Below are positions 1 to 47,122 of a stretch of 47,122 nt of DNA, piece after piece (within the stretch, counting starts at the first letter, position 1; the number at the start of each line of letters is the position of its first letter). The notes beneath the pieces were generated by a model. It saw only the letters and a list, made by a program, of their open reading frames with translations, ran no database searches and was not told the origin of the DNA. A program made the position numbers and the translations under genes. The stretch spans positions 1 through 47,122 of IMG/VR virus record IMGVR_UViG_3300033149_003144; one strand, 5' to 3'. The stretch comes from a virus.

Positions 1-114
1 ATCAACCTGCTGGTTACATAATTATCTCGAACAATTCTCAACCCAAGCGACCATGCTTTGCCTATCGCTCTATTAATCGCCGATAAAAGCGGATTGAGAA
101 CAATATCATCTTGC
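1..114. repeat. Direct terminal repeat, left copy (circle junction)
   Basis: These 114 bases are identical to the last 114 bases of the window. They lie inside the portal reading frame, which stays open and in phase when the ends are joined. This is the usual signature of an assembled circular or circularly permuted genome, not a biological repeat, giving 47,008 bp of unique sequence. Confidence 0.97.
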
Positions 115-1472
115 TCCAGCAAGAGATTAACAAGGCTACCAGATGGATGGCTCGCCCTTTCTGGAAGCTGTCCAAAGCTTGCTGGGTGAAGATTCATCAC
201 AGACTGCATCTCCTGGATGAGGCTTGATTTGTATTGCGGAAGCTCAACCGGAAAAGGGTCTATTTTCATCTGATAGGGATTTCCCATGTGTGGATTATAA
301 AAAACTCCATAATCATTTGTCCACTGTTCTTTCCGCAACATGGAACCCATCGGCACCATGATTTTTAGCTTTGCGGCCCTTTCTAGAGCGGTACTTATTA
401 CAGATGCCTGTCTGTTATATTCTCTCTGAATCGGAATGGCATCCTTAATAAGCGACTCATTGAAGCTAAAGCCCTTCTCATATTGATCAATGGGAATCAG
501 GCGCTCTTCTGTCGGAAAGAATGGAATAACACCATCCTTGTTGGGACCATATTCTAAAACTTTCGTTCCGGCTGTAAAAATGTAAATATCCTTTGTCCAA
601 AACTGTTTCTGAACAACTGTTCTGCCAGTAATGTCTTCGCTTTTGTCCGGAGACCCAACGATAATATCTTGTTCATCCTGCAGCTCTAAATCATAAGCTG
701 TGTCTAGCGTATTAGACTGCTCTACAAGCGAGCCTGGTTTAAGGCCATACTCTTCTTCCAGCTCCTCGGCATCCACCTCTTCGCCATAAACAAACCATCT
801 CCACTTATCATGGTCGCTATACAACGGGTCCGGCCTACAGTTGAACGGCGAAATACATTCCATATCAAGGTCACCTTCTTCTGTAATGGCCTTAAAAGAT
901 TCCCCGATCACCTCACCTGTTATTGGGTCTTTTTCCTCAACTCGCTGTAAGTCAATAATACCTTCCATATCGGTATTCCATAGAACACGTAAATAAGCTT
1001 TATTACAGACAATAGTCCACAGCTTGAGCTTTGTTGTTGTATCTGTAAAGTCAATGGTTTCGCTATGTCCAGCTATATAGCGGTCTCCAACTTTTGCAGC
1101 TTCAATATCATCATGGTCATTGGTTGCAGGTACAACGCCAGGTGTATGTGGCTCGGCGGAAAGCTTGGCAAGCAAAACACGCACAAAACCCTTGAGTTGG
1201 TTGAAGATAATTTTTCTCTTCCTAGCTAGCGGCACTTCAACTAGTTTCTTTGAAATTTTATTGTAGTCAAAGATTTGATATCCAGCTACCCAGGCAATAT
1301 ACTTCTTCCAGCGTGGATACCGATTCGTTACATCGGGATGGTTATCCCAGTAATCCTGAATCTTTTTTACCGCCCACTCTTCATCTTCACGAGTGAGCGA
1401 TTCATCATTTAAGATTTTCTGCGTTATCTTGCGCCAATTATTTCTCACTGGCCCTCTCCGCCATTTCTTCAT
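1..1472 (-). CDS. Portal protein, N-terminal part (continues across circle junction)
   Basis: The frame is open on the minus strand from about 1472 to base 1 and continues in phase into 47008-46345, giving a protein of about 711 aa, close to the 725 aa of the P22 portal. The dodecameric portal forms the DNA entry channel of the head and docks the terminase. Visible features are an acidic segment, Trp/Tyr-rich alpha/beta core and a long Q/A-rich helical C-terminus (other segment). The context of terminase, scaffold and capsid genes supports the call. Start: ATG at 1472 or GTG at 1448; the GTG has the better SD (GGAGAGG). Both overlap the end of the upstream membrane-protein gene. I recognise the family by length, context and composition, not by a catalytic motif. 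Confidence 0.85.
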   Translation of the reverse strand, partial: MKKWRRGPVRNNWRKITQKILNDESLTREDEEWAVKKIQDYWDNHPDVTNRYPRWKKYIAWVAGYQIFDYNKISKKLVEVPLARKRKIIFNQLKGFVRVLLAKLSAEPHTPGVVPATNDHDDIEAAKVGDRYIAGHSETIDFTDTTTKLKLWTIVCNKAYLRVLWNTDMEGIIDLQRVEEKDPITGEVIGESFKAITEEGDLDMECISPFNCRPDPLYSDHDKWRWFVYGEEVDAEELEEEYGLKPGSLVEQSNTLDTAYDLELQDEQDIIVGSPDKSEDITGRTVVQKQFWTKDIYIFTAGTKVLEYGPNKDGVIPFFPTEERLIPIDQYEKGFSFNESLIKDAIPIQREYNRQASVISTALERAAKLKIMVPMGSMLRKEQWTNDYGVFYNPHMGNPYQMKIDPFPVELPQYKSSLIQEMQSVMNLHPASFGQLPERASHPSGSLVNLLLEQDDIVLNPLLSAINRAIGKAWSLGLRIVRDNYVTSRL

Positions 1473-1794
1473 CATTCATGCGTTGCATTCTCTTTATGTC
1501 AATCTCGTCAGCACCCCAATCTTCTTCCCAACGAGAAATAGTATCTTCCACTTCATTTTTATCTCGGAGCACCTCTTCTACTTCTTTCAGCCGTATTTTC
1601 TGCAAATCTTTATTGTACCGATCTGTATGCTTTACGGTTTTCGGGTACTCTTCTCTGAAATACTTAAATTCAGAGAGGCTCTTTGCCATAAAGCGATCAT
1701 AGAATTTTTCTCTCTCTCTGTCCCACTTCTCTTGCTGCCAGACATGATAAAGAAAAATAATCCCGGCAACGATTAGATTCACTGTGTTTTCCAT
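1438..1794 (-). CDS. Small membrane-anchored coiled-coil protein
   Basis: Predicted 118 aa. The N-terminus (MENTVNLIVAGIIFLYHVW) is a single membrane segment, followed by a highly charged, probably coiled-coil domain to the end. ATG 1794 is chosen because a strong SD (AGAAGGAG) sits 5-6 bases upstream; a longer reading frame to 1836 would run into the tRNA-Thr gene. It overlaps the portal start. No family recognised. The topology resembles Rz-like or other small phage inner-membrane proteins, but its position between tRNAs and portal argues against a lysis role. Confidence 0.75.
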   Translation of the reverse strand: MENTVNLIVAGIIFLYHVWQQEKWDREREKFYDRFMAKSLSEFKYFREEYPKTVKHTDRYNKDLQKIRLKEVEEVLRDKNEVEDTISRWEEDWGADEIDIKRMQRMNDEEMAERASEK

Positions 1795-1806
1795 TTTTTC
1801 TCCTTC

Positions 1807-1882
1807 TGGAGCCAGGGGGAGGGCTCGAACCTCCAACCAACTGTTTACAAGACAGTGGCTCTTCCAGTTGAGCTACCCCGGC
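1807..1882 (-). tRNA. tRNA-Thr (anticodon TGT) with encoded CCA
   Basis: The reverse complement folds as a full cloverleaf: 7-bp acceptor stem (GCCGGGG with CCCTGGC, one G-T pair), D arm GCTC...GAGC, anticodon stem ACTGT/ACAGT with loop CTTGTAA (anticodon TGT), and T arm GGAGG-TTCGAGC-CCTCC. The discriminator T is followed by an encoded CCA. The SD of the next gene begins two bases after this CCA. Confidence 0.95.
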
Positions 1883-1886
1883 ATAA

Positions 1887-1956
1887 GCGCCCGGTCGGAC
1901 TCGAACCGACATACTTGGGTTGGAAACCCAAGGCTCTACCGTTAAACTACAGGCGC
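1887..1956 (-). tRNA. tRNA-Gly (anticodon TCC)
   Basis: Full cloverleaf on the minus strand: acceptor GCGCCTG with CGGGCGC (T-G pair), anticodon stem TTGGG/CCCAA with loop TTTCCAA (anticodon TCC), and T arm GTCGG-TTCGAGT-CCGAC. The discriminator is T, as usual for tRNA-Gly. CCA is not encoded, so the host enzyme would have to add it. It is separated from tRNA-Thr by four bases. Confidence 0.95.
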
Positions 1957-1967
1957 ATAATGCAGGA

Positions 1968-2020
1968 TGGGGGCTGCCAGCTTCTAAAGAGCACTCAAAT
2001 CATAAGACAGCCCCCGGTTT
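1968..2020 (-). other. Strong hairpin between fibre gene and tRNAs
   Basis: On the minus strand GGGGGCTGTC pairs with GGCAGCCCCC (10 bp, one G-T) around a loop of about 27 bases. There is no T-run after it, so it is not a canonical terminator. It could protect or process the RNA between the fibre mRNA and the tRNAs. Confidence 0.5.
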
Positions 2021-2062
2021 TGGGCGAAGCCAACTCCCCAGGTCACCTGCAAGACCTGTATA

Positions 2063-4258
2063 TTACGCGGCCTTTGTCATTGCAACATACCACCAGTCAG
2101 TTCCGTCGTGGGTTACAATCCAGACATTAGAACCACCACCGGCATCATCCACAACGCCGATAAAACCAGCGGTCTGACCAACAGCACCAAATGCACTGTC
2201 AAGCTCAGCATTCGTAGGCGGATTGCTTACGTCAGCCGTAGAGAGCTTTGTCTTCATGCCTTCTCCAGACATATCAACAAGCTCATCAAACACAGCCTGA
2301 CCTGCATCAACTTTAAGAGCCTCATGGTTTGTGGCATTGATGTACACGGAATATTCCGTTCCGCCACCAGAGGTTCCGGTATCATTGACGCTCAGGCAGG
2401 TTCCAAGCCCACCAGAAGCTGAGGTTCCAGAAAACTCAATGCGAAGCAGGTTGGCTGTTGTAGCAGCCAACGTACCATCCGAATGCAACTCAAGCATTCC
2501 GGTTGTGGCGGCGCCAACCCAATTGTTGGTTGTGCCATCCACCTCCACAAGAGGCGGGGTTGTACTGGCTACACCAGCTTGAAACAGAGCAACGTGTCCA
2601 CCAGCATCAGAATTAGAAGCTTTCAGTCCGTATCCGGTTCCAGCAAAGCTAATAACCACACCATCCTTATTATTCGTGGCATCGCTCTGTGTAACAGTAA
2701 TCGCGTCCACATTGGCAGAATCAGCAACCGTCACAGCAAGATCATCGCTGATTGTCACCTTTTCATCAAAAACGGATTCCCCGGCATCTACCTTTAAGGC
2801 TTCATTGTTCGTGGACGAAATGTACACGGCATATGAAGTTGCCTGGGCAGCACCGGTATCCTCAAAATAGGCAACAATACCATTGGTTGCAGCGGCCTGA
2901 TTACCAGCGCTTTTCACATAGAGCAACTGTCCAGTAGCAAGGTTCGCTCCTGTTGAATCAACACGAATAGCATTACCAGCTAAAGCACCAGTCACGTCAA
3001 CGTGAACAATGCCCTCTCCGGCTGTACCAGTTGCGGCCCCATGCACATCAAGGGCGGTTTCTGCAAGCTGGTTCGCCATGTTAATGTCTATAACATTACC
3101 AGTTCTTGCAGCACCAGCACTGATGTCAATGGCCGCATAATCGCCATCGTGCGAGATTTCGAGGGCTTTAGCATTACCAGTAGCGTTCTGGTCAATCAGC
3201 AATGCAGTCCCAGTGGCCCCGGTATGAGTCTGTTCAATCTCTACGACAGGACTAGAAGAAGTCGCATGGTTTCTTTTCACATACGACGTAATGTCCTGGG
3301 TTGTGTCAACTTCAAATTTTCCATTATCCAGCTGGAGGTCTCCAGCGGAAATGGTCAGCATGTCAGAACCGACAGCACCAGTAATTTCAACCTCTCCGTC
3401 TTCCTTAACACCAAACACAGTTCCAGATGCAGTCTCATCATACATCCGCAAATAATACCCACCATTCAGCGTTCCCTCGGTAGCGGACAAAAGAACAAGG
3501 GTTCCTGAAGTAAGGGCATCACCAGAAATGACTAAAGCATTTCCGGTGGTAACGGCATCAAAAGACCATGTTCCAGCTGTCTCATCAGAGGCATTAGTCC
3601 AATCAAGCTTGCCATCGGATATGGTCATATCACCAGTAACCGTAGGGCCTGAAAGGTTGCTTCCTGCCAAAGACGACAGTGAAATGGTTCCACCATAATT
3701 ACTGTCATAAAACAGCAGGTCTGTGCCGTCAAACTGCAGATAGGCATCAGAAGCGCCAGAAGCGCCAAGAGTTAGTTTGTTGGAATCTGAATTAACCTGA
3801 AGATTTCCAGTTGTAACGAGGTTTTCGTCACCAAGATTGACATCTCCACCAGCAGCATTGAGGAATAAATCGCCAGTATTAGACACGATGTACCCATTAG
3901 AACCATCGTGATAAAAGCTGATGTCAGCAGCGCCAGACCCACCAATCGTAACCGCAGCGCCAGAACTTGTAGCACCATCAATAGCAGAACCACTATCAAA
4001 CGCACTATCCAGCGTAACGCCAGAAGCAGCAATCGGGCTACCGTCACTATCCTGATCAGACGGTTCCGAGGTACTAATCCTTAAGGCACCATTGCTATCA
4101 ACCCAGATATAGCGATCTGTGCGAGAACCGGAATCATCAACAGACTGCAAGACAATACCAGAGGGGCTATCAGCCAAATCTTTGGCAAACAACTGTAACC
4201 AACGAACACCAGAACGACATTTCAGGTGATCATTTCCAAAATTTCCTTTAAGTAACAT
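2063..4258 (-). CDS. Fibre-like structural protein with internal duplication
   Basis: 731 aa, rich in Gly, Ala, Ser, Thr and Asp with short beta-prone repeats (for example LTLGASGASDAYLQFDGTDL), typical of trimeric phage fibre or head-fibre shafts. Two related blocks occur in the C-terminal half: YAVYISSTNNEALKVDAG and YSVYINATNHEALKVDAG, each followed by a VFDE motif, showing an internal duplication. The C-terminus ends in a compact aromatic segment (WIVTHDGTDWWYVAMTKAA). The ATG has an AGGA SD. It lies downstream of TerL and a small structural gene in the late transcript. No enzymatic domain is recognised; it could be a head decoration fibre or tail fibre. Confidence 0.7.
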   Translation of the reverse strand: MLLKGNFGNDHLKCRSGVRWLQLFAKDLADSPSGIVLQSVDDSGSRTDRYIWVDSNGALRISTSEPSDQDSDGSPIAASGVTLDSAFDSGSAIDGATSSGAAVTIGGSGAADISFYHDGSNGYIVSNTGDLFLNAAGGDVNLGDENLVTTGNLQVNSDSNKLTLGASGASDAYLQFDGTDLLFYDSNYGGTISLSSLAGSNLSGPTVTGDMTISDGKLDWTNASDETAGTWSFDAVTTGNALVISGDALTSGTLVLLSATEGTLNGGYYLRMYDETASGTVFGVKEDGEVEITGAVGSDMLTISAGDLQLDNGKFEVDTTQDITSYVKRNHATSSSPVVEIEQTHTGATGTALLIDQNATGNAKALEISHDGDYAAIDISAGAARTGNVIDINMANQLAETALDVHGAATGTAGEGIVHVDVTGALAGNAIRVDSTGANLATGQLLYVKSAGNQAAATNGIVAYFEDTGAAQATSYAVYISSTNNEALKVDAGESVFDEKVTISDDLAVTVADSANVDAITVTQSDATNNKDGVVISFAGTGYGLKASNSDAGGHVALFQAGVASTTPPLVEVDGTTNNWVGAATTGMLELHSDGTLAATTANLLRIEFSGTSASGGLGTCLSVNDTGTSGGGTEYSVYINATNHEALKVDAGQAVFDELVDMSGEGMKTKLSTADVSNPPTNAELDSAFGAVGQTAGFIGVVDDAGGGSNVWIVTHDGTDWWYVAMTKAA

Positions 4259-4367
4259 ATTTTTTTCCTATAGACAAATTAGCTAGCAATAATTTGCCTA
4301 ATAAAAGGCCCTTAACAACCATAAATGGCTCTGTAGCGACCCTTTTATGGATTTCCGTTAAGTCACC
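4259..4367 (-). other. Intergenic leader of fibre gene
   Basis: A 109-bp gap on the late strand with small inverted repeats: CAAATTA/TAATTTG around an 8-base loop, and ATAAAAGG/CCTTTTAT. These may tune expression of the fibre gene. No promoter of the TTGACA/N18 type is visible here. Confidence 0.3.
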
Positions 4368-4745
4368 TTACGGGCTCTTGCCCACATAATAGACAGAAAC
4401 AGCAATCTCTTCACCGGCACCAAAGGCTCCGCCCGCTACCAACTTAAGCCTTATAACAGTACCAAACGAAGAATGTTGCTTAAAGTTACTGCCCGTATTT
4501 GTCAATTGTGTATGAGCCGAGCTTGGATCAAAAGCAGTTCCCGTAAATGGGTTCTTAATCTCAAGCGATACATCCAGTGTGGCCCCGGATTTGCTTGTCC
4601 AAGTAGCCTCGACAAATGTAATCAACTCATCTAGCATCGAGACATCATACCATTCGGTATATTTAGTCCCGGTTGTGTCAAACGTAAATGTGTTTCCGCC
4701 GTCTGTGGCATTCGCCATCTGACGACCACGTGCTTTAATACCCAT
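4368..4745 (-). CDS. Small structural protein of unknown function
   Basis: 125 aa, beta-rich composition with many Thr and Gly, no membrane segment and no Cys. It starts at an ATG with SD GAGGTG and sits 8 bp downstream of TerL. Size, beta-rich character and position resemble small head decoration or stabilisation proteins of other phages, but no family is recognised. Confidence 0.65.
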   Translation of the reverse strand: MGIKARGRQMANATDGGNTFTFDTTGTKYTEWYDVSMLDELITFVEATWTSKSGATLDVSLEIKNPFTGTAFDPSSAHTQLTNTGSNFKQHSSFGTVIRLKLVAGGAFGAGEEIAVSVYYVGKSP

Positions 4746-4753
4746 GTATCACC

Positions 4754-6385
4754 TCAAAAAATATCATCATCTGGGTTTACATCCCATCCGTCTAAATAAA
4801 CGTCTTCTTTCAATTCCTCCCAATGCTCTTTCTCAAGTTCTTCGGGAGTTTTTTTAAGTCTATCCGGTACAATAAAAGTTTTGACCGGCTCGTTTTGCTT
4901 CGGAAAATACATAAAATCGAGCACATAGGCAAAGGCATCTGCGGTATCCTTAACATGATATGTCGGGAATCGCTTTAGCTCTGTCTCTAGGTCCTCGGCC
5001 CCATGCATCGGAAACACAAAATCACCGGCCTCAATTCTGCCTGCTAAATTAGCAATACGTAATTCTTTCGACCGCCCCGCAGGCTTGGCCTGCATAAGAA
5101 TATAGGGCAATGATTTAATATAGTCAATATATTCTGCCGGAATCTGTCGCCTACGCAACCTTTGACCAACGATAATCTCCAACAAATCCTTAATAGTCTC
5201 AAATTTTACATCCTCAACAATAATAGCTTCTGGAAAATAAACAAGGGCCTTATCTACGATATATTCACAAAGTTGCATATCAGTCAACCGCTTTCTTTCG
5301 CCAAATCTAATGTAACCCTTTCTATCAGAGCACAGGCTTACCATGACAATTCCGGTAAATGCCGATGACTGCTTCTCAGTATATGCAGAATCAATCAACA
5401 TCAATGTATATTTTTGTGCTGGAATTGCATCTGGATGATACCTTCTAAACCACTCTGCATGGATTATGTTCTTTCCGCGAGCCAGCGGATCATTTCTATA
5501 CTGCCCATAAGCCCTGTCGCCCTGCTCCTCAAAGATTCTCCGGAGCCTATCATCCGGAAACAGCGTCGGAAAAGTTGAGCCAGTTTCAGCATCAGGATCA
5601 CCCCAGCAATCCATCTGGAGCAAGTGATAAACGCCATTATGAACAACAGCTATCGGCTTGCCCTTGTAATAATCCTTAGGCGGCTGCACAAATTTCTCAA
5701 TAATATGTCCATACAAATCATCAAAGGCCCAACGGGTTCCAATTGTGATCTCAATCCCATCCGGATTCAACAGCGATTGAGCCAACTGCCACCAGTCGAT
5801 AACCTTTGCTATCTGAGCTGCCGTCTCGGAATTTTCCTTGTTCACAAGGTCATCATTAATCATAACACCATAGTGCCTTGAAACAAGGTTTCCCTCAACA
5901 CTTCCGGTTTCAATAGAGCAGCCATTGAGCTCTATTTCTTCCATGGTCCACCGAGCAGCATCTTTATCCAGGTTTTTCGGGATAAATTCTCTAAACAAAC
6001 CCTTCAAGACTTCGTTGTACTCAAAATTATTCTTAATCCTCTTCAAAAAATTCTGAGCATTCCCAATTGTAGCATTGGAAATAATACTAATCTCCCGCTT
6101 CCCAGCAATAAAATTACGCAGAAGCCTCTGAATTGTCCATCCAACTGTCACAATATATGATTTCACCCAACCGCGAGGGGTTAAAATAAGTAATTTATGT
6201 CCCGGCTGAGCATAATTCTGCACAAAATCACAAATTGTCTTATGTGTCGGGAAATATAAGTCCTTATAGCCCGGTGTAGCATCCTCAAGTGTCTGCAGAA
6301 TACATCTACACAAGAAATAAAGGTCAGACGTACACTTCTCAATCCACCATTCTGGATTTTGAAGCTTATTCGTAATGACATCCAA
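4754..6385 (-). CDS. terL: Terminase large subunit (packaging ATPase-nuclease)
   Basis: 543 aa. It drives ATP-dependent DNA translocation into the prohead and cuts the concatemer. N-terminal ATPase: Walker A-like TPRGWVKS (residues 69-76) and Walker B VMINDD (174-179). C-terminal RNase H-like nuclease: acidic residues in LIDSAY (D332), VEDVKF (E391) and KDTADA (D483). Order and spacing match TerL. The start appears to be TTG at 6385, just after the stop of the preceding small gene; the SD is weak and no nearby ATG exists. It follows TerS and one small basic gene. Confidence 0.93.
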   Translation of the reverse strand: MDVITNKLQNPEWWIEKCTSDLYFLCRCILQTLEDATPGYKDLYFPTHKTICDFVQNYAQPGHKLLILTPRGWVKSYIVTVGWTIQRLLRNFIAGKREISIISNATIGNAQNFLKRIKNNFEYNEVLKGLFREFIPKNLDKDAARWTMEEIELNGCSIETGSVEGNLVSRHYGVMINDDLVNKENSETAAQIAKVIDWWQLAQSLLNPDGIEITIGTRWAFDDLYGHIIEKFVQPPKDYYKGKPIAVVHNGVYHLLQMDCWGDPDAETGSTFPTLFPDDRLRRIFEEQGDRAYGQYRNDPLARGKNIIHAEWFRRYHPDAIPAQKYTLMLIDSAYTEKQSSAFTGIVMVSLCSDRKGYIRFGERKRLTDMQLCEYIVDKALVYFPEAIIVEDVKFETIKDLLEIIVGQRLRRRQIPAEYIDYIKSLPYILMQAKPAGRSKELRIANLAGRIEAGDFVFPMHGAEDLETELKRFPTYHVKDTADAFAYVLDFMYFPKQNEPVKTFIVPDRLKKTPEELEKEHWEELKEDVYLDGWDVNPDDDIF

Positions 6386-6387
6386 TT

Positions 6388-6585
6388 TTACTTCTTTTTC
6401 TTACCGTATTTTCGCTCGTAATATTTACGATAAATCTTCAACGCTGTAAAAGACCTGGGAACCCCCCTGGCCTTTCTCATCATCCTGTCTTCAAGCTCGG
6501 TCAATCTTCTCCATTTCTGCTGGTCTTCTTTATCCTTAATGAAATCATCAATATTTGCTTCATTTATGACCCGTTTTAATGCCAT
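6388..6585 (-). CDS. Small basic protein between TerS and TerL
   Basis: 65 aa, strongly charged (Lys/Arg/Glu), ending KKYGKKKK; predicted alpha-helical. The start ATG overlaps the TerS stop as TAATG with SD AAGGTG, suggesting translational coupling. It ends 2 bp before the TerL start. No family recognised; a packaging accessory role is inferred only from position. Confidence 0.75.
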   Translation of the reverse strand: MALKRVINEANIDDFIKDKEDQQKWRRLTELEDRMMRKARGVPRSFTALKIYRKYYERKYGKKKK

Positions 6586-7079
6586 TATGCACCTTTTCCA
6601 AGAGGCTCGCTTTCAAGCACCTCAGCCTCTATTACCCTGGCCTCTGTTTCATCAATGGCCTTAGCATCCATCAGGCCCTTGACAAACTCAGGTGTTATAT
6701 TAATTACAATTTTTTTCTCTGTCATTTCGACTTTTTCGGGCGCATAAGCCCCTATAAGCCTAAAGTAAATATCCAAATATTGCTTGCGCACGAAAAAGTC
6801 TTCATATCGGCTTCCGCCCTCTTTTCTCGGCGGGGTCATGGCGTCCAGGCCCTCTCGCATTTTCTCGGCAACGAGGCGATCAGTAATCCCGGCCTTTTCA
6901 AACTCAGAAAGAAGCATCGCCCGCACGGTTTCATTTGTGCGAATCAACTTCGATGCCGTATCCGTCGCATTAGACGGCTTGTAACCGGCCCGAATAGCCG
7001 CATCGGTCTGCGAACAGCCTTCCATTATGGCCTTGACAAACCTCCGCTGCCGAACCGTTGGTTTTAGTGTCTTAGGCAC
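6585..7079 (-). CDS. terS: Terminase small subunit (DNA recognition)
   Basis: 164 aa. The N-terminus (KPTVRQRRFVKAIMEGCSQTDAAIRAGY then ATDTASKLIRTNETVRAML, both shown only in part of the longer segment) is the helix-turn-helix DNA-binding region typical of Terminase_2-type small subunits, which recruit TerL to the packaging site. A basic/acidic helical region follows for oligomerisation. The start is GTG at 7079 with SD GGAGGGAG. It is the second gene from the leftward promoter, so a pac or cos site may lie in or near it. Confidence 0.85.
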   Translation of the reverse strand: MPKTLKPTVRQRRFVKAIMEGCSQTDAAIRAGYKPSNATDTASKLIRTNETVRAMLLSEFEKAGITDRLVAEKMREGLDAMTPPRKEGGSRYEDFFVRKQYLDIYFRLIGAYAPEKVEMTEKKIVINITPEFVKGLMDAKAIDETEARVIEAEVLESEPLGKGA

Positions 7080-7132
7080 CTATGAAACTCCCTCCGTTCC
7101 TGTTTTCATCTCAGCCGACTAAAGCAGCTATT

Positions 7133-7378
7133 TTAAGGTGTTGGAACGCCCGCCGGTTCACCACCGGCACTTGCCCTTTCATCATTATATTTTATTTTGA
7201 ACAATTTTGCAGTATGTACAGTTCTCAAACATTTAGAACAAACAGGGTCTTCGGTTTTACCTCGCGGTGAAACCATTTTATACATCAATATCCCATAACA
7301 ATCAGGACAAACTGCGATGCAAACACAACTCAACAATTCAGGCTCAATCTGCACCGCCGAAAGCACCCTCTTTTCCAT
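7133..7378 (-). CDS. Zinc-ribbon-like small protein, first late gene
   Basis: 81 aa with Cys pairs CPDC and CSKC about 27 residues apart, a probable zinc-binding ribbon that may bind DNA, RNA or protein. The ATG is at 7376-7378, while the -10 box of the leftward promoter ends at 7385, so the expected transcription start coincides with the start codon and the message would be leaderless. Otherwise translation begins at an internal GTG. No SD precedes the ATG. First gene of the leftward convoy; function unknown. Confidence 0.6.
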   Translation of the reverse strand: MEKRVLSAVQIEPELLSCVCIAVCPDCYGILMYKMVSPRGKTEDPVCSKCLRTVHTAKLFKIKYNDERASAGGEPAGVPTP

Positions 7379-7384
7379 ACATAT

Positions 7385-7414
7385 ATTATAACATTATTAC
7401 ACCCATTTTGTCAA
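7385..7414 (-). promoter_or_regulatory. Leftward sigma70-like promoter for late/structural convoy
   Basis: On the minus strand TTGACA (7414-7409), an 18-bp spacer ending ATGT, and a perfect TATAAT (7390-7385). It matches the spacing and -10 context of five other promoters in this window. It heads the packaging and virion genes. Confidence 0.8.
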
Positions 7415-7865
7415 CCCAAAAACACTATAGAGCAAAATTTTTTACCCCCCATGCCCCATTCCAAAAAACGCCATAGAAGCTACAGTAGGCACAGGATGGG
7501 GAGGTACTCTCTCATCCGGCGGGGGGTGCCTCCCCTTAGGGTGTCATGGGTTTTCCCTACTGTTCCGATAAGAATTCTTTTTTTTATAGGAACAATGTAG
7601 GTGCGATCCATTCCCTACTATTCCGATCGGAATTCGCAAGCCGGGACTATATCAGAGCCTTCCAGCAGAATCTCTACTGTTTCTATAGGGATTGTAGGAA
7701 AGAAGGTGGGGGGAGGGTATCTCCCACCGTAGTGGAAGGACACCTACCTGGAACTTGGTTCAGGTATGCTATTCCCTAGTATTCCGATAGGAAAGGATAG
7801 GGTTTGTGTATGCAAGAAATGTACCATATTTGAGTATGCGGCCCAAAAAAATTTTAAAAAAAAGC

Positions 7866-7895
7866 TTGACATTGAAAATTAACTTGTGATATGCT
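7866..7895 (+). promoter_or_regulatory. Rightward sigma70-like promoter, first early block
   Basis: TTGACA (7866-7871), 18-bp spacer, TATGCT (7890-7895). Transcription should begin near 7902, leaving a short leader with SD GGGAGG before the TTG start at 7929. Confidence 0.75.
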
Positions 7896-7928
7896 ATCAA
7901 TGTGTATGTACTACCAAGGGAGGAAACA

Positions 7929-8090
7929 TTGAAACTTTGCGATCTCCAAGAAAGCAAGGTAATCTGTGTCCTGATTTTTGAAGGCGGATGCAAGGTAGAA
8001 TATTCATCTTATTCCATCGCAAAAAAGATGATTAACATCTTCAAGAAATTAGGGTACAAATTTACTGTTATTTATGGATCTATTAAATAA
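7929..8090 (+). CDS. Small early protein, TTG start
   Basis: 53 aa, MKLCDLQESKVICVLIFEG and onward, mixed alpha/beta composition. TTG 7929 is chosen because GGGAGG lies 5 bases upstream and the upstream in-frame ATG (7902) coincides with the expected transcription start. First gene of the rightward transcript. Unknown function; very early small proteins like this often target host processes. Confidence 0.7.
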   Translation: MKLCDLQESKVICVLIFEGGCKVEYSSYSIAKKMINIFKKLGYKFTVIYGSIK

Positions 8091-8103
8091 AGGGAGGCAA
8101 CAC

Positions 8104-8337
8104 ATGAAGAAAGGCTTTTCTTCTAGTCTTAACGAAAAGTTTTTTGACTTCTTTACAAAGCAAGTTTTTGGAACAGCTTTCTCCGATGCATTGAAACGAG
8201 GTATATGTATGCGATGTAGAAGAGAAATGTATGCAATTCAAAACTATGAGGCAATTGTAAGCTCAAAGGATATTGCTGAATATCAAAAATCTGGACTTTG
8301 TCCAGATTGTATAAAAGAATTAGAAGAAAGAAGGTGA
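8104..8337 (+). CDS. Small protein with two Cys pairs
   Basis: 77 aa. CMRC and CPDC motifs separated by about 34 residues suggest a zinc-binding fold. ATG 8104 has SD GGGAGG 6 bases upstream; the longer frame from 8074 overlaps the previous gene and has no SD. Unknown function. Confidence 0.75.
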   Translation: MKKGFSSSLNEKFFDFFTKQVFGTAFSDALKRGICMRCRREMYAIQNYEAIVSSKDIAEYQKSGLCPDCIKELEERR

Positions 8338-8338
8338 T

Positions 8339-8452
8339 ATGGAAAGAACATTCGATTTTTTAATCTGGCCAAAAAGGAAGGTGATGCAACTATTTTCTGG
8401 CCGCGAAAAATCGGGTGTTTTTTCAATAAAAAAAAACGGAGGATTGAATTGA
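8339..8452 (+). CDS. Very small putative protein (37 aa)
   Basis: ATG 8339 starts directly after the previous stop with SD AGAAGG. The frame runs 37 codons to a TGA that overlaps the next TTG start as TTGA, the coupled arrangement seen elsewhere in this convoy. It fills an otherwise empty 110-bp gap. Basic, no motif. Confidence 0.45.
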   Translation: MERTFDFLIWPKRKVMQLFSGREKSGVFSIKKNGGLN

Positions 8453-8811
8453 AACTTTACCAATTCTTTGGGACGGTCACCGAGACCGTCCACCGACGCA
8501 TTCCGGTACAAATCATCGCTCGGAATGAGGAAGAAGCCAAAAAAACCGTGGAATGCTGGAGGAAGGACGATGCTCCGATTTTCCCGGCGGGGGACGAGGA
8601 GATCAAAGAGACTAGAGAAGAGCCTAGTCTTACTTTGGTTTCCGGATTCAAAGTCCCGTTTACTCGTACTACTGCTAGGCTACTGAGGAGTGCAGTAGTT
8701 GAGGCGAACAAGAAAAGGGCCGAGATTGAAGCAGAAGAGCGGCGAAAGAAAGCAGAAGAAAGGGCCTTAAGAGAGAAAGAAAAACGAGAACAAAAGGCAA
8801 CGAAAAAGTGA
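8449..8811 (+). CDS. Small protein with charged helical tail
   Basis: 120 aa. The N-terminus reads MKLYQFFGTVTETVHRRIPV and then IIARNEEEAKK, a compact alpha/beta domain resembling small domains in which a repeated xARNEEEA motif precedes a helix. The C-terminal 40 residues are almost all Lys, Glu, Arg and Ala, a likely coiled coil. TTG start with SD GGAGG. The stop overlaps the next start as GTGA. No function recognised. Confidence 0.75.
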   Translation: MKLYQFFGTVTETVHRRIPVQIIARNEEEAKKTVECWRKDDAPIFPAGDEEIKETREEPSLTLVSGFKVPFTRTTARLLRSAVVEANKKRAEIEAEERRKKAEERALREKEKREQKATKK

Positions 8812-9131
8812 ATCAAGACATCGAAAGACATCTAGAAAGCCTAGAGAAAAAAGTCCAGTTGAATCTGAAAAACAGACGGAAACACTTGCTATCTCTTATC
8901 GAGGAAGCAGAGAGAAAGTTGCGGCAATTCCCTAAGACTTTCCCTTGGGAAATTGTTATGTTGAATCAGATACGGAGATACGTCCAAAAAAATGCCTTCA
9001 TGCCCCAAAGTTATCGCCGCATGTTGCGAATGTTCAATACTATGTACGAAACACACATGAAGAAAGTGATGCAAGAGCTTAAATTGTTAGAGAAAAAAAG
9101 GGAGGAAATCAAGAAAAAAGCAATGAATTAA
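8808..9131 (+). CDS. Basic helical coiled-coil protein
   Basis: 107 aa, GTG start overlapping the previous stop. Almost entirely charged helix with a central segment containing aromatic and Met residues. The N-terminal pattern (DIERHLESLEKK...LKNRRKHLLSLIEEA, interrupted here) resembles that of the 18282-18626 product, so the two may be distant paralogs. Last gene before a strong terminator. Function unknown. Confidence 0.75.
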   Translation: MNQDIERHLESLEKKVQLNLKNRRKHLLSLIEEAERKLRQFPKTFPWEIVMLNQIRRYVQKNAFMPQSYRRMLRMFNTMYETHMKKVMQELKLLEKKREEIKKKAMN

Positions 9132-9140
9132 TTACCAGGT

Positions 9141-9177
9141 AAAAAATAGGCCAGATTAGTTTCTGGCCTATTTTTTT
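9141..9177 (+). terminator. Intrinsic terminator ending first early block
   Basis: Perfect 15-bp stem AAAAAATAGGCCAGA / TCTGGCCTATTTTTT around a 6-base loop, with the T-run forming the 3' side. It separates the first early block from the membrane-protein and amide-ligase block. Because the stem is A/T-flanked it could terminate in both directions. Confidence 0.93.
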
Positions 9178-9197
9178 GTGCTCAAAAAAGGGCGCGA

Positions 9198-9217
9198 AGT
9201 CACTCCTAGCAGGAATG
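9198..9217 (+). repeat. Palindromic direct repeat, left copy
   Basis: AGTCACTCCTAGCAGGAATG. The arms CACTCCT and AGGAATG pair around a 3-base loop. A second copy with the same arms and a 7-base loop lies at 16002-16025. Both copies follow an intrinsic terminator and they bracket the amide-ligase block. Confidence 0.65.
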
Positions 9218-9224
9218 GCTAAAA

Positions 9225-9239
9225 TCTAGCATTGCTAGA
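9225..9239. promoter_or_regulatory. Palindrome upstream of membrane-protein genes (possible operator)
   Basis: TCTAGCA-T-TGCTAGA, two perfect 7-bp arms, 25 bp before the first start codon of the second block. A TAAAAT overlapping its left edge (9220-9225) could be a -10 box, but no matching TTGACA is present. Confidence 0.4.
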
Positions 9240-9263
9240 CACATTAAAAAAGGAGAAAAAACA

Positions 9264-9452
9264 ATGTTAACAGCCTTAAAATTCATGCTTACTTTTTTTG
9301 TAATTATGGTACTGTCGAGTGTGATAGAAAAAACACTCAGGAATGATTGCCGAAAAGAAACCAGACATTTGTACAACGTTGCGCTAATAGCACTGATGCT
9401 CTCGATGCTGGGGTGCTTGGTTTCGGTTTTTGCAATCATTTGGGTCATCTAA
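9264..9452 (+). CDS. Two-helix small membrane protein, paralog A
   Basis: 62 aa: one membrane helix (about residues 5-22), a short polar loop with several basic residues, and a second helix (about 40-61). Clearly paralogous to the next gene (shared LT, EKTLRN/VRTVLKN, RKE, ALML.S, G.LVSVF.IIW patterns). ATG with SD AAGGAG. No family recognised; possible holin-, antiholin- or superinfection-exclusion-like roles cannot be separated from sequence. Confidence 0.75.
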   Translation: MLTALKFMLTFFVIMVLSSVIEKTLRNDCRKETRHLYNVALIALMLSMLGCLVSVFAIIWVI

Positions 9453-9468
9453 AAAAAGGAGAAAAAAA

Positions 9469-9660
9469 ATGTCAATTAACTTGAAAATATTGCTCACGCT
9501 TTTGGTGCTCACAGTAGTATCGTTCCTAGTAAGGACAGTGCTCAAAAATGCCCATCGAAAAGAAATTGAACGTTGGTATTACGGTGTAATCATAGCACTG
9601 TTGCTTTCGTTCATGGGGTTTCTTTCGGTTTCGGTTTTTGTAATCATTTGGATGACATAA
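9469..9660 (+). CDS. Two-helix small membrane protein, paralog B
   Basis: 63 aa, same topology and loop pattern as the preceding gene, so the pair arose by tandem duplication and has since diverged. ATG 9469 is chosen for its AAGGAG site; the longer frame from 9430 overlaps the upstream gene. The conserved basic inter-helix loop and C-terminal VF.IIW motif may be functional. Unknown role. Confidence 0.75.
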   Translation: MSINLKILLTLLVLTVVSFLVRTVLKNAHRKEIERWYYGVIIALLLSFMGFLSVSVFVIIWMT

Positions 9661-9674
9661 AAAGGAGAAAAAAA

Positions 9675-10076
9675 ATGGAGCCTATTATCAGTCCTTGGTT
9701 GATTTACCTTTTGGGCATAGTCAATGGGGTAAAGAATTTTTTTACTTTCTTTGCAGCTCTTTTTGGATTTCTGTGGATCGCCACTATTGTTGGGGCAGCG
9801 ATTTCCCATCTCGATACAGATTTGACGGAGCGTTACCCTACATGGAGAAGGGCTTTTCTTATAGCTTCGATAGCATTTTTGCTTACTGTTATCCCTGCAA
9901 TTTTTGTTCCAAATCGAGCTACATTAGTCGGAATGATCGTTGCCAAAAACGTAACACACGATAACGTTGAAAAAATTGTTGAATCTGGATACTCAGTCAA
10001 GGAAGAAATCAAACGAGATATTATTGAAATTATCGAGGCTATCCAAGAAAAAGAAACGGACAAAAACTCAAATTAA
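9675..10076 (+). CDS. Phage membrane protein with helical cytoplasmic tail
   Basis: 133 aa. Two hydrophobic helices (about residues 20-42 and 60-80), then NRATLVGMIVAKNVTHDNV and a charged tail. The segment just after the second helix resembles a widespread phage membrane-protein family with a P(S/N)...T...(I/V)A motif after the second helix. ATG 9675 with SD AAGGAG. Third membrane protein in a row, upstream of the ligase genes. Function unknown. Confidence 0.7.
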   Translation: MEPIISPWLIYLLGIVNGVKNFFTFFAALFGFLWIATIVGAAISHLDTDLTERYPTWRRAFLIASIAFLLTVIPAIFVPNRATLVGMIVAKNVTHDNVEKIVESGYSVKEEIKRDIIEIIEAIQEKETDKNSN

Positions 10077-10092
10077 AAAAAGGAGGAAAAAA

Positions 10093-10383
10093 ATGGGCAT
10101 ATTTCTCGGCAATTTGGAACTAAAGGATATCGTGCGGGAAGAGCACCTTCCAAAGATTCAATCATTCTTGGACAAAAACGGATTTTCCCATACGGCTATA
10201 TGTTCCAACGTCAAAAAAAAGGAAGGAAACTACCATATCTACGAAATGCCTCGACAGATTCATATTTGTGGAAAAGAAAAAGCATTTCAATTCATAGACT
10301 TTTTAAGAAAGGAAAAGATGGTGGTTGAGGCATTTATTGGAAAAATCGGAGTGGTTGTCATCCCCTGGGAGTACGAAAAATGA
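10093..10383 (+). CDS. Small protein of unknown function
   Basis: 96 aa, alpha/beta composition, no membrane segment. ATG 10093 has SD AAGGAGG; the long upstream extension is a shadow of the previous gene. Its stop overlaps the next start (ATGA). From here to 13932 every gene is joined by four-base overlaps, indicating one translationally coupled operon with the amidoligase. Confidence 0.75.
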   Translation: MGIFLGNLELKDIVREEHLPKIQSFLDKNGFSHTAICSNVKKKEGNYHIYEMPRQIHICGKEKAFQFIDFLRKEKMVVEAFIGKIGVVVIPWEYEK

Positions 10384-10859
10384 GATACAGAGAGCGAACA
10401 ATGGAAGAATGGAGTCGTCTTTATGACAGGCTCTATGATTATGCCGACAAGCTCATCAAGAAATATGACCCTTGTCGAATAAGAAAGTTCGGCAAGAATG
10501 CCGTCTGTGCCGCTAGGCTTCCAGGTGCAATTAGGAACATTGCCATAGAACACCAAAAAGTTGAAGTCAAACGAAACAAAAAAGGTTACTATTTTATAGT
10601 GCATGGAGAACTAAAGGAAAATCTAACATGTTGCAGGGAATGTAAATACCTCAGCAAGAACGGTTGTACAATACAATGTTTGGGTTGCAAATTATATCTA
10701 TGTACTTATGTAAATGTTCAGTACCGAAAATTGACCAAAAAGTTAGACAGAATCAGATATGCAATACCAGGGGCGTGGGGCGGATGTTTTTGCACAAAAA
10801 ATGAAGCAATGACAAGGCTCAAGAGTAGCCTGGAATATGAAAGGAGAGGGGAACAATGA
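10380..10859 (+). CDS. Cys-rich metal-binding-like protein
   Basis: 159 aa. The middle has a dense Cys cluster (CCRECKYLSKNGCTIQCLGC, then LYLC and CFC), consistent with one or two zinc sites; similar CxxC-K-Y-L-x-x-x-G-C arrangements occur in unnamed phage proteins. The N-terminus is a charged helix. The start overlaps the previous stop (ATGA). Unknown function; fused-metal-site proteins beside ligases can be substrate or adaptor proteins, but that is inference. Confidence 0.7.
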   Translation: MRYRERTMEEWSRLYDRLYDYADKLIKKYDPCRIRKFGKNAVCAARLPGAIRNIAIEHQKVEVKRNKKGYYFIVHGELKENLTCCRECKYLSKNGCTIQCLGCKLYLCTYVNVQYRKLTKKLDRIRYAIPGAWGGCFCTKNEAMTRLKSSLEYERRGEQ

Positions 10860-11047
10860 AAAAACCTAAAAAGAAAGAGCCACCGGGAGTGCGAAAATGG
10901 AAAACAATCGTACTCCAAGAAGAGCATCTAAAAATTTCGCTCTTCGTAAAGGGCGAAGTGGGCGAGGAGGAATTGAGGCACCTAGAAGAGCGGATAATGG
11001 CTGGATTCATGTTGCCATCGTCATCGAAAAGGGAGAAGAAAAAGTGA
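10856..11047 (+). CDS. Small basic protein
   Basis: 63 aa, Lys-rich N-terminus, then a mixed segment (TIVLQEEHLKISLFVKG) and a charged C-terminus. ATGA overlap with the previous gene and GTGA overlap with the next. Unknown function. Confidence 0.65.
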   Translation: MKKPKKKEPPGVRKWKTIVLQEEHLKISLFVKGEVGEEELRHLEERIMAGFMLPSSSKREKKK

Positions 11048-11232
11048 ATGAACTAAAAGAGCTATCTAGCAAGCTAGAGGAGTTGATTAGGTTTCATGCC
11101 GAAGCCGAAGAGGCTGAACAGTCGCCGATGCATCAAGAATTTCGGCGCACTGCAATCAAGGCAAGTGAAGCCGTTAAGTCACTCCAAAGATTGACGACCT
11201 TCATAAAAAAACTTGGAGAAAAAAACACATGA
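11044..11232 (+). CDS. Small helical protein
   Basis: 62 aa, predicted helical hairpin rich in Glu, Leu and Ala. GTG 11044 has SD GGGAG and overlaps the preceding stop (GTGA); the longer frame from 10897 overlaps that gene and is not needed. It contains the 9-mer AGTCACTCC. Unknown function. Confidence 0.65.
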   Translation: MNELKELSSKLEELIRFHAEAEEAEQSPMHQEFRRTAIKASEAVKSLQRLTTFIKKLGEKNT

Positions 11233-11600
11233 AAAAAGAAAAATTTTATGAAATTGGTTTAGACGTTGCTGACAATGGGATGTTACACCGATACTTCATC
11301 GGTAGGAAAAGAGTGCGAAATATCGTACACACTAACAGCGCCCCAACATATTCAGCAGGAGTAGTCGGAACTGGAATAGGCACGCTGTCCTCAATTGCTG
11401 TTTTTCGATTGCCAGAAAAGCTCTTCAACCATCTACAAAAAGTTGCAGACAGTCAGAACTGGGACTTCTTCAAAACTTCTGCCCTATCTGGCAAGCCTAT
11501 TGACATACTGGTCTACCACAATAGTCTCGTTATGCAATGCCAAAAGGAATCGTTCAGAATTCCAGAGGTTTCTTGGAAAGAATGGAGAAAACAAAAATGA
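11229..11600 (+). CDS. Unknown protein of amidoligase operon
   Basis: 123 aa, alpha/beta composition, with a Gly/Thr/Ala-rich loop (APTYSAGVVGTGIGTLSS) near residues 38-56. Start and stop overlap both neighbours by four bases. No family recognised. Tight coupling to the downstream ligase suggests functional association. Confidence 0.65.
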   Translation: MKKEKFYEIGLDVADNGMLHRYFIGRKRVRNIVHTNSAPTYSAGVVGTGIGTLSSIAVFRLPEKLFNHLQKVADSQNWDFFKTSALSGKPIDILVYHNSLVMQCQKESFRIPEVSWKEWRKQK

Positions 11601-11917
11601 AGCTGATAGATGAATTCATTAAAAGACTCAAACCACAAGTGAAAGTGTTTGCCAAGTTAAAACACGAACACCTGAACATCATGCCAGTGCTATTTGTAGG
11701 CAACAAATACATGCGCACAGTAAAAGTATATGCAGTCACAAAAGACTACATATATCCATTAGCAGCAACAGCTTACTGTGGTGAGTGGAAATGCGGGCTG
11801 TCCACAAGGGAAAAATTCGGCAACGTTAACCCTGTCGCAATACTTGTCTACGAGGTTAACTATGATAGCCTTGCAGGCAAGAGAAAAGAAGTTCTCAAAA
11901 TTTTGGAGGCAAAATGA
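11597..11917 (+). CDS. Unknown protein of amidoligase operon
   Basis: 106 aa, basic N-terminal helix followed by a probable small beta domain (MPVLFVGNKY...VKVYAVTKDYIYPL, interrupted here). ATG 11597 overlaps the previous stop; its own stop overlaps the amidoligase start (ATGA). No family recognised. Confidence 0.65.
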   Translation: MKLIDEFIKRLKPQVKVFAKLKHEHLNIMPVLFVGNKYMRTVKVYAVTKDYIYPLAATAYCGEWKCGLSTREKFGNVNPVAILVYEVNYDSLAGKRKEVLKILEAK

Positions 11918-13932
11918 AAAAAGAAATTTACATCCAAAAGGTCCCTATGTTTAAAACTCTAGTTGGCAAAAGCGCCAGAGATTTTGAAGCAACAATGTTT
12001 TGGCCAGGAAATGAAGTGTTTATCTGCAATAAAATTCTACTACCACCTACTAATGTGGCTACAAGGAGAAGCCGAACAAGGTTTCATGATTTACCTGCAA
12101 CAAATGAAAAAAACAAGACAATCATCTATTTAACCACAAGCCAACTCAAAAGGACGCTGGAAAAAGCTTGCAAAAAGTCACTCCAAATCAAGGGACTAAC
12201 ACAAGAAAATCCTGAAACTGAAATATCAACAATTCCGATAGAACAAACATTTTCTTTCATCTTCAAGTTAAAATGGAGCAAAGGAGAACGGCTCATTGCC
12301 CTAGGTAATCCTGAGAGAAAAATTCTTATACTATTTCTGAAGAAATTTCTGAAGCAAAATGGTGTTACACTACGAGGTAAAGAAAAGGATGAATTTGGAG
12401 AACGAATTTTTCGAGAATTCATGCCAAAAATATCCAAGCCAAAATCGCTGACAATCGGATGCGATCCAGAACTGGCACTTTCTAAAGAAAATTTGTCAAA
12501 AAAGTTCAGGATAAAATCTGTAACCCTTAAAGGAGATAAAGAAGGACCAGTAACATACTCAGCAAGAGAATTTCTCCGAGAAGGACATTGCCCTATCGGA
12601 ACAGACGGAAATTCAAGAATCGCAGAACTTAGACCAAGCCCGTCAACTTCTCCCTACATCCTGACAAAGAATCTGAAGGCATTATTGCATGTGGCACATC
12701 AAGAAATAAGGCGGAAAAACAAGAAAATTATCTTATGTGCCGGTGGCGGCCATGAGGATTCTATCGGTGGACACATTCACTTGGGTGGCGATCGAATAAA
12801 AAGAGCAGTGCTATCACGCACCTATCGCCCACTGTTAACATTGCTCGATGAATTCCTTTACTGGCCGATCAAAAGGAACATGCCGGGAAGCCTCCGATCA
12901 TGGGGTCACCATCCCATTGTTGCTGGCAGAGAATTAGAAGCGGCGATTACAGAACTCCAAAAACAGAACCCGGATGATAAAGCACGTCTTAGGTTTACAG
13001 GATACGATAGGCCGTCCGCCATACGAGGTTGTGATTACGGAATTGAATACCGTTCCCTGCCCTCGTATATCTGCAATTTTCGCTTTACGTTTTTGGTACA
13101 CAAACTAGCATTCAAAATTGCAGAGAAATTTAGCAAAATGCTAGAAACCGGCGGAACCATTAGAATTAACACTCCCCCCACAAAAGAAGATTACCAGATG
13201 TTTTTGACTAAAAAAGAAACAGATGAGTTGTTCCAGTATTTCGACAAAAACAATCCAAAAAATCTTGCTCTAGTAAAGGCAATTCATCAAGGGTGGAAAC
13301 TAAAAACAGATAGTGTTCTTATTAGGGCAGAAACCAGGGTCTCCGGCATTACAACTCGCTCAGTAATAACAGAAGTATGTTCAACATTCGGGATGAAGTA
13401 CGATAAACTTCTCTACGGAATATTCAGAAAACAGCAATTCAATTTACTCGTACAAGAAAAAAACCAGCCACCGAGTGTTGCCTGCCTTGGCCCGAGGGCT
13501 GGTGTTGTTAGATTCGGAGCTCCATCGCTCAGTAGAGAAGAAATAGAATTTATTACACAAGATAACCCGGGGAGAGACGGTGTAATTTGTGGCAAATTAC
13601 CGCACGACATAGACAGGGCCAGAAACAGTCTCGAATTTCTGCTAAAAAAGTGGGTGATACTTGGCGCTATGATTCGGTATGGAGTGCCAGCAGCAAAAAG
13701 GGTACAACGAACAATAAAAATTCACAACACAAAAAAACTTGGGCTCCCGTTGTATTCGACAGTAGAAATTTTCCCTCGCCCTGTAAGAAATTTACATCGG
13801 CACCACGAAGCTAACAGAACCAGCAGTCACAACGTTGCTATAGGCAGAGGAGGCGCAACCACTTCAACACCACACTCATGGATGTGGATACCAACTCCGG
13901 GCGATCAGGGAAGAGGACAGGCAAACGGATAA
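11914..13932 (+). CDS. COOH-NH2 ligase (phage amidoligase, glutamine synthetase-like fold)
   Basis: 672 aa. Residues about 180-390 carry the motifs of the phage COOH-NH2 ligase type 2 family (phiEco32-like): GCDPELAL (about 182), IGTDGNSRIAELRPSPS (about 227), GGHIHLGG (about 284) and EYRSLPSYI (about 379). These enzymes have a glutamine-synthetase-like fold and are predicted to form an amide bond between a carboxylate and an amine using ATP. The N-terminal 180 residues and the C-terminal 250 are unrecognised and may bind substrate. ATG with SD GGAGG, coupled to the upstream gene. Glutamine amidotransferase and ATP-grasp genes follow. The substrate is unknown: cell-wall peptide, virion protein tail or small peptide are all possible. 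Confidence 0.85.
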   Translation: MKKEIYIQKVPMFKTLVGKSARDFEATMFWPGNEVFICNKILLPPTNVATRRSRTRFHDLPATNEKNKTIIYLTTSQLKRTLEKACKKSLQIKGLTQENPETEISTIPIEQTFSFIFKLKWSKGERLIALGNPERKILILFLKKFLKQNGVTLRGKEKDEFGERIFREFMPKISKPKSLTIGCDPELALSKENLSKKFRIKSVTLKGDKEGPVTYSAREFLREGHCPIGTDGNSRIAELRPSPSTSPYILTKNLKALLHVAHQEIRRKNKKIILCAGGGHEDSIGGHIHLGGDRIKRAVLSRTYRPLLTLLDEFLYWPIKRNMPGSLRSWGHHPIVAGRELEAAITELQKQNPDDKARLRFTGYDRPSAIRGCDYGIEYRSLPSYICNFRFTFLVHKLAFKIAEKFSKMLETGGTIRINTPPTKEDYQMFLTKKETDELFQYFDKNNPKNLALVKAIHQGWKLKTDSVLIRAETRVSGITTRSVITEVCSTFGMKYDKLLYGIFRKQQFNLLVQEKNQPPSVACLGPRAGVVRFGAPSLSREEIEFITQDNPGRDGVICGKLPHDIDRARNSLEFLLKKWVILGAMIRYGVPAAKRVQRTIKIHNTKKLGLPLYSTVEIFPRPVRNLHRHHEANRTSSHNVAIGRGGATTSTPHSWMWIPTPGDQGRGQANG

Positions 13933-13948
13933 AAAAAGGAGGATAAAA

Positions 13949-14761
13949 ATGTGTGGAATTTTAGGATTAATCCGATACGGAAACCAAAAGATTGATTTAG
14001 GCTTGCTTCGGGAGACATTTGTCTCCCTATCTGCAAGAGGAACGGATGCATCCGGATTTTACTTTGAACGTGAAAATACAAAGCGGGCTATAAAAGCGCC
14101 CGTTCCGGCGGATGAACTGTGGGACAACATTCATGGCAAAAAGTCACTCCCAAAAGAGACAGAAGAGCAAATGAAGAAATACCGCCTAGATGGAACAGAA
14201 AAATTAATCATCATGCATACGCGGGCAAAAACACGTGGAACGCCGCAAAACAATTACAACAACATGCCGATACATTCGGCAAGATATGTTCTGGCACATA
14301 ATGGACATATCTACTCATCAAGACTTGATGGATACAATTACCAAGCTGAGGTTGATTCAGAAGAAATTCTGGCACGAGTAGAAAAATATGGGATACACAA
14401 GGGGATAAAAAAGTGTGAAGGCTCCATGGCGATTTTACTCAAAAGACTGGACAGTAGAAACCTGTATTTCGGAAGACGAACAAATCCGCTTTCCTTAGTG
14501 TGGTTTTTCAAGGAAAAAATGCTGATAATCTTATCGGCATCACAATACGTAAAATTTCCAGAAGAATATGAGAAGATAAACGAGTTGGTATTTGGCGGAA
14601 ATTACAGCCTGACAACACCATCAGAAAACACGCTCTACAAGGTTAGTCTTGACAAGATAGGTTCAATCGAAAAAGTTGGGGACATTGAGGGGACAACTAG
14701 TGTGTCAAAATACTGGAAGGATAAATATGGAACAAGTTGGCACAGCACTTACGGAGACTAA
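13949..14761 (+). CDS. Class II glutamine amidotransferase (Ntn hydrolase)
   Basis: 270 aa, only the amidotransferase domain. It begins MCGILGLIRYG, so Cys2 becomes the N-terminal nucleophile after Met removal. Further family motifs are RGTDASGF, HTRAKTRG and LAHNGHIY, which position glutamine and the oxyanion hole. The enzyme should release ammonia from glutamine. There is no synthetase domain, so ammonia must go to a partner, presumably the adjacent amidoligase or ATP-grasp protein. ATG with SD AAGGAGG, 16 bp after the amidoligase. Confidence 0.9.
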   Translation: MCGILGLIRYGNQKIDLGLLRETFVSLSARGTDASGFYFERENTKRAIKAPVPADELWDNIHGKKSLPKETEEQMKKYRLDGTEKLIIMHTRAKTRGTPQNNYNNMPIHSARYVLAHNGHIYSSRLDGYNYQAEVDSEEILARVEKYGIHKGIKKCEGSMAILLKRLDSRNLYFGRRTNPLSLVWFFKEKMLIILSASQYVKFPEEYEKINELVFGGNYSLTTPSENTLYKVSLDKIGSIEKVGDIEGTTSVSKYWKDKYGTSWHSTYGD

Positions 14762-14762
14762 A

Positions 14763-15164
14763 ATGGATAAAATAAAGAACATTAATAAGAGGCTAGAGAG
14801 CATGGAAAGGCGGATGAAGCGGTATGAAAAAAGCATCACCCGTATGGCAAGAAAATTTTCAGAAGTAGAGGCCGATATTTTCGCTATAACCACTACACTA
14901 AACTGTAAAATTGACCCAAGTGAACGAGATGGATACATAGACAACGTAGAAGAGTCTACAAGAAAGCTATTTTTTCCAGACGGCGATGATAGTGCTATTA
15001 CGCGGTACGACAGGATTATTGACAGGTATTATGAAAGAAAAGAAGAAAAGGAAGAAGAAGAAGAAAAGAAATTGGAAACAAGGCCCATGTTTACTGAATT
15101 CCTTGGACTAGATTTCAGTAAAAAAAGCATACAGACACAGCCTATTAAAAAGGAGGGCGCATGA
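14763..15164 (+). CDS. Coiled-coil protein between amidotransferase and ATP-grasp genes
   Basis: 133 aa, charged helical protein with a Glu/Lys run (KEEKEEEEEKKLE) and a short C-terminal segment TEFLGLDFSKKSI that could be a docking or substrate peptide. ATG 14763 has SD GGAG; ATG 14727 (12 codons longer, SD AAGGA) is an alternative. The stop overlaps the ATP-grasp start. It could be an assembly partner or the peptide substrate of the ligases; this is inference from position. Confidence 0.7.
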   Translation: MDKIKNINKRLESMERRMKRYEKSITRMARKFSEVEADIFAITTTLNCKIDPSERDGYIDNVEESTRKLFFPDGDDSAITRYDRIIDRYYERKEEKEEEEEKKLETRPMFTEFLGLDFSKKSIQTQPIKKEGA

Positions 15165-15937
15165 AAGTACTAATAATTGGTACAAGACGAGCCAGGAAAA
15201 CTGGGAGAAAATTGGCATCTGCACTAGGCGCCGAATACTGTGAAAACCTACTGTCGAGAAAAGAGTTTAAACACGTAGTATTTCGATACGGAAACTCCAC
15301 GTCGTTACTACCCCTATCATTCGGCATGTTAATCAACCGGGCAATCGCAATAAACAGGGCAACAAACAAACTAGAAATGAAACAGATTTTAGAAAGGTAT
15401 GAACTTCCAACCCCAAGGCTCCTAACCTCAACTGATTGTGAGTTTCCAGTAGTTGCCAGATCAGTTGCTCATTATCAAGGCCGAGGATTCGCCATTGTAC
15501 GCAACAAAGAAGAGGCCAAAAGAGCACTTGCTAACGGTATGTTCTTGCAGGAAAAAATTGCAAACAAAGATGAATACAGAGTTTTCGTCATGTTTGGCCG
15601 AGTGCTTGAGGTAAACAAAAAAGTACCTATCGGAACGCCAAAATCAACTACAATCAGAAACTACAGAAATGGATGGTTTTTCAAGTGGATTTTAGTACAG
15701 AATGCTCCAAAAGAATTGAAGAATATAAGCGTTGCTGCCGTATCGGCGCTGGGACTCGATTTCGGCGCCGTTGATTGTTGCTTTGATATTCACGAAAATC
15801 CGTGGATATTTGAAGTAAATACCGCACCTGCTATGAACGACAGAAAAATCGCAAAAGTAGTCAGAAAAATTAAAGAGCACTATCCAGAAGATTGGAATCA
15901 AGCCGGGCCAGCAAGCGCACCGACACTGAGCGAGTAG
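15161..15937 (+). CDS. ATP-grasp ligase (RimK-like)
   Basis: 258 aa. ATP-grasp features: a Rossmann-like N-terminus (MKVLIIGTRRARKTG), FPVVARSV with the lysine position replaced by Arg, FLQEKIANKDEYRVFVMFG, and the Mg-binding end DFGAVDCCFDI...WIFEVNTAPAM (interrupted here). Such enzymes activate a carboxylate as acyl-phosphate and join it to an amine or thiol; RimK relatives add amino acids to protein or peptide ends. It is short but complete for a RimK-like core. Last gene of the block, followed by a terminator. Confidence 0.85.
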   Translation: MKVLIIGTRRARKTGRKLASALGAEYCENLLSRKEFKHVVFRYGNSTSLLPLSFGMLINRAIAINRATNKLEMKQILERYELPTPRLLTSTDCEFPVVARSVAHYQGRGFAIVRNKEEAKRALANGMFLQEKIANKDEYRVFVMFGRVLEVNKKVPIGTPKSTTIRNYRNGWFFKWILVQNAPKELKNISVAAVSALGLDFGAVDCCFDIHENPWIFEVNTAPAMNDRKIAKVVRKIKEHYPEDWNQAGPASAPTLSE

Positions 15938-15943
15938 ACCCAA

Positions 15944-15985
15944 GGGGGAGAAGGGACGGCCCGATCCTTTCTCCCCTCTTTTTTT
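15944..15985 (+). terminator. Intrinsic terminator after ATP-grasp gene
   Basis: Stem GGGGAGAAGGGA / TCCTTTCTCCCC (12 bp, one G-T) with an 8-10-base loop, followed by CTCTTTTTTT. It ends the amide-ligase block. Confidence 0.9.
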
Positions 15986-16001
15986 GCCTTTCGGAAAAAT
16001 G

Positions 16002-16025
16002 AGTCACTCCTAAGCAGCAGGAATG
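16002..16025 (+). repeat. Palindromic direct repeat, right copy
   Basis: Contains AGTCACTCCTA, then AGCAGCAGGAATG. Its arms CACTCCT and AGGAATG match those at 9198-9217; the loop is 4 bases longer. Read on the minus strand the hairpin is followed by CATTTTTCC, so here it could also act as a weak terminator for the glycosyltransferase gene. Confidence 0.6.
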
Positions 16026-16035
16026 CTTACGGCTT

Positions 16036-17052
16036 TCATCCAGTTCCCACCCTGCGAAGCACTTCCTTATAAAACGCCATAGTTTCTTTCGCTACCCGCT
16101 CCATAGAAAAGCTTTTAGAGACCTTAACGCGGGCCGCGTGCCCCATTTGGGCTTCCAGTTTTGGATTTTCGTAGATTTTCAGGATTGCTTGTGCTAGCTC
16201 TTTTGGTTCTGCCGGCGGTACAAGTACGCCACAGGAAGAGTCCACGATTTCGGGGATGCCACCGACGTTCGAGGCAACAATGGGTAGGCCACCCGCCATT
16301 GCGTCTAGCATGATAGACCCAAGCCCCTCTTCGTATGAGGGCATGACAAACACATTGGCCCGAGACATTAGTTTGCGATAAACGCCCTCTGATTTGTGCC
16401 CGAAGAAATAGGCCGGTACTCTGTGGCGTGCCGCATAGTGTGCCGCCCAAAGAGCTAGATCACCGTCTCCAACTACGTAAGCCAGGAGATTGGGGATGGA
16501 GTGTGATAGCTCTTTGGTGGCATACATAAACTCCCTAAGTCCTTTTATATCAAGGAGATAGCCACAAAACATGATGATAAATTCATCATCTGGCTTCCTC
16601 CATCCTCGTGGTAACGGCTCGAAAAACCATGCTGGATCAGTACCAGGATAGATAACCCTAATCTTTTCTTCGGGAACATCGTTGTCTAGCAAGTGAGACT
16701 TTACGTAATTTGAAACCGCAATAACGCCATCCATCTTGCGAAGGGCCTCTCTTTCTCTTTGGTGCGTGGGAAATGCGTGGCGTCGCGTAGCAACCCTTAC
16801 AATAGCAGGAATGATTAAATCAAGAGAGCACCTACACTGATAGTTGACAACATCCCACGACGGGTGACCCGGCGGGAATGGGCGTGGGCCTTGGATTTCA
16901 CGGTCAAATAGAAACGTCATGCCCCTCTGTTTCTTGGGAAAGTCCGACTTGGGATGACATAAAATCATACTGTTTAGGTGTTTGGCGAGCATGAAGGTTT
17001 GCCTCGTTCCGCCTCGCCAACCTACATTAAGGTTTACTTGCAAAGTCGTCAT
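16036..17052 (-). CDS. Glycosyltransferase, GT4-like (GT-B fold)
   Basis: 338 aa, the only minus-strand gene in the early region. GT-B features: the N-terminal Gly-rich segment NLNVGWRGGTRQTFMLAKHL; MDGVIAVSNYVKSHLLDN and EKIRVIYPGTD near the interdomain linker; and the C-terminal donor-binding motif FVMPSYEEGLGSIMLDAMAGG, with the conserved E-x7-E-like spacing, then PIVASNVGGIPE. It should transfer a sugar from a nucleotide-sugar to an acceptor (host envelope glycan, DNA or a protein). It has its own promoter at 17102-17073. Its strand and own promoter suggest a separately acquired cargo gene. Confidence 0.88.
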   Translation of the reverse strand: MTTLQVNLNVGWRGGTRQTFMLAKHLNSMILCHPKSDFPKKQRGMTFLFDREIQGPRPFPPGHPSWDVVNYQCRCSLDLIIPAIVRVATRRHAFPTHQREREALRKMDGVIAVSNYVKSHLLDNDVPEEKIRVIYPGTDPAWFFEPLPRGWRKPDDEFIIMFCGYLLDIKGLREFMYATKELSHSIPNLLAYVVGDGDLALWAAHYAARHRVPAYFFGHKSEGVYRKLMSRANVFVMPSYEEGLGSIMLDAMAGGLPIVASNVGGIPEIVDSSCGVLVPPAEPKELAQAILKIYENPKLEAQMGHAARVKVSKSFSMERVAKETMAFYKEVLRRVGTG

Positions 17053-17072
17053 GCTCGCCTCCGTTCGCTATT

Positions 17073-17102
17073 AATATAGCATAGAGAGTGGGGGTTTGTC
17101 AA
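17073..17102 (-). promoter_or_regulatory. Leftward promoter for the glycosyltransferase gene
   Basis: On the minus strand TTGACA (17102-17097), 18-bp spacer, TATATT (17078-17073). SD GGAGG follows before the ATG at 17052. Same style as the other five promoters. Confidence 0.78.
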
Positions 17103-17131
17103 GTATTTTTTGAAAAAAAATTAAAAAAAAT

Positions 17132-17166
17132 GCTACTATTCCGATAATTCCGACCAAAATAGTAGG
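17132..17166. promoter_or_regulatory. Inverted repeat sharing CTACTATTCCGAT with the 7.6-kb region
   Basis: Arms CTACTATT (17133-17140) and AATAGTAG (17158-17165) enclose CCGATAATTCCGACCAA. The 13-mer CTACTATTCCGAT occurs exactly at 7615-7627, with close variants nearby. Likely a binding site for the same protein in both intergenic regions. Confidence 0.6.
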
Positions 17167-17173
17167 GATTCTG

Positions 17174-17200
17174 TGACGACAGTGACGACAATGACGACAC
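17174..17200 (+). repeat. Three tandem 9-bp iterons
   Basis: TGACGACA repeats three times with 9-bp periodicity (17174, 17183, 17192). Tandem iterons are typical initiator-binding sites. They lie between divergent promoters, beside a purine tract. Confidence 0.75.
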
Positions 17201-17310
17201 AAGAAGAGAAAAGAAAAGAAAAGTAGCAAAAGAAAAGAAAAGAGAAGAATAAGATATAAGAGACTAAGACAAAGAAAGAAAAAAATATTAAAAAAAAAGA
17301 AAGAAAGTAC
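17200..17310 (+). other. Purine-only tract, candidate replication origin region
   Basis: About 110 bp almost exclusively A and G on the plus strand (repeated AGAAAAGAAAAG), ending in an A-rich stretch before the rightward promoter. No coding potential. Purine-strand asymmetry and A/T richness next to iterons suggest a duplex-unwinding element or replication origin. Confidence 0.5.
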
Positions 17311-17340
17311 TTGACAACTCCCTATTGAGTATGTTATACT
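17311..17340 (+). promoter_or_regulatory. Rightward promoter, third early block
   Basis: TTGACA (17311-17316), 18-bp spacer ending GTATGT, TATACT (17335-17340). Start of transcription near 17347; first gene at 17385 with SD GAGAGGG. Confidence 0.8.
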
Positions 17341-17384
17341 TAAGACATGAGAAGAAAAGAAATTTTTAACGAGAGGGTAAGAAA

Positions 17385-17615
17385 ATGAAGATATTCAACA
17401 TAAGACTGAAAAGAAAAAAGAAAAGCAAAAAAAAAGAAAAAGCATATTGTTCTAAATGTCGTTATTCAAGATCAGGCTTTGATGGAACTCATAGTTGTTC
17501 TTACTTCAAAGAGTATCAAGATACCTATTGGGATCGTATAGTTTCTTATCCTATATCTTGTCATGTCATGAATCAAAATAATGACTGCCCTTATTTTAAG
17601 CCATCATGGTTTTAG
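17385..17615 (+). CDS. Small Cys-rich basic protein
   Basis: 76 aa. Lys/Arg-rich N-terminus (RLKRKKKSKKKEKA), then CSKC, a single Cys at HSC, CHV and CPYF, enough for one metal site. The basic tail suggests nucleic-acid binding. First gene after the iteron region, so it may act on replication or expression. No family recognised. Confidence 0.7.
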   Translation: MKIFNIRLKRKKKSKKKEKAYCSKCRYSRSGFDGTHSCSYFKEYQDTYWDRIVSYPISCHVMNQNNDCPYFKPSWF

Positions 17616-17624
17616 GAGATAGGC

Positions 17625-18182
17625 ATGAAGATTTACTTTTCAGCGGATCATCATTTTAACCATGCTGCCATCCTCTCTCACTGCGATCGCCCTTGGGCGA
17701 ACGCCAGGGAGATGAACGAGGAACTTATCTCTCGGTGGAATGAGGTGGTACCGGTTAATGGTCTCGTCTATTACCTTGGCGACTTTGGATGGAAACAAGA
17801 CAAAGACCGTACCATGATGCTCGCTGAGATTCTAGAGCGCCTTAATGGGAAACTGTATTTCATCAGGGGGTCTCACGACCGTGAGGCAGAGATGCTCTAT
17901 AAGCGTGGTCATCCCAAGATTGTTGCCATGACACCCATGGCTGAGGTTCACATAGTCAAGCAAGATGTGGTACTTTGTCATTATGCCATGCGAACCTGGG
18001 CAAAGAGCCACTACAACGCCTGGCACCTTCATGGGCATTCACATGGCAGGCTGGCCCCGGTGGGCAAAATGCTTGACGTTGGGGTAGATACACATAATTT
18101 CTACCCCTGGTCTTGGCAAGAGGTGGTTGAGTACATGTCTCAGCAACCAGATAATTTTGATTTTGTAGGTCAAAAAAAATGA
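17625..18182 (+). CDS. Calcineurin-like metallophosphoesterase
   Basis: 185 aa. Two-metal phosphoesterase motifs in order: ADHHFNH (residues 7-13, D8 and H10), YLGDFGW, IRGSHDRE (GNHD replaced by GSHD), CHYAMRTW and HGHSHGRL. The family hydrolyses phosphomono- or diesters; phage members of this length are often annotated as phosphoesterases of unknown substrate. ATG with SD GGAGAT, 9 bp after the previous gene. Asn-to-Ser in GNHD is a mild deviation, seen in some active members. Confidence 0.88.
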   Translation: MKIYFSADHHFNHAAILSHCDRPWANAREMNEELISRWNEVVPVNGLVYYLGDFGWKQDKDRTMMLAEILERLNGKLYFIRGSHDREAEMLYKRGHPKIVAMTPMAEVHIVKQDVVLCHYAMRTWAKSHYNAWHLHGHSHGRLAPVGKMLDVGVDTHNFYPWSWQEVVEYMSQQPDNFDFVGQKK

Positions 18183-18191
18183 AAAAAGTAC

Positions 18192-18221
18192 TTGACAACA
18201 CCCCACTCAGTATGTTATATT
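18192..18221 (+). promoter_or_regulatory. Internal rightward promoter
   Basis: TTGACA (18192-18197), 18-bp spacer ending GTATGT, TATATT (18216-18221). It closely resembles the 17311 promoter (TTGACAAC start and GTATGTTATA end). Confidence 0.8.
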
Positions 18222-18250
18222 GGGGTTGAAAGGAAAGAAAATAACAAATT

Positions 18251-18269
18251 TCTCCTTCTGAGAAGGAGA
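18251..18269 (+). promoter_or_regulatory. Leader hairpin carrying an anti-Shine-Dalgarno
   Basis: TCTCCTTC-TGA-GAAGGAGA forms a perfect 8-bp hairpin just before the real SD AAGGAGGG at 18271. The CTCCTT strand could pair with either AAGGAG, so the leader could switch ribosome access. Confidence 0.45.
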
Positions 18270-18281
18270 AAAGGAGGGTAA

Positions 18282-18626
18282 ATGGCTTCAGTACACATGA
18301 AAGAGCTTGACAGGTATCTAGCAAGGCTAGACAAGGAAAGGGATGCCAAGCTCAAGAAACAGCATGACCGAAATCTTGAGCTCATCCGTAGGGCATGGCG
18401 CATGACAAACAAGCGCCTTAAGAAAAGTTATGAGGGCCTTGTACCTGTACGAAACTTGGTCAGGCGACTTATTAAATATTACCGCTGGTACAATAGGCGA
18501 AATAAATGGTTGCCCCATAGGGTTATCATTTTACTGCACAGTCTTGCCGACCCAAAGAAACACCCGGACGCTATAGCTAAACTGCGTGAAGCGTCGTTTG
18601 AGCTTTGGGTAGAAAGGAGGCATTAA
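18282..18626 (+). CDS. Basic helical protein, possible paralog of 8808-9131 product
   Basis: 114 aa, highly basic and helical. Its N-terminus (KELDRYLARLDKERDAKLKK) shares a heptad-like pattern and size with the 8808-9131 product, and both end with a basic aromatic region. It has its own promoter and a structured leader. No family recognised. Confidence 0.7.
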   Translation: MASVHMKELDRYLARLDKERDAKLKKQHDRNLELIRRAWRMTNKRLKKSYEGLVPVRNLVRRLIKYYRWYNRRNKWLPHRVIILLHSLADPKKHPDAIAKLREASFELWVERRH

Positions 18627-18628
18627 AC

Positions 18629-18949
18629 ATGGCAAAAAGAGAAAAGAAAAAAGCTCCGGAAGGTCCAGAGCATGGCATGTGGAAGGGCGGAAGCAAGTCT
18701 ACTGATGCTTACCGGGCCAGAAAGGCATGGGAGAAATATTGGGGCAAGAAAGTGCCTGATGGTTACGTTATTGCCCATAAAGACGGTAACCCAGAGAACA
18801 ATCATATCTCTAACCTGAAGCTGATGACTCTTGAGGCGCACAACAGGCTCCACAAGAAGGGCAAGAAAATCAAAGATTGGGGTAAGGGCATAAAAAATAA
18901 GCCAAACATTGGTCACAAAGATGGTGTACAACGACGTTTTCGGAAGTAA
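18629..18949 (+). CDS. HNH-type endonuclease-like protein
   Basis: 106 aa. The core VIAHKDGNPENNHISNLKLM followed by EAHNRLH matches HNH_3-type nucleases common in phage homing and free-standing endonucleases (first His in AHKDGN, Asn in NNHISNL). It nicks or cuts DNA with one metal ion. ATG 18629 with SD AAGGAGG. Short basic N- and C-termini could bind DNA. It could be a mobile homing gene or a host-defence or recombination nuclease. Confidence 0.8.
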   Translation: MAKREKKKAPEGPEHGMWKGGSKSTDAYRARKAWEKYWGKKVPDGYVIAHKDGNPENNHISNLKLMTLEAHNRLHKKGKKIKDWGKGIKNKPNIGHKDGVQRRFRK

Positions 18950-18984
18950 TGGCAACATTAAATCAATTTTTGGAGGTTTTTAGA

Positions 18985-19437
18985 ATGTCTAAATTAATTG
19001 CTAGGGTAAGGGAGAAACAAAGCGATGTGTCATCCAGGGGTAGTAGGTTTTGGCGCATCATTCTGGATGATGGGACCATTCTGTACACTTATAGTCCCAA
19101 TATTGCCGGGGAGATAAGTGAAGGTATGGAGTTTGAGTTTGACATCAAAACCATGGGAAGGTACTCTCATATTCAGGGGGTTCTGCCCGTAACGGATGTC
19201 AACGATGACTTTCCATATGGGCACAATGTTGGGGAAGAGCCTCGTCCGTCTTATGATAAAGAAGGGCGAATCCCTAGCCCTGTAGGACAAAAGAATAGAA
19301 ATGCTTCTTTTGCCCTGTCATATGCCAAAGACCTGGCTGTAGCCGTAATCACTACGTCCGGCGGGAAGGTCGTCCCTACGGAAGAGGAGATTTGTCAGCA
19401 GGCTAAGATTTTCCTGGACTTTTTGGACAATGCGTGA
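18985..19437 (+). CDS. Putative OB-fold ssDNA-binding protein
   Basis: 150 aa. The N-terminal half (residues about 1-65) alternates hydrophobic and polar strands consistent with a small beta barrel (FWRIILDDGTILYTYSP...GMEFEFDI). The C-terminus (NASFALSYAKDLAVAVITT, then AKIFLDFLDNA) resembles the helical tail seen in phage ssDNA-binding proteins near recombination genes. The following gene is a RecB/Cas4-like nuclease, which fits. ATG 18985 has SD GGAGG; an ATG at 18949 (TAATG coupling) is a longer alternative. Confidence 0.5.
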   Translation: MSKLIARVREKQSDVSSRGSRFWRIILDDGTILYTYSPNIAGEISEGMEFEFDIKTMGRYSHIQGVLPVTDVNDDFPYGHNVGEEPRPSYDKEGRIPSPVGQKNRNASFALSYAKDLAVAVITTSGGKVVPTEEEICQQAKIFLDFLDNA

Positions 19438-20201
19438 AGAAACTAAAAAAGGGTTCGCCGGGTTTCTTTGTCCACGTGACCCGCTAGACCCGCACACGGA
19501 AACTAATTATTGTCTTGGTGAATGTGTGGAGCCGTGTTTGCCCCGGCCTCTGCTGGCTATGCTGGCAGAGGCCCGAGATCATCTACATTCGCCCGTCCGA
19601 GCGGTTGTGGGCAGTATTTGGCAGCGCATGGCACGCGGCAATGGAGCGTGGAATGTCCTTACTTGGCGAGGATATTCGCAAAGACTTTGAGGTAGAAAAG
19701 GAGTGCCACTTCGAGATTGATTTTGGGTACGCTAAGCTTAGGGGGACACCAGACCTGTACCAAAAAAGTACTAAGACACTTACTGATTTTAAGACCATTA
19801 AGGCGTATGCGGTCAAGAAAATGAAGGCAGGGGATTGGAGCGGTAACAATTATTTGTGGCAGACAAACATCTATCGGGCGTTTCGCTACCCAGAAGCAGA
19901 GCGCATTTTGCTGGAGTGCGTAGTCAAAGACTGGTCTATGGAGGTCCAGCGTCGAGATAATATCCTAGAGTTTGAAACTATTAAGATGCCCCTCTTGGAC
20001 CTGGGAAAGGTGGAGAAATTTACACAAGAACGATTACAAGAGCACGTCGCCAATCAGAAAGACCCATCAAAAATCAGGCCGTGTACAGATGAGGAAAGAT
20101 GGATTAATACAAACCCAAGAAGCAGAAATTATGGCAAAGCAATTCGCTGTATGTACTATTGTCCGGTCGCCTCAATTTGCCCGCAACTTGCAGAGGCATA
20201 G
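19430..20201 (+). CDS. RecB/Cas4-like PD-(D/E)XK exonuclease, reading frame shifted
   Basis: Product about 256 aa if a +1 frame change near 19570-19580 is accepted. The first frame from ATG 19430 encodes a Cys-rich N-terminus (CPRDPLDP, YCLGECVEPCLPRPLLAML). The second, +1 frame encodes PEIIYIRPSERLWAVFGSAW, nuclease residues LRGTPDLY and LTDFKTIK, and a C-terminal cluster CMYYCPVASICPQ typical of Cas4/RecB-type iron-sulfur nucleases. Both frames look coding and overlap without a usable SD for the second. Either a programmed +1 shift, a real disabling indel or a sequence error. Role: phage recombination or DNA processing. Confidence 0.65.
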
Positions 20202-20209
20202 GAGGTACA

Positions 20210-20620
20210 ATGAGACATGGATGCAAAGATGCTTTTATGTGCCATATCAGCTGCCCTCTTTGGATTGCAAGAGAGGTAGAATCCTTGATGAATAACAAGC
20301 AGATGACTCTTGGAGAAGCTTATAAGGCAACATTGCGAATGCAAATAGAGAATGCCGTCAAGCGCAAGTTGCTTCGTAATAGCATGTTGAAAGACAAGGG
20401 TTATCCAGAGGGGGCCATTACTGAGGTATGGCGTCGAGTTTCCGGGGCGGTTCAGAATGCAATCAATGAGGTGATGAATGAGCAAAGCAATAGTCAAAAA
20501 AGACGAGTCGTCAACCACGATGGTGTTGCAGATAGAGCAGGAGATAAGCCGACTAAAGAAAGATACGGCCATAAGTCTATTGAAATTAGGGGCGTTGCTA
20601 AAGACGATAAGAGACCTTAA
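20210..20620 (+). CDS. Unknown protein; 3' end overlaps next gene
   Basis: 136 aa. N-terminal Cys residues (HGCKDAFMCHISC), then a helical region (TLGEAYKATLRMQIENAVKR). ATG 20210 has SD AGGAGG. The last 48 codons overlap the start of the next gene by 143 bp, a long overlap for this phage, so either the C-terminus is overprinted or one of the two starts is different. No family recognised. Confidence 0.55.
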   Translation: MRHGCKDAFMCHISCPLWIAREVESLMNNKQMTLGEAYKATLRMQIENAVKRKLLRNSMLKDKGYPEGAITEVWRRVSGAVQNAINEVMNEQSNSQKRRVVNHDGVADRAGDKPTKERYGHKSIEIRGVAKDDKRP

Positions 20621-21200
20621 GCTATATGAGCTACGTGGATACGATACGTTTGAAGCATACATTGCTCAGCCGGAAATAGGCTTTGCCAGGGCTACGGCTT
20701 ACTGGTGGATTCATGCTTACGAGTTGTATATCGAGCAGTGCAAGTATCAACCAGAAGTCATCGGTGAAATCCCGGTTGGTAATCTTCAGATTATTGCTCC
20801 GCTTGTGAAGGATGACCCAGAACACAAGGATGAGTACATCGCCCTTGCTCAAAGCTTAAGCAGGTCCGACTTAAGGAATGCCATTAGAGAACGGAAGGGC
20901 CTTCCTCCGAAAAACTATTCCGTTAAGAAGGCACCCGAACCCGTGGTCATAGACCCAGCTTCTTATGTTGAATACGTAACTGCTCATCCTTGTTGTGTTT
21001 GTAATGACCCCAATTCTGATTGTCATCACTTTCCAAGAACAAAAGGTGCTGGGGCGAAAGATTATGAAGTGATTCCCCTGTGCAGAAAATGTCATACAGA
21101 ATACCATATCGACCCTGCAGAGTTTTGGCTGGCTTACAAGGCTAAAATCATGGACTTTTTCTACCAGACAATCTTCAAATTCGGTGGCGCTAAAAAGTGA
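20478..21200 (+). CDS. Helical DNA-binding-like domain fused to HNH nuclease
   Basis: 240 aa. Residues about 15-150 form a helical domain resembling phage proteins of the DUF3102/ParB-like type (LLKLGALLKTIRDLKLYEL, YDTFEAYI, GFARATAYWWIHAY). Residues about 170-225 carry an HNH/zinc nuclease unit: CCVC, CHHFPRTKGAGAKDYEVIP, CRKCHTEYH, similar to DUF968/NinG-like phage recombination nucleases. ATG 20478 has GAGG upstream. Likely acts in phage recombination or branched-DNA processing beside the nuclease and exonuclease genes. Unusual combination worth a domain search. Confidence 0.75.
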   Translation: MSKAIVKKDESSTTMVLQIEQEISRLKKDTAISLLKLGALLKTIRDLKLYELRGYDTFEAYIAQPEIGFARATAYWWIHAYELYIEQCKYQPEVIGEIPVGNLQIIAPLVKDDPEHKDEYIALAQSLSRSDLRNAIRERKGLPPKNYSVKKAPEPVVIDPASYVEYVTAHPCCVCNDPNSDCHHFPRTKGAGAKDYEVIPLCRKCHTEYHIDPAEFWLAYKAKIMDFFYQTIFKFGGAKK

Positions 21201-21400
21201 ACGAGGAATACAGAATTTTTGAGTGTAATCGCTGCAAGTATTTCATTCTCGATAAGCATGAAAACGTTATAGGGTATTGCTCTGCATCTAAGGCGCCAGT
21301 AGTTGAGAGCGGATTGTATGGCCTGACTGTTGCCGCACCCGAGTGCCCTAAATTTTCAAAGGGAAAACCAAAGTGTCAGAAAAGAAAGCTAAGCAAATAG
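21197..21400 (+). CDS. Small Cys-containing protein
   Basis: 67 aa, GTG start overlapping the previous stop (GTGA). Cys residues at CNRCKYF, GYCSA, ECPKF and KCQ suggest a zinc site. The 3' end overlaps the start of the helicase-like gene by 28 bp. Unknown function. Confidence 0.6.
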   Translation: MNEEYRIFECNRCKYFILDKHENVIGYCSASKAPVVESGLYGLTVAAPECPKFSKGKPKCQKRKLSK

Positions 21401-22515
21401 CAAAAGAATTGGCAGATATTGGCAGCCTTTCCAAGAAAGAGCTTGCCGAGAGGTTGCCAGAATACCAGCGCTATTTGAATACAAAAGATTCTCTTATCAC
21501 CCTCGGGGCAAAGCTTAAGATGCTGGCTTCTGAGGACGAGCTAGAAAAAGCTATAGAGCTACTACAACGCACGTCACGCGAACTTGTGAGCCCTTCGGAG
21601 GTAACTATTGCTCCCGAGGTAAGGGAATTTGTTGAGCAGGTTAATGGATGGTTTCGGTTTGATGAGGTATGTCGGTACGTTGGCGTCGGGATGTACGGCA
21701 GAAGCGACAGGAAAAATGTCTCTCGTGTTTTGTCAAGGATGGTAGACGAGGGTGTCATCGAGCGACACAAGCACAGGAATGGTTTCTTTCGGAAGGTCGA
21801 AAAAGAACTGATGCCAATGAATTGGAGGGATGCGAATACCGCTTCAATGGATATTAAATATCCCCTCGATATACATGAATTTTTTGAGACGTATCCAAAG
21901 AACATCATTGTTTTTGCCGGGAGTCCGGATGCTGGGAAGACTGCATTATTTTTAAATCTTGCGGCTATGAATATGGACAAGTATCAAATCAATTACTTTA
22001 ATTCAGAGATGAGCGAGCAAGAATTCCGTAAACGAGTAGAAATGTTCCAAGACCTTTCGCTCGATGACTGGAAAATTAATGTGTACGAAAGAAGCACAAA
22101 CTTTCACGATGTAATTAATCCTACAGCCATAAATATCATTGACTACATGGACCTTGGCGATGAAATCTACAAGGTCGGCAGAATGATTCGCGATATTCAC
22201 GAAACGCTCACAAGTGGCATTGCGATTATCGGCTTGCAGAAACCGCGGGATAGAGACATAGGCTATGGGAAAGAGCTTGGCCTACAAATCCCCCGGCTTT
22301 ATATCTCAATGTCATACTTTAAGAGTAAGCCTATTAGTGTTGCCGAGGTCATTAAATGCAAGAACAGGCGAGGTGGGCAGAATATGATTGGCAAGATATT
22401 GTACTATAAACTTTACCATGGCACACAGTTTGTTCCACAGGGGGTGTGGCATTATAAGTACGATGACCCCATGGACAAGGAAATTTTTTCTAAAAAAAAT
22501 AGAATTTTCTCTTGA
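21373..22515 (+). CDS. Winged-helix plus P-loop helicase-like ATPase
   Basis: 380 aa. An N-terminal helical region, then a winged-helix-like DNA-binding segment (residues about 93-145, WFRFDEVCRYVGVGMYG...RNGFFRKVE), then a RecA/DnaB-like ATPase: Walker A GSPDAGKT (183-190) and Walker B INIIDYMD (about 250). It probably acts as replicative helicase, helicase loader or origin-binding ATPase; winged helix plus P-loop fits an initiator. It is the only replication ATPase I see, and no polymerase or primase is recognisable. GTG start, overlapping the previous gene. A promoter lies over its stop codon. Confidence 0.8.
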   Translation: MSEKKAKQIAKELADIGSLSKKELAERLPEYQRYLNTKDSLITLGAKLKMLASEDELEKAIELLQRTSRELVSPSEVTIAPEVREFVEQVNGWFRFDEVCRYVGVGMYGRSDRKNVSRVLSRMVDEGVIERHKHRNGFFRKVEKELMPMNWRDANTASMDIKYPLDIHEFFETYPKNIIVFAGSPDAGKTALFLNLAAMNMDKYQINYFNSEMSEQEFRKRVEMFQDLSLDDWKINVYERSTNFHDVINPTAINIIDYMDLGDEIYKVGRMIRDIHETLTSGIAIIGLQKPRDRDIGYGKELGLQIPRLYISMSYFKSKPISVAEVIKCKNRRGGQNMIGKILYYKLYHGTQFVPQGVWHYKYDDPMDKEIFSKKNRIFS

Positions 22516-22541
22516 CAACTCCTCACCCCGTGTGTTATAAT
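22512..22541 (+). promoter_or_regulatory. Internal rightward promoter for late part of early block
   Basis: TTGACA (22512-22517), 18-bp spacer ending GTGTGT, perfect TATAAT (22536-22541). It overlaps the end of the ATPase gene by four bases. Confidence 0.82.
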
Positions 22542-22562
22542 AAGTATCGAAAGGAGAGAAAA

Positions 22563-22754
22563 ATGACTGATTACATTGGGACGGAAACAAATCCGGATGG
22601 TAAGGGCGTCTTTACAGAGATTGTAGTTGTTGATGATGGCCAGACTGAAGAAGCAGGAACGGCCTTTGATTTCATCTTGAATGAAATCGGGATGATAGCA
22701 CAGAAACTGGCAGAGATAGAAGCAAGGCTAGACAAGCTGGAAAATGAGCATTAA
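22563..22754 (+). CDS. Small acidic helical protein
   Basis: 63 aa: a short beta-like N-terminus and a C-terminal heptad helix (AQKLAEIEARLDKLENEH). ATG 22563 with SD AAGGAG directly after the promoter. Its stop overlaps the next start. The C-terminal coiled coil resembles the one in the 22984-23250 product, so the two may pair. Unknown function. Confidence 0.7.
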   Translation: MTDYIGTETNPDGKGVFTEIVVVDDGQTEEAGTAFDFILNEIGMIAQKLAEIEARLDKLENEH

Positions 22755-22983
22755 GTTGGCAGTCAGAATAACTGACTTAGGAGAAGCTCTCCATGGGGGC
22801 GAAGTGATTGTGCAGACACACGTCTTCAAGATAGAGCACCCAGCACTAGAAAAACTGATAAAGCCCTTCCTGGAGAAAAAAGCTCCGGATTATACAACAT
22901 ACTCAATTAGCGTGGTGCATGAAGAAAAAAGAGATGAAAATGAAAAAAAACAATCAAGTGAACTTAAAAGGAGAAAAAATTAA
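22744..22983 (+). CDS. Small unknown protein with basic tail
   Basis: 79 aa, alpha/beta core followed by a Lys/Glu/Arg-rich C-terminus. ATG overlaps the previous gene by 11 bp. Unknown function. Confidence 0.65.
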   Translation: MSIKLAVRITDLGEALHGGEVIVQTHVFKIEHPALEKLIKPFLEKKAPDYTTYSISVVHEEKRDENEKKQSSELKRRKN

Positions 22984-23250
22984 ATGAAAGCGATTAATAT
23001 CAAAAACATTCCAGAGATAGGGGCAAGTAGTGGTACGGAGCAATTAGAAAAAGCCCTGGCCGGGTTGCTCAGGGAATACATCTTGCCTAATTTCGCCGCA
23101 ATCAGTGCTTCTTTAGATGGCCTGGAAAAACGAGTAGAAAAGCTTGAGCTTAATCGTAGATTTGAAATTGAGTTGACAATTAAAAAAGAGAAAAAAGAAA
23201 CGAGGCCAGAATATGCAAAGGACACCAATGAGCCTGAAGACACCGACTAG
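22984..23250 (+). CDS. Small coiled-coil protein
   Basis: 88 aa, with a central heptad helix (ISASLDGLEKRVEKLELNR) and a charged C-terminus. ATG immediately after the previous stop, SD AAGGAG. It overlaps the next start. Unknown function. Confidence 0.65.
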   Translation: MKAINIKNIPEIGASSGTEQLEKALAGLLREYILPNFAAISASLDGLEKRVEKLELNRRFEIELTIKKEKKETRPEYAKDTNEPEDTD

Positions 23251-23497
23251 GAAGAAATATATTGTTTGTCCTGGACATGTTATTTCTAAGGCCGATGGAA
23301 CAAGACACTACATATCAGCGTCTAAGCTAATGGAACTCTATGATGTAGCACCCCATGAATGCATAGTGATTGAAAATTGGCCAGAAGACTTTGTCGGGCG
23401 AAGAAGGGCTTACGAAGATTTAATCATCCTATCTCCAAGAGACGATGGTAATTATCACTTTGACCAATTACATAAATCTTTACAGGGAGAAAAATGA
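23213..23497 (+). CDS. Conserved phage-type small protein
   Basis: 94 aa. The pattern CPGHVISKADGTRHYISASK and then LMELYDVAPHECIVI matches a small protein seen in many phages, in which a Cys-containing turn precedes a strand with KLYGV..(S/D)ECIVI-like text; no function is known to me. ATG 23213 with GAGG; ATG 23228 is an alternative. Stop overlaps the exonuclease start. Confidence 0.65.
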   Translation: MQRTPMSLKTPTRKKYIVCPGHVISKADGTRHYISASKLMELYDVAPHECIVIENWPEDFVGRRRAYEDLIILSPRDDGNYHFDQLHKSLQGEK

Positions 23498-24174
23498 GTC
23501 TAAAAATACCGATTAGGAAGCTCCTGAAGCGAGATATTGTATGGCTTGCGGAGCATTATTGTCGCCACAAGCATACTTATCTTGAGCATTACTCTTGTTT
23601 CCTGTCTGAGAAACCCGACACTTCACCAATGCGGGAGAAGATCGGGATATTTGACATCGAAACTACAGGTTTGCGTGCCAACTGGAGCCATATGCTTACG
23701 TGGTGTATGTTAGATAGGGATACTGGAGATATACAGCATGACATTGTTACTACAAAAGAGGCGAGGGATAAGGAAGACGCCAGAATTGTTAAGAGTGCAG
23801 TAAAGGCCATTGAAGAATATGATCGAGTCGTTACATTCTATGGGTCACAATTTGATATTCCCTATGTGCGGTCCAGGGCGTTGTATCATGGGCTTGGATT
23901 TCCGTCATACAAAACACTTTATCACACAGACGTGTACTATGTAGTCCGCAACAAGTTTGCCCTGCACAGTAACAGACTCATGTCAGTATGCCAGTTTTTT
24001 GGCATTCCCGCAAAGGACCATCCGATGACGCCTAAGCTATGGAAAGATGCCGGGGCCGGAAAGCCAGAAGCGTTGGCAACTGTTCTTCAACACTGCAAGG
24101 AAGATGTAATCTCTACAAATGAGGTTTTTAGCTTAATCCTTGATCACATGGCACAGCAAAAACGAAGCATTTAA
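23494..24174 (+). CDS. DnaQ-like 3'-5' exonuclease (DEDD, RNase H-like)
   Basis: 226 aa. IFDIETTG (D54, E56) is motif Exo I; YGSQFDIPYV is Exo II; a C-terminal HCKEDVISTNEV region supplies the last Asp (Exo III). Resembles RNase_H_2/YprB-type exonucleases encoded by phages. It degrades DNA or RNA from the 3' end with two metal ions. An N-terminal segment of 45 residues has several Cys and His (EHYCRHKHTYLEHYSC), a probable metal site. Coupled to the upstream gene by overlap. Confidence 0.85.
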   Translation: MSLKIPIRKLLKRDIVWLAEHYCRHKHTYLEHYSCFLSEKPDTSPMREKIGIFDIETTGLRANWSHMLTWCMLDRDTGDIQHDIVTTKEARDKEDARIVKSAVKAIEEYDRVVTFYGSQFDIPYVRSRALYHGLGFPSYKTLYHTDVYYVVRNKFALHSNRLMSVCQFFGIPAKDHPMTPKLWKDAGAGKPEALATVLQHCKEDVISTNEVFSLILDHMAQQKRSI

Positions 24175-24184
24175 GGAGGGCAAG

Positions 24185-24466
24185 GTGCCGTACATTAAAG
24201 ACGCAGAGAGAAGGCTCATCAAGCCTGGGTGTACATTTGTGGCCGAGGCCATTGCAAGTTTTGGCAAGGTACATCCGGGACGGGTTAACTATGCTATCTC
24301 TGAAATTCTCAAGCAACTACTGGATTACACCAGAATAAGCTATTCTGAAATTAACAAACTGATTGGTGCATTAGAATGTGCCAAGCTAGAATTGTACCGT
24401 AGACTTGCTGCCCCCTACGAGGACAAAAAAATCAAGGAGAACGGAGATGTCTATACGAAGGACTAG
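24185..24466 (+). CDS. Conserved phage protein of DUF6899-like type
   Basis: 93 aa. The C-terminal signature INKLIGALECAKLELYRRL then APYEDKKIKENGDVY is nearly invariant in a small phage family I recognise (I believe DUF6899; number from memory), function unknown. GTG 24185 has SD AAGGAGGG; the 15 extra upstream codons belong to the exonuclease overlap. Confidence 0.75.
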   Translation: MPYIKDAERRLIKPGCTFVAEAIASFGKVHPGRVNYAISEILKQLLDYTRISYSEINKLIGALECAKLELYRRLAAPYEDKKIKENGDVYTKD

Positions 24467-24824
24467 GGTTTACGTCGCCGGGCCTTTGACGCCTCGTGGC
24501 CTGTGGTCACAGAATCCGGCCATCGAATACCTGATTAATGTCAGGAAGATGGTAAAAGAGGCAAAGGATTTAATGCTCGCTGGCTACGACCCATTCATCC
24601 CTGCCCTAGACTTTCTCTTGTTTATTGTAGATGCTAGACCACTCACAGAAGCGATGATCAAACGATACAGCAAAAGCTGGCTTATGGCATGTGATTGCAT
24701 GTACCTTACTAAGGGGTGGCGCTCATCGTCGGGAACCATGGCGGAGAAAAAGCTGGCTGAAGAGCTTGGCATCCCTGTCTTTCATAACAGGGAGGAAATG
24801 GATGAGCACTTCAAAGAAACTTAA
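24447..24824 (+). CDS. DUF4406-like nucleoside deoxyribosyltransferase-fold protein
   Basis: 125 aa. VYVAGPLTPRG near the N-terminus and an internal Asp and Glu pattern (CDCMYLTKGWRSSSGT, AEELGIPVF) fit DUF4406 and nucleoside 2-deoxyribosyltransferase-like folds, which bind nucleotides. Phage members are usually uncharacterised. ATG 24447 with SD GGAG; overlaps the previous gene by 20 bp. Next to a nucleotide-pool gene, supporting a role with nucleotides. Confidence 0.75.
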   Translation: MSIRRTRVYVAGPLTPRGLWSQNPAIEYLINVRKMVKEAKDLMLAGYDPFIPALDFLLFIVDARPLTEAMIKRYSKSWLMACDCMYLTKGWRSSSGTMAEKKLAEELGIPVFHNREEMDEHFKET

Positions 24825-25182
24825 GGATTCTGGGCTAAGAAAGGAGTTTAAGAGCGGTGGACAAAAAGACCCTAGTAGTCGAATTAAGAAGGGGCGATAC
24901 GATTTATTACCGACAGGAGCTATCAGAAGACTTGCTTTGCTCTATAGCAAAGGAGCTTCTAAATACGAAGACAGAAATTGGGAAAAAGGCATCCCCTTTT
25001 CAGTCTGTATTGATTCCCTTCTTCGACATGCTTTCCAGTGGCTCGCAGGAGAGCGGGATGAAGACCATCTCGCTGCAGTTGCATTTTGGGCGTTCGCTTT
25101 AATGCACTTTGAGGAAAAAGGGCGCAAGGATTTAGAGGATTTACCATGGGGAGAAAACCAGTCATCCAAACGCATCACCTAA
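24802..25182 (+). CDS. dATP/dGTP diphosphohydrolase-like protein
   Basis: 126 aa, matching the dATP/dGTP diphosphohydrolase N-terminal family: RYDLLPTGAIRRLALLYSKG, KYEDRNWEKGIPFS, then LLRHAFQWLAGERDEDHLAA. All-helical and MazG-like; expected to cleave deoxynucleoside triphosphates to monophosphates and adjust the pool for phage DNA synthesis. ATG 24802 has SD GGAGG and overlaps the previous gene. Confidence 0.82.
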   Translation: MSTSKKLKDSGLRKEFKSGGQKDPSSRIKKGRYDLLPTGAIRRLALLYSKGASKYEDRNWEKGIPFSVCIDSLLRHAFQWLAGERDEDHLAAVAFWAFALMHFEEKGRKDLEDLPWGENQSSKRIT

Positions 25183-25361
25183 GTTATGACCCTGAAATCA
25201 AGGGTAAATTATTTAAGGGTGAGCATTTATTGCTTACAAGGCTTGGATGGCGCAAAAATATTAGTAAGTATTTTATCAAGTGCCTAAAAAACTGGATCAT
25301 CCTCAATGAGGATAAGGCACGAGACTTGGAAACGGAGGAAAAGAATGGAAAAAAAACTTAA
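25146..25361 (+). CDS. Small HxH-type phage protein
   Basis: 71 aa. The N-terminus (QTHHLSYDPEIKGKLFKGEH) is characteristic of a small phage protein family that begins with THH and YDPE, and then LLLTRLGWRKNISKYF. The His pair suggests metal or nucleic-acid binding. ATG with GAGG; overlaps the previous gene by 37 bp. Function unknown. Confidence 0.6.
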   Translation: MGRKPVIQTHHLSYDPEIKGKLFKGEHLLLTRLGWRKNISKYFIKCLKNWIILNEDKARDLETEEKNGKKT

Positions 25362-25671
25362 CAAGGAACAAAAGCAGCTGGTAAAAGTTTGGGAAGGACA
25401 ATTACTTGCTCACCTAAAAAACGCCGAGAATGCTTTTGAGTCAGTGAGGACCATAATCAAGGGCTTACTGGAAGAAGTGTTTACGCAGCGACTCGCGACA
25501 CTAGCTTACGACATGGGGATTGACATCGAGAAGGAAAATTGGCGCTATGACAACATCAGAAATGCCTTTGTTATAGTTGAGCATCCCAAGGAAGTTATTC
25601 CCTCTAAAAAGAAGGCCGGAAAGAAAGCTGGAAAGGCTAAGGCGAATGAAGAAAAAGGTAAAAAGAACTAA
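25345..25671 (+). CDS. Unknown protein with Lys/Ala-rich tail
   Basis: 108 aa, charged helical N-terminus and a middle domain, ending in a histone-like tail (KKKAGKKAGKAKANEEKGKK) that may bind DNA or RNA. ATG 25345 with SD GGAGG; overlaps its neighbours. Function unknown. Confidence 0.65.
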   Translation: MEKKLNKEQKQLVKVWEGQLLAHLKNAENAFESVRTIIKGLLEEVFTQRLATLAYDMGIDIEKENWRYDNIRNAFVIVEHPKEVIPSKKKAGKKAGKAKANEEKGKKN

Positions 25672-25819
25672 GGTAAAAAGGCGAGAGGTCATAGTCTATT
25701 GCCAGAATAAAAAGTGTCCGGAGTACGAGAAAAGATTCCGAACATTTTTCCCATTAAAGATGGATGCGGTAGTAGTTTGTTCTGAATGTGGCCGTGAGGC
25801 TAAAGTGGAGGGTAAGTAA
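25646..25819 (+). CDS. Zinc-ribbon-like small basic protein
   Basis: 57 aa. A Lys-rich start (KKKVKRTKVKRRE), then a CQNKKC pair and a C-x2-C pair (CSEC) typical of a zinc ribbon. ATG 25646 within the previous gene's end, and TAATG coupling to the next. Possible nucleic-acid binder. Confidence 0.65.
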   Translation: MKKKVKRTKVKRREVIVYCQNKKCPEYEKRFRTFFPLKMDAVVVCSECGREAKVEGK

Positions 25820-26013
25820 TGCCGCTTAGAGATTTTACATGTTTTCATTGCGGGTTTATGTTAAAGGATATGCTTTGTACCAAAGATGGATTTGTTACCT
25901 TGCCGGTAAAATGTCCAAACTGTAAAAACGCAGCTGCTTGGAAAGCTGAGGTTTCAGTACCTGCTGATCCGGTAGTTAAGGGCGGTACGCCCAAGTTTCA
26001 TGTAGGAAAATAA
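25819..26013 (+). CDS. Zinc-ribbon protein, last gene of the rightward convoy
   Basis: 64 aa. CFHCGF and CPNCKN pairs separated by about 25 residues form a FmdB-like zinc ribbon common in phages. The C-terminus is Gly/Lys-rich. The start overlaps the previous stop as TAATG. Convergent with the leftward convoy 8 bp downstream; no clear terminator lies between them. Confidence 0.7.
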   Translation: MPLRDFTCFHCGFMLKDMLCTKDGFVTLPVKCPNCKNAAAWKAEVSVPADPVVKGGTPKFHVGK

Positions 26014-26021
26014 TACGTCCA

Positions 26022-26174
26022 CTACTTTTTCTTCTTGTTTTGCGCAGCCTTTTTGCAGATTTTGTCTATGCGACCGCTGTTCTTCATAGCGTGGTAAACA
26101 GATTCTCCCTTCTTTTTCCCGTACTGTTTTAAGAGGCTACTATATATCTTTTTTTCACATGGAGTGTATGGCAT
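26022..26174 (-). CDS. Very small basic protein (50 aa)
   Basis: MPYTPCEKKIYSSLLKQYGK and a Lys-rich end. A 50-aa size with YxxLxxxYGKKKGxSVY resembles a small phage protein seen near lysis genes. ATG 26174 with SD GGAGGT. The last gene of the leftward convoy. Confidence 0.65.
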   Translation of the reverse strand: MPYTPCEKKIYSSLLKQYGKKKGESVYHAMKNSGRIDKICKKAAQNKKKK

Positions 26175-26401
26175 TAATTTACCTCCGAAAGTTTTATTAA
26201 AAGTGTGGCTAAGATTCCTGCCATTGCCAGAAAAATAGATACACCAATTCCAATGAGAATCTTCAGTGCCAGCCACAAGTGTTTAAGGTCGTTATCGATA
26301 ACATGACAGAGAAGGGCCTCAACCCTTGCCATCCGCTCCCTTAATGTCACTTGTCCAGAATGGTTTCGCTTGTAATTCTTTAGAACGTCTTGTGCTTTCA
26401 T
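26174..26401 (-). CDS. XhlA-like small membrane protein (holin accessory-like)
   Basis: 75 aa. A charged N-terminal helix, then RMARVEALLCHVIDNDLKHL and a C-terminal membrane helix (ALKILIGIGVSIFLAMAGIL). This matches the arrangement of XhlA/hemolysin-type phage proteins that cooperate with holins. ATG 26401; its SD is weak, and it overlaps the 3' end of the upstream gene by 83 bp. Confidence 0.65.
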   Translation of the reverse strand: MKAQDVLKNYKRNHSGQVTLRERMARVEALLCHVIDNDLKHLWLALKILIGIGVSIFLAMAGILATLLIKLSEVN

Positions 26402-26828
26402 CGTATTCAAATACCTTATTACACCATGGGAAGTATAGCAGGAATCTACCAGAAAATCCACGTCGCCTACTTTCCCGCAAAAAGTTTATGTCGCCAACAG
26501 AAAATCGTGATGGCATCAAATGGTTATGTATAATGTACACCACATCACTAAAGTCACGGCCCATAGATTTTAAAATCTCTTCAACCTGGGCTGCGTTGAC
26601 ATCAACCACCCACCACGCCATTGAGGTAATTATTAAATTGTCTCCATAAACAAAGTGTAATAGCAATACCTCATATGGTTCTTTAAAAACCACCTCGAAC
26701 GAACTGGTTGTTGCTTTGTAATAAGTCGGAAGATCGGGGAAAAATACCAGCTGTGTTTGTGGCTTTATTGGGGCCATAAAAAACAGTGTTGAAAACAAAA
26801 CGATGGTTAAACATATTCTTTTCACCAT
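26319..26828 (-). CDS. Secreted JAMM/MPN-like protein in lysis region
   Basis: 169 aa with a signal-peptide-like N-terminus (KRICLTIVLFSTLFFMAP). Residues 98-113 read VYIIHNHLMPSRFSVGD: H101, H103, S110 and D113 resemble the JAMM metalloprotease motif (HxH then Ser...Asp). Glu50 or Glu53 could be the general acid. JAMM enzymes cleave isopeptide or peptide bonds with zinc. Located between a large membrane protein and the XhlA-like gene, it could be a secreted peptidase or a lysis helper. Motif spacing is one residue shorter than canonical. Confidence 0.5.
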   Translation of the reverse strand: MVKRICLTIVLFSTLFFMAPIKPQTQLVFFPDLPTYYKATTSSFEVVFKEPYEVLLLHFVYGDNLIITSMAWWVVDVNAAQVEEILKSMGRDFSDVVYIIHNHLMPSRFSVGDINFLRESRRRGFSGRFLLYFPWCNKVFEYDESTRRSKELQAKPFWTSDIKGADGKG

Positions 26829-27415
26829 TGGATGCTAATTCCCATATAGGCTCTTTGATTCAAAAAATCGTAGCCCAATTTCGCTATGCGAAATCGAACA
26901 CCTAGCCCAACCAAGGGTTTGCCTGTACGATCAACGGCAATATCAGAGCCTATATAGAATTCGCCAATCCTCAAATAATCTGTTGAGAGCCCAATAAAAA
27001 CAACGCCACTATATGCAACTGTTAATCCAAACTTCATGCCAACAGCAATGAGTGGTTTCTTCCACTTTGTGGAAACGATACGCACATTATCTGGCGTATT
27101 AGTTGTTTTCCATACATCTCCTTTTTTGTCAATCACCAATCCAATTTTCGGCCCATCTGGTGTAGAAATAATAATGGATGTTTTGACCATTTCTGGCGGT
27201 ATTGGCAAGTACTCAAACGGAATAGGTGGATCATGTGCCAAAAATGGTAGCCGAATAATTGGTCTACGATAAACCTTGGTTTCAACCAGGTGTTCGGATG
27301 TTTTAATGATAGGCTGATGGCGACACGCCCTTTGTAGCCAGAGCATACTTAGGGCAAATGTGGCGGCTAGCAAAAGCCAACCCACGCTTTTAATCAACCT
27401 GATTATTTTGTCCAT
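26822..27415 (-). CDS. Membrane-anchored protein, lysis region
   Basis: 197 aa with an N-terminal membrane segment (VGWLLLAATFALSMLWL) and a beta-rich C-terminus with amphipathic strands (VGMKFGLTVAYSGVVFIGL, VGLGVRFRIA), somewhat like a small beta barrel. Proline-rich middle. Its position between a holin-like protein and the JAMM-like protein suggests a lysis or envelope role (for example spanin-like), but no spanin hallmark (lipobox) is visible. Confidence 0.6.
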   Translation of the reverse strand: MDKIIRLIKSVGWLLLAATFALSMLWLQRACRHQPIIKTSEHLVETKVYRRPIIRLPFLAHDPPIPFEYLPIPPEMVKTSIIISTPDGPKIGLVIDKKGDVWKTTNTPDNVRIVSTKWKKPLIAVGMKFGLTVAYSGVVFIGLSTDYLRIGEFYIGSDIAVDRTGKPLVGLGVRFRIAKLGYDFLNQRAYMGISIQW

Positions 27416-27593
27416 TATATTTATTAGATTTTTGGATTAATCTCTTTGTAATGTAAGCAGTAAAACACCCGCTTACTGCTGTGGCATAAGCCGTGAATGG
27501 GGCGGTTGCATAAAATGAGGCCCATACATATCCACCGGCCATTACCAGCGTGTATAAAACAAGGGCTACCCCGCTATTGATATGTAATTTCAT
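27390..27593 (-). CDS. Holin-like protein with two membrane helices
   Basis: 67 aa: two hydrophobic helices (about residues 7-30 and 32-48) and a basic/polar tail. ATG 27593 with SD GAGGTG, directly downstream of the endolysin gene. Size, topology and position fit a class II holin. It overlaps the next gene by 26 bp. Confidence 0.7.
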   Translation of the reverse strand: MKLHINSGVALVLYTLVMAGGYVWASFYATAPFTAYATAVSGCFTAYITKRLIQKSNKYNGQNNQVD

Positions 27594-27594
27594 T

Positions 27595-27927
27595 TTACAC
27601 CTCAAAGTGAAAAATATCGTTTAGGGATGCCCAATCACCGCCCCATGTACCACCAAGTGATTTCCAAAACTTACCAAGTTTTTCATAATCCTCAGTTCTG
27701 TGCCATATTGGGGCGCCAAGTTTATCAACAATGCAGATGTCTATAGCAAGCCAGTCTTGGTGCCGAGACCTTCTAATTACTCCATCACATTTACTCTTGC
27801 CTTCTTCATATAATTTTTTCTGTTCTTCTGGCGTCCTATAAAACGATGTAACTATGAACTTTATATCATGAAACATAGCATAACATGTCAGTAAAGCAAA
27901 CATGCGTAAAAAGCGTGATCTATTCAT
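27595..27927 (-). CDS. Endolysin, M15 L-Ala-D-Glu / D-Ala-type peptidase
   Basis: 110 aa. The M15/VanY motifs are present: FYRTPEEQ, SRHQDWLAID (H56, D63) and HFEV (H107), with LGGTWGGDW between. The enzyme cleaves peptidoglycan stem peptides using zinc and is a typical phage lysin. It is shorter than T5 endolysin but complete for the core. The first 20 residues are somewhat hydrophobic. ATG with SD GGAAG, 7 bp overlap with the upstream ejection-protein gene. Confidence 0.88.
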   Translation of the reverse strand: MNRSRFLRMFALLTCYAMFHDIKFIVTSFYRTPEEQKKLYEEGKSKCDGVIRRSRHQDWLAIDICIVDKLGAPIWHRTEDYEKLGKFWKSLGGTWGGDWASLNDIFHFEV

Positions 27928-30900
27928 AGGCTTCCCATGCCCTCATATCTCTGTAAAAACGCTCGCGAGCCCTGGCTTGTTCTCGCAGAAAATCCGGGTG
28001 CTCGAATGTATCCATCCAAGCCTTACGCTCTCGATGTTCATACATCTTATAAACCTCAACGGGTGCATATCTATTAAAGAGGTCAGATAGGTATTCATAT
28101 CTATGAAACATAAGCTCTGCATATGCTTTTCTTGCTGGTGATTTAGCGGCCAGCATTTCATGATACCAATACTGTCTTTGTAGATTAGCCCACCGCTTTA
28201 CAGCTGGGCTTTTAGTTGGATCAGTAGCCAAGGCAGCATGAATAAAGCCTTCTAAGAGAGTCCTGTTAGCTTTAGTTATACCCTTTTTGGTGATAAATTC
28301 ATAGAATGGCTGAATGTGCGAGCGGCCCGTAATAGATTCAACAACAGCAAGGGCAGGCTTAGCGAACGGAATAAGCTGTCGCACAAATACATTGTCTACC
28401 TTTCTGAGGGCCTCTTCAATAGCCTGGCTTCGCACTTCTTCCGGTTCATCAAACGTTGTTGCTAAAGTGGCCAGGGTTTCAGTAAAGTCTTTTACTATCT
28501 CACCGCTTACGCCTCCAAGCTCCCAGAAAAACATATCTATACCATAGTCTGAATATTTGTTTCCGTGCCGCAAAGAAACATGTCTTAAAATTTGGTTTGC
28601 CACAAGTCCTGCAAGCAGGGTGCTGACAAACCACCCGGCGGCCCCGCGAGCCATGGTCATGTTCCCAGTATTAATTCCTTCTACAAACCTAGAAGATGCG
28701 TCCGCAAAAGCCTGTGTTATACTCTTGCTCCACGTCAGAAGGTTTGTCCAGGCTTCTCCCTCTCCAGTCATCTCAAACAACGACTTTTCACTGCGGTCAT
28801 AAATCCATTGCGAATTATCACTCATCCATTTAGAAAGAACGTGCAGAGCTTCTTGTGGTTCCCGCCTGGCGAGAAGCCACCGTACTTTCTTTCTATAAAG
28901 GGGCTCCATTTTGTGTAGCCCAATCTTTTTTTCTAGCGTTGCTAGATCAATTTTATTGTTATAAAAATCCTCTATCCACCGCCTTGAATAAAACCATGTA
29001 TTCTTGTACACAGATTTTCTATTCATTAAGTCAGTTACAGAGTAGGTTTTACCAACCCGCTTTGCTATCTTGAATAGTGGCCCTATAATAGGCTTTGCCT
29101 CGATAGCAGACGTGGCCTCTGTAAATAGATAATGGTATTCCACGGCAGACATTTGGCTGACTTCCGTATGAAACCTCTCTTTATATTCTTCAGGAATCTC
29201 CTTGAACGAGCGTCGCCGAACCGACGGGTGTATCAGAATGGCTTTATGCGGAACCGTAACGCCACCCTTTCCCTGAAACAGGTTCCTGAGCCACAGATAC
29301 GGCTTTGAAGATGTAAGCACCCGGAAAAATACGGCTTGTGTTTTCTTTAGGGCTCTTGATATTCCGCCCATTGGTACCGGCAATCCCTTTTTCCTATGGG
29401 CATAGAGTCTAAGAGCATCAATTAAATCAAAGCCAGACTTTCCACCACGCACTTTGCGAAAGTCTTCATATAACGTTTTGATTACTTCTTCTAGTACCTC
29501 AAGATCGTGATGCATGTATCGGCGGTTTAGCACCTGACGCAAGTAACCATGAATCCTTTGGTTCAGGTTTTGCTCACCAAGCAATGCAGCTGTATCATCG
29601 AGGTTGATTTCCTTTCCAAATGCAGTTCTTATTTTACCACGACTCTCAAGGTGCGTCCGACCCATTGAGGCGACATACCTATAGTATTCCTCATATGTCA
29701 TAGGCTGATTAAACGGGCGCCCAAGAATAATACTCGGCAAGTAAACACCTTGCTCCAAAACGCCGAGGTCGGCAATAGGGTCACCATTGACAATGGCTTC
29801 CCAAATAGCACGTTCTCCTTCTTTTCCGCCCCCGGCCTCTGCCATGATTGATTCGGCACGTCGCAACAGTTTTTGAGTGGTCTCTTCACCCTGGGTCTTG
29901 AATACTTTTTTAGATGGATCATATAGCCATGTCATAATGCGATAATGGGCCACATACGGGCGGGCCTGCTCCATTATCCTATCAACGACATCAATATATT
30001 CTTTAAGCTCTGGGGTAAAACTTCTCAGGATTGGCCCAGTATCTTCTCCGGCATAAGCAGCACGATAGTATTCAATGATGAGCGCCTGATCCTGAACTGG
30101 CATATGCTTAAATTTGGCAAGTGGCTCGCTGATTGTGTTTAGTGTACGGTCAATAATGTGTTTATCATAGGCAATTTTCTGGCCGATTTGCCAAAAAGGA
30201 ATACCAGTTTTCAGTGTCCAACTATGGAATAACTTATCTATGTTGAGCCAACGCTTGAGCCAGCTTGTCTGTAGCATATTTGAGATAATAGTTCCAGTTC
30301 TTTTGCCAGCATGAAGGTCTTTTTTAATGCGCTTCAAGAGCCGATAGCGGTCATACTGGCTAATTCGATCTTCTTCAAGTTGCTTTGCCTGAAGTTGTTT
30401 TAGATGAACATCTTGCTCTAGCTTTGGGTCTCGTTCCCCAAACGTTTTCTTGTCCCAGTTTTTCGTGGGGAACCATTGCTCAAGCCCTCTTGCAGTAATC
30501 AGTTCGGCAAAGAACCATTCCATTCTTGAGCCGGGTGGGTACTTTTCCATTGTGGACAAAACGTCTTCAATGGTCATCAGGTCTCTAAGCTTTGGCTTTT
30601 CTGTTCCAAGAAAGCGACGAAAGATTATCTTTGGGTCACGTATCTCAGAATCCATGGCATCAAGTCGCTTTTCAATCTGGGCATAAACCTCTGGCGGTAG
30701 CGGTTTATTAAGTGACTTGATATATTTATTGAGTTTTTTTATACCAGCAGGAAAGGCTTTGGATACATTTTCTACTTTTTTACCTATCGGGCCTAAATCC
30801 CATTCGCCACCAAGCTCCGGTCTTCTGATAATAATCTCATTCACTCGCGGCCTTGGCCGTGCCTCTTCAGGGATGGGCCTGAGTGTTTTATCCTTAACAT

Positions 30901-32140
30901 TATAGGCATAAACATTATGCTCAAGAATCCGCTCGATAATGTCCGCAGTAACAAAATCCTTGTTCCACATAGCGGCGGCTTCGATAGGCGTAGGAAGCCT
31001 TGGGGTTTCTGGGGCGGGCTCGCCAACCACCCGCATCCTAACAACGTCTAGGTCTTCTGCGGTTTCCCCGGCAAGCCGTTGCTCACCAACCCAATTACGC
31101 AGAGCACGAAGCATAGAAGCAAAGCGTGGCAGAATGTACTTGCCAGTAGCTTTGTCATAATAGGCCGTTATACCCTTTAGGGCCTCCTTGGGGCCATAGA
31201 GGTCTATCCGCTTTAGAATACGGCGAACATCTCGTTCAGAGACATTGATTTCAGGCGCCGTAAGGTCGGTCCAGATATTAAGCTCTTTATAGATCGGCCT
31301 GGCAAGGTGTTCTTTTGTAGCTTTGAGCTCATCAAGCTTCCTTGTTTCTTTGGTGAACTCAAATAGTTCTTTTTCTATAGAGCTAACTTCTTTTTTTTGC
31401 CATGCGGTCAGTTCGCCGGTTAATAAATTGTATGGATTAATACCCTTTCTAAGAAAGTATGTATTTAAGGCTTCAGAAAAAATAAGCTGTGGCAGGTTTT
31501 CTTTTGTGAAATATTCAGCAGGATATTCACCAGTAATAGCAAGTAGAGCCCTGCCCCCCGCCTGGCTGAGAACGGCATTCAATTTGGGATATTTGGTAAT
31601 GTGAGACATCCCGGCCAAGCCAAAAATCGTACCAATTTTAGCCCCGTGTAGAGTCCTGGCGGGCATGCTCTCAATATCCGTTAAATCTGATACTGCTTCA
31701 GCAATACCGAGTTGAGCCGCTCCATGCCCAAGATGCAGCAATAGGCGTCCGCCCACCTTTTCCGCAAGCTTTGGGGCTACCTTCAAAGCGCCTCGCCTGA
31801 CAAGCCCGGCCCCCAATTTACCTATTTTTAATGGGGTCAACAAGAAGCCAGCGAAACCCCCAATGGCCCTTGAGATTTTTTCTCCAGTAGTTTCTGGCTC
31901 ATCTCTACCAATAACCTTCTTAGAAAGCCCAAGGGTTGCTTCGGAAACAAATCCACGCCCGGCTTGCTCTAGCCATTCCCAAAAGTTTTCTTCTTTACGC
32001 TCTTCCTCTAGGCGCTTTTTGTCTCTTTTTATGCCAAGTACTTCATCCAAGTCATACTGGGTCGGTGTGCTTAGAATGGTATCGAGGTCATAGGTCTTGC
32101 CTATGCCAAGAACCTCATCTAGGCTATACTGCTGGTACAT
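27920..32140 (-). CDS. Large internal virion (ejection) protein
   Basis: 1406 aa. Begins with repeated motifs (YSLDEVLGI, YDLDTIL, YDLDEVLGI), then alternates long charged helices, several hydrophobic segments (GGFAGFLLTPLKIG; GWFVSTLLAGLVAN), and basic regions. It is the largest protein of a block of three to five helical virion proteins, as in podovirus ejectosomes. Role: probably ejected with DNA to form a channel or stabilise it. No lytic or polymerase motif seen. ATG with SD GAAGG; start coupled to the upstream gene (TAATG). Confidence 0.75.
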   Translation of the reverse strand: MYQQYSLDEVLGIGKTYDLDTILSTPTQYDLDEVLGIKRDKKRLEEERKEENFWEWLEQAGRGFVSEATLGLSKKVIGRDEPETTGEKISRAIGGFAGFLLTPLKIGKLGAGLVRRGALKVAPKLAEKVGGRLLLHLGHGAAQLGIAEAVSDLTDIESMPARTLHGAKIGTIFGLAGMSHITKYPKLNAVLSQAGGRALLAITGEYPAEYFTKENLPQLIFSEALNTYFLRKGINPYNLLTGELTAWQKKEVSSIEKELFEFTKETRKLDELKATKEHLARPIYKELNIWTDLTAPEINVSERDVRRILKRIDLYGPKEALKGITAYYDKATGKYILPRFASMLRALRNWVGEQRLAGETAEDLDVVRMRVVGEPAPETPRLPTPIEAAAMWNKDFVTADIIERILEHNVYAYNVKDKTLRPIPEEARPRPRVNEIIIRRPELGGEWDLGPIGKKVENVSKAFPAGIKKLNKYIKSLNKPLPPEVYAQIEKRLDAMDSEIRDPKIIFRRFLGTEKPKLRDLMTIEDVLSTMEKYPPGSRMEWFFAELITARGLEQWFPTKNWDKKTFGERDPKLEQDVHLKQLQAKQLEEDRISQYDRYRLLKRIKKDLHAGKRTGTIISNMLQTSWLKRWLNIDKLFHSWTLKTGIPFWQIGQKIAYDKHIIDRTLNTISEPLAKFKHMPVQDQALIIEYYRAAYAGEDTGPILRSFTPELKEYIDVVDRIMEQARPYVAHYRIMTWLYDPSKKVFKTQGEETTQKLLRRAESIMAEAGGGKEGERAIWEAIVNGDPIADLGVLEQGVYLPSIILGRPFNQPMTYEEYYRYVASMGRTHLESRGKIRTAFGKEINLDDTAALLGEQNLNQRIHGYLRQVLNRRYMHHDLEVLEEVIKTLYEDFRKVRGGKSGFDLIDALRLYAHRKKGLPVPMGGISRALKKTQAVFFRVLTSSKPYLWLRNLFQGKGGVTVPHKAILIHPSVRRRSFKEIPEEYKERFHTEVSQMSAVEYHYLFTEATSAIEAKPIIGPLFKIAKRVGKTYSVTDLMNRKSVYKNTWFYSRRWIEDFYNNKIDLATLEKKIGLHKMEPLYRKKVRWLLARREPQEALHVLSKWMSDNSQWIYDRSEKSLFEMTGEGEAWTNLLTWSKSITQAFADASSRFVEGINTGNMTMARGAAGWFVSTLLAGLVANQILRHVSLRHGNKYSDYGIDMFFWELGGVSGEIVKDFTETLATLATTFDEPEEVRSQAIEEALRKVDNVFVRQLIPFAKPALAVVESITGRSHIQPFYEFITKKGITKANRTLLEGFIHAALATDPTKSPAVKRWANLQRQYWYHEMLAAKSPARKAYAELMFHRYEYLSDLFNRYAPVEVYKMYEHRERKAWMDTFEHPDFLREQARARERFYRDMRAWEAYE

Positions 32141-33363
32141 TAGTAAACCTTCAATTCCTCTACCGCAAGCCTCCCGCCTTCACCGCGAATTACTTGATAC
32201 ACGGCCATTCTATTTTTCTTGGTCTTACTAGGGGCCAAAAATTTCTTTCCAACAGTCCCTTCGGGGTTTGCCCTGCGAAGAGCAGTAAAATCACTATAGC
32301 TCATAACGTCACCAAAATCTTTCTCGGCTCTTGGTAAAATCACTTTCTCGGCCCTAGCTATATTAGCTTCTCGTTTACCTCGTTCTGTCTTCAATTCCGC
32401 CCTAAATGGCCTAGCAATCTCTTTTGCCATCTTGGCACCAGCACGAGACAGGGGCTTCCCAATCGCTATAGAGAAGGTACTAGCCTCGCCTTTCTCGGGT
32501 TTAGTAGGCGGAGCTTCTTCTTTAGGTATCTCCGGAGTCGGATACTCACCAGCCATATATTTATATTGTCCAATAAGAGCAAGGGTAGTTTGAATGGCTG
32601 CCTTTGAAATTTTGTATCGTCTTTGTAGCGGAAGTGGTAAGTCCTCAAGTTTTTTACCACGTGCCAACAGGTCTTCAACCTGTCTATAGTCTGGGTCTTG
32701 TATAATCTTTGCCAACGCCTGCTCTGCAGCCAGCTTGCGTTTAAGAATATCATCTGGTGTTAATCCATATGGATTTAGACGCCTCATCTCGGCCAATGAT
32801 CTGAAGTTTTCAATTTGGGCACCAATCAGAGCTAGCTGTCCATCAAGCTGTTTAGCTGCATTTTCTACTTGTATGTTTAGTTGTCGCTGCTTATTCATAA
32901 CACCACTAAACATAGCCTGTTGTACTGGGTCTAATCCAGAAAAGATTTTAAGTTCATCTTCTGTCAAATCTTCAGGAGTAGCCCCGCCGCGAATCTTGGC
33001 AATCAATGCGGTTTCAGCTTGTACCCTTGCAAGTTGGAGCGGGTCTCTTGTTTCCATTGCTCGTTTCAACCTATCGATAGCACCCACACTACCAAGTAAA
33101 TCTACTTGCGTTTGTAGTTCTAGTTGCTTTTTACTTGCCTCTTCTTCTGCTTGCTGGCGAAGTTGCAACAACTCTTTTTGAAAATCCTGATATTTTTTCT
33201 GTGCAATCTCCTGGAGCCTGGCTTCAAATGTTTTCTGCTTTTTGAATATCCGCATCTGGGCTTCTTCTTCCTCTTTCATCAAGCGCTTTTCTCGCATATG
33301 GGCAGAGAGGTATTTTGCAGAAGCACCAAGGCCCCGAAAAATATCGTTCCAATCAATGGCCAT
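32140..33363 (-). CDS. Coiled-coil internal virion protein
   Basis: 407 aa. N-terminal 120 residues are nearly all charged helix (Gln/Glu/Lys-rich coiled coil), followed by a mixed region and a C-terminal domain (SYSDFTALRRANPEGTVGKK). Resembles internal core/ejection proteins by composition and place. ATG with SD AAGGAG. Coupled to the following gene (TAATG). No enzyme motif. Confidence 0.7.
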   Translation of the reverse strand: MAIDWNDIFRGLGASAKYLSAHMREKRLMKEEEEAQMRIFKKQKTFEARLQEIAQKKYQDFQKELLQLRQQAEEEASKKQLELQTQVDLLGSVGAIDRLKRAMETRDPLQLARVQAETALIAKIRGGATPEDLTEDELKIFSGLDPVQQAMFSGVMNKQRQLNIQVENAAKQLDGQLALIGAQIENFRSLAEMRRLNPYGLTPDDILKRKLAAEQALAKIIQDPDYRQVEDLLARGKKLEDLPLPLQRRYKISKAAIQTTLALIGQYKYMAGEYPTPEIPKEEAPPTKPEKGEASTFSIAIGKPLSRAGAKMAKEIARPFRAELKTERGKREANIARAEKVILPRAEKDFGDVMSYSDFTALRRANPEGTVGKKFLAPSKTKKNRMAVYQVIRGEGGRLAVEELKVY

Positions 33364-33374
33364 TATACTGCTCC

Positions 33375-33935
33375 TTATAAACCGCCAGCGTATCTATCCC
33401 AATCCTGTGCCTGCTGTCCAAGCATTGAGCCATATAACCACTGCAACCGCTTCCAAGCATCGGTCTGCTGCTGATACGGATATTCGTACTCCTTAAATCT
33501 TTCCTTTTCCCATCCAAGTCTTTTTAGGGCGGTTTCCTGCGCCATGCGTGCGGCTGCTCGCTGTGCTCCCGCCTGGGCGAATTGGGCGCCAATTTGTCCG
33601 GCCCCAGTCATTCTCTGAAGGTTGAGGCCAGCAAGCTGCAACCTTTCTTGCGACCGCCTCTGGGCCTCTTCTGCCGCAAGCTGCCCGGACAGCGCCCCAA
33701 GGCGTTCTGTTCCTGCACGCAGAGCCTGTTGAATGGCCGTATCTGCAATGCCCGATTCACCAGCACGGAATCCACGGCCACCCATCAAGGTTCGCATTTG
33801 CTCTGCCTCTGCTCTGGCACCGCCCTGTATTTGCCGTCTGGCCAGATTATAGATATTCTGTCGCTCAGCGCCCCTGAGCCCGACAAGCCCTGTCCTAAGC
33901 GGCGATTTTAATTGTTCCATATACCATTGTGCCAT
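33375..33935 (-). CDS. Ala/Gln/Arg-rich internal virion protein
   Basis: 186 aa, rich in Ala, Gln and Arg, with long amphipathic helices (AAEEAQRRSQERLQLAGLNL). Size and composition match small ejection proteins of podoviruses (for example T7 gp14-like). ATG with SD GGAG. Function inferred from position. Confidence 0.65.
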   Translation of the reverse strand: MAQWYMEQLKSPLRTGLVGLRGAERQNIYNLARRQIQGGARAEAEQMRTLMGGRGFRAGESGIADTAIQQALRAGTERLGALSGQLAAEEAQRRSQERLQLAGLNLQRMTGAGQIGAQFAQAGAQRAAARMAQETALKRLGWEKERFKEYEYPYQQQTDAWKRLQWLYGSMLGQQAQDWDRYAGGL

Positions 33936-34202
33936 TTATCTTCTCCAACCTAAAAGCCACGGAGCCATGGGGGGCACCATTCTCCGATTATGCAAAGGGG
34001 GCCTGCCCTGGCCGGCCCCTCGTAATACTGGTTTCAGGTGTGGCGGAATAGAGCCGCGACCAGCACCCTGTACTACATGTTTAAGGGCCGGGTGTAATGG
34101 GCTTGTTGATTGTATGCCCATGCCATCTCTTACACCAAGCGGTCTACCCCCAACAAGCCGCCTACGCTGTGGCATGAGTTTTCTTATTTCATTGTAAAGC
34201 AT
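33936..34202 (-). CDS. Small Gly/Pro/Arg-rich virion-associated protein
   Basis: 88 aa, low-complexity. Two tandem 17-residue-like units (HPALKHVVQGAGRG and PHLKPVLRGAGQG) reveal an internal duplication. Highly basic. Next to ejection proteins. Unknown function. Confidence 0.6.
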   Translation of the reverse strand: MLYNEIRKLMPQRRRLVGGRPLGVRDGMGIQSTSPLHPALKHVVQGAGRGSIPPHLKPVLRGAGQGRPPLHNRRMVPPMAPWLLGWRR

Positions 34203-34208
34203 GTTACC

Positions 34209-34754
34209 CTATATTGCTAGTAAGTCTTCTTCTCGTATCCACGGTCTTTCTGGCCTCTCGGGCGGACGAATTCTTCCGCCGCCACGACCTACGGCACCAG
34301 CAAGATGCTCTGGAATCCCCGGTCCGGCCTGAATCGGTGGCGTAGCACCGCCCCCAGCGATAGGTGCCTGCCCTATTTGGCCAAGGACGCTACCAATATC
34401 AATCCCGTACTTCTGCAGGGCTTCTTGACCCAAAATGTCTCCGAAGCTACCAACAATAGCTTTTTTCAAAAACGGGTCAAATAAACTAAGAGCACTATAG
34501 GTCTCATACCTAGGAGTACGTGGTTTAAGGCCAGCACTCTCAAGCATTCTCCGGCGGTCTTCCATAAGCTTTTTTTCGTACTTGTATTCTGCTCTGGCCC
34601 TATCTTCGGCATCCTCTTTTGTAAGTCCACCAAGAAATTCTCCGGCGCCCCCAAGGATGGCCTCCCAATCAGTACCCTTCTTTTTACCAGAAAGGGCACC
34701 GACAATAGAGCCCACGCCACCTATAATGCCCGGTAAAGCTGCCCAAATCGGCAT
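34209..34754 (-). CDS. Small ejection-like protein with Gly-rich membrane-active N-terminus
   Basis: 181 aa. N-terminus (PGIIGGVGSIVGALSG) is Gly-rich and hydrophobic, as in membrane-penetrating virion proteins; then charged helices and a Pro/Gly-rich C-terminus. ATG with SD GGAGGG. It lies in the ejection-protein block. Function inferred. Confidence 0.65.
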   Translation of the reverse strand: MPIWAALPGIIGGVGSIVGALSGKKKGTDWEAILGGAGEFLGGLTKEDAEDRARAEYKYEKKLMEDRRRMLESAGLKPRTPRYETYSALSLFDPFLKKAIVGSFGDILGQEALQKYGIDIGSVLGQIGQAPIAGGGATPPIQAGPGIPEHLAGAVGRGGGRIRPPERPERPWIREEDLLAI

Positions 34755-34755
34755 G

Positions 34756-35829
34756 TTACCCTCCGTAAATCTCTATGTAAGCATCGTGTACTGCCTGAAA
34801 TCTACTCCAGTCAATACCATCTATATCATAAAATTCTTCGAGCCCCCAACTACGCTTCTTAAGCGTTTCCATCGGGAATAGGCCGAAGTAAAAATGCTTC
34901 TTTTTCCTTGCGTTTTTACATTTACCCCAAGCAAATAAAAGCATCTCTTTGACTTCCTTGGCATTACCTAATCGCCATGGGTAGTCTCGACCAAGCGGGG
35001 CAATCTTACCCTGCTTGCTACCATCCTCAGAGAACTTAGCTCTCCAATTGGCGCTACCAATGAAAGTATCTATGTCCTTTTCGCCCTCATACAAACTATC
35101 TTTTGTACTGCACCCATGTTGTTCGCACAGAGCCAGGCGGTCGTACTCTTTAACATTACTCCACGGTCTACCACATTTCACGCAAGCGTTGTTCCGCCCG
35201 TGGTACACAAGCTCAGCCTTGGCAAACTCTGAGTGAGAAATATCAATTACTAAGTTTTCTAGCTTAAGTCCTGTCATAGCCTTGGCGTGCAACCACATAT
35301 CTTTATGCCACTTAGCAATGATATGTCCAAGGTCATCCCTGCCTTTGTGAGTTGGCTCATTGATGAATTTAATATGTGGCTCTAATCCCAATCTTTTCTG
35401 TTCAATCAGGAATCTCCAAATCAACCACTTCTGATATTTCTTAGCATTAGGAGCCCAAAAATCTTTAATATCCTGCTTGTTGTGCCCCTCAAAAGGATAA
35501 AACGTGTATTTACTCATAAAGGCTTGGGGAATTGTAGCCATACCATGCTTTTTACATAGAGCCAAAAATCTCCTATAAAGCTCCCAATACCTATAACACG
35601 GAATCTCCATGTCTAGCGATTTAGACAATAATCCCTTCCATGTTAAAGGCGTCCTATAATTTAAGTGCTTATGTTCTTTTTTGTTTGTATGTAACCAACA
35701 GAAAAAACTAATGGCAGAAGTGCCATAAGAAGCCGCTCTGGCAATAACCTTTTCTATGCGGTTAAAAACTGCATCTTCTTTTGATTTTTTGTAGATATTG
35801 GGGGCGAAATTGGTGTATCTTTTAGCCAA
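34756..35829 (-). CDS. TIM-barrel glycoside-hydrolase-like protein (GH-A clan NEP motif)
   Basis: 357 aa. PHIKFINEPTHKG (N157, E158, P159) matches the acid/base Asn-Glu-Pro motif at strand 4 of clan GH-A hydrolases (GH5-like). E321 (FGLFPMETL) is a candidate nucleophile on strand 7. Between them lies a Cys cluster (CVKCGRPW..., C235, C240), probably a zinc site. As a virion-module gene it may degrade host surface glycan during adsorption. The start appears to be TTG at 35829 and its SD is weak. Family is inferred from one motif. Confidence 0.45.
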   Translation of the reverse strand: MAKRYTNFAPNIYKKSKEDAVFNRIEKVIARAASYGTSAISFFCWLHTNKKEHKHLNYRTPLTWKGLLSKSLDMEIPCYRYWELYRRFLALCKKHGMATIPQAFMSKYTFYPFEGHNKQDIKDFWAPNAKKYQKWLIWRFLIEQKRLGLEPHIKFINEPTHKGRDDLGHIIAKWHKDMWLHAKAMTGLKLENLVIDISHSEFAKAELVYHGRNNACVKCGRPWSNVKEYDRLALCEQHGCSTKDSLYEGEKDIDTFIGSANWRAKFSEDGSKQGKIAPLGRDYPWRLGNAKEVKEMLLFAWGKCKNARKKKHFYFGLFPMETLKKRSWGLEEFYDIDGIDWSRFQAVHDAYIEIYGG

Positions 35830-35897
35830 TCATAAACAGCCTTCAAGTCTATAAGCGCCTTACCAATTCGTTGCCTTGCCTCTTGTCTATTCATCAT
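35754..35897 (-). CDS. Small ORF upstream of and overlapping the hydrolase-like gene
   Basis: 47 aa, ATG at 35897 (or 35894) with SD AAGGAA, running to TAG at 35754. It begins MMNRQEARQRIGKALIDLKA and then VYDWLKD. It overlaps the following gene by 76 bp. A short charged helix. It may be a real gene or a translational leader that couples ribosomes to the weak TTG start of the hydrolase-like gene. Confidence 0.45.
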   Translation of the reverse strand: MMNRQEARQRIGKALIDLKAVYDWLKDTPISPPISTKNQKKMQFLTA

Positions 35898-35903
35898 ATT
35901 TCC

Positions 35904-38666
35904 TTATTTAGAGCTTAGGCACGGGATGTAACAAGTTGTTGTTCCAACCTTTACCTGAATCCATGCTTCATATGTGGCCCCTGCAGTTCCGGCATCTTGA
36001 ATCTCTAGGTCAAGTGAGCCAGAGGGGGCATTGCTGAAATTCATTTTAATGATACCGTCACTTTGTACCTCAAACCGATTCGCTACAGCTCCACTCGTAT
36101 CACATGTTCTCCACACCCATTTTGCCGGGACAATATCACCAACATCTGTTGGATTAGATTGCATAGTAGCCAAGAAGGTTGCCGCACGCTCATAGCCAGA
36201 ACCATCGTAAGCAAAAATGTCAAAACTAAATAAACCATCTCCAGACTGCACAGCTGATGGAGACGCCTGTGTCCCCCTAGATTTTCTGGCTTGATAACTT
36301 GCACTATGCCAATTTGTACTCGAATGGCAATGATGCCTAACTGGAACATGTACGCCGTCCGCCCCCTGGATGTGAAAAATATTTTCTGGATAAGCTGTTC
36401 CGATTCCAACATAACCAAGACCGCTGTCAACATATAGTGTGTCTGTATTAACCGTCAAATCTGTGGTTGTTATCCCGTTAAAAGTAACGTCAGCATCAGT
36501 CGTCAGGTCTTGGTTTACATTAGAAGACGCCTCGACAGTTAGCGTTGCGACAGTATTAAATGTTAAGGTACCTTCGTCGCCACTGCCAATTGTAAAATTC
36601 TCATTCAAGGTTAACGATCTACTTCCCCCTGCAAAACCATACAAATATAAGTAGCGATTATAAGTAGATTCTTCATCCCACATAATAGTGAGATAGTTTG
36701 TTAAAGAACTATCATAAATAGAAAGATTATTACACGTAACAGAACCAGTTGTAGAGAGATTGTCGAAAGCATTTGTCCAGTCTATATGTTCATTTGCAAC
36801 ATAATTATTCAAATTGTTATGATCAATTTGCGTTTCATCAAATCCAATTTTAACATAATCACCACCATCAAACCATGTTAACGCTCCATAATCAATTCGC
36901 AAAAACCCATCATCAAAATTAGCGCCAACATAATCTGCCGTGGCACCGCTATCCACAGCTGCCTTAACATCAGACCCGCCAGATGAGGATAAAGTATATG
37001 TAGCATGATCATAGGTTAATCCAGAACCAACTATAACCCATTTAACAGCGTTGTCTGTATCATCCCACAGCATTAAACGATCATCTCCTGGGTCAGAAAG
37101 ATTCTCAATGCCGAGATGGCTTAGACTAAGTGTCCTATTTGCGGTTATATCACCACCACCAGTTAAGCCTGTACCAGCAGAAATAAGCACACTAGAATGG
37201 TTTATATGCTCATTAGCAATAAACCCTGACAGCGAGTCATGATCAATGGCCCCAACGTTGATACCGAGGGTAATGTAATCACCATCATCTGAATAAGTGA
37301 TCGGAGAATTAGTTCGTAAAACACCATCTATATCAGAATTACCTAGATAATCAGCGGTAGCAGCGCTATCAACCGCAACCTTAGTATCAGACCCACCAGA
37401 TGAAGACAAGGTATACGTGGCGTGATCATAAGTTAACCCAGAGCCAATGGTTACCCACTTAACAGAATTATCTGTATCATCCCATAACATCAAGCGATTG
37501 CTATTTGGATCAGTAAGATTTTCAATGCCCAAATGGCTCAAGCTAAGTGTTCTATTGGCGGTTATGTCTCCACCGCCGGTTAATCCAGTGCCGGCAGAAA
37601 TAAGTACCGTAGAATGATCCACGTGTTCATTGGCAATGACCCCAGATAGTGAATCATGATCAATAGCTGCAACATCTACGCCAAGCGTAATATAGTCACC
37701 ACCATCTGTATAAGTAATTGGAGAATTGGTTCGCAAGACGCCATTAAGGTCGGAATTGCCTATATAATCGGGCGTAGCACCACTATCTACAGCAACCTTG
37801 GAATCTGTCCCACCTGTTGAAGATAGCGTATACGTTGCATGATCATAGGTCAGCCCAGACCCTACGGTAACCCATTTTACTGCACCGTCTGTATCATCCC
37901 AAAGCATCAGGCGATTTGCATTTGGGTCAGAAAGGTTCTCGATGCCGAGATGGCTTAAACTAAGCGTACGACTTGTGCTGATATCGCCACCGCCAGTTAA
38001 GCCCGTACCGGCGGAGATTGAAACGCTGGTATGATCTATGTGTTCATTGCCTACATAATTAGCAAATGAATTATGTGAAAGGTTATAAATACTTGACGGC
38101 GAGGATAGTATTAAATCATCAAACGTAGGAATTGAAACCGTTCTAACATCTTGGTCAAGGTGATAACCATCAACGCTGTCTGCATCACCAACTTGAGAAG
38201 TAATGTCGCTTCCGGGATGCGTGTGTGACGATGGTGTATATGTAGACGGCGTGTTAGTTACATTATCCCAATGGACCGCACCGCCAGCGCCAGATGTATT
38301 TAGCTCTGTTTCTGTATAATACCTACTATCGTGGTCGTGAGAAGCCAAGGCAAAATCTGAGGCATGGCTACCGTCTACGGTATCCGCATCTATATTCAAA
38401 GCATCATGGATCGCCTTAGTGTGTCTGGCCGCATTGTAATATTGGGAATGATCATCATCTGCCAACCCAACAAGTTCGCCATGATCTAGCTCAGAAGCAT
38501 GTTTGCCATCTAGTGTATCTGCATCTATGTTTAAGGCATCGTGTACAGCTTTATTATGATCACTTAAAACGTTAGCAATTGTATCTGGAAAATGAGCTTT
38601 AACCCTAGCATCTGTCACAATATTGGCAGCGTGTTCCCCGTCAACAGTGTCCGCATCTATTCCCAA
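35904..38666 (-). CDS. Repeat-rich tail fibre, C-terminal part
   Basis: About 920 aa in this frame. The first 170 residues repeat units of the type HDALNIDADTVDGSHASDF and YYTETELNTSGAGGAVHWDN. Then three tandem units of about 140 aa contain LTGGGDI, TLSLSHLGIENL, RLMLWDDTD and GLTYDHATYTLSS. The C-terminal 200 residues (HIQGADGVHVPVRHHCHSST and onward) look like a globular head, probably receptor-binding. The apparent start TTG at 38666 is not convincing; the preceding 1388-aa frame carries the same repeats, so both are parts of one gene interrupted by a +1 change near 38685. Confidence 0.7.
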   Translation of the reverse strand: MGIDADTVDGEHAANIVTDARVKAHFPDTIANVLSDHNKAVHDALNIDADTLDGKHASELDHGELVGLADDDHSQYYNAARHTKAIHDALNIDADTVDGSHASDFALASHDHDSRYYTETELNTSGAGGAVHWDNVTNTPSTYTPSSHTHPGSDITSQVGDADSVDGYHLDQDVRTVSIPTFDDLILSSPSSIYNLSHNSFANYVGNEHIDHTSVSISAGTGLTGGGDISTSRTLSLSHLGIENLSDPNANRLMLWDDTDGAVKWVTVGSGLTYDHATYTLSSTGGTDSKVAVDSGATPDYIGNSDLNGVLRTNSPITYTDGGDYITLGVDVAAIDHDSLSGVIANEHVDHSTVLISAGTGLTGGGDITANRTLSLSHLGIENLTDPNSNRLMLWDDTDNSVKWVTIGSGLTYDHATYTLSSSGGSDTKVAVDSAATADYLGNSDIDGVLRTNSPITYSDDGDYITLGINVGAIDHDSLSGFIANEHINHSSVLISAGTGLTGGGDITANRTLSLSHLGIENLSDPGDDRLMLWDDTDNAVKWVIVGSGLTYDHATYTLSSSGGSDVKAAVDSGATADYVGANFDDGFLRIDYGALTWFDGGDYVKIGFDETQIDHNNLNNYVANEHIDWTNAFDNLSTTGSVTCNNLSIYDSSLTNYLTIMWDEESTYNRYLYLYGFAGGSRSLTLNENFTIGSGDEGTLTFNTVATLTVEASSNVNQDLTTDADVTFNGITTTDLTVNTDTLYVDSGLGYVGIGTAYPENIFHIQGADGVHVPVRHHCHSSTNWHSASYQARKSRGTQASPSAVQSGDGLFSFDIFAYDGSGYERAATFLATMQSNPTDVGDIVPAKWVWRTCDTSGAVANRFEVQSDGIIKMNFSNAPSGSLDLEIQDAGTAGATYEAWIQVKVGTTTCYIPCLSSK
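36950..38050 (-). repeat. Three tandem ~420-bp repeats in tail fibre gene
   Basis: Spaced about 140 codons apart, three highly similar units share LTGGGDI, LSHLGIENL, LMLWDDTD and GLTYDHATYTLSS. They imply repeated beta-rich fibre modules and a recombination-prone sequence. Confidence 0.8.
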
Positions 38667-41600
38667 TGCATCGTGGGTGGCTTTGAAAGTGTGCCTTCAC
38701 CCGGGTGTTCGTCACGATATCAGCAGCGTGCTCTCCGTCTACCGTGTCTGCATCAGAGACTTGGGATGTTATGTCACCGCCAGGGTGGGTATGGCTTGAG
38801 GGGGGATATGTAGATGGCGTATTGGTTACATTGTCCCAGTGGACCGCACCTCCTCCGCCCGACGTGTTTAATTCTGCTTCCGTGTAATATCTATCGTCAT
38901 GAATATGAGAGGCCGAGGCAAAATCTGAAGCGTGGCTACCGTCTACAGTATCCGCATCTATATTTAAGGCATCGTGGGTAGTCTTATCGTGGTCCGATAA
39001 AATGTTGGCGATAGTATCCGGAAAATGGGCCTTTACTCTAGCATCTGTCACAATGTTAGCGGCGTGCTCTCCATCAACAGTATCGGCATCTATTCCCAGC
39101 GCGTCATGAAGAGCTTTTGTGTGATCAACTTTTTTCAAAAAGATGTCGCTTAAAACTTCAATATTGGACGGGATTTCCCAACGACTGCCAGAGACGCCTT
39201 GATAGTAGATTTTAACCGTTGGGGCATTGCCACTTCCGCTTACAGAAGCATAGATTTTCCCCACAATTCGTGAACCGCTATCGGGAGTATAATCGGAGTC
39301 TAAAGCTAACGGGATTATATAGCTTGTTTTTACGCCGGTGTCCAATTCATTGCTTTCTGAAGAGGTAGCTATTAAGGCTTCTGAATCATCGGTTTTCCTT
39401 TCATATAGCTTCCAATAAAGCCTTAAGGTTTTTGTTCCGCTAGTTTTCTCGGCAAAGATAAACCAATCATATATTCCTCTAAGCAGTTTTGACGGTGCCT
39501 CTCCAACATCTGAAATCCATGTTCCAAGGAGTTCGTCATCAACTACGTCTGTTTCTTCAATATATGTTTCTGAATCAGCAGAGGGAGTCAAAGAGCAAAT
39601 TTTATAGCCCGTATCCCCATCTGTATCATCAGTCATATAGTAAGTTACCCCAATAGCCGAAACCGCCCAATCAACATAGCCCTTGTTTACAAACTCGGTC
39701 AAATCAGAAAAGGCATCATACTCTTGATCGAGAAGCGGTATGCCATTTGAAACGGTTTGGGGTGTAGTTTGATCAAGAAGAAGTACATCATTGGGATCAG
39801 CACAGTTAGTATCTATATACGCCTTTACTGACTGCTGAGTCGGCACGTGAACATCTGAATCCGATGCCATATCATCTTCGTCAATCACATCGCAACTATC
39901 AACCTTATCAGCATTCAAATTTGTACAAAGCGTGGTTGAGCTTACAGTCAATGGCATGGTTCCCGTGGCAACGTCGGAAATAAAGCGTGTGGCTTGAATG
40001 TAATAGTTGCCAGCGTCCCAATTGCCAGTAAGAGCCCTTGCCCCGCTTGCAAGAAGATAGTGTGTGTGATCGTCGTCTGAAAGCCCTTGTAAGAACCCGT
40101 GATCAATGCCGCTAAAATTTATGGTAATATGCTTTGATTGTGACCTAGTAAAAAACTTAGGGCTTAGATAATCTGGTTCCCCAGAAGCACCAACCTTCAC
40201 AAGCTCATCTGTTGCAGATGTTACAGACTCCAGGTGTCCTACAATACCATTAATGCGCTCTTTAAAATGCTCAAGAACGCGGCGTAATTTATCGTCTTTT
40301 GGACGATAACCCTGTGATCTAGTGGGCGACCAGAAGCGTACACCGTCAGGTGCAATCCTGTAATGAACCGTAATTCCGGCTATAATAAGCCCTGCAATAG
40401 AAGTACCGCTAAACCTTAAGCGAATATGTTGCCCAACAACATTTACCCTGTAGTTTTCGCTGAATAACTGATATTTTCCTCCCCAAATATCTCCTGGTGT
40501 TTCAGCTGACCCAACAACATTTCCGCCCTGAACATTAAAGCTGTCTATGCCAGCAACAAAATCAGAATCTAAATAAAAAGTATGCGCTGATAAATTGTCT
40601 GTTGATCCGTAAGACAAATTAATAAAGCGAACTGTTTTGGCAAGCGAGTCTGGTGTTCCTAGCGGAGACCATCCAGATATATAAGAAACTTGTATACTAT
40701 TGCCATCATCATCTGCACCACTATCAAGGTTATAAACAAACCCATCTGAAGCACCGGCCATTAACTTCATGTTGCCCTTAGAGTCTGTATATGTACCTAA
40801 ACAAGTTAGCGTATGATCATCATATTCATGATATGTCCAGGCGACAAGCTCTTTTTCAGTATCCATCTGCTTTAGGCCGGATTCGGAATAAATGTTTGAA
40901 ATAAAGTGCCCAACCATTACAATATCATCAAGCGAGTCTGTATTCAGCAGGAAATGAAATTGATTTTTTTCTGGATAATAAGCACACGAATATGACGTAG
41001 AGCTTGAGGAATTGAAATTTTTATCCTCAACCAAGTATCCCTTTTTAATCAGCGTATTTACTTTTTCGGATATATTTATCAAATTGTGTCCATCAAACGA
41101 CATCCAGCCCTCTTCGGACAAAAAGATAACTTTATCTCGAAATTCTAAAATAGCCCACGGAGCAATACACCCAACACCAACAGAGATATAATATAAAGCC
41201 TCAAACTCGCCCTCAATAACCCCTATCTTGTTTCTCTTAAACATAACAAAATAATCACCAAAAGCAGCACAGCCGGTGATTTCTTCGCCGTCCTCCCTAT
41301 CAAAATATTGATAATTTGAAGATGGACAAGCTTCGGGGATACCGCTCTTGCTAAAGACTACTAATGAACCACCATCAGCTTCTGTTGGATTGTTTACATA
41401 AAACATACGATCCTTGTACAGCTTTAAAAATTTAGTCTTCTTTGGGGGACGAGTATTATTACGCTCCATGGTAGTTGTCAGATCATTATCATCCGTGGTG
41501 TCATCATATGTAGTTGTAGTAGCCCCGGGGTTGGCAAGCTCTGTCACCTTAAATCCAATTGTGGAGTCCGCATCTTCTCCATACAGATTTAGCGTGCGAT

Positions 41601-42807
41601 ACAGAACAATCTTATTAACATCTGTATCGGCGGTACCGGTAACAGTTATCCGTACCGTTTCGGCGGTTTGATACGTAAAAAGAATCTCCGTATTATTATC
41701 TGGTGCATTACGAAATGTTAAAGCTACAGCACCGGTATCATAATCAATTGTCCCAGAACTAATTTGATCTCCCTCAAGATTTCCATTTCCATCATCAGCA
41801 CCAGTATATTCTTGACCGCTAATCACATATGTAAACTCTACGCTTTCTTTCTTGATAGATTCGCTGGATAACGTCAGCGAGCTACCAGAAAATGATTTTG
41901 TACTCCCGTCTCCATCATAAATATTTTCATCTTCGTAGGTCTGCCCTGCAACGTGTTCGTCACTTACAGTAGATGGGTTGCTCTCAAGACGCGGCAGAGT
42001 TTCATACTCTAGATAGACCTCATTATCGCTACCGAGAACATCGCAAATTTGTTTGTCATACAAATCGGTTGAACTGGCACTAGCTGATCCCCAAAGTGTA
42101 CAAGACCATCCGGTTAAACCATCAATATATGCCTGTAATTCAGTTAGGGTGTCATAGCTAGCATTACTTAGATCAATATTCCACGTTTGTCCCCCAGTAC
42201 CATTGTGAACAAGAATAAGCGTATCCCCTTCTTTTTTTAACGTAGCCTCTGTGGCATCGCCAGAATCACAATAAATCGAAATACCATCCCTGTCTCTAAG
42301 ATAAGTAATCCAATACTTGTATTTACCAGAAATACCAGATGAATTTGCAGCCTGCTTTGCAACAGAGGGTTTTACTGTCGGCGGGTCAATACCAAGTGCT
42401 GAGACAGCGGTATTCCACAGCTTGAAATTATCGTCATCTCCGTTGGCCGAAATACACATGCCACGATGGGTGGCATAGCTATTCTTTGATCCAGAAGTAA
42501 GGGCGCTTTTTAGTGCATGCCAAGCGCCACTATAATATGCCTTGACAGAAGTATCAATCCCAACAAGTATATAGTTAGTGCCGTTTGGTGCCTTATATTC
42601 ATACAGCGAATGTACATCAGTTGAAGAAACGGCCGCTGTTGGATATTTCTTAGAAATTCCACCGCGTTTTTCTAGTCCTTGTCGTACTAAGTTGAAGTTT
42701 TTTAACTCAAATGATTCCCTTGGGTCAAGGCGATGCGGCGGGACAGACCAATTCATCCCCAAAGAAAAGTCTGTTATTTCAAAATAACGCGGAGCTATTT
42801 TAAGCAA
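38641..42807 (-). CDS. Repeat-rich tail protein, N-terminal part
   Basis: 1388 aa. The N-terminal 600-700 residues form a large virion domain with beta-rich modules (for example KYKYWITYLRDRDGISIYCD; RTLNLYGEDADSTIGFKVTE), followed by fibre repeats: KALHDALGIDADTVDGEH and DDRYYTEAELNTSGGGG. The frame ends abruptly in VKAHF followed by 14 residues unlike the repeat and a stop, while the +1 frame resumes the repeat. Start TTG 42807 with SD GAGGAT, overlapping the previous gene by 8 bp. Probably a tail nozzle/fibre fusion. Confidence 0.7.
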   Translation of the reverse strand: MLKIAPRYFEITDFSLGMNWSVPPHRLDPRESFELKNFNLVRQGLEKRGGISKKYPTAAVSSTDVHSLYEYKAPNGTNYILVGIDTSVKAYYSGAWHALKSALTSGSKNSYATHRGMCISANGDDDNFKLWNTAVSALGIDPPTVKPSVAKQAANSSGISGKYKYWITYLRDRDGISIYCDSGDATEATLKKEGDTLILVHNGTGGQTWNIDLSNASYDTLTELQAYIDGLTGWSCTLWGSASASSTDLYDKQICDVLGSDNEVYLEYETLPRLESNPSTVSDEHVAGQTYEDENIYDGDGSTKSFSGSSLTLSSESIKKESVEFTYVISGQEYTGADDGNGNLEGDQISSGTIDYDTGAVALTFRNAPDNNTEILFTYQTAETVRITVTGTADTDVNKIVLYRTLNLYGEDADSTIGFKVTELANPGATTTTYDDTTDDNDLTTTMERNNTRPPKKTKFLKLYKDRMFYVNNPTEADGGSLVVFSKSGIPEACPSSNYQYFDREDGEEITGCAAFGDYFVMFKRNKIGVIEGEFEALYYISVGVGCIAPWAILEFRDKVIFLSEEGWMSFDGHNLINISEKVNTLIKKGYLVEDKNFNSSSSTSYSCAYYPEKNQFHFLLNTDSLDDIVMVGHFISNIYSESGLKQMDTEKELVAWTYHEYDDHTLTCLGTYTDSKGNMKLMAGASDGFVYNLDSGADDDGNSIQVSYISGWSPLGTPDSLAKTVRFINLSYGSTDNLSAHTFYLDSDFVAGIDSFNVQGGNVVGSAETPGDIWGGKYQLFSENYRVNVVGQHIRLRFSGTSIAGLIIAGITVHYRIAPDGVRFWSPTRSQGYRPKDDKLRRVLEHFKERINGIVGHLESVTSATDELVKVGASGEPDYLSPKFFTRSQSKHITINFSGIDHGFLQGLSDDDHTHYLLASGARALTGNWDAGNYYIQATRFISDVATGTMPLTVSSTTLCTNLNADKVDSCDVIDEDDMASDSDVHVPTQQSVKAYIDTNCADPNDVLLLDQTTPQTVSNGIPLLDQEYDAFSDLTEFVNKGYVDWAVSAIGVTYYMTDDTDGDTGYKICSLTPSADSETYIEETDVVDDELLGTWISDVGEAPSKLLRGIYDWFIFAEKTSGTKTLRLYWKLYERKTDDSEALIATSSESNELDTGVKTSYIIPLALDSDYTPDSGSRIVGKIYASVSGSGNAPTVKIYYQGVSGSRWEIPSNIEVLSDIFLKKVDHTKALHDALGIDADTVDGEHAANIVTDARVKAHFPDTIANILSDHDKTTHDALNIDADTVDGSHASDFASASHIHDDRYYTEAELNTSGGGGAVHWDNVTNTPSTYPPSSHTHPGGDITSQVSDADTVDGEHAADIVTNTRVKAHFQSHPRCIGNRCGHC

Positions 42808-43429
42808 AGCTATCCTCTTCGGAATAATCTGGAAATACGTTTACATGTTCAATACTCGAAAGCTCGAAATCATTATATATATTCTGCTCGTATTCACGCT
42901 TCAATGCCATGAGGCCAGCAGAGTCATATTTGTCCTTTTGCAGGGCAAGCAAGGCGGCTTGAATACCAATAAGTGGACACATGGCATCAGGAAATTCAGT
43001 AACAGCATCTAGTATTGGCATGTAATGAATTTGTCCAAAATCACTATCTGAACCACTTGGTTCTGGTGTTACGTAAATTTTATTGTTTTTATATGTCCAT
43101 CCAATTACATCTCCAGCATCATAATCTGCGTATTTCCAAAGCTCTGTTCTGGGAATATAGCGTAATTTGTCACCGTCTTCCGTAACAACAACCTGTGCTA
43201 CGCGATAACAATTAGACGGTAAATCATATACTCTTGTTCCAGCAGTAACCGCAAAATCTTCCCAGTCTCCATAAATTGGATAAAGCTGATATATATATTT
43301 ACTCAAAAGCGTGGACATTGCGGCTTTCTTGTAAAGCGTTATTTCCGCAGCGGCCCAATACTTTGCAGAGCTATATTCATTCAAAAGGCTTTGTATAAAA
43401 TTGGTAACATCGTCATCAGTCCAGGCCAT
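42800..43429 (-). CDS. Head-tail connector/adaptor-like protein
   Basis: 209 aa, mixed helical N-terminus (DVTNFIQSLLNEY; YKKAAMSTLLSKY) and strand-rich centre. Position after the capsid gene and before the tail/fibre gene, as well as size, match the head completion adaptor of podoviruses (gp4/tubular A-like). No specific motif, so function is inferred. ATG with SD GGAGG. Confidence 0.55.
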   Translation of the reverse strand: MAWTDDDVTNFIQSLLNEYSSAKYWAAAEITLYKKAAMSTLLSKYIYQLYPIYGDWEDFAVTAGTRVYDLPSNCYRVAQVVVTEDGDKLRYIPRTELWKYADYDAGDVIGWTYKNNKIYVTPEPSGSDSDFGQIHYMPILDAVTEFPDAMCPLIGIQAALLALQKDKYDSAGLMALKREYEQNIYNDFELSSIEHVNVFPDYSEEDSFA

Positions 43430-43430
43430 A

Positions 43431-43901
43431 TTATTTTCCTCCTAACACTACTGTTGGCTCTCTATAGCGATGCCAAATACACTTTGCCGCATAACGATGC
43501 AAATACCAATCTTCCTGTTCATTTTTTTCTTCTAGGTCGCTGTTATGCTGATCAATCTTTGCCAAAAGTTTTTTGGCATTCCGAGCATGATATAGACCCT
43601 CTTTGACGGCGTGAACCGCACGCATATCAAGGCTTAGATAGCCAATATCCTGCCCGATTTCATTTTCCCTAGTGATGGTCAAAATGTGCCCAGAATTAAA
43701 TTTCCACGTATCAAGCCTTCGATCAATCGGAAACAAGCGCATCCACTTACGGATGAGCCAGCGCCCAAATGGATCAATGACCTTTAGACTAACACCATCT
43801 GGGTCATCCAAGACAATCACGCGTGGATGCGGATCAAAGACCGCAAAATAATCGGGATGCACTAAACGCAATTCTCGCTGAATATATCTAGGTGCCAACA
43901 T
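43431..43901 (-). CDS. Unknown virion-associated protein
   Basis: 156 aa, basic/aromatic and predicted alpha/beta (YFAVFDPHPRVIVLDDPDG, FGRWLIRKWMRLF). ATG with SD GGGGGATT directly after the post-capsid terminator. Ends 2 bp before the connector start. Possibly a head completion or internal protein. Function unknown. Confidence 0.65.
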   Translation of the reverse strand: MLAPRYIQRELRLVHPDYFAVFDPHPRVIVLDDPDGVSLKVIDPFGRWLIRKWMRLFPIDRRLDTWKFNSGHILTITRENEIGQDIGYLSLDMRAVHAVKEGLYHARNAKKLLAKIDQHNSDLEEKNEQEDWYLHRYAAKCIWHRYREPTVVLGGK

Positions 43902-43911
43902 TTAATCCCCC

Positions 43912-43952
43912 AAAAAGGGGAGAGCGGGGCTGGAAAACCAGACCCCACTCTC
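43912..43952 (-). terminator. Intrinsic terminator after the major capsid gene
   Basis: On the minus strand GAGAGTGGGGTCTGG pairs with CCAGCCCCGCTCTC around TTTT (one or two mismatches), followed by CCCCTTTTTGG. It likely lets capsid be made in excess by reducing transcription of downstream genes. Confidence 0.8.
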
Positions 43953-43983
43953 GTGTTTATGGAAAACCAGCGCCGGGCTTCTA

Positions 43984-45228
43984 TTAAGAAGTTGTCAGGC
44001 CAGTCAGTTTTCCATGAGCATTACGACAATCGGTTCCGATGTTTCCGTACATCTTGAACCAGGCTTCGTATGCATCATACCCAGCTACGGGCTTAACAAT
44101 ACCACCGCCCTTGTTGTCCCACACCAGTTTCTTCAGTGTGTAGAATTTGATATGGGGCAGGGAAACGACATAAAAATAACCCGTGGGGCAATTTTTGTGC
44201 ACCATAATGGGTAGCTCAACATTTCCGCCAATGTACTTAATGGCCTTCCACCCAGCTTTTAAGTCCATGGTCTGAATCAAACGATCAGATTGCATGATCT
44301 CGATAAGCTTGTTGCGGAGAGCATAAGTTGTAATGGCAAGGTTAGGCTTTTCTCCGTCCGTCCTCTTCTCAATAGAATCAAGAAGCTCCTGAATAACAGT
44401 CTCAGAAATTACCTGAGAAGTACTATCAACATAGGACTGCCATGTGGGTTCTGCAGAGGCATCAATGCCCTCAAAATCAGAGGCAGATACATGGGTTGAA
44501 GGAGAAGGCCCGTTACCTGTGTCAACGATTCCGTCAAGCCCCATCATTTCACCGATGTTTCCAGGTGTAGTACTGAAAACATCTTCACGATAAAGCTGGT
44601 CACCATCAGCAAGGTCAGAGATTCCAGTTGAAGCACTCATTGTTAGCGTGTTGCCGGAAATCGAAGAAATCTCCAGCGAATCAACATGCTGAGTGCTGTC
44701 GGCATCGTCATAACCGTCAATGGTCATACCCGCCCGGAATAATCTAGCAACGCTAGCCTCGGTGATTCCGAAGGGGTTATCAACCGTAATGGTTGATCCG
44801 GAGGTTGACGCAACGTGCCCAAGCACACCGTCACCACGTCCAAGGCTCTGCCTATCTACGTCCAGGGCGAAAGCGTTGCTGACACCCTTTGTTTCAGCGG
44901 TAACAATGTCTACCCATCCGCCCCTATTTTTCGCAGACTCAATGGCAAAGCCATCCACCTGAATACGCCCGTAATTGCGTTTCATGTAGATATAAGCCTG
45001 GTCATAGGTGTTCTTTTTTGCGGTCGGGAGAGCATAGTTATTGGCAACGCGAGCGCCAACAGCTTCCGTGAAAGCGGTCATCACGGGGATGACAATCCGC
45101 TTACCATAGACGCCCTTAGTGAGTTTCTTAATCTGAGCCCACCAAGGAGCCTTTTTATAGACCTGGTTAACAATGGCAGGGGCATAGAATTCTTTAAGAA
45201 TATCCTGAATGTATTGGAATTCCTGCAC
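43984..45228 (-). CDS. Major capsid protein
   Basis: About 414 aa. N-terminal helix (VQEFQYIQDILKEFYAPAIV), then FTEAVGARVANNYALPTAKK, GFAIESAKNRGGWVDI, and a C-terminal region with MVHKNCPTGYFYVV, the pattern of HK97-fold capsids of P22-like/podovirus type. Assembles the icosahedral shell. I start it at GTG 45228, where SD GGAG lies 6 bases upstream; the longer TTG at 45240 has poor upstream sequence. Neighbours: scaffold upstream, terminator downstream. Confidence 0.85.
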   Translation of the reverse strand: MQEFQYIQDILKEFYAPAIVNQVYKKAPWWAQIKKLTKGVYGKRIVIPVMTAFTEAVGARVANNYALPTAKKNTYDQAYIYMKRNYGRIQVDGFAIESAKNRGGWVDIVTAETKGVSNAFALDVDRQSLGRGDGVLGHVASTSGSTITVDNPFGITEASVARLFRAGMTIDGYDDADSTQHVDSLEISSISGNTLTMSASTGISDLADGDQLYREDVFSTTPGNIGEMMGLDGIVDTGNGPSPSTHVSASDFEGIDASAEPTWQSYVDSTSQVISETVIQELLDSIEKRTDGEKPNLAITTYALRNKLIEIMQSDRLIQTMDLKAGWKAIKYIGGNVELPIMVHKNCPTGYFYVVSLPHIKFYTLKKLVWDNKGGGIVKPVAGYDAYEAWFKMYGNIGTDCRNAHGKLTGLTTS

Positions 45229-45253
45229 AGTTGTCTCCAAATGTATTCATGCC

Positions 45254-46342
45254 TTATACTTCCTCGTGTAATCTTTCCACCTCGTTGATGTAAGAACGAG
45301 CAAAGTCTTCGGCTGTGTCAAAATCATAGCTGATACCTGGGCGAAGCCGTTCCTTTACAGAGACCTTCTTTGAGGCCGAAGTCCTAGAGCGCCTCTGTGG
45401 AGCTCGCTTATTCTTTTCAAGTTTTGCCCTATAGTTCTTAATGGCCTGCTCTTCGAGTTCCCGCTTGGCTTGCGGGTTGCTTTCCAGAGCGGTCTTAATA
45501 AACTCTAGGCTAGAATAATAGCGATTACTAGCCTCCATCAAGGCTTCGAGACTGGCGTCTGGATATTGGGATTTAGCAGCCAACACTTCATCAACCACAG
45601 CCACTGGATACTCTTTCTTCAACTCCTTAATTTCACTCAACAACTGGTTAGCATATCCTTCTGCCTGGCTCTCCTGGACTCCCTTCTGCAACGTTTGCAC
45701 TTGCTTATAAAGGTCTGCGGACACCTCTTTCAGCGCCCGTACCTCATCCGAATCAAACTCGGTGGGCTTCAGTTGCGGGGGCAATGAAACATCATCTGTT
45801 GTCTTTTTCCCCGGCTGAACACCAGTTTGCTCCTGCTGTGCAAGTAGTTGCCGAACGGCAGCGGCACCACGCTCAACTAATTCTCTTTCGGTTTCAAGTT
45901 GCCGCCGCATACCAGCGGCTTCCTGCATAAGCTGATCTGCACGAATCCCCTTTTGCACATACTTGATGAGCTCTTGCTGATCAAGGTCTTTAATGGCATA
46001 TTCTTTGCCCTTGACCTTGGCTACAGCATCCTCGCCAACAATCGCAAGAATATCCTCACGAATTTTAGCATATGGGTCTTCTTCGTCAGCCTTTTCTTCA
46101 GAAGTTTCCTCTTCTGTTTCCTCTGTTTCTTCTTCATCCCCCTCGTCTACTTCTTCGGTTTCTTCAGCTTCTTCTTCGGCTCCTTTTTCTTCGGGGGCAT
46201 CCTCCATGTAGAGCTCGTCTTCATCGAGACGAAACTCTTCGTCTGAACCCTTGTCTTCTTCTTCGGATTCAGAAACCTGCTTGTCTGATGTTCCAGTATT
46301 CAGTTTTTCCTGGATTGCATCAAAATCAAAGTCATTGTCCAT
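45254..46342 (-). CDS. Scaffolding protein
   Basis: 362 aa, very acidic. The first 100 residues are Glu/Asp runs, followed by long coiled-coil helices (VERGAAAVRQLLAQQEQTGV; KEVSADLYKQVQTLQKGVQ) and a basic C-terminus (KRAPQRRSRTSASKKVS) that should bind the capsid. Typical of internal scaffolds that direct prohead assembly and exit. ATG with SD AAGGAG, 2 bp after the portal stop. Confidence 0.85.
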   Translation of the reverse strand: MDNDFDFDAIQEKLNTGTSDKQVSESEEEDKGSDEEFRLDEDELYMEDAPEEKGAEEEAEETEEVDEGDEEETEETEEETSEEKADEEDPYAKIREDILAIVGEDAVAKVKGKEYAIKDLDQQELIKYVQKGIRADQLMQEAAGMRRQLETERELVERGAAAVRQLLAQQEQTGVQPGKKTTDDVSLPPQLKPTEFDSDEVRALKEVSADLYKQVQTLQKGVQESQAEGYANQLLSEIKELKKEYPVAVVDEVLAAKSQYPDASLEALMEASNRYYSSLEFIKTALESNPQAKRELEEQAIKNYRAKLEKNKRAPQRRSRTSASKKVSVKERLRPGISYDFDTAEDFARSYINEVERLHEEV

Positions 46343-46344
46343 AA

Positions 46345-47122
46345 TTATTCTCCTTTGGTGGGCGCACTTTCCCTCTTGGACTCGGAGGCGGCGCTTGCAC
46401 CTCGCTGCTTGACGGCCTCGACAACAATGTCACCTTTGGTCTTCATCTTTTCAACCTCAATACGACCAGCTGTCTTGGCTTTTTCAAGCAGAGCTGCTCC
46501 CTGAGCTTTTGCCATTTCAGCCTGCACCATCATCTGAATCTGTTGCTCCATAGCGGCTTGCTGTGCCTGCTGGAGGCGCTCCTGGTGCCATTGCAAAAGC
46601 TGATTGAGAGCTTTCTTTTGAAATGGTGAAAATTTATCATACTTGGCACTAAGCCGAAGACGAGTATGAATCTTGAGGTGTATTTCATCCTCATCAACAT
46701 TTGAAACTAGGCCATCAATACCCGCTTCGGGGTTTCCAAATAAGACCTCTGGAGAAATATTCGGATTGCTTTCAATGACGGAATTTTCATGGTATGCTTT
46801 TCTTTCATGAAGTAATTCGTCTTGAAAAATCTTGGACTTATCATCAGGAAGCAGGCCCATTTCACGCAAGCGCATCAAAAATTCAACACGCAATGCCCTG
46901 CTTCTGGGAAGCCCACTTTGGCTCGTTACCCGTACATCTGTATTTCCACGCAGGTCTGACCCCCTAAATTTCATAACAGCATATGCGCCGTCTTCTCCAA
47001 TGTGTCGAATCAACCTGCTGGTTACATAATTATCTCGAACAATTCTCAACCCAAGCGACCATGCTTTGCCTATCGCTCTATTAATCGCCGATAAAAGCGG
47101 ATTGAGAACAATATCATCTTGC
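46345..47122 (-). CDS. Portal protein, C-terminal part
   Basis: This is the downstream part of the gene beginning at about 1472 once the circle is closed; bases 47009-47122 duplicate 1-114. The C-terminal half has a Gln-rich helical stretch (LLQWHQERLQQAQQ) and an Ala/Lys/Glu-rich coiled-coil-like tail, comparable to the helical barrel or tail of P22-type portals. The stop lies 2 bp before the scaffold start, so the two are probably translated from one late mRNA. The ATG at 47049 is an internal methionine, not the true start. Confidence 0.85.
   Translation of the reverse strand, partial: QDDIVLNPLLSAINRAIGKAWSLGLRIVRDNYVTSRLIRHIGEDGAYAVMKFRGSDLRGNTDVRVTSQSGLPRSRALRVEFLMRLREMGLLPDDKSKIFQDELLHERKAYHENSVIESNPNISPEVLFGNPEAGIDGLVSNVDEDEIHLKIHTRLRLSAKYDKFSPFQKKALNQLLQWHQERLQQAQQAAMEQQIQMMVQAEMAKAQGAALLEKAKTAGRIEVEKMKTKGDIVVEAVKQRGASAASESKRESAPTKGE
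47009..47122. repeat. Direct terminal repeat, right copy (circle junction)
   Basis: Exact copy of window positions 1-114. Joining the two ends restores an uninterrupted portal gene. Its length is typical of an assembler k-mer overlap, although a short physical terminal redundancy cannot be excluded from sequence alone. Confidence 0.97.

Follow-up and report, generated by a model that had tools for sequence, protein, structure and literature searches.

The founding comparative-genomics paper on the cassette considered here is reportedly that of Iyer in 2009. As annotated in phiEco32, UFV-P2, PA11, CW02 and other phages, the cassette consists of two short ligases of the glutamine-synthetase (GS) fold (PF14395 and PF12224), a protein of about 180-206 amino acids encoded between them, a larger glutamine amidotransferase (GATase) and an ATP-grasp ligase, and a cyclotransferase and a class I amidotransferase are often added. 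A CxxC-containing amidotransferase tail is found in 32 of 41 full cassettes. A passage in PMC5498523 names the cassette of the phiEco32, LUZ24 and RIO-1 group a 'peptidoglycan modification cassette' that serves superinfection exclusion, and a passage in PMC10580990 uses similar wording; these passages give no experiment behind the proposal.

The window analysed here is a whole virus record of 47,122 bases. Its plus strand carries replication-type genes from about 7.9 to 25.8 kb, and its packaging and head genes are on the minus strand. The ORF list of the window confirms four plus-strand genes: a COOH-NH2 ligase of 672 amino acids (PF14395, phiEco32-like type 2; 11914-13932), which is the sole GS-fold ligase of the set; a class II GATase of 270 amino acids (13949-14761); a coiled-coil protein of 133 amino acids (14763-15164); and a RimK-like ATP-grasp ligase of 258 amino acids (15161-15937). 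The genes are closely packed, with a four-base start/stop overlap between the last two, and Shine-Dalgarno-like sequences (GGAGG or GGAGAC) precede the first three. An intrinsic-terminator-like hairpin of 13 base pairs with a T-run (15944-15977, plus strand) starts a few bases past the ATP-grasp stop codon and closes the operon. The preliminary description had placed the cassette at an operon end, and the tight spacing and the strong terminator directly after it bear this out. A putative promoter (7866-7895, plus strand), found in a consensus scan as TTGACA-18-TATGCT with an extended -10 element (10 of 12 positions, with TG), lies upstream of the operon. Strong promoter-like sites with extended -10 elements form divergent pairs at strand switches, at 7385-7414 (minus) and 7866-7895 (plus) and again at 17073-17102 (minus) and 17311-17340 (plus); one of these sites matches the consensus at 12 of 12 positions. 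Judged by eye, the adjoining ORFs 9264-9452 and 9466-9660 look like a tandem duplication: their small products resemble each other, and either one has two hydrophobic stretches.

The four-gene set is a reduced variant of the known phage cassette with a coiled-coil protein added. It shares with the phiEco32, LUZ24/UFV-P2, PA11, CW02 and RIO-1 cassettes the core by which a full cassette is recognised, namely GS-fold ligase, class II GATase and RimK-like ATP-grasp ligase in one operon, as well as the place among early or replication genes and the usual position of the ligase and GATase genes 5' of the ATP-grasp gene. The likeness to phiEco32-like phages that had been put forward is thus upheld by the same three activities in annotated phiEco32-type regions. 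In contrast to those regions, the window carries a single, enlarged ligase of PF14395 (672 versus about 265 amino acids), a GATase of 270 amino acids without the CxxC tail and an additional coiled-coil gene, and it is without the PF12224 amidoligase, the partner of about 190 amino acids, the cyclotransferase and the class I GATase. A search of all window ORFs of at least 50 amino acids gave no match to a PF12224 ligase, a gamma-glutamyl cyclotransferase or a class I GATase.

Single GS-fold ligases are present at 24 of the loci examined, and in 19 of these the ligase is of the PF12224 type. In these approximately 19 viral loci an amidoligase of about 520 amino acids, a GATase of about 305 and an ATP-grasp ligase of about 250 follow one another. 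The long single ligase, the short GATase, the ATP-grasp ligase and the gene order are shared with the window, whereas the ligase belongs to the other GS-fold family and the coiled-coil slot is usually empty. Because single-ligase sets recur, mostly with PF12224, the working core appears to consist of GS-fold ligase, GATase and ATP-grasp ligase. The two closest relatives, IMGVR_UViG_3300033388_005071 (L012) and IMGVR_UViG_3300012009_000018 (L014), have the same four genes in identical order. These phages are 49 and 46 kb in size, and by the identity of their TerL proteins to that of the window (56% and 49%) all three belong to the same lineage. However, the cassette proteins are only about 23-45% identical to those of the window, and their lengths differ: in L012 and L014, respectively, the ligase has 830 and 770 amino acids, the GATase 249 and 271, and the coiled-coil protein 118 and 177.

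All three enzymes had previously been assigned to families without database searches, and each assignment is sustained by scores above curated Pfam cut-offs, by concordant PHROGs matches (phrog_3815, phrog_4736 and phrog_2599) and by profiles from named phages. The ligase matches PF14395 (COOH-NH2_lig) with an E-value of 2.6e-16 (60.1 bits, cut-off 25) and the named-phage ligase profile at 3e-7, and its membership in this family predicts ATP-dependent amide formation. Residues G182, D184, E186, G229, D231, E238, R240, G285, H287, H289, E378, R380 and W461 are invariant in an alignment of 25 very divergent ligases, and the motifs GxDPE, E-x-R, HxH and E-x-R are invariant or nearly so. These sequences, together with the Pfam and PHROG spans, delimit an approximate core at residues 181-411 (12454-13146, plus strand). 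The AlphaFold model is confident only in stretches of the core, roughly residues 177-460, and its best Foldseek matches in the PDB comprise YbdK (1.5e-5), GshAB, glutamine synthetases and one homologue of these, and PafA/Dop; on account of these matches the core is predicted to have a glutamine-synthetase/GCS-type fold. YbdK, GshA and PafA have this fold in common with the window ligase, but at a sequence identity of 10-14% and with different substrates. Residues 1-175 and 460-672 are modelled poorly and received no family assignment. A fusion with the partner of about 190 amino acids or with a PF12224 amidoligase was considered and rejected, since hhalign of the N- and C-terminal parts, run with a single query sequence, gave no support. 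A plain single-sequence search of 50,697 phage records found no relative of the ligase and a single-sequence scan with the terminase found no match, so profile queries were used.

The product of 13949-14761 is identified by profile and alignment as a class II glutamine amidotransferase with its catalytic residues kept. It matches GATase_6 (E = 3.7e-10; 40.4 bits, cut-off 27) and the named-phage GATase profile (4e-22), and the Ntn active site is retained as Cys2 following the initiator Met, R92, N118-G119 and D136. The minimal form without a CxxC tail is common to all three proteins of the lineage. The product of 15161-15937 matches RimK (E = 3.5e-7; 30.5 bits, cut-off 21), phrog_2599 (1.2e-32) and the named-phage ATP-grasp profile (3e-33), and the alignments show that its metal- and nucleotide-binding residues D205, E218, N220 and R140 are kept. 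It scores 42.8 bits against TIGR00768 (RimK alpha-L-glutamate ligase; NCBIfam), below the curated cut-off of 143.4, and is therefore classed as a RimK-like enzyme and not as a RimK equivalog. Plain searches with the GATase and the ATP-grasp ligase matched 131 and 282 phage records, respectively, all at less than 60% identity.

The small protein encoded by 14763-15164 is, as had been suggested, a predicted coiled coil: none of 200 shuffled sequences reached its heptad pattern, and AlphaFold gives a confident helix at residues 2-49 followed by a low-confidence C-terminal tail. The slot between GATase and ATP-grasp ligase is filled likewise in L012 and L014, which makes the protein a candidate partner or acceptor; the further proposal that it is the substrate gained no support. 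In many cassettes the slot is empty, so the protein is not universally needed. A Pup-like C-terminus was rejected by inspection, as the C-termini within the lineage read KKEGA, LTERI and GEEK. PADLOC returned only low-scoring matches of the protein to long multi-domain proteins. A look-alike small protein of about 75 amino acids, recognised by eye, lies between GATase and ATP-grasp ligase in phiEco32 (L003:5512-5742) and UFV-P2 (L006:7464-7679), and its occurrence in two phage genera indicates that different small genes have occupied this slot more than once.

Conserved neighbourhoods indicate that the GATase, the GS-fold ligase and the ATP-grasp ligase are one functional set. When viral contigs were scanned with no profile but that of the ATP-grasp ligase, 80 loci were obtained, 65 of them with at least 4 kb of upstream sequence. 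Both partners occur within 6 kb of the ATP-grasp gene in 59 of these 65 loci, an association beyond chance, and the GATase gene is upstream of the ATP-grasp gene in 70 of 78. The distance matrices of GATase and ATP-grasp ligase are correlated (r = 0.57, with a maximum of 0.11 in 2,000 permutations), although part of this correlation reflects shared phage descent. Together with the order kept in L012 and L014, these counts favour one set over independent genes, in agreement with the preliminary description. None of the three enzymes matched a known anti-phage defence system in PADLOC, and a defence role was rejected on this ground.

Several loci elsewhere combine these families in other ways. 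Upstream of a PF14395 ligase, GATase and ATP-grasp ligase in a contig of the MAG Ca. Lithacetigena glycinireducens (L124, QLUP01000017.1; 4642-8468 and 11334-11795) are eight tandem paralogues of a charged-helix protein of about 150 amino acids, and a ninth lies between GATase and ATP-grasp ligase. The idea that this array is an amplified substrate was dropped because the family is arrayed on other contigs of that genome too, while the only PF14395 match of the genome is on the contig of L124. A PF12224 ligase, a GATase and a PF14395 ligase are consecutive on a 6.4-kb contig labelled archaeal (QMVU01000068.1, MAG Thermoproteota archaeon), which could be viral or a contaminant. At L113:9359-10747 and at L128:9443 and 11484, the PF14395 and ATP-grasp profiles both match one ORF of about 450 amino acids, possibly a fused ligase. 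At the Brevibacillus loci L114, L116-L123 and L126, neither a GATase nor an ATP-grasp match lies near the PF14395 gene.

The preliminary description read the cassette as modifying an envelope glycan or peptide together with a neighbouring glycosyltransferase and membrane proteins. We regard this as very improbable. Physical proximity speaks for it in the window only. The glycosyltransferase (PF00534; 16036-17052) is a separate convergent unit, located on the opposite strand past the operon terminator, and it has a promoter-like site to itself. Of 41 records that carry the cassette, 35 lack PF00534, L012 and L014 among them, and in the remaining six it is over 10 kb away; since none of the 41 has it within 10 kb of the cassette, a conserved link was rejected. 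The membrane protein at 9675-10073 and the Cys-rich 10380 product, the latter offered earlier as a possible substrate, were not found in L012 or L014, a weaker negative because the search had no positive control, and neither link is retained.

The explanation that we favour, with slightly better than even confidence, is that of a reduced cassette that would make an amide cap and a peptide-type bond. The amidotransferase would release ammonia from glutamine. As a stand-alone GATase without a synthetase or acceptor domain it needs a partner in trans, and the GS-fold ligase would be the natural receiver because it is constantly linked to the GATase; the ammonia is thus probably passed to this ligase, which would phosphorylate a carboxylate with ATP and leave an amide cap. 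The ATP-grasp enzyme, of the RimK or D-Ala-D-Ala ligase type, would form a peptide or isopeptide bond on the same molecule, and the coiled-coil protein would hold the enzymes together as a scaffold or present the acceptor. We infer ammonia as the nucleophile, the order of the steps and the role of the coiled-coil protein. GS-fold relatives such as YbdK/GshA, PuuA and PafA also act on amines besides ammonia, which leaves room for the GATase to have another purpose. No substrate or activity of any cassette member was found in the literature searched, which counts against the proposed chemistry. In our weighing, the chemistry is nevertheless better supported than the target.

A host cell-wall peptide precursor is a tentative candidate for the acceptor, well short of an even chance. 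Its peptide stem would be altered and superinfection blocked; passages on the full cassette in PMC5498523 and PMC10580990 suggest this for RIO-1-like and phiEco32-like phages. D-Ala-D-Ala ligases are the best solved-structure relatives of the ATP-grasp enzyme, yet RimK-type profiles fit it better than D-Ala ligase profiles. Amidation of wall peptides by a glutamine amidotransferase is established for MurT/GatD (PMC3267633), but the cyclotransferase and class I amidotransferase on which the phage proposal draws are absent from the window, no glycosyltransferase is co-conserved, and the literature searched held no experiment on the proposal. As a test of the wall hypothesis, PF14395 was found in one of 29 archaeal genomes, on one short contig.

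Alternatively, a host or phage protein may be given an amino-acid or peptide tag in the manner of RimK/S6 or PafA, which we consider possible at well under even confidence. Tagging would fit the RimK-like nature of the ATP-grasp enzyme, the structural matches of the ligase to PafA/Dop and the small protein that each of the three lineage members has in its operon; for related ATP-grasp enzymes, a role in modifying proteins is predicted by Aravind and co-workers (PMC4431377). However, the ATP-grasp ligase falls far under the curated RimK cut-off, and the varied C-termini of the small protein display no conserved acceptor motif. By analogy with LysW/LysX or Pup/PafA, the coiled-coil protein could be a dedicated carrier or acceptor whose flexible C-terminal tail would be charged by the ATP-grasp ligase, the product then being amidated by ligase and GATase. 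This is unlikely; if true, the phage would encode a protein-borne assembly line. A free peptide-like metabolite, akin to N-acetylglutaminylglutamine amide or gamma-glutamyl-protected intermediates, is a third possible acceptor, only slightly less probable than the other two. The GATase and the ATP-grasp ligase give weak matches to profiles from pathways of this kind (TIGR03104, 9e-5, and TIGR02144, 6.7e-5), but a Pfam search of the operon proteins revealed no amino-acid donor, transporter or acetyltransferase, and the gamma-glutamyl cyclotransferase present in many full cassettes is absent from the window.

Annotations have recorded this phage cassette for more than ten years, and the literature searched names no substrate for it. 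The natural reduced form described here marks one GS-fold ligase, the amidotransferase and the ATP-grasp ligase as the indispensable parts and the others as optional. Such a set of three or four proteins is small enough for reconstitution, and the occurrence of single-ligase forms from two GS-fold families makes the core reaction directly testable.
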